The translations under genes were made by a program, and so were the position numbers. The notes beneath the pieces are model-generated. The model worked only from the letters and a program-made list of their open reading frames with translations, did no database searches and was not told the origin of the DNA. This document shows positions 1 through 64,000 of a stretch of DNA of 64,000 bases, piece by piece (within the stretch, counting starts at the first letter, position 1; every line of letters starts with the position of its first letter). Source of the DNA: Maylandia zebra (lineage: Eukaryota > Chordata > Actinopteri > Cichliformes > Cichlidae); NCBI RefSeq assembly GCF_041146795.1, contig NC_135174.1, forward strand, positions 21,786,878 to 21,850,877. The letters run 5' to 3'.

Positions 1-1253
1 CACACACACACCAGGCTGTTTCGAGTTTCAGTTCAGTTAGTTTTACTACTATTGAATCAAAGTGAATCAAAACATTCTCTGTAAATGAAAACAGTCCGAA
101 AAATTACAAAGAACACATGATGAATATAGTTTTGTTAATAAGAAAATTATGAAAACCCCAAATTATTTCTCTGTGTCCGCTGTTCACAAACATATGTTGT
201 TATACCAACATAGCACCTGCTGAATGAGCATGCTCTTCAGCTCCTCCTTTGCATCTCTGCTGTAACTGTGATCCAGGAAGCACTGATGTGGTTATTCACG
301 GTGTCTAGACTTCTCTGGTAAAACATAACTGTGCTGAAAGTCGTTTTAGCCACCATAGTTATATATAAAACTAGTGTTTCACTGACTTTATTTCAGCATA
401 TGTTGAACCCTTTGAAGTTATAATGCTTTGTTACGCATCAAACCATTGTTTCTCAACATTTTTTAGCGATGTACCCTGAGCTTAAAATACTTTTTCCACC
501 AAGTGCAACCTCAAACCAAAAACAGAAAAGAAAAAAATGTGAGAGATGAAAAAGAACCCCCATAACTGCGTATAACATTAGATTAACAAGAAGATGATAT
601 CATAGGTGTACAATCGGAGTCTCTCTGCTAAGTTGTGCTTAAATTGAATGACAAACATGGGCTGTTTTTTCACCAAGGATCTTAGTCATCTGTAAACAAA
701 TGTCAGTTGCTTTCACCTTTTGTGAGGCTTAACGGCCGTTGACTTTGTCATAACATTGGAAACAGAACTTTCCAGACTTATTTTTCATTAAACTTACAAT
801 TTATTTCATAACTTGGGGGAACTTGAAAGCAAAAACTGACATAATCGAGACTATCTCAAAAATGATGCTCTTATTTGGGGAAAACTCAGCAAAGGACATT
901 GGCTGTCTCAGTGTTGGAAGAAGATGCAGTCTCCCAGCATATTCATCTATGATGCTAAAAGAATCAAGTGCCTCCAGTGCTGATAGCCTAAAGGGAAAAA
1001 GGTGGCACATACACGAAAATGGTTCTGATTAAGCACGTTTGTTGACATGACCAGAATAAATTTAGATTTTACAACTTTTTCCTGTAGTTTTGTTCAAGTT
1101 CTGCCCATTTAGCTTTGGGTAATTAGCACTGGAAAATACTGGCTCCAACTGATAACTCTGGTCATTAGATTTTTTTTTTAATGGAAGGTTTCTTTGCAAA
1201 GGTAGTTCTTGTTAAATCTGGGAAAGTAAAAACAAGGAAATGTAAAAGTCAAA

Positions 1254-1360
1254 CGCTGTCTGCGAGTTGGAATTTGCTAATTCATTCAGTATGTGGAGTA
1301 AAAGCTCTTGTTACAAAACAAACAAACAAAATAACAGCTTGTCATTTTTTTAGAGCTTTG
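1254..1360 (+). repeat. Dispersed direct repeat, copy 1
   Basis: About 105 bp nearly identical to 3727-3835: both contain the same stretch from CTGTCTGC through a CAAACAAACAAAATAACAGC segment, with only a few substitutions. Flanks are unrelated, so this is a local duplication or two copies of one dispersed repeat. No terminal repeats or poly-A tail were seen that would assign a transposon class. Confidence 0.7.
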
Positions 1361-3726
1361 TCACTAAGTGGTATGACAGAATAACAGAAACAGAATAAAC
1401 AGAAACACAATATCACAGCAGATGTGAAGGTAAAATTATTAATCAAGCAAATATTTAATGTTTTAACTAATCTTATCTCATTGTCCCACTATCCAAACAT
1501 ATGAAACCAAATTTATGTTTTAATGTTATTTGTACATTTTCTTTCACATTTTCTTGGCTCAGGAAGCTCATTGCAGTTTCAAAGTAGAAGGCCTGCAATG
1601 ATTTGCATTCTCATCCTCACACTGATGCAGTGACACCAGAATGTGGGAACAATGTTTGCACCATCTAGTGTTGAATGCTAGTCACTGAAGCAAACCCAGT
1701 CGCAGTGTTAGTTGAAACTTTCATCAGTCTTTTTAGTTTTGGCTACAGCTTAATGTTCTGCATGGATCAAAACCATCTCATGTGACTTGTGATTCTGGAA
1801 AGCATCCAACAACAATAGTTTTTATTTACGTGCTCATAAAAAGCACAATAAAAAAACATTCATATTACTTTTAATGTGTATTTACCTTTTTACTATCCGA
1901 AACTTATGGATAGATTTAATGAAAGAGTCACCAGAGGTAGAGCTTTTCTGGATTCTTGAAGAGAATCTGAGAGGATTATTTTGCTAAATTGTACATTTCT
2001 TATCATAACTACAGTGGCCCTGAGAGGTCTTTTAAGCATGTCACAGCGAAATCCTTCACGTTTTAGTTTTTGACACTTCCGCAGCTTTTCTGCCACATTA
2101 TTGTTTCCCTTAAATCACTTCTGTTGTGCATTTTTCCAAGTGATTAAGTTGCATTGCGTTCGACCTCCCAGGGCTACTATACATGTCTTTACAAAGACCT
2201 TTCAAATATACAGTAATACGAAAGATATCTGACGTTTTCTTTAGCTTATTAGACTAATAAATCACAAATTAATCCCACTCCAGAAAATCTTTGAATCCAT
2301 TGAGTACATTTTGCATGGAACATAACTACCTGTTCGCAATGCAAAAAGTGTTTCTTCATATGCTATTATGTGTAAAGACCCTCAGGTTATCAACTTCCTG
2401 AAACAAGTTGTTTTTGTTCTCTTCTGACTGAGAACAAACAGGTCTGAATAGCAGGTGGGCGGACCCCCCTGTGCTTACAGTGCTTGAAATGACCATATTA
2501 AGAATATCTGCTCTCAGTGACATCATAAAAATCCAAGAGCCCTCAGAGTTGTCTGAATCCTGAGCCTTAGACTCACAGACGTTAATTGTAAATCTTACTA
2601 TTATTATTGTTATTATTAATTAGGTTTTGGCCATCCACCTTTTTTAAAAGCATGTATACAGAAACCAATGAAAAGTGAAATAGGCCAACTTAAAAACAAA
2701 TTAAAGGGAATTGAAGATCAGTAACATTAATAACCAATATAAGTCCATATTTATAAATATTGATTCTTTAATGAAGGATATCATAGCATACGCAGCAATC
2801 ACAACATCATGACATAACACCATAATCAAAGAAAACATGGGGAAATAATATTTTGTAATCTTTTTCAACATGCTATAGTTCATCAGATTTATTAGGTGTA
2901 CTGTAACCATATTGGTTGTCAAGGTGACCCAGATGACCGTTGCTGCCTTGCACATTGCTTCAGAGCCCTGTTCACTGCGGTTTCACCAAGTGTTCAGCCA
3001 CACAGAGTGGAGATAAGAGGTGGAGGAGGCAGAGTCCAGTTTCGTCAGATCCCATTTTACATTCTAGTTTCACAACGTTCTCACGCAGGAAGGCAGGAAG
3101 ACCAGGTTTAAACTCATATGTGCTTCCTGGGAGAGCAACACATGAGTCCTCTGGGTCTAGCCCTGTTTACGTCAAGCCCCCATTACCTTTTCCTACCCTC
3201 TTCTCCTCCCCCGACACACCCCTATGGTTGGGTGGGTGTTGTCAGGCCCTCAGCCAATGACATTACAGCGAATACCCTTTGAACAAGCCACGATAAATCA
3301 ATCTGTGTCACTGGAGGGAGGAAAACAGGCAGAGGGAAGGATCTTAAAGATAAACTGGAAAGCATTGCTATAGTGATGAGAAAGAACTTTGCACTAATAT
3401 CCTAATGAAATGAAGACCTACAGTTTCATGTAACTGTTAGTAATTATTTTATTGTGGAATTATAAAAACATATCTAGATGGAAAAGTGCGTGAAAACAGA
3501 TATGAATGAAAGTGACCTCTGGTGGTCTGTTCAAAGTTCTCGGACTGATTTCGGTTTTACGTGTCAGCCAAAGAACAGGATTCACTGCCAAAGAAATAAC
3601 CACGACTTCCTTACATTTTGCATTTATATGTTTTGCTTAGTTGGTTAGAAAATGAAGAAACTTGTATCTTAAATCTCACAACGCAGTCTTATGCAGTGAT
3701 GACAACTGTGTGCTTAATGGAAGAAA

Positions 3727-3835
3727 CTGTCTGCAAGTTGGAATTTGCTACTTCATTCAGTATGTGGAGTAAAAGCTCTTGTTACAAAACAAACAAACAA
3801 AATAACAGCTTGTCATTTTTTCAAAGATTTGTTAC
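3727..3835 (+). repeat. Dispersed direct repeat, copy 2
   Basis: Partner of the repeat at 1254-1360, same orientation, about 2.5 kb apart. Similarity fades after the CTTGTCATTTTTT segment, where one copy reads TAGAGC and the other CAAAGA. Confidence 0.7.
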
Positions 3836-5669
3836 TGTGTTACATGACAGTTGTGCATGGACAGGAAAGTTGGGAGAGAAGAACTATGTATATGTCACAC
3901 TGTGGTTAAATGGTGAGTAGGTTTGCAATCTGTCTAATCAACAGATATTGCCTGAGAATTTATATGTCTGATTTTTCAGGCTTATGATGCGGCAACATGT
4001 ATTACTTCAGTTATCATCTGTTTGTGTAAGATCTAAGATGTGTTTCTTATTGTTCTTGTTGGTCACAGTCATGTGACCTGTCACAGGTGATTTAAGATGT
4101 GTTTTACTGTCTGAAGAAGAGCAAGTATGCTCAAAATGTTACAAGGTGCTAGAGGCGATAAATAAGCTAATTTGAGACGTGCCCCGTATGATGGTGAGAA
4201 TGTGCCTGGATTTTTTTTTATCCTGTTTTAGAGGGTAAAGGGAAGACAGCAAATGGCCTGAGCCAGATTCACATTATGTATTTTTATTATTTAGTTCCAA
4301 GGTACAGCACTTTGCATCATCTGTGGTGGTTTTAAAGTGCTTTATAAATAAAGATGCTGATGAATTACTCAAACCAACCTGTTTGACACCCAACAACCAT
4401 GTCGTGTTCTAACTCACTTAAATCCCATTTCTTCCCAATCAGATGCTTGGTTTGAATTTACTATCATGTGACTTGCTGATTTGCATTTTGTATCTTTAAA
4501 TTTGATGATGTGGAAGATCTTGCTCTTCTCTTTTCATTTTTTTCTGTACCTGAATGGGATTGAATACATCCACAATCCTTTAGCTTCAGTTGTATATACA
4601 GCTTAAGATGATCTTTACTGCTGTTTTCTTATCTAACAAAATGGAGACAGAGAGCAAGCATGAGTGTTCAGCCTAGGGTATGACCTTTCTCTCCTGCCTG
4701 TCGTACAAAACTAAAATCCAGCCTCATTCCAGCTTGATGTTTGTGTTACCCTTACCATTCGATAAAGCTGTACCACAAAAACAGAACAATAGAAGGATAA
4801 CGACTACTGGATGAGTGATTACTCTCGATTATATTTTCTAAATGACAACAGAGTGACAGTACCAGAAACTGAAAGCATTCAGATTTGAAGCCTGATCAAC
4901 CTCATATGTATTTGGACATATGTTGCAAAATTAACTACTATTCAATATGCTTTTCATATTCTGTCTCCTCTGTTTATGCATATGGATGAACATTTGCACA
5001 TGCACGCAGAAAGTGAATCTAATCTTATCTTATGTGCAGAGTCCACATGTGTAAGCACAGGTCATTCAGACAAGCTCAGCACTGGTTCTTTGTAGAGTAG
5101 CGGATCATTTACACACACATATGTTTGTGTGTATGCGTGTAATTATGTCAGCATGTTAGGAAAGGTCGTCACGCTATCTTGGTTGTGCTTTATCAATGGG
5201 AGTGAATCGAGTGTCATGTTTAACGAGTAAAAGTGTGGAGCATTAGCATTTTTATAAATTTATGTTGATATAATGGCTACTGCTGTGAAGTGAGACAGAG
5301 ATTTACAGCAGATATATCTCTAAATCGCACTCCATTGGGTCTGACTGTTTTTTATGTTTTATGCATAAAATACCAGAAAAAGCTTCGCTGATCGGAAGAT
5401 CAGCAGGTTGTTCCCGTGATACCCCCCTGCCCTTCTGCTGACTCAAGAGACAACTTGAGCAACCTGGTAGTGACGTCAAACTCTGTGGAGGACACCAGGA
5501 CACCAGGACAGCCTCACCTCCACAGACACACACAAATTAAGTACTATTTAAAAATACAACAGATCCTTTGTACTCCTTTTGTTCATAGGTCCATAAATTT
5601 TCAACCCACTCAAAATTTGTATTAGAAAAGAACAGAAGAGTAATTTTGGAAAATTATTACATGTATCTG

Positions 5670-5880
5670 TTTAGAGTAGAGTTTGCATGTTGTCCCTTTG
5701 CCTGCATGGGTTTCCTCTGAATGCTTTTGAATACATCCTCTCACAGACCAGAGACATGCTTGTGATTCTAACTTGGCCATGGATGTAAGTATGTAACAGA
5801 GTGCTGAATGGTTAAAATTTGACACGTCTAAAGCGCTCTGAGTGGTCATAAGATTAGATAAGCAGTATAAATCTCAGTGC
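5670..5880 (+). repeat. Fish interspersed-repeat fragment
   Basis: The run AGTTTGCATGTTGTCCC, CATGGGTTTCCTCTGAATG, AGACATGC, AAAGCGCTCTGAGTGGTCA and AGATAAGCAGTATAAAT matches, in order, phrases recurring in a common teleost dispersed repeat. Degraded relatives occur at about 27720-27840 and 36470-36545. The exact family name was not established. Confidence 0.5.
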
Positions 5881-6784
5881 ATTACATTAACTTACACATT
5901 TAAGGACTAAGCACATGGTAAAATATGAATAAATAGTGGAAAATGGAGAAGATTGGAGCATTTTATGTGGGGGATGGGATTAAGAGGAAAATTCAAGTCC
6001 TCGGAGGAGACAAACATGTACCTGGGGATCCCGGAGGGATTCGTGATGAATTTGCGACCTAATGTCATTCACACATGTGCAAACCACGAGTTCCCAAAAT
6101 TATGACTTTAACCACAAACAGCTGCACAGATAAACTTGCAGGAACAGCATTCATGCATAGACAGATCACAAATAAAAGGTGGGCGTTTTGCTTGTAGAAT
6201 GACATTTGTAGGGACGACGGCGTATCAACAAAACTGCTAGGTCTACAGGTGCTATATTATTAGGTTTTAGTTTAGTTTTTTTCCTGTATCAGCTCTTGAA
6301 ATCCAGTGTTGAAACTGTCAAAAACCAATCATTTGCTGTCAAAACTGCAAATTTTAAGCTTTTATTCTCAGCACGCTGGTGAATCTCACCTGAATGTCTC
6401 AGTTTGCAATGTTGCTCTACCTCTTTGGTCAAGATTAATAACTAAATTTCTGGTGGTCCTCCAGCAATTTAGTGCCACTAAACATGGGCTTATGCTGACT
6501 TCCAGTCGAGCAAGAGGACAACATGAACCAGGAGTCCTATTATAGCTTTGTCAAGGGAGGGCAAGGTGTGGATGCATCGCATTTAATGTCTGGTGGCACG
6601 AATTAGGCCATATCTATAAACCTTAGCTTTTCTTTATGTTCTTTCTTTATATATTTCTTGGGCTTACAGCCTTTGTTGTGAGACAACAGCAGTGAGAAGA
6701 CAGGAAAGCTGGTGAGAGAGAAAAAGGGGGGAAATTTTAACCAGGCTATTTAAACATGTTTATGTTTTTGATTTAAACAAAGGC

Positions 6785-6830
6785 TATGTCATAATGCCAT
6801 ATTGCAAAGGCAATATGGCATTATGACATA
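6785..6830. repeat. Perfect 21-bp inverted repeat with 4-nt loop
   Basis: Positions 6785-6805 and 6810-6830 are exact reverse complements, separated by AAAG. As RNA it would form an uninterrupted 21-bp hairpin. It may be a very short palindromic element, a cruciform-prone site or chance; a microRNA precursor is less likely because the loop is too small and the stem too short. Confidence 0.9.
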
Positions 6831-8740
6831 CTGGCCACCTGTTAAACCTAGTGAGCCAGACTTTCACTCTGTTTTGTATTATTTCTTACTCTGAAATGAA
6901 AGCATGCTAAATATGAAAACAAACAGAAGTGATAAATTGGCTTTAGTTTCTTTTTCACATTATTCAACTGAATCTGACAATAATTATTTGTGCTAACTGT
7001 CACAAACTGGAAATGACCAGATCACTTCCCTCATTAATTATTGATGCCTGTGACTGAGGTTAATGACTGATTCAGGCACAATGGGCCTTTTGAATATCTC
7101 GCGTCTGACTCACCCTCTCGCTTCTCTCATGGCTGCGTGTCGCTCGCCCAGCAGATCAGGGAACTGCTGATGACAGCAGACGAGGCAGAGAGATCCTTTG
7201 ATCAAACCACAAAGTACAAAACTATATCACTGTGGCCCCTGAACAAAAGCTAATGAATGACCAGGCTGGTGCTCGTCGTGTAGCTGCAAGCTTGCTGTCA
7301 AGATTAATGTCTTGAGGTTTTACTTAGAAGGGAAGAAAAACAAACAAACAACAAAGACTCATTCATAATTTGAACCATAAACAAGAAATAAACATTTGTT
7401 TACTTGTTACCTAAATGGGCTTCAAATATTACAGCTTCCTCCAGCCTAACATGAATTTATTACAGAAACTAATGGAGTTGCAATATGGCATTTCAGATCT
7501 TTAAATCTCTGCAGTCTTCGTATCTGAATCATTCCTGACAGAAATATTTAATTCTGCGTTCTTCTTAACCTTAAAGTGGAGTGGTGGGGTCATTTATGAC
7601 ATATTCATATACTGTTGTAATATTTTTTTATTCTAACAGTGCTGTCAGTCTACGTCTTCTACAACCTTTCAGGGTTTGTTACAAATTGTTTTGGTTTTTT
7701 TTTTTCAATATATAAGATTTGATTCAATTGTAATTTTGCACTTATAATCACTACATTGTAACATTTTGAAGGTAACCATGGCTGAAAGTCCTATAACCAG
7801 GTTCAGAAATATGTTGAAATGCATGCAGGACAGGCTGTGGACAAACTTGCTGTTATCAGTGATTTTTGGAAAAGATTTGTTGCCGTTACACAAATACTAT
7901 AACCCCAGCACTGATCTTTGTGTAAGATAAACAGTTGCAGACTGGTGCAGTTTAGTTGTATCTCTTCTAAATCAGCCGCAGCAGAAAAATCTGGGAGAAC
8001 TGTGATAGCAAAAAAAACAAAAACATAATTAAATACATGTAAACATTTTAAAATATCTGTACTAGTCATTCTATAATAATACTCCAATTCATTTAATAAC
8101 ATAATAATATACACATAATAATCGGTATCAAGACATCACTTTAGAACTGATTTCCAGTCTTACTGCTCACTCTTTGTGGTCTCTTACCATGTTAAATACA
8201 TCCCCTGAGTAATACATAAGGCTGCTGAGATTCCCAGGCAGAAGTAGATGCCTTTTACCAATCAGAAGAAACCAGGATGGAAGAGTCAGTGCCGCTCCTT
8301 AAAACACACGCTCAGCTGCTGTAGTTTTATACAACATTTGGTTTTCTTTCTATGGTTTATCCAGCACCGACCTGAGGCATAAGCAAACTAAACAGCTGCT
8401 TGGAGGCTCTAGAGCACTTGAAATGTCACACAAGAAGGTTTGATGATAACTGAGAAGAATACAGTGTTATTGAACTAGGAAAAGGAGGAGGAAATGTTGA
8501 GATCCTTAGATAGATGGAAATTTTAAAAAAGAGGAAGAGAAGAGGAGCAAAAGTGTGTAGGTGTTGGTAGGTCTTCCTGATTTCTCAGGTTTTTGCATAT
8601 TTGTCACACTTACATGTTTTACATCATTAAAAAATAGACAAAGATAAACAGTGTAAATACAAACGCTGTTTTTATAGGATGATTTCATTTGTGAAGCAAA
8701 AAAGCCACCCAAACCTAGCTGGCTCTATGTGGAAAAACTA

Positions 8741-9300
8741 ATTACCCTGTACACCTAATAACTGGTTGTGCCAATCTCAGCAGCAAGAACTGCAATAAAG
8801 TGTTTGAGATAACCAGTTACAACCCAAATGCACTTGAGCTTCAGACTGGCCGTTCTCCTTCTAGGAAAGGGCAGAATTCATGGTTCCATTAACAGCAAGT
8901 TTTCCAGCTCATAAAGCAGCAAAGCAGCCCCACCCCATTACACTACCACCACCATGGTTGACAGCCTATATGTTCTTTCATGAAATGCTGCCCTTGAAAC
9001 CTTCCAAAAAAGTTTAACTTTTTTCTCGACATTCGACAGAACATTTTCCCTATCGTTCTGGGGATCATCAGGATGCCAAGAATCCCTCGTCTGGCATTTG
9101 ACAGATTGTGTTTATTTTGGTCAATGGTGGCTTTCTCATTGGAATTCTCCCATGGATGCTAACACTCCCCACTCTCTTTCTTATTGCTGAATCATAAACA
9201 CTGTCTTTAACTTCAAGAAAGAAATTAAGCAGCGGCAGAATAGTTTCTGACAGCACTGAATATGACATTATCCTGATGAAAACCAGTTTATGTTTTATAT
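8741..9300 (-). mobile_element. Tc1/mariner-type transposon relic (antisense)
   Basis: On the - strand, around 9240-9070, the translation reads VKDSVYDSAIRKRVG then HGRIPMRKPPLTK, which resembles the HTH/linker region of fish Tc1/mariner transposases (pattern V.DS..RK.L....HGR..RRKPLL). The + strand text GCAGCAAAGCAGCCCCACC, ACACTACCACCACCATG, CACCTTCCAAAAAGTT-like and GGGGATCATCAGGATG follows the same element. It is interrupted and lacks identifiable terminal repeats, so it is a dead fragment just upstream of the glud1 promoter. Confidence 0.7.
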
Positions 9301-9399
9301 TAGATATAATTTTGCACCGATCTATATGCCTGATTACTCAAGAGAGAAAGAGGAGGCTCGTGCCGGTTATTTGTGCCCGGACCTTTTCTTTTCACTGGA

Positions 9400-9704
9400 A
9401 ATATAAAACAACGGTTCAAACCCGGGAGCGCGCACTCTTAACGGTTTGGCAATTGCGCGTACCCATGTAGGCCCTCCTCTTCCGCGTGCGTCTGGGAGAG
9501 CCTCAGTTGGTGTGGTCGGCTCGCGCTGCCTTTTAAAGCAAACTGACACGACATGCCATTTCCCACTCGGCCAGAGGACGGGACACGGTGAAGAGCTTTT
9601 GTGTCTCTCATTCTAACCCCTTTTCCTGTCGTCACCCCCATTGTCCTTGTTGTTGTTTAGTTCCCTTTTCTTTAGTTTGTTCACACGGTTAGCTAGTTTC
9701 AGTC
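9400..9704 (+). promoter_or_regulatory. glud1: glud1 CpG-rich promoter / 5' UTR region
   Basis: GC and CpG content rise sharply from about 9400 (for example CCCGGGAGCGCGCAC, TTGCGCGTACCC, TCCGCGTGCGTC) compared with the AT-rich DNA on both sides, and stay high through exon 1. There is no clear TATA box near the likely start. This fits a housekeeping-type CpG-island promoter with dispersed initiation. The transcription start itself cannot be fixed from sequence. Confidence 0.6.
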
Positions 9705-29082
<19,378 letters not shown>

Positions 29083-29960
29083 ATGGCTGACCAATGGTCC
29101 ACACTAGTCTCCCTTCCTCCACCCTTCTGCTGTTGAATCCCCTCTCCTGCCTTTCTCCACCTCTAAAACAGCCTTCAGAACATATCACTGTTTACCGCTG
29201 CTCCTTGGCTCCTTTCACACACACATGTAGCGACACAGTGGCTTGCCTCGTAGTTATTTCATGATCTTTGTGCTGCCATTATATCTCTGCAACTCTTTTT
29301 AAATATTGTCCTGTTCTTGTTTTTTGCCTGAGGTTACAGACAGAGAATCCCCCAGCCGTCATACAAGTGTTTATAATTCAGCTGTATGGCAGCCACGTTC
29401 TTAGCTCTGTGTTTGTGATCGCTGAATGCATGTGTGACCCTCCTGTTGCAGTTGTTTCAGTTGATAGCACTACAGATGCCTTATTTTTAGGAGGAGGTCT
29501 GCTCTAAAAGGGACACGGCCACTTCAATCTAATGTTAACTCAAACAGATTTAGATTTAACTTCATGTGAATAAGAGAAAAAAGTAATTTTATTACCCTTG
29601 AGTATGTCTTGTCACTCTTAAGGTGTAAAAAGTTAGTGATGGTTTTGCCAAGTTTTAGAATTCACAACAGAGATTCAGTGTTCTTCATAGTTGTGTTTTC
29701 ATGTTCCCGTTCCCCTTTATTTTCCTCCCTTTCCTGTTGTTTCATCGTAAATGCAGCTTCTTCCCGACTCTTCCACTGGCCAAGAGAGAAGAGCAGGGAT
29801 GGGCCGAGGTGTCACTGTGATCGGCCAATCCCTGCCTGAGTATTCTTCAGTTTAACCGTCCAGTTTCAGTACTGCAGCATTTTTGGAGGAAATTTTTATT
29901 TTTACTGTACTTTTTTTTTTTTTTTTTGGAAATCATAAAAATGTTCAGATACAGAAATGT
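29083..29960 (+). other. glud1: glud1 3' UTR (probable)
   Basis: Downstream of the stop there is no other gene. The best polyadenylation candidate is a non-canonical CATAAA at 29934-29939, followed by T/G-rich GTGTTATCAGTGTTTATTTT, giving a 3' UTR of about 0.87 kb. No AATAAA is seen earlier. Tentative. Confidence 0.4.
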
Positions 29961-30149
29961 GTTATCAGTGTTTATTTTCTGGTGAGCTCATCCTGTAACA
30001 TCTGGTGTTTTTCCTGCAACTTTATAAAAGTTGTTAATAAGACCTGAAGGAGGTATCAGCAGTATTACTGGGAAAAAAACAGGCTTGAGGAAAGTTATTT
30101 AAAAATTTCCTATTAAATTATTTTTTCTTTGGAATTGTTTTTAAAGAGT

Positions 30150-30385
30150 TGGTAAGTAGACTAATACTTATATAGCACTTTCTATGTTTGAATGCTCATG
30201 GTGCTTTATAGTACAAGCCTTATTCACAAACAGTCGAGTTTTTTTAAAATCGTTTTTAATAATTCATAGACATTCCATCGGATCTGTTGGGAGGAACTCA
30301 GCCTTCAGTATCTTGGCCAGGGATTGAACCACCAACCTCTCAGTTACATGACAACTTGCTCCACAGCCACCCTGTTGGGTTAATA
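30150..30385 (+). repeat. Fish interspersed repeat with short-chain gene-like tail
   Basis: ACTTATATAGCACTTTCTA, then GTGCTTTATAGTACAAG, CAGTATCTTGGCCAGGGATT and GAACCACCAACCTCTCAGTT follow a very common teleost dispersed repeat. A shorter relative is at about 34655-34745. Class not assigned. Confidence 0.5.
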
Positions 30386-30579
30386 ATAATTAAATGAATG
30401 GTATATGTCCATCCCTGTTATAATTACTCCCTGAAGTCCCTGCTCTTGATTTAAAAAAAAAATTTTAAAAAAAATTCCTGGTGTCATCATATTATATATA
30501 TGTTAAACTTATATATAATATTAAACTTGAATGTTGTTAATTTAGTTACAGCCTACATGAAGCTACCTTTTATACGTAC

Positions 30580-31785
30580 ACTACCAGTCAAAAGTTTGGA
30601 CCTTCTCATCTAATGTCTTTTTATTTATTACTACTTTCTACATTGTGGATTCATACTGAAGCCATCAAATATATGAAGCAAGACGTATGGAATTATGTAG
30701 CAAACCCACTTTGAGATCCCTCAAAGCCACCATTTGGCCTTCTCTCAGTGTGCTTCGTGTAGTCTCCTGAAATGGTTTTCACTTCACAGATGTGCCTTGT
30801 CAGGGTTCAGTTGTGGAATTTCTTGCCTTCTTAATGGGATTGGGACCATTAGTTGTGTTGTGTAGAAGTCAGGTTGGTACACAGCTGATAACTGTTAAAA
30901 TTCATATGACAAGAACCAGAGTCCATTATTACTTTAAAAACTGAAGGTCAGTTAGTCTGGAAAATTGCAAAAACTTTGAACTGTGGGAATTGCCTTTTAT
31001 AGTCAAATAGCTGCTAAGAAACCATTACTAAGGACAAGTAAAAAGCAGGTGAGACCAAGAAACACAATGAATGGACATTAGATCAGTGGAAATCTTTGGT
31101 CTGATAAGTCCAAATTTGAGGTCTTTGGTTCCACCTGCTGTGTCTTTGTGCAATGCAGAAATGATGAACAAATGGTCTCTACATGCCTAGTTCACACTGT
31201 GAAGCATGGAGGAGGAGGTGTTATGGTGTGTTGGAAGACACACTGAACAAGCATGGCTACCACAGCATCTTGCAGCAACATGCCATTCAGTTTGCATTTA
31301 GTTGGACCATCATTTATTTTTCAACAGGACAATGACCCCAAACACACCTGCAGGCTGTGCAAGGGCTATTTGACCAAGAAGGAAAGTGATGGAGTGCTGC
31401 GCCAGATAGCCTGGCCTCCACAATCACCTAACCTAAACCCAGTCGAGATGGTTTGGGATGAGATGGGAAAACAAGGTGAAGGCAAAAGGACCAACAAGTG
31501 CTCTGCATCTCTGGGAACTCCATCAAGACTGTTGGAAAACCATTTCAGGTGAATACCTCATTAAATTCATCGAGAGAATTCCACGAGTGTGCAAAACAAG
31601 GGTGGCAATTTCGAACAATCTAAAATATAAAACATGTTTTGAATTATTTCACACTTTTTATGTTTACTACATAATTCAGTGTGTTCACTCGTATTTTGAT
31701 GCTTTCAGTGAGAATAAACAATGTAAATAGTCGTGAAAATAAAGAAAAACCATTAGATAATATGTGTGATGATGTTTCTGAACAC
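30580..31785 (+). mobile_element. Degenerate Tc1-like DNA transposon
   Basis: It starts with the terminal sequence ACTACCAGTCAAAAGTTTGG seen in many fish Tc1 elements. The 3' end (ATGTAAATAGTCGTGAAAAT, AAAGAAAAACCATTAGATAA) matches the expected inverted end but is eroded. Between them lies a transposase relic. Multiple stops and frameshifts make it non-functional. Confidence 0.8.
31090..31735 (+). pseudogene. Tc1-like transposase pseudogene
   Basis: Fragments in different frames follow a Tc1 DDE transposase: LVGPSFIFQQDNDPKHTCRL (second catalytic Asp in QQDNDPKHT), then LCKGYLTKKESDGVL, WPPQSPNLNPVEMVWDEM, and, in a shifted frame, LWELHQDCWKTISGEYLIKF. The frameshift lies near 31460 and the upstream part has several stops. 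It once catalysed cut-and-paste transposition. Confidence 0.85.
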
Positions 31786-32409
31786 TCAGTGTCACGGAAG
31801 CCTGGAGGCTAATGTAAGAACTACGACCCAAAAGCCGATTCAAGCACAGGGGAAAGTGATGAGATTTCAACTAGATTTATTTGCTTAAACACAGGAATTA
31901 ATGGCAACACAAAGGCGGGATTCCTGGTGTAAAGGTGATCTAGACAAAACTGTGGGAGGAAGGAGGTTAGAGATGATGCAGGGGACGCTAGACTGGTCTT
32001 GGTGTGTGGAGTGTAAACTGCTCTGGGGGAGGTGAACGCCCAGCTGAGCTCCTAGAGTGGTGAGTGAGTAGGTTGAAGTGATGAATGATGCAACCATGAG
32101 CAGTGAAGTGTGCGTGATAAACGGGGACATTGCCGTGGAGACCAGAGTCCAGGAGCAACTAGAAGCACAGAGTAGATCAAGTAAACACGAGATTTTAACG
32201 AGCATGAAACAAGGAGAACTGTTATCAACGTGAGGTTAGCTGATGAAATGACAAAGGAGAGAAGATGATGCTTACCTAAAATATGTCTCCTGATTGCTTG
32301 GGGATCAAGAATAGGTGAACTGAGCAGGTGGCATGATGAGGGCTCTGCCCCAGGACTGATATGAGATGAACACAGGGTGGGCATGGAAAAAACACTGGAC
32401 TTCACCTGG

Positions 32410-34649
32410 ACCATGACCAGTGTTGGGCAAGTTAGTTTGAAAAAGTAATTAATTATAGTTACTAGTTACTTCTTCAAAAAAGTAACTGAGTTAGTAACTG
32501 AGTTACAGGATTCTAAAAGTAATTAATTACTTGAAAAGTAACTATTGCGTTACTTTAAAAAAAGTTTAACCCTCTGGGGTCCAGTTGTTATGTACAGTTA
32601 TGTTTTCATTTTGACATACTGTATGTTATATTTTTTTACTGTAACAACCACAAACATGTTTAATGGATCATATTTCATAACTTTAAATGCAAATATAAAT
32701 GGCCAATTTTAAAATCATATGCACAAGTTTTGCAAACAACAAAGTTATTTGCAGCCATTTACCTTTTACCCCCTTTTCAATAAGATGCCACACAAATTTT
32801 TTGTGCCACTCCAAAAATTTCTGTCCACTATAAAGGAGAACATCACAGCCTGATACCTGCAGGTCTGACAGCAGCAGGTGTATCACTCCTGTTTCTACCT
32901 GGAGACAGCAGTCGCCTCATTGTTCTGACACACAACACAAAACTATCCACAACACTACACACTAACTACACAAGACAACACATTAACTACACACTCCAAA
33001 CACACTAAACGTCACAAATCTCAAAACTCGCTCTCTCTCTTTTTCTGCTGTCTTTCTCTTACTCTCTCACTGTCACTCCTAAAACTTCCCCTCTTCCTAA
33101 ACATCCAAATGCAATGTTGCCATATCATTTTTTGATTGGTTGACATTTACATTTTACATGTACATTTTCCACCAACATGAAAGGGCTGTTTTTTGCTTTG
33201 TTTTTTAATTTTTTGGTCATAAGCAGAGAGTGCTTGCTAGCACTGTCCTTAGACAGTGAACGTCACAAAACGTTTGAGGAAAAAACGCCGCATATATATT
33301 GTTTATCATGACTCTGGTTTTACGTGGCCTATCAACACAATTTAAAAACTGGTATATATCACCTTGTTGCTTTGTCATCTTAAAGCGGTAATGTGGTTGA
33401 CTTACCACAAATACTTTATTCTTCCTCAGTCAAACAGCAGCACTCATGCGATTGTTAAATGCTGCTAAAGACTACTACTGCCAAAGAAGAATGGATTGGA
33501 ATTTAAAAAAATAAATATCCTAACCTTAATTACTGCGGGAGAATAATGAATGATGCTCATAATGAGTAAAAAGTAAACTCAGTGCATTTTTTGGACAGAG
33601 ATTCACTTTTAATGTGTATGTATAATATAATATACCGTATATATACATAAAAAATGCACTCCAAAAATAGAAGAGTCCTTGAAATGTACAAAATATTATT
33701 AAAAAATTGAGACACCTTGGCCTCTGGTACAATGTATACAATGTATGAAAAGATCTTTACTGCAGATACTTCTATGGCTCTGCAGATTTTTTCTTTTATT
33801 TTAACCTCACCTTGAGGTTGGCAAATCTGTCTATCACATTTTGGTGGTCAAGTCTCTCATGCATCTCTTTCTCAACTGACATCACAGCCAGGTGCCAGGT
33901 ATGGAGCTGATGAAAGACACTAAAAGACCTTTCACAGCTACAGCTGCTAACTGGGTTTGTTAGGTCAACCTGAATAACATTTTCACAGTGTGGGGAAGAT
34001 CTGATTATCCAGAAGATTGTACAATGTTAACATATCTGAAATGGCACCAGCCTCACTCTTGAGCTTCAAAAATTTTTTGGCAACCATGACTTCCTCTGAC
34101 TGAAGTTCAGTATGGTGATGCAGTGCCAGGGCTGACAACCCAGTTTGTTTTGCAGATTCTGTATAGCAGCTTTAATATAGGGAGAACACAACTTCCAGAT
34201 TGTACGAGTAAAATTAGTTGTTGTTTTTTTCTTTGCCAGTTTAACAGTTTGTGTTGTGCCTGTTAGTACTCCCTGTCTGTTTTCTTACCTGGTTCTTCCT
34301 GAACTTGTACTTTCCCCTCTTTCCTCTCTCCCTCTTTGGACTGACAATCATACACAAATAGATTGTATTCAATTAGATTTAAAAAAAAAAATACTATTAA
34401 GAGCACTAATAAAAAGTCCTCTTTCAGTGTACTTTCAACCAAAAGGCAAATAACCAAACCACATGCACATCTAATAAAGGATATAAATATTGAAACACTG
34501 ATCCAACATTATCCTTTATTGACGGATCATTTGATCTTACACTTTTACCTGAATGTGGCTCCTAGATAGAAATAGTAATTAGATTACTCGTTACTGAAAA
34601 AAGTAACCCCGTTACTTGTAACGCCGTTATTCCCATCACTGACCATGAC
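32410..34649 (-). mobile_element. hAT-family transposon with 8-bp target-site duplication
   Basis: The element, 32418-34641, starts CAGTGTTGGGCAAGTTAGTT and ends with the inverted AACGCCGTTATTCCCATCACTG. Both sides carry GTAACT/AGTTAC-rich subterminal repeats, typical of a hAT group common in fish. It is flanked by a perfect 8-bp direct repeat ACCATGAC (32410-32417 and 34642-34649), the duplication length made by hAT transposases. The - strand interior encodes only the C-terminal end of a transposase, so it is an internally decayed copy. Confidence 0.88.
33796..33983 (-). pseudogene. hAT transposase C-terminal (dimerisation) fragment
   Basis: On the - strand an open stretch reads VIQVDLTNPVSSCSCERSFS and then VFHQLHTWHLAVMSVEKEMH, ending at the stop at 33796-33798. 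The (S/T)xCxCERSFS pattern is the diagnostic start of the hAT C-terminal dimerisation domain. The catalytic part is not intact upstream, so no active transposase is made. Confidence 0.8.
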
Positions 34650-34654
34650 ACTCA

Positions 34655-34745
34655 GGTTGGTACTTACATAGCACCTTTTTAGTCAGTTGAGCATTCAAAA
34701 CACTTTCATGCTACAAGATTCAATCACTCAGTCACACATACATGC
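34655..34745 (+). repeat. Short fish dispersed-repeat fragment
   Basis: GGTACTTACATAGCACCTTT, then TTCAAAACACTTTCATGC, resembles the start of the repeat at 30150. Confidence 0.4.
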
Positions 34746-34913
34746 ATTCAGAGATTTTTTTCTATTACTGAGTGTTCATCAAACAATTTCACAAAATAAT
34801 TTCTTAGTGTTAAAGTCATGAATAATCAAATTTTATTGATTTCTTTCAGTACATAAGACCTTTTATCTCCGTGGTTACACACACACATATATATATAATG
34901 TTTCCTCTTGCAG

Positions 34914-35000
34914 GACTGTTGAATGCTGGTGGTGTGACATTATCTTAATTTGAGCAGCTAAAGACTCTAAATCTCAGTAACTGTGAAAAACTGATGTTCT
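34914..35000 (+). pseudogene. glud1 exon-10 fragment, copy A
   Basis: Preceded by a preserved acceptor (CCTCTTGCAG), it matches glud1 exon 10 from the second codon on: LNAGGVTLS, stop, FEQLKTLN-like. The exon 10 TAT codon (Tyr) is TAA here, and GTATCT has become TTATCT. Similarity decays after about 90 bp. It cannot encode GDH. It lies about 0.35 kb beyond the 3' end of small-gene copy A, on the opposite strand. Confidence 0.85.
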
Positions 35001-35276
35001 GAAAGACAGTGTGCTGCAGTCCTGCTAGAATCAAGACACCATAAATTTTATGTTTGTAATCATAACATATTTACTTTTCCTGACACCAGTCTAAAACATA
35101 TGTATGTAATGAATAACAGAATTTAAAGAGAATAAAGAAGTATTGCAAATCAGAATAAAATATCCAGTATAATCACTTATTAAGAGTTCAAATACCCATA
35201 TTGATTTCTCCCCATCTAATGTATCCAAATAACAGAAAACTGAGGCTCTGTCTTTCCCTGCTTTTTTAAATTTTAT

Positions 35277-35723
35277 TTAGACTGTTTTTGTTTGTCCTGT
35301 TTCAGAATCAGGTTCTTCAACTTTCAATTGCTCCAATGTTTTCCACACCTGTTCTTATCTTCTCCTATTTGCGCTTCGTTTAATTGTGTCAAACCTGTTC
35401 TCAAATGCATCAAGGATTTCTTCTTTACCTTGAATCAAAATCTTTCCACTGTCAAATATAGACACAGTGCCTCCATCACAGAGCTCAAGTTTGAGTTTCT
35501 TGTTTATTTCCATTCGAATAGCGTTGGATTGAGGGTAAGCTTCTTCTATTGCAGCCCTGTAGTGTGCTCCAGAGTTGGTGAAGAAAATGAGGTTACATCT
35601 TACACCATTTTGTTTTCTGTCTTCATAGAGAACTTCTGGGTTTCCCATCAGAGTTTCTTCTCTGAATCCATTCCTTACCTCACCCTCCATTACTTCAGGG
35701 TAGTCAAAACGACGAGCTGGCAT
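35277..35723 (-). CDS. Unrecognised small gene family, copy A (122-aa frame, tail cut by stop)
   Basis: I do not recognise this family. ATG at 35723 follows a splice acceptor (TTTCATAG) directly. The 122-residue frame stops at TAA 35355-35357. It starts MPARRFDYPEV, continues with a charged region, then an apparent alpha/beta module (NLIFFTNSGAHYRAAIEEAY, later GGTVSIFDSGKILIQGKEEI and LDAFENRFDTIK). The same frame stays open for 25 more codons after the stop to a second stop at 35277-35279 that overlaps an AATAAA; the homologous tail is open in copies C and E, so this stop is a derived truncation. An upstream exon homologous to the E first coding exon (about 35830-35937) has its ATG out of frame. 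Either a shortened protein or a young pseudogene. Confidence 0.55.
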
Positions 35724-35829
35724 CTATGAAACATAGAATTATTATTATTATACGCAATTTAATGTTCCACTGATAAACTACATAACAAATTCAGCACTTA
35801 TAAATGTGATGTGGTGATATACATTTACC

Positions 35830-35937
35830 TTCAATGTTTCTTGTTCGTCATAAATCGAGATGTACTCAACTTCCAGGTGAAAAGGTGTATTTTCCTTACA
35901 CAGCACTTGCAGTAGTCGGTTCAGACTCCGAGTTCCT
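35830..35937 (-). other. Copy A, upstream exon (probable 5' UTR)
   Basis: Bounded by acceptor GACTTACAG and donor GTAAATG, the interval aligns with exon 2 of gene E and with copy B at about 40363-40470. Its only ATG (GATTTATGACG) opens a frame ending six codons later, so it would not join to the main exon in frame from that ATG. Confidence 0.5.
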
Positions 35938-36172
35938 GTAAGTCTAAAATTGATTGATTCTGTTCTTAAGCTGAGAAGAAAGAAGCTTTTAATAAATGAT
36001 GTTTTTGCTATAAAGACCTTCTTAAATACATCTAATCTCATAGACACGTTTCTATTTTACCCTTTAATCCTTGAACAACAATAAATAAAGACAATTGTCT
36101 CCACTGCTCTCCTAAGGTGTGGTGGCTGTACTCTGCGTATAAAATGTCCGTCTTCTTTTCAGATTTTTTTTT

Positions 36173-36361
36173 TACATATCTCAAAAAGCAATAGAAAAAG
36201 TCAGGAATGTGGTTTTCACACAGGGGTACACCGTGATGCCGGTAAAGCAGTTTCAGAGTCTCCAGAGTCTCCAGGTTGTTGTTTGTCAGTACGCCACCAT
36301 AGCATCTTTTACTTACACTTCAAAAATCTGCATTTGAAGAATTTGCCTGTGCTAATTCAGG
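36173..36361 (+). repeat. 187-bp direct repeat, copy 1
   Basis: From ACATATCTCAAAAAGC to GTGCTAATTCAG this matches 37325-37511 without a visible mismatch. Diverged relatives occur at about 41705-41815 and 42213-42320, so the block belongs to the amplified unit 5' of each small-gene copy. Confidence 0.9.
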
Positions 36362-36460
36362 ATCTGGAATTTGCACAGGCAAATGTGGAAAGTGTGTGTG
36401 TTTGTGTGTGTGAATTTGCCTGTGCAAATTCGGGATCTAGAATTTGCACAGGGAAGTGAA
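36338..36460. repeat. Two palindromic units of a GAATTTGCCTGTGCAAATTC type
   Basis: ATTTGCCTGTGCTAATTC at about 36341 and GAATTTGCACAGGCAAAT at about 36367 form an almost perfect inverted repeat around AGGATCTG. A second copy (GAATTTGCCTGTGCAAATTC, then GGGATCTA, then GAATTTGCACAGG) starts at about 36412. The outer words recur at 37490 and 42825. Confidence 0.75.
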
Positions 36461-36774
36461 AGATGTTATGATGGTGCAGTGGTCATAATGGTCACTTCAC
36501 AGCAAACCTGGGGGCTTTCTGTCTGTTTGTTCTCCCTGTTTTCTCCTTTTTCTCTTTACAGTGTGCTTTAATGTGCGCTTATCAAATAATTTCACAAAAT
36601 AATTTATTTTATCACAATCATAATATATTATTTATTATTTCACAGAAATATCATGGAAACCCTTTGAATACCAGAAGAAACCAAACAACTACCAGCATGT
36701 ACACAAATTTGAGCTGTAAAGTACAGAATTGACGCTTATAACATAGCAAACAAACACAAAGTGGTTATTCTTTA

Positions 36775-37244
36775 TCACTTCATCTTATGTTTTAAAATAT
36801 TTAATCTTTTGAACTTATAAAGAAAGAAAAGCTCAACTCTGCTAGAAACCTGCCGTGTCTTTCCTGGCTGAACATGTTGATCCTGGAGTTTTGCTCTTGC
36901 CAGTTGTTTGATTGTATTTATTGTTTTTATTTTGTCATTGAACCATTCTGTAAACTGTTTTTTCCCCCTGATCATTGCCATACACATCACCAGTTCTCCA
37001 TTATGATGCAATACAGTTTTGCCTTTACTGGTTGTATGATTTCGGTAGCAGTGACTTGTGTAGTCTCTGGCTTAAGATCTTCTGTTATTCACTGCATTAA
37101 TCTTTTTTGATGATTCGTTTGTAACTGCAATTTGTCCTCTTTTCCATTTCTTGTACTGACAATGAGTTTTTCTGGGTTTTTAGAGCATTCTTTACTTTTG
37201 GCATCCTTGTTGACCTTCTTTTCTTCTTCTTTGGTTAGTGTCAT
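36775..37244 (-). pseudogene. Small gene family, copy F (diverged, frameshifted)
   Basis: From ATG 37244 (preceded by acceptor CTCTCTAG) the frame reads MTLTKEEEKKVNKDAKSKEC and ends at a TGA after 50 or so codons; similarity resumes in another frame as VLHHNGELVMCM then KKQFTEWFNDKIKTINT. These align with gene E segments REKKKFREEE, MLHSNGECVIHV and GEFLTWFREKVKINV. So it is an ancient family member destroyed by at least one stop and one frameshift. It is closer to E than to A/B. Confidence 0.65.
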
Positions 37245-37324
37245 TGGAGCTAGAGAGATTTCTAGAGAGAAACAAAAAGAAATATATTGCCATGGTACTT
37301 CTTTTCAGATTTTTTTTATTTATT

Positions 37325-37511
37325 ACATATCTCAAAAAGCAATAGAAAAAGTCAGGAATGTGGTTTTCACACAGGGGTACACCGTGATGCCGGTAAAGCA
37401 GTTTCAGAGTCTCCAGAGTCTCCAGGTTGTTGTTTGTCAGTACGCCACCATAGCATCTTTTACTTACACTTCAAAAATCTGCATTTGAAGAATTTGCCTG
37501 TGCTAATTCAG
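37325..37511 (+). repeat. 187-bp direct repeat, copy 2
   Basis: Matches 36173-36361 over its whole length in the same orientation, about 1.15 kb downstream, with pseudogene copy F between the two. The identity implies very recent duplication or gene conversion. Confidence 0.9.
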
Positions 37512-37734
37512 AATATTATTTAATTATATTCTTTGTATTCATTCAAACTCTTCTGGCGAAGGGTGCTGGACATAGCACCCCCAAACTTAGGAGAACGAGA
37601 AAACAACCACAATAAAAACAACAAGCTCGTCATATTCCAAAAAGCGCATCTGAAGAGCATAAACTCATTCACTTTATATACAAGCACCAAATATCTAATT
37701 TGTCAGTTTGTAGTTCCAGTAGGCTGTTAGTGGA

Positions 37735-38178
37735 GTGGATGGTTATCTTCAGTTATTTGATCATTATGCCAGAATCTCTTAAATTCTGGCATAAGTATGA
37801 GGCCATTTTCCATCACTCACATTCTGTGGAGGTCATTAACAGTGAATATGCTGAATTCAAGTACATAATGAGGCAAAACTTAAACACGAGTCAATCAGTA
37901 CATTCTCAGATATATTGGCTGCAACAGTAAAATATGAGGAGCTAAAACACATCCCACAGCTTGTGGATATTTGTGCTACATTTCAAACATCCAGTGCAGA
38001 TTGTGGAAGAGGCTTTAGTTTAATGAATCGTACCAAAACAGCATCCAGAAATTGTCTTGAAGTGGACCATTTGGACCAGCTGATGTGCATGAAGTCAAAG
38101 CTGCAAGCAGACGAGGCCATCAACCTGGACAACATGTACAACCACTGGAGACGTGAGAAGGACAGACGGGAAAATTAG
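37735..38178 (+). pseudogene. hAT transposase C-terminal relic (ZBED/KRBA-like group)
   Basis: A frame at 37915-38178 includes ADCGRGFSLMNRTKTASRNC then LEVDHLDQLMCMKSKL. This matches the hAT dimerisation domain pattern (SAxxERGFSxMNRIKTxxRNRL, DHLDxLM), with the usual Glu replaced by Gly. A preceding segment (SVEVINSEYAEFKYIMRQNL) lies in another frame, so there is a frameshift near 37915. No terminal repeats or TSD found. Different from the hAT at 32.4-34.6 kb. Confidence 0.75.
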
Positions 38179-38461
38179 GGTGAAATTTAAGTTCTTAATC
38201 AGTTTAGTGCTTATTCTAGTGTCATTTATTAAGAATTTTCATGTATAATGGTTAATAGTCATTAAATGCTATTACCATGAGTAGTAGAATTTGTAATAAA
38301 AACTGTGTAATTATATATTTTGCAGAGTTAATGGAATTTTCAAATATCACATCCTTGCGCTATAGGCCACATGTGCAAAATGTGAAAGTTTTAATGTAAA
38401 CAAAATTTTATCTCTAAAAGATGTACATGCCTCAATTATTCCAGAGCAGGAGCCCCACCCT

Positions 38462-38900
38462 GACAACACATTAAGAGTCATTCTACACATCTGTTCATGC
38501 AGTCCACTCTAACTACTTAACAGGTAACTTCCATATGTCTTCCTTCCACACTGTGTTATTGTTCAAGTAGAATGCAGAGCCCTAACTGCCTTCACACACC
38601 CAAGATCTTATTTCTTCCAGCTGTCACTCATTTCTTCAAAGTATGGGTCAGTGCCATTATGGCATGTAGTGTTTGTGAGTGGTTCATGGGTGTGCCCAAT
38701 GAAGGTATTTCTTTTTAGTTTTTGTGAACGTGTACATTTGCATGTGAGATTTTACTGTTTGTCATGTGGTAGAGCAACAACACTAAACTGATGAAGAGGA
38801 AAAACCAGTCAGGCCAGTAAGGAACCTGCAACTTATTACTGAAACTTAGAAACCTGAAATCTGCTTTGTCTAACTTCTGTAGTTAACTTCTGAGGCCATC
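38462..38900 (+). repeat. Partial copy of the sncg 3' flanking region
   Basis: GAGTCATTCTACACATCTGT, TCATGCAGTCCACTCTAACT, CACTGTGTTATTGTTC, GTCAGTGCC..TGGCATGTA and GTGAGATTTTACT..ATGTGG.AGAGCAACAACAC follow 49150-49577 in the same order. CTGAAATCTGCTTTGTCTAA at 38850-38870 matches 50660-50680. Several internal pieces of the sncg-side sequence are missing, so this is a deleted, diverged segmental copy in the same orientation. Confidence 0.8.
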
Positions 38901-38934
38901 ACAGGGCAGTTGTGGAGCTGTTTTGCAAAGAAGA

Positions 38935-39256
38935 ACAGGCAAGGATTTCAGTCTCTAGATGTGCAAAGCTGGTAGAGACATACCCTAAAAGACTGGCAGC
39001 TGCAATTGCAGCAAAAGGTGGTTCTACAAAGTATTGACTCAGGGGGCTGAATAATTACACACACCCCACTTTTCAGTTATTTATTTGTAAAAAAATGTTT
39101 GGAATCATGTATGATTTTTGTTCCACTTCTCACGTGTACACCACTTTGTGTTGGTCTTTCACGTGGAATTCCAATAAAATTGATTCATGTTTGTGGCTGT
39201 AATGTGACAAAATGTGGAAAAGTTCAAGGGGGCCGAATGCTTTTGCAAGCCACTGT
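38935..39256 (+). mobile_element. Tc1/mariner-like element, 3' end fragment
   Basis: Ends with TTTTGCAAGCCACTGTA, the inverted form of the CAGTGGCTTGCAAAAG terminus frequent in fish Tc1/mariner elements. It carries the last transposase residues (DVQSW.RH.LKDWQLQLQQK-like around 38958-39010) and a subterminal GTCACATTACAGCCACAAAC in reverse. Only the last 320 bp remain. Confidence 0.7.
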
Positions 39257-39499
39257 ATACAGGCCTTTAGATTCATGTTTGAGCAGTGTCATTTGGCTCA
39301 ACCAGTAAGTAGCTAGAAGAACTGGTAAGAGCCATTAATAGATGTAATACTTATTTAAAAGTTTTAAACAAAGGGAATGTCCACAGGTTAGACTTTTGTA
39401 TGCATGATATTTTATTTATACAACTTAGCAAAAGCAAAGCAAAATCAATAAAATATAAAATAATATCCCATGTTTTATCTTAACCTAACTGATCTGCAG

Positions 39500-39609
39500 G
39501 ACATGTACCTGAACGCTGATGCTGTGACATTATCTTAATTTGAGTGGCTGAAGATTAAATCTCATTCATCTCTGTGGAAAACTGACCTTCAGATATGAGA
39601 CGGACCTCA
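39500..39609 (+). pseudogene. glud1 exon-10 fragment, copy B
   Basis: The best preserved fragment: acceptor GATCTGCAG, then DMYLNADAVTLS, stop, FEWLK, and the exon end followed by GTGGGTACAAA where glud1 has GTGAGTACAAA. It shares TAT to TAA and the TTATCT change with copy A, plus a small deletion after the FEWLK codons. Not able to encode a GDH segment. Confidence 0.9.
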
Positions 39610-39864
39610 GTGGGTACAAAACTATAATTCTTCAAACCTACAGACTGAAAGAGATTCATATTTGTAATATGAAATATGATATAAAAACAATGATATATCA
39701 AATGAACAGCAGAATTTAGAAGAGAATAAAGATTATACAGGTATTGAAAATCAGGCTAAAATATCTACTAATTTTTAAACACAAGAAACGAAAACTTTAA
39801 TATTCACTTATTAATGTCCGTATTGTTTCTGCTGTTTCCTGCTTTTTCTTATTTGTATCACATT

Positions 39865-40278
39865 TTATTTAGACTGTTTCTGTTTGTCCTGATCTTCTGT
39901 TTCAGAATCAGGTTCTTTGACTTTCAATTGCTCCAATGTTTTCCACACCTGTTCTTATCTTCTGCTGTTTACGTTTTGTTTAATTGTGTCAAACCTGTTC
40001 TCAAATGCATCAAGGATTTCTTCTGTACCTTGAATCACAATGATTCCACTGTCAAATATAGACACAGTGCCTCCATCAAAGAGCTCAAGTTTGAATTTCT
40101 TGTTTTTTTCCATTCGAATAGCGTTGGATTGAGGGTAAGCTTCTTCTATTGCAGCCTTGTAGTGTGCTCCAGAGTTGGTGAAGAAAATGAGGTTACATCT
40201 TACACCATTTTGTTTTCTGTCTTCATAGAGAACCTCTGGGTTTTCCAGAGGTTCACTATGAAAACGACGAACAGGCAT
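39865..40278 (-). CDS. Unrecognised small gene family, copy B (107-aa frame, tail cut by stop)
   Basis: ATG at 40278, frame to TAA at 39955-39957. Compared with copy A it lacks an in-frame block after MPVRRF (A residues 8-26) but keeps NPEVLYEDRKQNGVRCNLIF and the following module with about ten replacements. After the stop, 29 further codons remain open in the same frame to the TAA at 39865-39867, overlapping an AATAAA. The same nonsense codon at the same place as copy A shows it arose before the A/B duplication. The upstream exon copy (40363-40470) has lost its ATG. Possibly transcribed; a functional protein is uncertain. Confidence 0.5.
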
Positions 40279-40661
40279 CTATAAAACATAAAGCAATTAT
40301 TATTTTTACATAATTTCATGTTCCACTGATAAACTGTAGATGTGATGTGGTGATATACATGTACCTTCAATGTTTCTTGTTCTGTTCTAAATCAAGATGT
40401 ACTCAACTTCTAGGTGAAAAGGTGTATTTTCCTTACACAGTAGTAGTCGGTTCAGACTCTGAGTTCCTGTAAGTCTAAAATTGCTCTTTTGTTTCCTGAG
40501 TAACGGAAGAGCCACTCCTTCAAACACTCCTGTTAAACAAAGGGAATGTCCAACGGTTAGACTTTTGTATGCACTGTATTTTATTTCTATAAATTAGCAA
40601 AGGCAAAGCAAAATCAATATAATATAAAATAATGTTTTATCTTAACCTAACTGATCTGTAG

Positions 40662-40745
40662 GACATGTACCCGAATGCTCATTTTGTGACAAGACTAAAT
40701 CTCATTCATCTATGTGGAAAACTGAGTTAAACTCCCACCTGCTCA
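40662..40745 (+). pseudogene. glud1 exon-10 fragment, copy C
   Basis: Acceptor GATCTGTAG, then GACATGTACCCGAATGCT as in exon 10, a deletion of the middle, and an end (AACTCCCACCTGCTCA followed by GTGAC) matching the last codons and donor side of exon 10. It retains the 3' end that copy A lost. Confidence 0.85.
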
Positions 40746-41046
40746 GTGACTACAAAACTAAAATTCTTCAAATCTACAGACTGAAAGACATTTTCATATT
40801 AATAATATGTTATGCAATACACTTACTTTTCCTTGACATCATTGTAAAACAATACATATATAATAATATATCTAACAAACGGCAGGATTTAAAAGAGAAT
40901 AAAGATTATAAAAATATTGCAAGTCAGACTTAAATATCTAATAATTTTTAAACACAAGGAGCAAAAACTTTAATATTCACTTACTAATAGTTCAAATGTC
41001 CATATTGTTTCTGCTGTTTCCTGTTTTTTTCTTGTTGTATCACATT

Positions 41047-41480
41047 TCATTTAGACTGTTTCTGTTTGTCTCGTCCTTCTGTTTCAGAATCAGATTCTTC
41101 AACTTTCATTTGCTGTAATGTTTTCATCATCTGTTCTTCTTTTCTTGTGTCTACATGTTGTTTCATTTTGTTAAACATTTTCTCAAATGCATCAAGGTTT
41201 TCTTCTGTACCTTGAATCTAAATCTTTCCACTGGGAAATATGGACACAGAGAGTTCAAGTTTGAGTTTGTTGTCCATTTGAATATCCTTCAATGCTTCTT
41301 CTATTGCAGCCCTGTAGTGTGTTCCAGAGTGGGTGAAGAAAATGAGGTTACATCTTATACCAGTTTGATATGTGTCTTCATAGAGAATCTCTGCGTTTTT
41401 CCCATCAGAGTTTCACGTTTGAATATTTTCTTTTCCTCATCGTCCATTCCTTTAGGTTAGTCGAAACGACGAGCTGTCAT
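41047..41480 (-). pseudogene. Small gene family, copy C
   Basis: From ATG 41480, directly after acceptor TTTTTTAG, the frame MTARRFD meets an in-frame TAA at the position of the DYP tyrosine, and several frameshifts follow. The C-terminal tail, however, is intact and open (KEEQMMKTLQQMKVEESDSE and onward, to TGA 41047-41049), showing that the ancestral family protein had this charged tail. Clear pseudogene. Confidence 0.75.
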
Positions 41481-41976
41481 CTAAAAAACATAAAACAATT
41501 ATTATTTTTATGCTGATAAACTATTTAATAAATTCAGCACTTATAGATGTGATGTGGTGATATAAATTTACCTTCGATGAAGTAATCAAAAGCTTTTATA
41601 ATAAGTAAAGACAATTGTCTCCGCTGTGGCAGCACAGATGTAAATCCTTCCAAATGTCTTCTGTGCTCTGAGTGTACAATGTCCGTCTTCTTTTCAGATC
41701 TTTTAAATATCTCAAAAAGTGACAGAAAAAGGCAGGAATGTGTTACCCACACAGGGGTCAATCAGTCTCTTGTATAGTTTTTCCAGAGACTCTGGAGTCT
41801 CTCCAGTTTTTGGGCTGTTTTTGTTAGGACAGTTTGACACACACAAACACAACACACACAGACACTCACACTTTCCGTCCTATTGGAACATTCAGTGCTT
41901 TCCTGTATTACACAACATGCCTGAACAGTGCTCTACTGCACTTCCTTTTTTCTATCAGATCATGTTTAAGTACTTT

Positions 41977-42001
41977 CTATTCTATTCTATTCTATTCTAT
42001 C
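41977..42001. repeat. CTATT pentanucleotide microsatellite
   Basis: About five tandem CTATT units between copies C and D. Confidence 0.9.
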
Positions 42002-42375
42002 TAGTCTTATTTATAACATTGATTAGGTTTATATCACATGATGAATGAATGCATGAATGAAAATGTCTGGAGACAAGTTTTGTTTTACCCTTTAATCCTT
42101 GAACAACAGTAAGTTAAGATAATTGTCTCCGCTGCTCTCCTAAGGCGTGGCAGCTCAGATGCAAATCCTTCCAAATGTCTTCTGTACACCCAGAGTACAG
42201 AAGGCACCTAAAAGGCAGGAATGTGTTACCCACACAGGGGTACACGGTGATGCCAGTAAAGCAGTTTCAGAGTTTCTCCAGAGTCTCCGGGCTGTTGTTT
42301 GTTATTACAGTTTGACACACACAGTCAGTATAAGTTACAAACGAAATTAAAAAATTACAAAGTCATTGCTCTCAT

Positions 42376-42660
42376 CTAATAAAATGTCCAGCTCAAAAAA
42401 ACTCTATTATGATTTAGTTTGCTTTTTGTATTAAATTTGATGATGAGATTTACTTTATTTGTTGGCCTTATGAAGTTGCTGCCAAGTTTGAGTTTGTTGG
42501 CCATTTGTGTAGGTTTGGATTTGGGGTGAACTTTTCTATAGCAGCTCTGCAGCTGTCTCCAAAACAAAAACGTTTGGATTTTCATTCATAGCTTCAGTTT
42601 GAGTCATTTCCTTTCCACATCTGTTGTTGCTTTTGGGTAGTCAAAACAATGACCAGACAT
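42376..42660 (-). pseudogene. Small gene family, copy D (heavily degraded)
   Basis: ATG at 42660 follows acceptor CTTTTAG; the frame starts MSGHCFDYPKATTDVERK and hits a stop. The F/Y-D-Y-P start and charged run parallel gene E (MTPQQYDYPNKSATDREKK). Downstream, pieces such as LFWRQLQSCYRK in shifted frames align only loosely. Non-functional. Confidence 0.65.
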
Positions 42661-42722
42661 CTAAAAGTAAAGCATAAAACAAAATCATTGTTTATATGAA
42701 ATTTTATGCAACTGATACATGC

Positions 42723-42726
<4 letters not shown>

Positions 42727-42791
<65 letters not shown>
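42727..42791. repeat. (GT)n microsatellite, about 32 units
   Basis: Uninterrupted TG dinucleotides over about 64 bp, upstream of copy D. Likely highly polymorphic. Confidence 0.97.
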
Positions 42792-42792
<1 letters not shown>

Positions 42793-43173
42793 TGTGGGGA
42801 AGTACCTGGTGTTTTTTTCTTGCACAGGCAAATTCAGGCTCTAGAGTCCCGCTCATGATTCTTTGACGTCACCACCCAATAGAATTCATTGTAAGTTTCA
42901 CTTGTTATTGGTACAAAATAAATTGAACTTTAACTGTTTTTTGTGTCAGAAAATGTTTCAGGTTGTTTCAGTTCATGCTGAGAATAAAGAAAAACTTTAC
43001 TAAACTCTAAGCTTTTACAGAAAACAGTTTAGTTGTAACTTTCAGCCTTTCCTGTTGTTTCATCTTATATAAAGCTTCTCCCCAACAAACCATCCTACTT
43101 TGGCAAAACGTCCTACCATAAGTATGCACATTTCTGCTGTCACAGAGTAATTCCAGCACAAATGTAAGTAGGT

Positions 43174-43325
43174 ATGACGGTTTGCCACTTAACTTTACCC
43201 ATCAGAGTACGCTTGTAGCTCATATTCATAAAGCCAGGACGGTTTGGCACTTAATTTTACCCATCAGAGTATGTTTCTAGCTCTTATTAACAAAGGTAGG
43301 ATGATTTGTCACTTAATTTTGTGTC
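43174..43325. repeat. Minisatellite, 62-bp unit, about 2.5 copies
   Basis: The phrase GACGGTTTGCCACTTAACTT, then TACCCATCAGAGTACG and GTAGCTCATATTCATAAA, recurs with substitutions at a 62-bp spacing (starts near 43176, 43238 and 43300). Located between copies D and E. Confidence 0.8.
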
Positions 43326-44262
43326 GTGCGCATGCGCAGAAACAACGGGTAGGATGGATTCCCAGAACACCGTATCCTAAAATTAAAAAAATATATTATT
43401 TGAATAGTATTGTGTCTTTGTTTGGTTTAAGAAATTAGAAGATGTCAAGAAATTTATTCTAAAAGACATTTCTTCAGCTGAGAGTCTGAAAGGTAGAAAC
43501 ACACTGTAGTTTTTACTTGCAAGGGCGGTCACAGAGCGCTCACACAAGAGTGGGGGCCCTGTGATGTGCACGCTCTGTTCTTGCACTTGTCTTTATTCAG
43601 ATACAAAAATAATACAACAGTGAATACGTCTATTCATAGACAGAGGAATGTTAGTGCGTATGTATGTGTGTATGCAGGTGTATGTGTGTGTGTGATTCTG
43701 AAGGACGCGGCCCCTCTTCTTGTTAGGGAGCGCAGATAAAAGTGTCCAGCTCTCCTCTTCCTGGTAGGAGTGAAACTGCTTGTTCAGCTATTATCGCTGT
43801 GGGAAAGAATTTATAAAACAGAAACAAGTCTTGTAGTGGACAACAGTCTAAGTCATAAAAAGGTCATCATGCAGTATTCTATCACATGTAAACTTATATC
43901 ATTAAAAGCTTATACTGACTACTAAGTACAATTTTCCATTGACAGAAGACAACCAGTCAAAAAGCCACTGCTCTTAGTCCAGCCTCTAAACTGCTGTCAT
44001 TATAATTTAATTTTATTGGTTGTTTTGAAATTTCATTATATGGAAGCTCCTTTTCCATTAAGTCAACATGTATCCCTCATATACAAAAAATTTCGAGAGA
44101 AGGATGTTGGAGCTTCTCTGTATCCAGACAGAAAAATCCATCTGGAGTATCTAAAACACTCTGAAACCTGCACTTTTAACCCTCGCAGATTACTTATAAC
44201 AAGTATGACTGAAAATAAGGAAAAGAAGGAAATGTTTTTTTTTAAACGTTTTAATTTCCAAA

Positions 44263-44268
44263 TTTATT
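44263..44268 (-). terminator. Candidate polyadenylation signal of gene E
   Basis: AATAAA on the - strand (TTTATT on +), about 355 bp past the gene E stop, the first canonical signal downstream. It would give a 3' UTR of roughly 370 bp. Confidence 0.5.
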
Positions 44269-44621
44269 TTGAACAGGTGCAGTGAAGCAAACAAAAAGTA
44301 AAAATTTCCAAGCACAGTAAATCAAATGTTTACACATATTATCTTGTCAATTCAAAGAAACCCCCCCCCCACACACACACACAAAACTGCAAGCATGCTT
44401 GACAACAAACAGCAGTTCTGATTTACACTCTACAGATAAGGTTTGATGACATAATATTTCATTATATGTGAGCTGTGGAAGGGTGGTGCTTTTTAGAGGC
44501 AAATCACGACAACAGTTGCTTCAGGACAATTTATATTGTAAGGTGAAGACCTTGCAATGACACAGAGAAAACCCCAACAATCACATGACAACCAATGAGC
44601 AAGGTTGTAGTATTTTCGTTG

Positions 44622-45139
44622 TTACTTTTTTAATGTCAACTCTTTCATTTTTTCATTTAGGTCTTCTGTTTTTTGATCTTCTTGCTTTACGTTAATTTTG
44701 ACTTTTTCTCTGAACCATGTGAGAAATTCACCCCTTTTCTCATTTGAAACATGTATCACACATTCTCCATTGCTGTGTAACATTATGGTGCTTTTGTCTG
44801 TGTCATATTTGTAAGTGATTATTTTTTCAGTTTCATCACCAAACTCCTCTTTTATCCAGTTTCTCCATTTTTCTGGATCTTTAGTATAAAACTGGTATTT
44901 ATCATCTCTCGATTTTCTTTGATTTACAAACAGCTGTTCAGGTCTGCGCGCTCTTTCTTCCTCTCTGAATTTCTTTTTTTCACGGTCTGTTGCGCTTTTA
45001 TTGGGATAGTCATATTGTTGAGGAGTCATCTAAAAGAAAAGATAAAAATTGCATGAGCACATTTATTTTACGCCATATCCTCAGAAATCTTGTATTCAGT
45101 GCTCACAGTTCCACTGGTGTTTCTTGTGTTTTCTGCCAT
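44622..45139 (-). CDS. Unrecognised small gene family, copy E (apparently intact, 146 aa)
   Basis: I do not recognise the protein. Coding exons 45107-45139 (MAENTRNTSGT, ATG in a good context with G at -3 and +4) and 44622-45029, spliced GTGAGC to TTTTAG in phase 0, give 146 residues. Order: a variable N-terminus; YDYP motif; Lys/Glu-rich helix (DREKKKFREEERARR); compact module with YQFYTKDPEKWRNWIKEEFG, MLHSNGECVIHV and FLTWFREKVK; Lys/Glu tail ending ELTLKK. No signal peptide, membrane segment or cysteine cluster, so probably cytosolic or nuclear. The module resembles the A/B products in pattern (F[FY]T..., G-V-I, final amphipathic helix ending in K). It has the only complete promoter-to-tail structure in the array, so it is the likely functional, parental-like member. 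Confidence 0.7.
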
Positions 45140-45196
45140 TTCTTTGAATCAGTTAACTTGGTTTGAAGAAGAGTCGACTGATCCCACAGCGGCTTC
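45107..45196 (-). other. Gene E exon 2 (5' UTR plus first 11 codons)
   Basis: Bounded by acceptor GCACTCAG and donor GTGAGC. Start codon at 45139. The non-coding first part (GAAGCCGCTGTGGGATCAG) matches the corresponding exon of copies A and B in position and partly in sequence. Confidence 0.6.
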
Positions 45197-45623
45197 CTGA
45201 GTGCAAAGGCAAACCTTAATCATTTGTACCAGATATCATATGTTCTGTTATTCAATCTAAGCTGCACGCAAGTCATAAAAACCATTGCCAAAACAAACAA
45301 ACAAAACATGAATGAATAACAGTAAATTACCTGAGCTTGCACATCCTGGTGTCTTAAAGTCTAAATAAATCTGTTTCCAATTAAAATTGTGCTGGTTGAA
45401 AAGCTAGTATTAATAATTTGTTTTCCAACCCTGTTTACCTTTTCCCTCATAATGATGCCCGTGGTTACACATTTACTGTTTTCAGGTGTTCCCATGGTAA
45501 ACTTTCAAATTCAGGTTTTTTTTAATCCTCTATTATTTTTAGGTTATGACGTCATTAAAGTGTTTCTGAGTATAAAATAAACAAACGGAGAGTTAAAGAC
45601 ATATAAAAGGATCTGTTACTTAC

Positions 45624-45719
45624 TCAGTCTACTGCTTCAGGCAGAGTCTGTGATTTTGCTGTTTCTCGAGCGTAGTCCAAGAGAAAAGACCTGCTGACGG
45701 CTTCTTTTCCCCTTTTATA
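45624..45719 (-). promoter_or_regulatory. Gene E TATA promoter and non-coding exon 1
   Basis: On the - strand, GTATAAAAGGGG (TATAAAAG at 45712-45719) is a textbook TATA box. A start about 30 bp downstream, near 45685, would give a roughly 60-nt non-coding exon ending at 45624 before the donor GTAAGTAACAG. The exon is inferred; the TATA box and donor are seen. Confidence 0.55.
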
Positions 45720-46529
45720 CTTTCTCCCTTTTTTTTATTTATTTAATTTTTACAAACAGCCAATCATAGAGCAGAATCAGTGTTCACCAGGGACTGCAAA
45801 TAAATACAAAGAAATGTGTTTCTGTAAAACAAGTTAATCTTCACCTTCATACAGTTTAACCAAACACACACACACACATTAAAGTTTATTGAGTATTTTT
45901 TGCCTGCTAGCTGTAGCATGTTTAATACTAGAGGAGGTTGCCATGGTGAAGTGGGAGGAGTTTTCTTCATATTACATTGAGATGTTTGCGCCGTACAGGG
46001 TGTAAGATGACCTGAGGGATGGACTGAAGAGCCAAAAAGGAAGTTTAAACCACCATCCTCAACTGTTTGGACCAATCATGTTAGCATTCTGTTTTTATGA
46101 CACATCAAAGTATTTACTGCCGGGATGTGGTGCTCTTTTCTTCGTTTGGGTCTCCTGAGCAAAGGAAGAGACATGGAGTCGTTTTGAATCAATAAAAGCA
46201 ACCAGGCAGTGTGAGCACTGCTGCTAGATAGACTTATTCTGCTGTACTTTAGTACTTAAAACCCTTTGTACATCGTGCCTCATCTACCCTGATTCACATA
46301 ATCACTTTTTTTTCAATGCATAAGCGCTTTCTATCTAAAATTCACACACATTCTCTCTACAATATATCAGAGAGCAACTTGGAGTTTATTGCTTGCCCAT
46401 GGTGTTCATTAGGTGCACACTCATTGTTAGGTTCTATTCAATGATGTGAATAAGGGTGGCATGTTGGTGCAGTGCTTAGCAGTGTCCCTTCACAGGAATG
46501 TGGAATTAAGTGAATGTGGCTGTAGGATA

Positions 46530-47402
46530 AAATGCTTTGGATGGTTACCAGGATGAGAAAAGCTCTACACAAGAGTCAGTTCATGCATTTAACACTTCTA
46601 GGGCTGGACTTATGTATTCCATTATTATCAGGATGTCCTAAAAACTCCATAAAAAAATCTTTATTTGATCCAAGGGTTCTGATGAGGACTAAAAAAAGAG
46701 CATACTTTGCCCACACTGGCTTCATTGTCCCTGTTAAATACAGAATTGGATTTAAAATCCTTCTTGTCACACACAAGGTCTTGTATAATTAGGTCCCATC
46801 TTATTTTAAAGACTTCATAGCACTGTATCATCCCACTTCTCTCTCAGACTGTGTGTTTTGTCCCTATAGTATTTAAATGTAAAATGGGAGGCAGAGCAAC
46901 TCTTGGAGCAGAGCAGCTTCTAGTTTGGATCAGGTGGCCCCAAATCCTCACTCAGGTGGCCCAGGGGCTTCCCATGATGCACTGAGTGTTTCTTCTTCAC
47001 TCACCTTTACACATTTCTCTTCCACAGCATGTTTTTATCCTGTCTTCCTCCTCTAACCTCAACCAGCAGCAGATGGCTGTCTCTCTCTCTCTCAGCCTGA
47101 TTCTACTAGAAGTTTCTTTCTTTTAAAAGGGCGTTTTTCTTTTCTTCGATTCCGCTTCCTGAAGAGCAGTTGTCTAAGCATTTCACTGCATATCGTACGG
47201 TGTATGACTGTGTATGTGACAAATAAAATTTGAATTTGAATTTAATTTGATTTTCTATGCCAAACCGTTGCTCATAGCAGAGCATCTGACTGTTGGGCTT
47301 TTTCTGTTTTGTCTGTTTAACTGAAGGATTCTGGCAAATATAAAGCAACTTGAGGCAACTGTTATTATGAGTCAACGCTATGTAAATAAAATTGAATTGA
47401 AC
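46530..47402 (+). mobile_element. L2-like LINE 3' relic with a second LINE tail nested in it
   Basis: The frame at about 46690-46790 reads AYFAHTGFIVPVKYRIGFKI then LLVTHKVLYN, matching the fish L2/Maui-type RT C-terminus (PVKYRIxFKILLLTYKAL). Downstream non-coding landmarks (ACTCACCTTTACACA, CAGATGGCTG, TCTACTAGAAGTTTCTTTC, CTTGAGGCAACTGTT) end in AATAAAATTGAATTGAA, the usual short-repeat tail. Inserted in it, at about 47145-47255, is a different LINE tail ending ACAAATAAAATTTGAATTTG. Both are dead. Confidence 0.75.
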
Positions 47403-49870
47403 AGAAAAATTCCCGTGGCCTCGACTGCAAGATCAAAATTAATAAAACTTTTTAAATTCTTCAAACAAAACTTGACACTGTAGCTGGATTTCAACAAAAC
47501 CTTTTTAATTTCATTGGTACTGTTTAAAAAATCAGCGAGTCTGCTTTGATGCCAACTTAAACTTGGTGTGTGAACCGTGTTTGTGTATTTGTGGAGGGAT
47601 TCGTGGTTGTGTGTGTTTTTTAGTGTGTACTGTGATGTACACGTGTGTGTGTGTGGGAATGTGAAATTGCTTGATAAGGCAACATGCAGTCATCAGTTTC
47701 CATTGGCCTCAAAGTAAGAACACACAAACCAGGTCCAGACACAAACACACACACACATTTTGCTGGCTGAATCCGTTCTGTGTTAGCAAACACACACGTC
47801 CACTCTCACATACAGTACATGTAGACACACAGTTTTGCAGGGCAAGCAAGCTGTGAAACGTGTCAGAACACTGAGTGACAGCAGAAAGAAACGATCTGAT
47901 TGGTTGAGACAGTTGAGGGGTGGGAGCTTCACAACAGTCAGATTTAGATTGTGTGAAATAAAAACCATCCTAAAAGCTACTACATACCCCAGAATTCAAG
48001 CTGTGCACAGAACTACACATAAAGCTGGTCTAATTTTTAAACCCAAACCTTCATTATGCTCTTTTAAAGATGAATTAATAAGAATAAGAATATTTTCAAC
48101 TGCAATACAAACAACTGACAAATGTCCCATCTGCTTGTTTCTCTCGATGGTTTGCCAAACAGTGTTACAGAGACTAAAAAGCAGCTACACAATAGCAGAA
48201 AGTGATCTTATTTTCTCCTTGAATAGTTATTTTGAACATTTTTCACACTATCCAGCACAGATTTCTTTATGAGAATTACTCTTGAAGAAGTCACGTGTCA
48301 GGCTTTTGTGATGTCTTCCAACTCGGGACTACCTGGAGGAAATTTCTTTTAATTTGGCACAATCATTCACTTTAAGTCAAGGAAGAACTGCAGCTCATTT
48401 AAGAGTCAAAGGTAAAATTCACAATCACCATACAAAACTTGTTTCTGGCATTAACTAAATAACTCATTTAATAACTACTAATTAAATAACTTCTATCAAA
48501 GTTTTACACAAATGTGAAGCAGAATTAAATAATGAAGGTGTGATACTTGACAAAAGCTCTTTTTTAGTTGTAGTGAAACACTATAAGTGAGGGATAAATA
48601 TAACCGCAAGGTAACAATTCTAGTTATTTTTTTCTCTGTATGTAGCTTTCTTTCGAAGTTGCTGAATTTTCTGCAGATCAATCAATTTTAAATACAGTTC
48701 TGTGTTTCTGAAACAATGCCAGTCAGCTTCTTTAGTGCTAAAAGTTGTTCACATATGAAGTCATTGTTACAATGGATGTTGCTGAGGTCTGAACTGCTTT
48801 GGAAAAAGGACATTCTCGAATTTTAAACTAAAATTATTATTATTACTTTTATTTTTGCGGGGAAACTTCCCTCTCAGTCAAATCTGATTAAACCTAAATC
48901 CTTAACTTAAGTAGTTCAAAGTAATAAGAGCTTTCTTCTCATTAAGTCTGCTTTCTCACACCTCAAATATTTAAATGTTATAGGAGTTTCTTTTAAAATG
49001 TTGCCTTTGCTTTCTCATGCATCACATGAACACATTTCAAGCTGCTGCTCTGACAGATGAATATTGTCTATTGCTTCCACTGTATTAACCCTAAACACTG
49101 AGTAGAAACACACACTAAGCCATTCAAAGCAACACAGAACAGCTGCTACTCTAGATTTAACAACACGTTACGAGTCATTCTACACATCTGTTCATGCAGT
49201 CTACTCTAACTACTTCACATGTAACTTCAACATCATCAAAGCACATTTTCCTGCACAAGCCTCTGGAGATTTGTTCTATACAGCAGCAGCTACACATGCA
49301 CACACATACACGAGCTAACACTGGTACACAGACGCACTGACTGCAGCTCATCCACCCTCTCATGTCTTGCCTCAGTCGCACACTGTGTTATTGTTCGCAC
49401 CCAGAATCGTATTTCCCCCAACTGTGACTCATTCGCCCAAAGTGCGAGTCAGTGCCGTAACGGCATGTACTGTATGTGAGTGTTTCATGTGTGTGCCGAA
49501 TGTTGGTGTGTTTCTTTTTTGTGTGTTTGCGTGTGAGATTTTACTATGGGTTCATGTGGCAGAGCAACAACACCAGGATCATATCAGGACACCACTAACA
49601 CACAGATGAGGCGGGGGTACGAAAGCTTCAGGCTGCTTTAAATTAGAGGGGAGGAAAGATGGCGGTGAGGACCACAGGGGGAGGCACCGGGGAGTGACGA
49701 GACTGAGCGGGGAGAGAGGGGCGGTTGTGCAGCATCCGGAAGAGTCTGTATTAGTTGATTTTGGTTCCGTAAAGTCACAAAAAAATATTGTTGAAGATCT
49801 GGAGTCTGGTACAGCGAGGCAAAGGGGGAGGCGAGGGGCAGGTGGAGAGCACGGGAGGGCCTGAAGATGA
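47403..49870. other. Intergenic region downstream of sncg
   Basis: No gene recognised; several CA/TG-rich runs (47640-47760). 49150-49577 is the intact counterpart of the partial copy at 38462. The sncg 3' UTR should occupy the part just below 49870, but no canonical poly-A signal is visible close by. Confidence 0.55.
49150..49577 (+). repeat. Source-like copy of the segment duplicated at 38.46 kb
   Basis: Shares ordered blocks with 38462-38800 (see there), including AGTGCGAGTCAGTGCCGTAA against AGTATGGGTCAGTGCCATTA. The two copies are about 10.7 kb apart in the same orientation. Confidence 0.8.
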
Positions 49871-49879
49871 CTAGTATCC
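49871..49879 (-). CDS. sncg: sncg exon 5 (last three codons)
   Basis: Acceptor CTTCCAG, then Gly-Tyr-stop (TAG at 49871-49873). The GY terminus fits fish synuclein tails. Confidence 0.8.
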   Translation of the reverse strand, partial: GY

Positions 49880-52800
49880 CTGGAAGGGAGGAAAGAAGAA
49901 AAACATAAAAACACAAATATCAACAGTGGAAGACATTTTTTATATGTATAACAGTAAAAAACATCAAGCATATGTTAAAGATCATAAAGCAGTATTCCTC
50001 TTTTTGCTACTTAAAATTTCCATACAATCATATTTTAGATGATTCGATTTAGAGTTTTGCATTCATAGTTCAACATGAAACCAGCGGCTTCAAGCATTTT
50101 TCTGCTTGTGACCTCTTACTTTAAAAAGGCAGCCAGAAATCCTCATCATATCTGTGCAATCGCTGATTTGTTCACAGCAACACCAAACAACTTCCTTTTA
50201 AGATGTCCCACCTGGTTTCAGTGTTTTGCTGTCATTATAAACTTGCATGCTTCTCTTTTTCTGCTAATCCGGTTTGTGTTTATTTAGGCCTTGGATTCTG
50301 GAGACTGGTACACAGATTCTTTAGGTTAGATTTTATTATTGTCTAAATTATGGTTTTACTCAATTTACAAATGCATTTTTCTTGGATGTTTGATCTTTAC
50401 TAAATTACTAAACTGACGCACAGTAGCAGCTTGATCCTTGATAGTATAGGATATGCAACGTGATACTGAAACTTACTCTAGTGTATTTAAAATGAGAATG
50501 GATTCCAACTGATCTGCCTATCCATGCATTTTAAGAACTGAAAATACATTTTAAAATAATTGTATGTGTCTTAAAGCCTGGAGATGTGTACAGTAAAAAC
50601 CTGTATAAACTAATTAATCTGTAAGTTGTACAGTTTTGTTTTGAAATCTAGAAGCCTGAAATCTGCTTTGTCTAACTTCTATAGCTCATCTCTTCTCAGC
50701 ACTAGCAGCTCCACATTAGTTACCACTAGAAGAATCATAGACTGTATATAAAAGATCAATGTGACCAATATGAAATTATCCAAATTCGGCCATTACTCTT
50801 TTTGTGTTTTGAAAGTAAATGTGAGAAGAGAGGAGATGATCAGGCTGAGAAATGCAGGGACACTGTTAGTTATTAGCAACTTGTAAATCACAATGAATGC
50901 CCACCTTCAAGCATACAGTGCTTTATTGTCTGTTTGACTCTAACTGGGATAAAACTAACATCATGTTGGAAAAAAACGAAGATATGTTGAGTCTCACCGG
51001 GATCATGGAAACTGGAAACTGGAAAGAAAGTCCTCTGTATAACAAAGGTGTATGTGACCGCTTTTAATGTATGTGTTTTTAATAAAATACATGAAATAAA
51101 AGAAATTGTTTCATCTTACCTCTCCTCCTTCCCCGCCCTGCTGCATTCCTCCATATTCTCCCTGTGGGAGGAGAAGACGTTAATGTGGATGGATTATAAA
51201 CACGAGAGAGGTGGCGTGAATATTTCAGCAAGGATCAAAGAATGAACTGATGGCACCTCTAATTCAATAAAGCAGTTACAATATTTCCAAAAAGCATGCA
51301 GTGCCATTGAAAGAGCTCTTATCATCATGCGCAAGATTTTTCAGCAAAGGGAGAGTCAGTTAATTAATTATAGCTTTCTAAGATGTCAGAGGAACACTTT
51401 TGCCTACAGGCTTCTGATGCACAGGCCTTACAGGGAAGCAGTTCAGAGCATGCCATAAGAATATTCACTGCCTTGTCTGATGTTCTATAGATGTGGCTTA
51501 ATGTTGCATAGACAAGCTACACGGTTAGAAATGAATTTTAGTATCACTGGAGCCTAAAGTACGCAACTTAGTGAGCATGAGAGGAAAATGTCTCAAATAT
51601 TCAGAGGAAGAAGTCACAAAGTTATTTTTTATGTTGTATTACAACTTGGATTTTTCCTGGAAGCATGAAGGGTTTAATCCAAAGCCCCAAATGATGCAGG
51701 AATAAATTCAGGAAGCCTTACAGAAGCTTCTGTTCCTTCCCTTTCCTCCTGAAGCTCACTGAGTTTGTTGTACACTATTAACTAACGTTCACGCAATCCA
51801 ATACAAAAGGGTTTCTACAGATTGTGTACACCTAACAGACTGTTAGCAACATGCACAGTATCCCCCCCCCCCCCCCCCCCCCCCGCTTTCCTAACCCTCC
51901 CGATTTCTTTATGACCTATGACCCCAAAATGTTCTGTCCAACTGGCACCTCGTATACAGGCTCCTCCTATCAGGGAAACAAAAATGAGACACAAACAGCA
52001 CAAACAACAAAATGTGAGAACAGTAACACACAAAAACAAAGCACAAGAAAAAAAAGCACTGGCACAAAATTATAACAAAAGAACAGCACACAAAACACAC
52101 GACAATAAAGACATGCAGAAAAGACACAAATGTTAAATGCAAGAACATCTAACATCTGACAGAGAGTTCAACGTATAAGAGCAGAAGGAGGACGATCAGT
52201 TTCAAGAGCTCCAAATGACATTAGTGGTAATTCAAAATTTTCTTATACAAGTTGTAATACAAGTTTTTTGCAAATGTGTCACAGTTATATGTATTTTATT
52301 ATTTCTTTGCTTAAAAAACAAGCAAACAACACAGTGATGACATAAATAATAATTGAATCCGTAAATATTAAGTTTAAAAATGTACAATTTTTTCAGGCTG
52401 TGGAAAACTGGACAGACAGAAAAATCCTCTCACAAGCAGATGGAGCCACAATGACCTTAATTTACTCAGAGCAAATAAATGTAATTAAAGTTTCTCAACA
52501 GAGAAAGAAATCGGATTTCTTTGGTGTCCTGCAGTTGTTTGATGTGAGTTCAGGGGAAATGGCTCCATCTAGTGTTCAACCTCAAACTAGCATTAAAGAT
52601 CAGCTTCAGGCACAATTTAACTTAAATGTGCAGCTGACACTTTGTTCAGCTCAATCAACCCCCGATCCCGTTTTAAAAATGAAGTTTTCAGCATTGTTAC
52701 TGCATGAGAACTCTGGTTCCCTTCTAGAGCTGCAAAGATGCTAATGAGGTAAACCTATGAAGAGTGTTGGTGCGACCCACAGTAACCATGGTAACTAACC

Positions 52801-55800
52801 TGGTTGACCAGCCCGGTTGATGCAGCAACGTTCTCGACTCCCTCCACACCCGCCTGCGCCACCTCGTTGGCTCCTGCAACCGCTGTTTCTCCGACAATGT
52901 TGGCCTGATCCACGGTCCTGTTGGCCACTGAGACGTGGAGAGCGAAAGAGGGTTAGTGTGTAAACTGCACTGTGAGAAAACAGTCCTGATTTTCACCTCA
53001 ATGTGAAAATCTGTGCAAAGCTCTTTCCAGGACTTTGAAAAGATCAGATGGGGATGGGACAGGAAATCAGAACATTTGATCAGGAAAAGTGGTATGCAGT
53101 GTAGACAACATATTCAGATTAGTGTGTAACCATCTGCCCTCATACAGGTGTATTACCTGCCAAGTAGAACTGTAAATAAATATTTACACCTTTTTTCTCA
53201 AGTAAAATTCATAACCCTGCTAAAGTAACCTAAGAGTACAAAGGTTTTAGCAATTAAAGTACCTAAAGTAAAAGTACTCATTCTACAGTGTTGCTTGAAA
53301 ATAGTTCATTATTCTCTAATGATTCATTAATGTGTGTTGTAAGCTATACAATAAAATACATTATATCACATAACGTAGCTTTTTATTTCAAGTACTGCAG
53401 AGTAGAAGTAGATGGTATCATAACAAAGAAGTACTTAAAGGATAAGCTTGTACGTCACTTGAGTGATGTGAATGTATTTTCCAGTACTATTTATGCTATA
53501 ATCCTATTGATGCTTTCATCTAAGAGTGTTGGGCATGAACAGTAGTCTACCACAGTGACCCTAACTTTAGTGTGGAGTAGGCTTGGGCAGTGCCACCTCA
53601 TGGCCCCCCCTATGGAGACACCCCTGAAACTAAGTTGATACATTGGCCTCATCACAGAAGAGCCTTTTCACATATATAATTTGCTAAACCAGAAAGATAG
53701 TGTTATTCACTTTTATTTTCTTTATAAAAAGCAAAGTTTAAAAACATCTTGAAACCTGAAGTTTGTCTTTCACACACAAATGACGCTGTATAAGAGGGTC
53801 CAGAGCAAACAACATCAGCCTGCTCAGTGGAGGACAAAGTGAAGTCTCCAGATCCTTTAGCACAACTGTAATGTCATTATTTAAAGTAATATTAAAAGTA
53901 ACAGCACTAAACATTAAAATCCTTCGGTAAACATCTTATTTACTTTTTCTATATGACAGTTAAAGCTTTATGCAGCTCTGTTATTATCTGTATGGATTAG
54001 AATAAAATCAGGATTTTTCTTATTTCTACTTGGCCATAGTATTATTTTAGTAATAAGCAATGAACCACATTTGGGTCACCTGGAAGAGGACACCTGGTAT
54101 TTAAACACATTTCTGATGATTGTACCTCTAAACGTGTATCCAATGAACAGTTTATTTGTACATACTGCTCTTATTTGATTTATACCAAAATTCAATATTT
54201 ATGCTTTTCATATCTTAAATTTCTAGATACAAAAAAGAAGTAATTTGAGAAATCAGATCAGCATCTACAGAGCATTTAAGCCTTTATCTGTTCAAAATAA
54301 AAGGTTATCATCATCATCATCATCATCAACATCTGCACCTGCTAGTTGCAAAATCAAATTGAGTGACACATACAGTAGGTGGCATCTGTGCTTTATCAGA
54401 AATATTTTCAAACTTTATTTATGTATTTTTTATTTTTTTCGATTTTACTAGAGAAAAAAACTTCAACAATGAAGATTAACTGACGGTTAACCATCCCACC
54501 TACCTATGTTACAAAACATACCCTTGTAGCCATCTGGGACTTTATACCATTCAAGTGTGACTAAGAGCTCCTTGTTCTAAGAACCAGAGTGTTTCAGCAC
54601 AGTGCTTAAAGGTGTAGCCATGAATTCAGTGCTGAAGTATGAATATATTCGGATGTTGTTTTTGTAATAAGAGAAGGGATCATAACGAACTCTTCGGGAC
54701 AGCAATCACTTCATATTCAGACAACAAACCTCTGCATTCTCCCCTCAGAGGTTTCTGTTTCTATATTTATATGATCTTAATAGTGGCTCAAACATGCAGC
54801 TTTTCTTACCTGTGTTTACTGATGACACCACTCCCTCCTTTGTCTTACTCCCTGCAGACCAAAAAGGAAAAACAGACTCATATTCATGTACATGACTCAT
54901 GCATGTTTCCTGTAAAATAAAGAGACACATTTCACACGCCCTGTTTCTCCTGTCTGTGGTTTCTTTCCTCAGTAAGTAAAACAGTCAAATGAAACATAAA
55001 CTATATAATAGATTTGTTATTAATGAATAATGTAGGAATAAGAGCAATGAGAGTTACATTATTAATAGCCTAATAGTAGCACATTTAATACACCAGTGCA
55101 TTAAATGTTGTCAGAGAAATATCATAAAATGTTGACGGCAGATATTGCTTAAGTATTTTTGGACATTTCTCAGCTGCTGTTGCCCCTTTAAACTCTGACA
55201 TAACATTCCCAAGAGTCTCAGCTCAGCGTGATCCATTACTGTTTCTAAAAATACATTCACAGACCTACTTTTGCTCACAGTTTTGTCAGTCTGACTGGTA
55301 TGTTGTGCGCTTTCCTGCGTCCTCAAAGGGTTTTGCCTTCTTAAATTTTTTTAATAAAGTCTGGACTGTTTAAAGATCCTGTTATCTTTACCACTAGCTC
55401 TAAAAAAGCTCCTTTCACTTGGAAACATTTTATTTAATTGGAAGTCATCCTGTGAATGGGCTGCAACAGCCGCACGTCTCTGTGTGTGCCTTCCTGCTTT
55501 CCAGCCCTGTGCTCATTACAGTATGATCCCAGCAGATTAAATTGTGGTTATGTAATCTGCCAACGTTAGGGATGACAGGAGGGAAGTATCAGAGCTAAAA
55601 GATAAGAACAGTAGAAAGAGTGAGAGGAAGGTAAAAAGGAACTAATGGAGGAAAGGAAGGCTACATCTGCAGATGAGTAAACTGACTGCACTCTTTTTTA
55701 TAGTCACATAGATGCAGCTGCTGCCATTTACAGTGTCCCACATCCAGTCAGCCTTGCTACCTTCTGCTTCCCTCCATCTTTCAGCACGTTCCCCGTGGTA

Positions 55801-58596
55801 CATGAGCCACGTGCGGGGTACTGAGCAGTACTGCAGTACAGCTCATCGCAGGCTGCAGTGACACAGCTTCTTTCTCAGTCAACAGGGGGAGCCCCCCTCC
55901 CGAGTGTCACTGCACGCCGTGACTATTTCAGCTGAAGAGCTGATCTGCCTGTCACCAAACAAGCCATGCCTGTGAAAGAATACATGACTTCTGAGGAAAC
56001 TTTGCTTTATGATTTATCGAGTAACTCATAAACATCTTTTTGTAATAACGCCGATTCCAGCTGAAGGTGATGCACAGGACACAGCTGATCAAATGACAAG
56101 AATAAGAACAAAAACGCAATTGTTGAAATAATCCTTGTAATAAATTATAATCCTGATTGGAGGCATGCCTGAGTACACAAAGACGGCATGGATTAGAGCG
56201 TTTGAATGCATTTTTACCCATTATGAAATGATGCGTTAAACACAGAGAAATACAGCTTTTTTTCCAGAGGAGGATTTGCGCTTCAGCAATCCTGATGTGG
56301 TGAAAAATCCTGTTAACTGTGAATCCTTATGTGCTCTCAGCTAAAGAAAGATGCAATTTTACACACCTATATATAATCAACAACACGCTGTATTACCATA
56401 TACATACAAATGAAAAAGGAAATTCATATTCCGTATTGCAAATACATCGTGTTAAATTTACAGGGCAGAAAAAAAAATCATGCTAATTGATTTCTTTCTA
56501 AAATAATTGCTATATATGTTGGTATATTTTCATATTATTGCAAAAATAAACACCTAGAATTTTTAGATTGTGTATTTTGGATTTTTCATGAATCTCTTTA
56601 AACAAAAGATTGTAATGAAACCATCAGTGATTACCAAAACACCGAATTAAATCTTAAAAGCAAAAATAAAGGGATTGATAAAATCACATGAAGTTAAATC
56701 TCTTAATTAAAAGTTAAAACTTAAGTTTTGGAGCTGTTTTGCGGCAGAAGCTTTTAAAAATAAATTAATAAATCACTGAGCATGTTGCTGTGTTTGTCCA
56801 GGTCTGGCCCATGTGGTGGAAAGCAGGCGTGCAAACCTTGATACTGTGTACTGACAGCCACATGCTGACGTAGGCACTCTGCTGCAGGTGGATACAGTGA
56901 AACCATTGACACTCTTCACTGATCACATCCCCTCTCCCCCTTCTGATCCTCCCCCTGTGATCTGCGTTGTTCCCTCTCTGTCTCTTGCTTCACCTTTACC
57001 CCCTTTCTCTTGCTTCCTTGAGCTTGTGACCACTGTCTACTTCCTGGAAGATCCAGGGTTTCTTTACCCAGCAAGTCTCAGCCCTCTGTCCCAATGTGTC
57101 ACCTGTCTTTCTCCTCCACGAGCCACGAGACTACAAGCTCAAAGCTTTTGGTGACATAACACCCCTCCCTTCATTTTTTTACCCCCTCTTTTCTCTCTCT
57201 GTCTCTCTTTCCTGCATCCCTCCGTTCTTCCATGTCTCCCTGGGGTGGGTGTTTTGTGAGCTGTGGGGGGTGGAAGGAAGGAGCACTCACTGGGAGGCCA
57301 ATCCTGCTGCTGTGACACCACAAACTAACACAAGCACACAAATGTTTTTGCGTCCAGCACAAACCGATGAGGGTAGAGCGTGCGGGAGAAGGAGGGTGGG
57401 GGTGGAGGGGTTGTGATAGAGAGAGAGAGCAAATTGCTGCAGTGCTCAAATGATCCTTGCCCTAACTCACCCCTCCCTCTCCAGCTTGTGCCGTTGACTT
57501 CCCCCTTTTTTTCATCATTATGATTAAAATTTTGTAGTTGCTGCATGACGGTCAGACAGAGCACTGACAGGATAGACAGCAGACAACGATGGAGCCCTCC
57601 ACTCTGATCGTTCCTCACCCACCCTCCTTACTTTTGCACCCCCTCTGGCCTGTCCCAGGTGGTGTGAAAGCCTGCTGCTTGGGATAACCTTGAAACGTGA
57701 CGCAGTGGCAGCTTGAGCTATAATTAAAGTGCAGGAAACAACAGCATCTGTGCAAAGCACCCGAGGTAAAATATAAATGAATCATTTTTCTTGGGCATTT
57801 AAAATTGTATTTCCTCTTACACTTACATCATCTTGCGTCTTGCTGTGAAATGATTCTTTTTAAGTGTTTAAATGCTTTTTATAACACTTTTCTAAATATA
57901 TTTTTTTCTTTTAATTATGAATGTAAGTCAGCTCTATTCTGTAAATTTAATTTAAAAAAAATCAGATAAATTGACACTCTGGAAACCAGTCCATCACTGG
58001 ACATCCCCATCCAAACTGCTTCACAGACCAGTGATTTAATATAGTCACGCTGGTCAGGTGATGAAAGCCCGAGGAAGCGGCGTCACAGAGCTCTGCAGTG
58101 ACCTCCTTTCCCTCCTTTTGCTCTTCTCTTTTGCTTTTCTTTTGCTTTCCCCCCAAACATCCACTGATCACTGTCCTGCTGCAAAGCTGTAACCCTCACT
58201 GTCTTTTCCTCGCTGTTTCTCACTGTCCACCCTCTGGACCCTGCACCAGTCCTGCAGCAGTATCCCACCAGCACTCACTCCATCCCCTCCTTCCTGCCTT
58301 CTCTTCTCTTTTTCCTCCTCCTCCTCTATCTGTTCCTCTCACAAGTCTCAGACATGGATCCCAAATCATATGATGCAAAAAGTACACGAAGTAATTCCAC
58401 ATATAGACCAAAAAATGAGTGCACCTCCCCCCCACAACCCTCCAAACTCTTTTTGCTGCATGATATATTACATACCTACATACATTACCCCCTCCTTGGT
58501 CTTAGCTGCTGCTTCCTCCATGCCAGCTTTGGTCTTCTCTGCGGCGGCCACCACCCCCTCCTTGGCCATGGAGAACCCCTTCATCAGTACATCCAT
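49871..58596 (-). CDS. sncg: sncg, gamma-type synuclein (5 coding exons, whole gene span)
   Basis: Synucleins are small presynaptic/neuronal proteins whose N-terminal 11-residue repeats fold into an amphipathic helix on acidic membranes and vesicles. Coding exons in order: 58476-58596, 54810-54851, 52800-52927, 51120-51161, 49871-49879, all GT-AG, giving 113 aa. The first two exon sizes (121 and 42 nt) follow the vertebrate synuclein plan. Residues 1-41 start [20 protein letters not shown], with KTKEGV-type repeats at 10-15, 21-26, 32-37 and 43-48 and the conserved VMYVG at 37-41. The acidic tail is short ([16 protein letters not shown]). MDV rather than MDVFM, and position beside glud1, favour gamma-synuclein; human SNCG is 127 aa, so the tail is shorter here. 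Fish can carry two gamma paralogues; not resolved. Confidence 0.93.
49880..51119 (-). other. sncg: sncg intron 4
   Basis: AT-rich, no gene recognised. Contains, near 50646-50700, the counterpart of 38841-38900. No transposon assigned. Confidence 0.55.
51120..51161 (-). CDS. sncg: sncg exon 4
   Basis: 42 nt, [14 protein letters not shown], phase 0 at both ends. Acceptor CTCCCACAG, donor GTAAGA. Glycine/glutamate-rich start of the acidic tail. Confidence 0.88.
51162..52799 (-). other. sncg: sncg intron 3
   Basis: Contains a 23-base C homopolymer (51862-51884) and an adjacent A/C-rich, CAAA/ACAAA-type region (51970-52130). Open frames here are low-complexity artefacts. Confidence 0.6.
51862..51884. 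repeat. 23-base poly-C run
   Basis: An uninterrupted cytosine homopolymer in sncg intron 3, the longest in the window; G-quadruplex or i-motif prone and liable to length error. Confidence 0.95.
52800..52927 (-). CDS. sncg: sncg exon 3
   Basis: 128 nt encoding [20 protein letters not shown] then [20 protein letters not shown] and VNQ. This corresponds to the hydrophobic central segment (NAC-like). Acceptor CGTCTCAG, donor GTTAGT (non-consensus at +3, but still GT). Phase 1 in, phase 0 out. Confidence 0.92.
52928..54809 (-). other. sncg: sncg intron 2
   Basis: AAGTAAAAGTACTCATTC and TTGAGTGATGTGAATGTATT (about 53190-53490) resemble the subterminal repeats of non-autonomous fish hAT elements. 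Also a (TCA)n run near 54307-54330. No gene. Confidence 0.5.
54810..54851 (-). CDS. sncg: sncg exon 2
   Basis: 42 nt, [14 protein letters not shown] (first and last codons split with neighbours), carrying a KTKEGV repeat. Acceptor GTCTGCAG, donor GTAAGA. The size and phase (1-1) are those of the homologous vertebrate exon. Confidence 0.95.
54852..58475 (-). other. sncg: sncg intron 1
   Basis: 3.6 kb. The part from 56900 to 58350 is strongly pyrimidine-rich on the + strand (many CTCCCTCC-type runs), which produces several long but meaningless open frames. No gene or recognised transposon. Confidence 0.55.
58476..58596 (-). CDS. sncg: sncg exon 1 (start codon)
   Basis: 121 nt; ATG at 58596 gives [20 protein letters not shown], then [20 protein letters not shown]. 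Donor GTATGT. The upstream frame is open but has no synuclein similarity, so the start at MDV is chosen from homology. Confidence 0.95.
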
Positions 58597-61150
58597 GTTG
58601 GGCGATGAAACAGTTGGGCTCCCCTGCTCCAAATGGGCCTGGCTGGTTGGCTGGCTGGTGCTTACAGTGAGCGTGCAGAAGTGATGCTGTGAGATGTCAG
58701 AGTGTGTGGCTGGGTGAGTATGTGTAAGTGCCTGTTTCCTGGTGGCTCCTCCTCCCTTTGGTGCTCCAACAGAGGGCTGAGAGGAACACACAGCAGGGCT
58801 ACAGCACTCAGACTGAGAGAAACAGGAGGGCGGATACAGCCAATATGTAAAAAGATGGGGAGAGGAGGAGGAGAGGCAGCCGGATGCTGCAGCATTTTCA
58901 AGTCATGCTGCAACCCCGCCCCTTTAGTCATCCCTCCACTCTCGTCCATCTTTTCTTCTGGTGACTCTCTCTCATGCTCAGCTCAGCCTTTGGCTATCTG
59001 TTTGCATATTTTGATTGGCACGCTTTGCTCTGGGCACACCTTTGTAGATGCTGAGGCTCCATGCGCTGGTTACATAACCGACAGATCCTCTTGTCAGATC
59101 ATATGCATCCTTAAATTTTGCAATGTAATCTGCAGTTGCATCACAGAGCTTGTCCCAAACATTTGCTTCCTTTGTTTTTAATTTCTTAGCAAAATGTTCT
59201 CAGTTGATACTTTATTTATATGTTTTTCTATTCTTTTTACTTATAGTATTGCTGTTTATATTAATGCTTTGCCATCAGCTCAGATTTTTTTATTTTTACC
59301 ACTTGAGCTGAATCAGAATGCATTAAGAAAGACAAAGAGAGCATCTACAGCTATTTCTGTGGTTGTGATTGGAGAGAAATTGCTTTGTCATCTTCACCTG
59401 AATGAGTCACAACAGCCCCGCTCTTCCTCTTCCTCCTCCTCCTCCTCTTTCTGTTTCACTCAGACATGCCGATTCAGCAGTGCAGTGATTCTGAGTGACA
59501 TTGATATCACAACCAGGGTTTGAAATGATCCGGAACCTTCAGCACCTTCAGTCATTAAATCTGAGGCAGGTTAAGGTAATTTTCCGTGTGCTGCTGCCTG
59601 GTGTTGCTTCCAGTGAAAACATGGAGATATACTTGCTCAGTAATAAAAACAAAAACGTCCCACGACCCGCTACACCCTCAACACATCCTTTTTTCTTCTC
59701 GTCCCTGTGATGCGTTCGCGGTGCACATGTAAAGTTGGAGTGACATGCAGTGAAACGCACAGGAGAAGAAATGTGAGATTATTTTCAAAAGTTTAGCTTT
59801 TAAATCACACATTGGATCCGTACTTGGTATTTTGCTGTTTTTGTGAAATATCCTGCAAAATAAACTGTACTTGAATAATAATTTTGTGTTAGTCAAAGGT
59901 TTAATGAAGATACTAGGCTACATTGGTTGGTTTGCGGTAGTGTAATAAAGAATACACTGATTCACTGTATTGGACTAGTGCAGAAGAGGCTGTGGTATTC
60001 ATGTAAGGCTGTAGGAAGGGTAGCAGACATCGATTTCTAATAAAGGTGATGATGCACACTAGATTCAATCACTGAATTCTACTTTATATTGTGCATTTGT
60101 TGGATATCAGCTTGTAAAACATCTGCAAATCAACGAAAAGTAATCAATATCAGAGTCATGTGACTTATCTACAGGTTATTCCTCACCAGCTAAATCCCAC
60201 TTTACACAAGCTCCATTTTTTTTTCAAAAAACAAAACAAAACAGTTGTTTGATATTAAAATGTTGGCAAGTAGGAACATAATTATATTCACTGTATAATA
60301 CTAGATAAAGGAAGGGATGAAGCTAGAACACCGTGATCCATGAAGCGCTGTTTTGCTGTTGCAGAGGCGGAGGGTCCCTCCTTCAGGTCTTTGACTGCCC
60401 TCTGGTGTTCACAGGACTCATCGCATCATGACGCAGCATTATGGCAGTGATGGGGGGTTATTTAGACTTCAGCTGTTAAGTCATAAGATGTATGATCATC
60501 AGTCACTGATGCTGTTTGCAAATCTTTTGTAGCCAAGTCCAAGTCAACGTGCACGACTATGAACGATAAACTGTTTACCTGAAAAGAGCCTTGCTGGTAG
60601 CCCCCCTTCATGCAGTTCCCCTCTGCTCTGCAGAAGTTTTCTTTCTAGAAATTGAATTTTTGGTTCTGTATTTTAATATTTTTTGTTGTGGCCTCACTGG
60701 TCAAGTCCATGTTTGGTGTGTCAGTTTTCACCAGAAAGTGCAGAAACATTAGGTAGCTGGTTGGGGAGCGAATAGCAGAAAAACACAGCCAAATATCTTT
60801 GTCATGTGTTGGTGAAGAAACAGAACTAAACAAAGAGTTAATATTGTTAACCCCTGGATGCTAACTCACTGCCACAGTATACACTGCTAAAAAATTTGAA
60901 AGGGGGATTTTAGAGTACAGCATCCAGCCAATCAATCTGGTCAGTTAAGTAGCAGAGGGAGTTGTTTTTGCTGCTTTGGTATCAATGAAATTAAAAACAG
61001 GTGCACAAGAGAGGCAACAATGACACAACCCCCGAAGACAGAAATGATTTTACAGATGGAGGTCACTGATATTTTTTCCCACCTCATGTTTCCCGTTTTT
61101 TCATTAGCTTTGCATTTGGCTGTTCTCGGTGTCACTACTGGAAGTATAAG
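58597..61150. other. Region between sncg start and Tc1 relic
   Basis: 58600-59000 should include the sncg promoter and 5' UTR; no TATA box was picked out. A CTCCTCCTCCT run lies at 59420-59450. The rest (59.5-61.1 kb) is unique AT-rich DNA with no gene recognised, and no LIM-domain exon was seen on the - strand. Confidence 0.5.
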
Positions 61151-61560
61151 GCAATAGCTGGACCCTACAGAGGTTGCACAACTACTCCAACTCCTCCAGG
61201 AGATGCAATTGCCAAAAGGTTTGTTGTGGGTATCAAGATGAACTCTCTGGACCCAATATCAGACACTACGCTGGTGCAGTGGGTCCTGGGTTCCTCCTGG
61301 TGCACGACAATGCCCAGGCTCTGGAAGGAGAAACCCCAGGAAATCTGTCATCCCATTAGGAGCTGTCACTGTTATGCATGCATATAAGCACATGGGGGCC
61401 ATACAAACTACTGAGCACCATTTTTTCCATTTTTCCATTGAGATCTGATATGTTTTCAGTGTTTTATTAATTTGTTTTGAGAAGTGAATGTTAGAAAATA
61501 AGAAAAAGTTTAATGGCGTTGCTTTAAAATAAAAGCTGAAGATTGTGGCTCCACATGCTG
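61150..61560 (+). mobile_element. Tc1/mariner-like transposase relic
   Basis: A frame at about 61235-61320 reads YQDELSGPNIRHYAGAVGPG then FLLVHDNAQALEG, matching the segment around the second catalytic Asp of a fish Tc1-like transposase (AGAVGPGFLLVHDNARPH). After 61320 the frame is lost. The downstream GGGCCATACAAACTACTGAG fits the element's 3' non-coding end. Non-functional. Confidence 0.75.
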
Positions 61561-62359
61561 TGTTCATATCTAAGGCTTTGTCAGCCCTGTTATCACAGCT
61601 GTGCCAGTGCCAGCGGTGCCACAAGCAAATAAACAATCATCTTATTATCCTGTCAAAAGCTGTTAGATGCTCTTTTGTTTTTGGTTTAGTTTTTATCCTG
61701 GTTTGCAAAGTCAAAGACTGCTTCTGCTTTTCCATCAGGAACAGAAATGACAGGAAACACGATTGATGAACGTCTCAATCATAGCACCACACCATGTTTC
61801 CAGCGGTTTACAGCAGTTCATTCAGCCGTATTGTTTTAAGAAAACATTTATTCACATTCATATCAGTGCATTTGTTTTTTTACATACTGTATTGGTGCAT
61901 TTAGATACATCTCTATGTGTGCTGCCTCACAAACATGCACATAGTGTTAAAATTCATATGTTTGTTTACGTACTGGTGCATAAAAGAAACATAATTTCTG
62001 CATTTTCACTTGAATACTTCATTTTTTGTACAATTTCCCTTTCACATAAGAGAGACAGAACCCAAACAAAAAGGAAACAAGGAAAGAAAAACCCAAATGC
62101 TAGATCAGGTTTTAGCAGCTGACAGATATATTTGACATTTAACATTTAGCATTCTTACACTAACATTTAGTATCTTTCATCAAACTAATCTGGGCTACAA
62201 TACTATGTCACATTCCCGAGCACTTTGCTCCTCCTCTTGCTCCTTATCTCTCTCCATAATTTATCTCTTTTTCCTCCTTTTGTCCATGTCGTCCTTTACA
62301 TGTTCTCCTCCTCCCCCCTCTCTCTCTTTCTCTTTCCCTTTGTTTTCACCTTCTCCTCT
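61561..62359 (-). other. Probable ldb3 3' UTR and intergenic DNA
   Basis: Downstream of the ldb3 stop on the - strand. AATAAA at 62357-62362 overlaps the stop codon, and another (TTTATT on +) lies at about 61847-61852; either could end the mRNA. No coding sequence recognised. Confidence 0.45.
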
Positions 62360-62456
62360 TTATTCCTGGACATTAAGGATCTGTGCAGACAGTCCATGAT
62401 GCCAGTTCTTCAGCTTGGCAAAGCGGGGCCCTTTGACCTCCGACTCAAACTTCTCT
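62360..62456 (-). CDS. ldb3: ldb3 terminal exon (short-isoform end)
   Basis: Encodes EKFESEVKGPRFAKLKNWHH then GLSAQILNVQE and TAA at 62360-62362. The stop codon overlaps an AATAAA. Confidence 0.88.
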
Positions 62457-63919
62457 CTGATGGTAGGGAAAACAATATGTGTGTGCGTGGGGAAAGAAAT
62501 TAAATAAATAACACTTTTTAGTTTACGGTTAGGTGCATGCATATTTGGAGAGTGACACACTTCTTTATAATTTTTCATCTGTACATCTTCAAAGTGTATT
62601 ACAGAAGAAAAAGCCAGTTTTAAACATAGTGCACCACTTTTCCAAGTGGATTCCAGAGAACTGAGGAAAAAAGTATTTTTCTGTTTTCGTGATTTCCTGC
62701 CTCTTTGGAGGTAAAAGAGACCACCCAAACATGAGATATCACTGGAAATGCCAGAATGTCCTCTATTGAGCACATTGAGACTTAGTAGGGTCGCTCAAAT
62801 AAGTCAAAGGATACAGATTAAAAACAAATGTCCATTACAGAGGGTCTCAGGAGGATATTGTTTCGATCACTGTCAGGTTTCCATGCTATCAAACTCAATG
62901 GCAACATCCTTGCTCTAGTCCAATCATCTTCTTGCCCACTTTCTCTGAGCCAATCAGCCTGCACTCTGTCCCACTCTTGTCACTCAGAGCTTCATTTATA
63001 CACCGGTGACGATGAAGATGAAGATGGAGGCTTAGACTCCAGGGGGTCCTATCCTAATTCCTATCACTGGGAGTCATCAGAGTCTAATCGTCAAATAGAT
63101 TAATTGTATTCTGTATCTTGGTGTCTCTCCTTTCTGAAATAAACTGATGATAGTAAAGTGTTTCTTTAGAGGTTGTCAAAAAACAACTCTCAAGACGTAC
63201 AAGATTAACTTGCACAAAAATGATGGAAGGAGAAGAGTATGAAGAAGGAAAAGAGCAAGTCATGATCTAAAGCATGCCAGCGTACTGAAGCATGGGCGTA
63301 TATAGCTGCCAGCCAGTGGAGCTGGTTTACTAGTATTTATTGCTGATACGTTCCTAATAGAAGCAGCTGAGCTCTCTGCTCAGATTCAACCAAGTGCTGC
63401 AAAACTAATCTGACAGTGCAAATGAATAATTAGCTGAGGCAAAATTCAAAAGATGATGTTCTAGTGTCAAAATAGGTTATTAGATATAAAAGTTAAGTCA
63501 AAGAGACCCTTAAAGCATAAGGAAAGCTGGCTGCAGTAAAGGCCTGGCAGAGCAGGGTTTCAAGCAGGGATCCAAGCATTAGAAACAATCCTTCCATTAA
63601 AAGTTATGTTGGTTTGTCCAGTTACTTTTGAGCATATGAAAGTGGATTGCTATGTATAAAAATGGCTGCAATAAACAGTTAATGCAATACCTTTCTTAAA
63701 CCCTTTTAATTAAAGTTGAAGTATCCACTTCAGTTCAGCTTAGCTTTCTATGCATTTTTCTTTAAGACAAGGTAGCTGATGCCAGTTGATGTAATTTTTC
63801 AATTTTGCTAAAGTATCTGAACCTCTCTAATGTCTCCAACTGTCAGTAGACTGGTCACGCACCATTAAAAGACCACTCTTACCTTGACTTCTGCAGGGCT
63901 TCCTCATCTGGGTCTTGCA
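62360..63919 (-). CDS. ldb3: ldb3 (ZASP/Cypher), last two coding exons, LIM-less terminus; 5' part outside window
   Basis: LDB3 is a PDZ-containing striated-muscle Z-disc protein that binds alpha-actinin; vertebrate genes make long forms with three LIM domains and short forms without. Exons 63883-63919 and 62360-62456 join in frame to QDPDEEALQKSREKFESEVK, GPRFAKLKNWHHGLSAQILN, VQE, stop. This closely matches the known C-terminus of short LDB3 isoforms (QDPDEEALRRSR..., RNWHHGLSAQILN). Donor GTAAGA, acceptors AATGCAG and CCATCAG. The exons encoding the PDZ domain and ZM motif lie beyond position 64000. Order glud1-sncg-ldb3 matches vertebrate synteny. Which fish ldb3 paralogue this is cannot be told. 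Confidence 0.85.
62457..63882 (-). other. ldb3: ldb3 intron
   Basis: AT-rich intron of 1.43 kb with nothing recognised; a GATGAAGATGAAGATG run occurs at 63009-63024. Confidence 0.55.
63883..63919 (-). CDS. ldb3: ldb3 penultimate exon
   Basis: 37 nt encoding QDPDEEALQKS plus split codons; the first two bases TG complete a codon begun in the previous exon (ATG, Met, in the homologous FMQDPDEE). Acceptor GTCAATGCAG, donor GTAAGAG. Confidence 0.85.
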
Positions 63920-64000
63920 CTGCATTGACAGACATAAACAAGAGCATTTAGTAAGATCTCTCAATGAGATGATAACTAATTGAGGATTTGGAAGGAGAAG

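Follow-up and report, generated by a model that had tools for sequence, protein, structure and literature searches.

Single lobes of the TATA-binding protein (TBP) type have been described from bacteria, and viral TBP homologues are also mentioned in the passages of PMC7221094 that deal with them. According to the corresponding parts of PMC7221094 and PMC3710099, such bacterial single lobes are binders of double-stranded nucleic acid; the lobe of RNase HIII contacts an RNA-DNA hybrid, the residue at L5.1 that takes part in this being aromatic. A different point of comparison is provided by the gig1-like genes: the part of PMC12247413 concerned with them reports three tandem genes that begin with a short exon, are regulated by interferon and have a PANTHER family (PTHR38706) as their sole family assignment, together with salmon proteins of 222-240 aa whose frame lies on exon 2.

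The array of small genes described here (copies A to F) shares with the TBP lobe (PF00352) a predicted strand-helix-strands-helix core, and differs from the described proteins in several respects. TBP has two pseudo-symmetric lobes in one chain, whereas A (122 aa), B (107 aa) and E (146 aa) encode short proteins, and the models of A and E show one core each. The topology of a single TBP lobe is five strands and two helices; the model of E, of moderate confidence, reads as strand-helix-three-strands-helix. Unlike RNase HIII, with its N-terminal domain (DUF3378, PF11858), and RnlA, the array proteins showed no nuclease or HEPN domain; both of those proteins are bacterial in the parts of PMC7221094 and PMC3710099 that treat them, whereas the array is found in a fish. 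The array was not found in the literature searched, and a genome database may well list it as an uncharacterised locus; the passage on genes near synuclein in a synuclein-origins paper does not mention it, and passages of a review of fish interferon-stimulated genes name no such family.

The array between glud1 and sncg

The window, that is the whole stretch of DNA analysed, spans positions 21786878-21850877 of contig C8 (64,000 nt), and the genome searched, judged from its gene content and size to be that of a fish, comprises 962 Mb in 63 contigs. Domain matches confirmed the two genes that had been named as neighbours of the array: glud1, on the plus strand, whose ORF at 9693-10109 contains a Glu/Leu/Phe/Val dehydrogenase domain; and sncg, on the minus strand, whose ORF at 58471-58902 matches Synuclein (E 1.7e-20), with further exons, recognised by motif, near 54846 and 52841. 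Rfam gave no match in the window, and tblastn (E 1) detected no array copies in its two 10-kb flanks. A broken hAT C-terminal fragment lies inside the array on the plus strand (37855-38178).

All six minus-strand loci of the original prediction were found between these two genes, at the positions given there. To the array of at least six copies has to be added a seventh relic, outside the range first assigned to it, in a glud1 intron (about 26500..26630, minus strand; matching A at 84% identity across 38 nt and C at 78% across 51 nt), composed of a 13-residue stretch, a short insert and a 17-residue stretch. The features predicted to be common to the copies held only in part: an ATG start at the splice acceptor is present in five copies (A to E), and F has no ATG there; of the [FY]DYP motif, FDYP is present in D, B has no DYP and F no FDYP.

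Self-comparison of the 34-46 kb region gave DNA identities of 82% over 693 nt (A-B), 76% over 927 nt (B-C) and 78% over 577 nt (A-C); E and F matched each other by tblastn (E ~4e-6). The copies fall into two groups: A, B and C, together with D as a remnant, and E with F. Blast gave no match between A and E; the local BLOSUM62 score of their protein alignment was reached by 4 of 2000 shuffles, and the local BLOSUM45 score and both global scores by 0 of 2000 each. Judged from these alignment scores, A and E are related at the protein level.

ORFs of 110-170 aa are plentiful in the window, some of them antisense to array copies, so that ORF length by itself is little proof. Minus-strand ORFs of at least 105 aa opening with an ATG right after an AG numbered three in the 12-kb region, against a mean of 0.003 in 300 dinucleotide shuffles, none of which reached three. 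The array is a tandem family with birth and death of its copies, as had been proposed: neighbouring duplicates are present at one locus, with E intact and others broken.

Gene model of copy E and state of the other copies

Copy E looks to be the sole complete copy of the array. Its main exon (44622..45029, minus strand; 135 codons plus stop) is intact and starts with an ATG directly after an AG acceptor. Exon 2 (45107..45196, minus strand) has a short 5' leader, an ATG at 45139, 11 codons (MAENTRNTSGT) and a GT donor, and with splice sites placed by the GT-AG consensus the two exons would join in phase to encode 146 aa. A non-coding exon 1 is predicted at 45624..45690 (minus strand), with the donor GTAAGT from 45623 down and its 5' end set ~30 nt below the TATA box. 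The candidate core promoter upstream of E (45712..45764, minus strand) comprises TATAAAAG (45712-45719), which we take to be a TATA box, and ATTGG (45760-45764), presumably an inverted CCAAT box. From promoter and splice sites we infer that E is transcribed and spliced as predicted; of the copies, E alone is likely to be working now.

The main exon of A (35355..35723, minus strand; 122 codons plus stop) is open and lacks the tail encoded by C. Its exon 2, placed from the splice consensus at 35829..35935 (minus strand) with a CAG acceptor and a GT donor, is apparently homologous to exon 2 of E, and its ATG opens a short frame whose stop precedes the splice. The main exon of B (39955..40278, minus strand; 107 codons plus stop) carries an N-terminal deletion: it has 15 residues fewer than A near the N-terminus, and the DYP motif is gone. 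A short exon precedes the main exon in E and A, and also in B according to the alignment. A and B have the same early stop and the DNA beyond it still aligns with the C-encoded tail, indicating either an already shortened ancestor or joint shortening by gene conversion; the two copies may make truncated proteins or may be young pseudogenes.

The other copies are broken: C (41047..41480, minus strand), a pseudogene with two in-frame stops and a frameshift, which has kept the Lys/Glu-rich tail; F (36775..37244, minus strand), a pseudogene with an internal stop and a frameshift, whose nearest kin is E; and D (42376..42660, minus strand), a pseudogene remnant with the acceptor-ATG start, the FDYP segment, a stop soon after it, a worn trace of the core (74% identity to A over 87 nt) and the upstream unit. 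This unit, which for A lies at 36042..36363 (minus strand), is duplicated behind A, F, C and D, the other copies being located by DNA comparison at about 37298-37514, 41602-41758 and 42071-42308 (minus strand); the comparison showed none next to B or E. For the ORF at 36038-36319, in this upstream region, a PANTS-like gene (E 0.15) was considered, a reading that was dropped because the aligned DNA of C and D carries, as judged by eye, an in-frame stop at the same place in that frame.

A and B differ by 2 synonymous and 12 nonsynonymous changes over 58.3 and 226.7 sites (dS 0.035, dN 0.055, ratio 1.6); neutrality predicts about 3 synonymous changes of 14, and the pair is therefore indistinguishable from neutral. 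The dN/dS ratios were 1.3 for A-C and 1.8 for B-C, C being a pseudogene. The original prediction had suggested that rapid change of the termini could reflect conflict or immunity; the ratios of these three pairs give no evidence of positive selection. Between A and E, over 116 codons, pS was 0.83 and pN 0.51 (pN/pS 0.62), and random pairing of the same codons gave a ratio of ~0.98, with 0 of 1000 pairings as low as 0.62. Some of this gap is inherent in the procedure, since selecting an alignment for protein similarity in itself reduces pN. This older divergence suggests past constraint at the protein level.

Most of these results bear on whether the array is functionless debris, the remains of a once-active gene whose last copies, E included, are decaying. 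The state of the copies (three of the six clearly broken, two truncated) and the A-B change that is indistinguishable from neutral would be expected of debris; E, however, has an open frame, in-phase exons and TATA and CCAAT boxes, and the A-E divergence suggests past constraint. We consider simple decay rather unlikely.

Distribution in the genome and relation to known families

Only the best candidates were scored in the genome search, and diverged copies can escape it, as did the glud1-intron relic, which was not listed. Among these best candidates the protein of A had three matches (A, B and C), the protein of E two (E and F) and the exon-intron DNA of A three, all in the array; the upstream unit matched four places, again all in the array. 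Relatives at this locus only indicate, as far as the searches reach, that the family is not a dispersed transposon.

The claim that no named family fits was borne out by Pfam and NCBIfam: Pfam gave sub-threshold matches only on A, B, E and the pieces of C and F, and NCBIfam nothing on A, B and E. Likewise, none of these five sequences matched a transposable element family above the Pfam threshold; a clear match to a known transposon protein, named at the outset as one result that would speak against the family, was looked for, and neither such a match nor, among the best genome candidates, dispersed copies were found. Searches of A and E against the PDB with phmmer returned no credible relative, and the low E-value of 6een was rejected as a repeat-summing effect of a designed protein in which no single stretch passes. 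Copy A had 13 pattern matches in viral contigs, none of them confirmed, and no relative in phages.

An origin of the array as part of a transposon or of a virus-derived protein is disfavoured by these searches. The hAT fragment at 37855-38178 would be its support, but this piece lies on the opposite strand and outside the repeated unit; the protein and DNA searches of the genome, scored for best candidates, led to array places only, and A had no relative in the viral contigs or phages. We regard this origin as very improbable.

The locus style of the gig1-like genes, which are described as small, arranged in tandem, headed by a short exon and devoid of known domains, is similar to that of the array, which could belong to an interferon-induced fish effector family of the Gig1 kind, or be a divergent Gig1 branch. 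By that published description, the gig1-like genes (PTHR38706) are set apart from the array by length and exon layout, with 222-240 aa and the frame on exon 2 against 107-146 aa and, in the predicted E model, a main frame on exon 3. There was no exact GAAANNGAAA interferon-response site at 45020-46200, and the window contained 10 GAAANNGAAA sites compared with 5.8 expected, a number reached by 9 of 100 shuffles. Membership of the Gig1 kind appears improbable on this evidence.

Fold of the core and its possible likeness to a TBP lobe

The models of A and E have one core each, of ~75 residues, which in E forms a strand-helix-three-strands-helix fold with moderate model confidence. Among the 50 listed VIA-align matches of the E model, TBP was the commonest named family, and TBP, RNase HIII and RnlA together made up about half; the fold scores were middling. 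For the A model, TBP was absent from the best 50 of 569 Foldseek matches and from the 50 listed VIA-align matches, and eIF1 was not named among the 50 VIA-align matches listed for the E model, absences among 50 listed matches that exclude nothing.

At the sequence level, the motif IFDSGK of A (IF-x-[ST]-G-K) stands in the same register as in the TBP-type genes of this genome, and is lost in E and F. The sequence score of this match was no better than that of a reversed control; PF00352 on A gave 12.1 bits, below the gathering score of 22.9; the array was absent from the 13 genome matches of PF00352; and profile A1 gave only ~5 bits against the TBP exons of this genome. The degenerate codon pattern F-x-x-GKI-x-x-QG occurred in A and at one place on contig C22, the latter taken as a chance match. 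If the motif alignment is right, the place of L5.1 is taken by Phe in copies A, B and C and also in the relic, and by His in E and F.

We suggest, with moderate confidence, that the core is a single TBP-like lobe, and by analogy with the bacterial lobes nucleic-acid binding would be the likeliest activity, although weakly indicated. The explanation that we tentatively prefer is an orphan tandem family whose single-TBP-lobe core, with no enzyme domain, would bind double-stranded nucleic acid or occupy the partner of such a lobe. In this explanation the main exon would be preceded by one or two short leader exons; the upstream stretch is common to four of the six units (A, C, D and F), E having its own candidate promoter; and the protein would consist of a charged N-terminal helix (predicted for E), a compact strand-helix-three-strands-helix core and a charged tail. 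The TBP-like lobe would be of the helix-grip kind, comparable to the domain with which RNase HIII binds its substrate and to the one at the N-terminus of the toxin RnlA, but acting without an enzyme domain. A putative role in defence is speculative.

A real orphan family whose small alpha/beta fold is a different one (eIF1/SUI1-like, say, or a generic plait) and makes protein contacts, for instance with ribosomes or immune signalling proteins, is a serious possibility, if a somewhat doubtful one. In the Foldseek list for the E model, ranks 1-6 and 8 are chains of 40S/43S initiation complexes, which we take to be eIF1 (prob 0.89 and E 0.020 for the best; eIF1 is named in the titles of ranks 2, 3, 4 and 8), and rank 12 is archaeal initiation factor 1; the moderate confidence of the E model and the lack of a family library match above cut-off also leave room for such a fold. 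The superpositions at ranks 1-6 and 8 were nevertheless poor (rmsd 5.6-8.2, TMq 0.27-0.30), no sequence match to eIF1 was seen in the comparisons made, and the IF-x-SGK motif of A favours the TBP lobe.

Should the core prove to be a TBP lobe, a half-TBP module that serves as substrate grip in bacterial RNase HIII and in RnlA would have a free-standing counterpart in an animal gene with fast turnover, and E offers one concrete gene for functional study. A further, rather unlikely reading is that fish have free-standing, locally expanded single-TBP-lobe proteins, with neither nuclease nor second lobe, whose targets could be foreign nucleic acids, double-stranded or hybrid, or which could serve as decoys for the transcription machinery that DNA viruses use. 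If the core is not a TBP lobe, the array nevertheless illustrates well how copies of an orphan family arise and decay between two old neighbour genes. The Phe of A, B and C, compared with the His of E and F at the matching place, would make the A group more binder-like than E, while the intact gene is E.

Upstream units of A and F

The upstream units of the open copy A (window 36152-36363) and the pseudogene F (37298-37514) are 97% alike, whereas the A and F genes behind them gave no blastn match to each other, a pattern suggesting that either a partial duplication or gene conversion took place recently.

TBP-domain matches elsewhere in the genome

The genome search returned a match to the TATA-binding protein (TBP) domain on the array's own chromosome, about 9 Mb away (C8:30829154-30829419), carrying the motif IFRTGKIICLG; further TBP-domain matches in the same genome were located on C1, C15 and C19.

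Repeats and transposon-related sequences

Self-comparison of the array region detected a short, imperfect tandem repeat at window 43155-43320 (two adjoining 62-nt copies, 76%; 84% over 83 nt when the frame was shifted). The array interior also holds a broken hAT transposase C-terminal dimerisation fragment (37855-38178, plus strand; Pfam PF05699, E 1.6e-5). A long open frame of 659 aa encoding a LINE-type reverse transcriptase (15581-17557, plus strand; RVT_1, E 7.7e-38) lies, by our own reading, in a glud1 intron.
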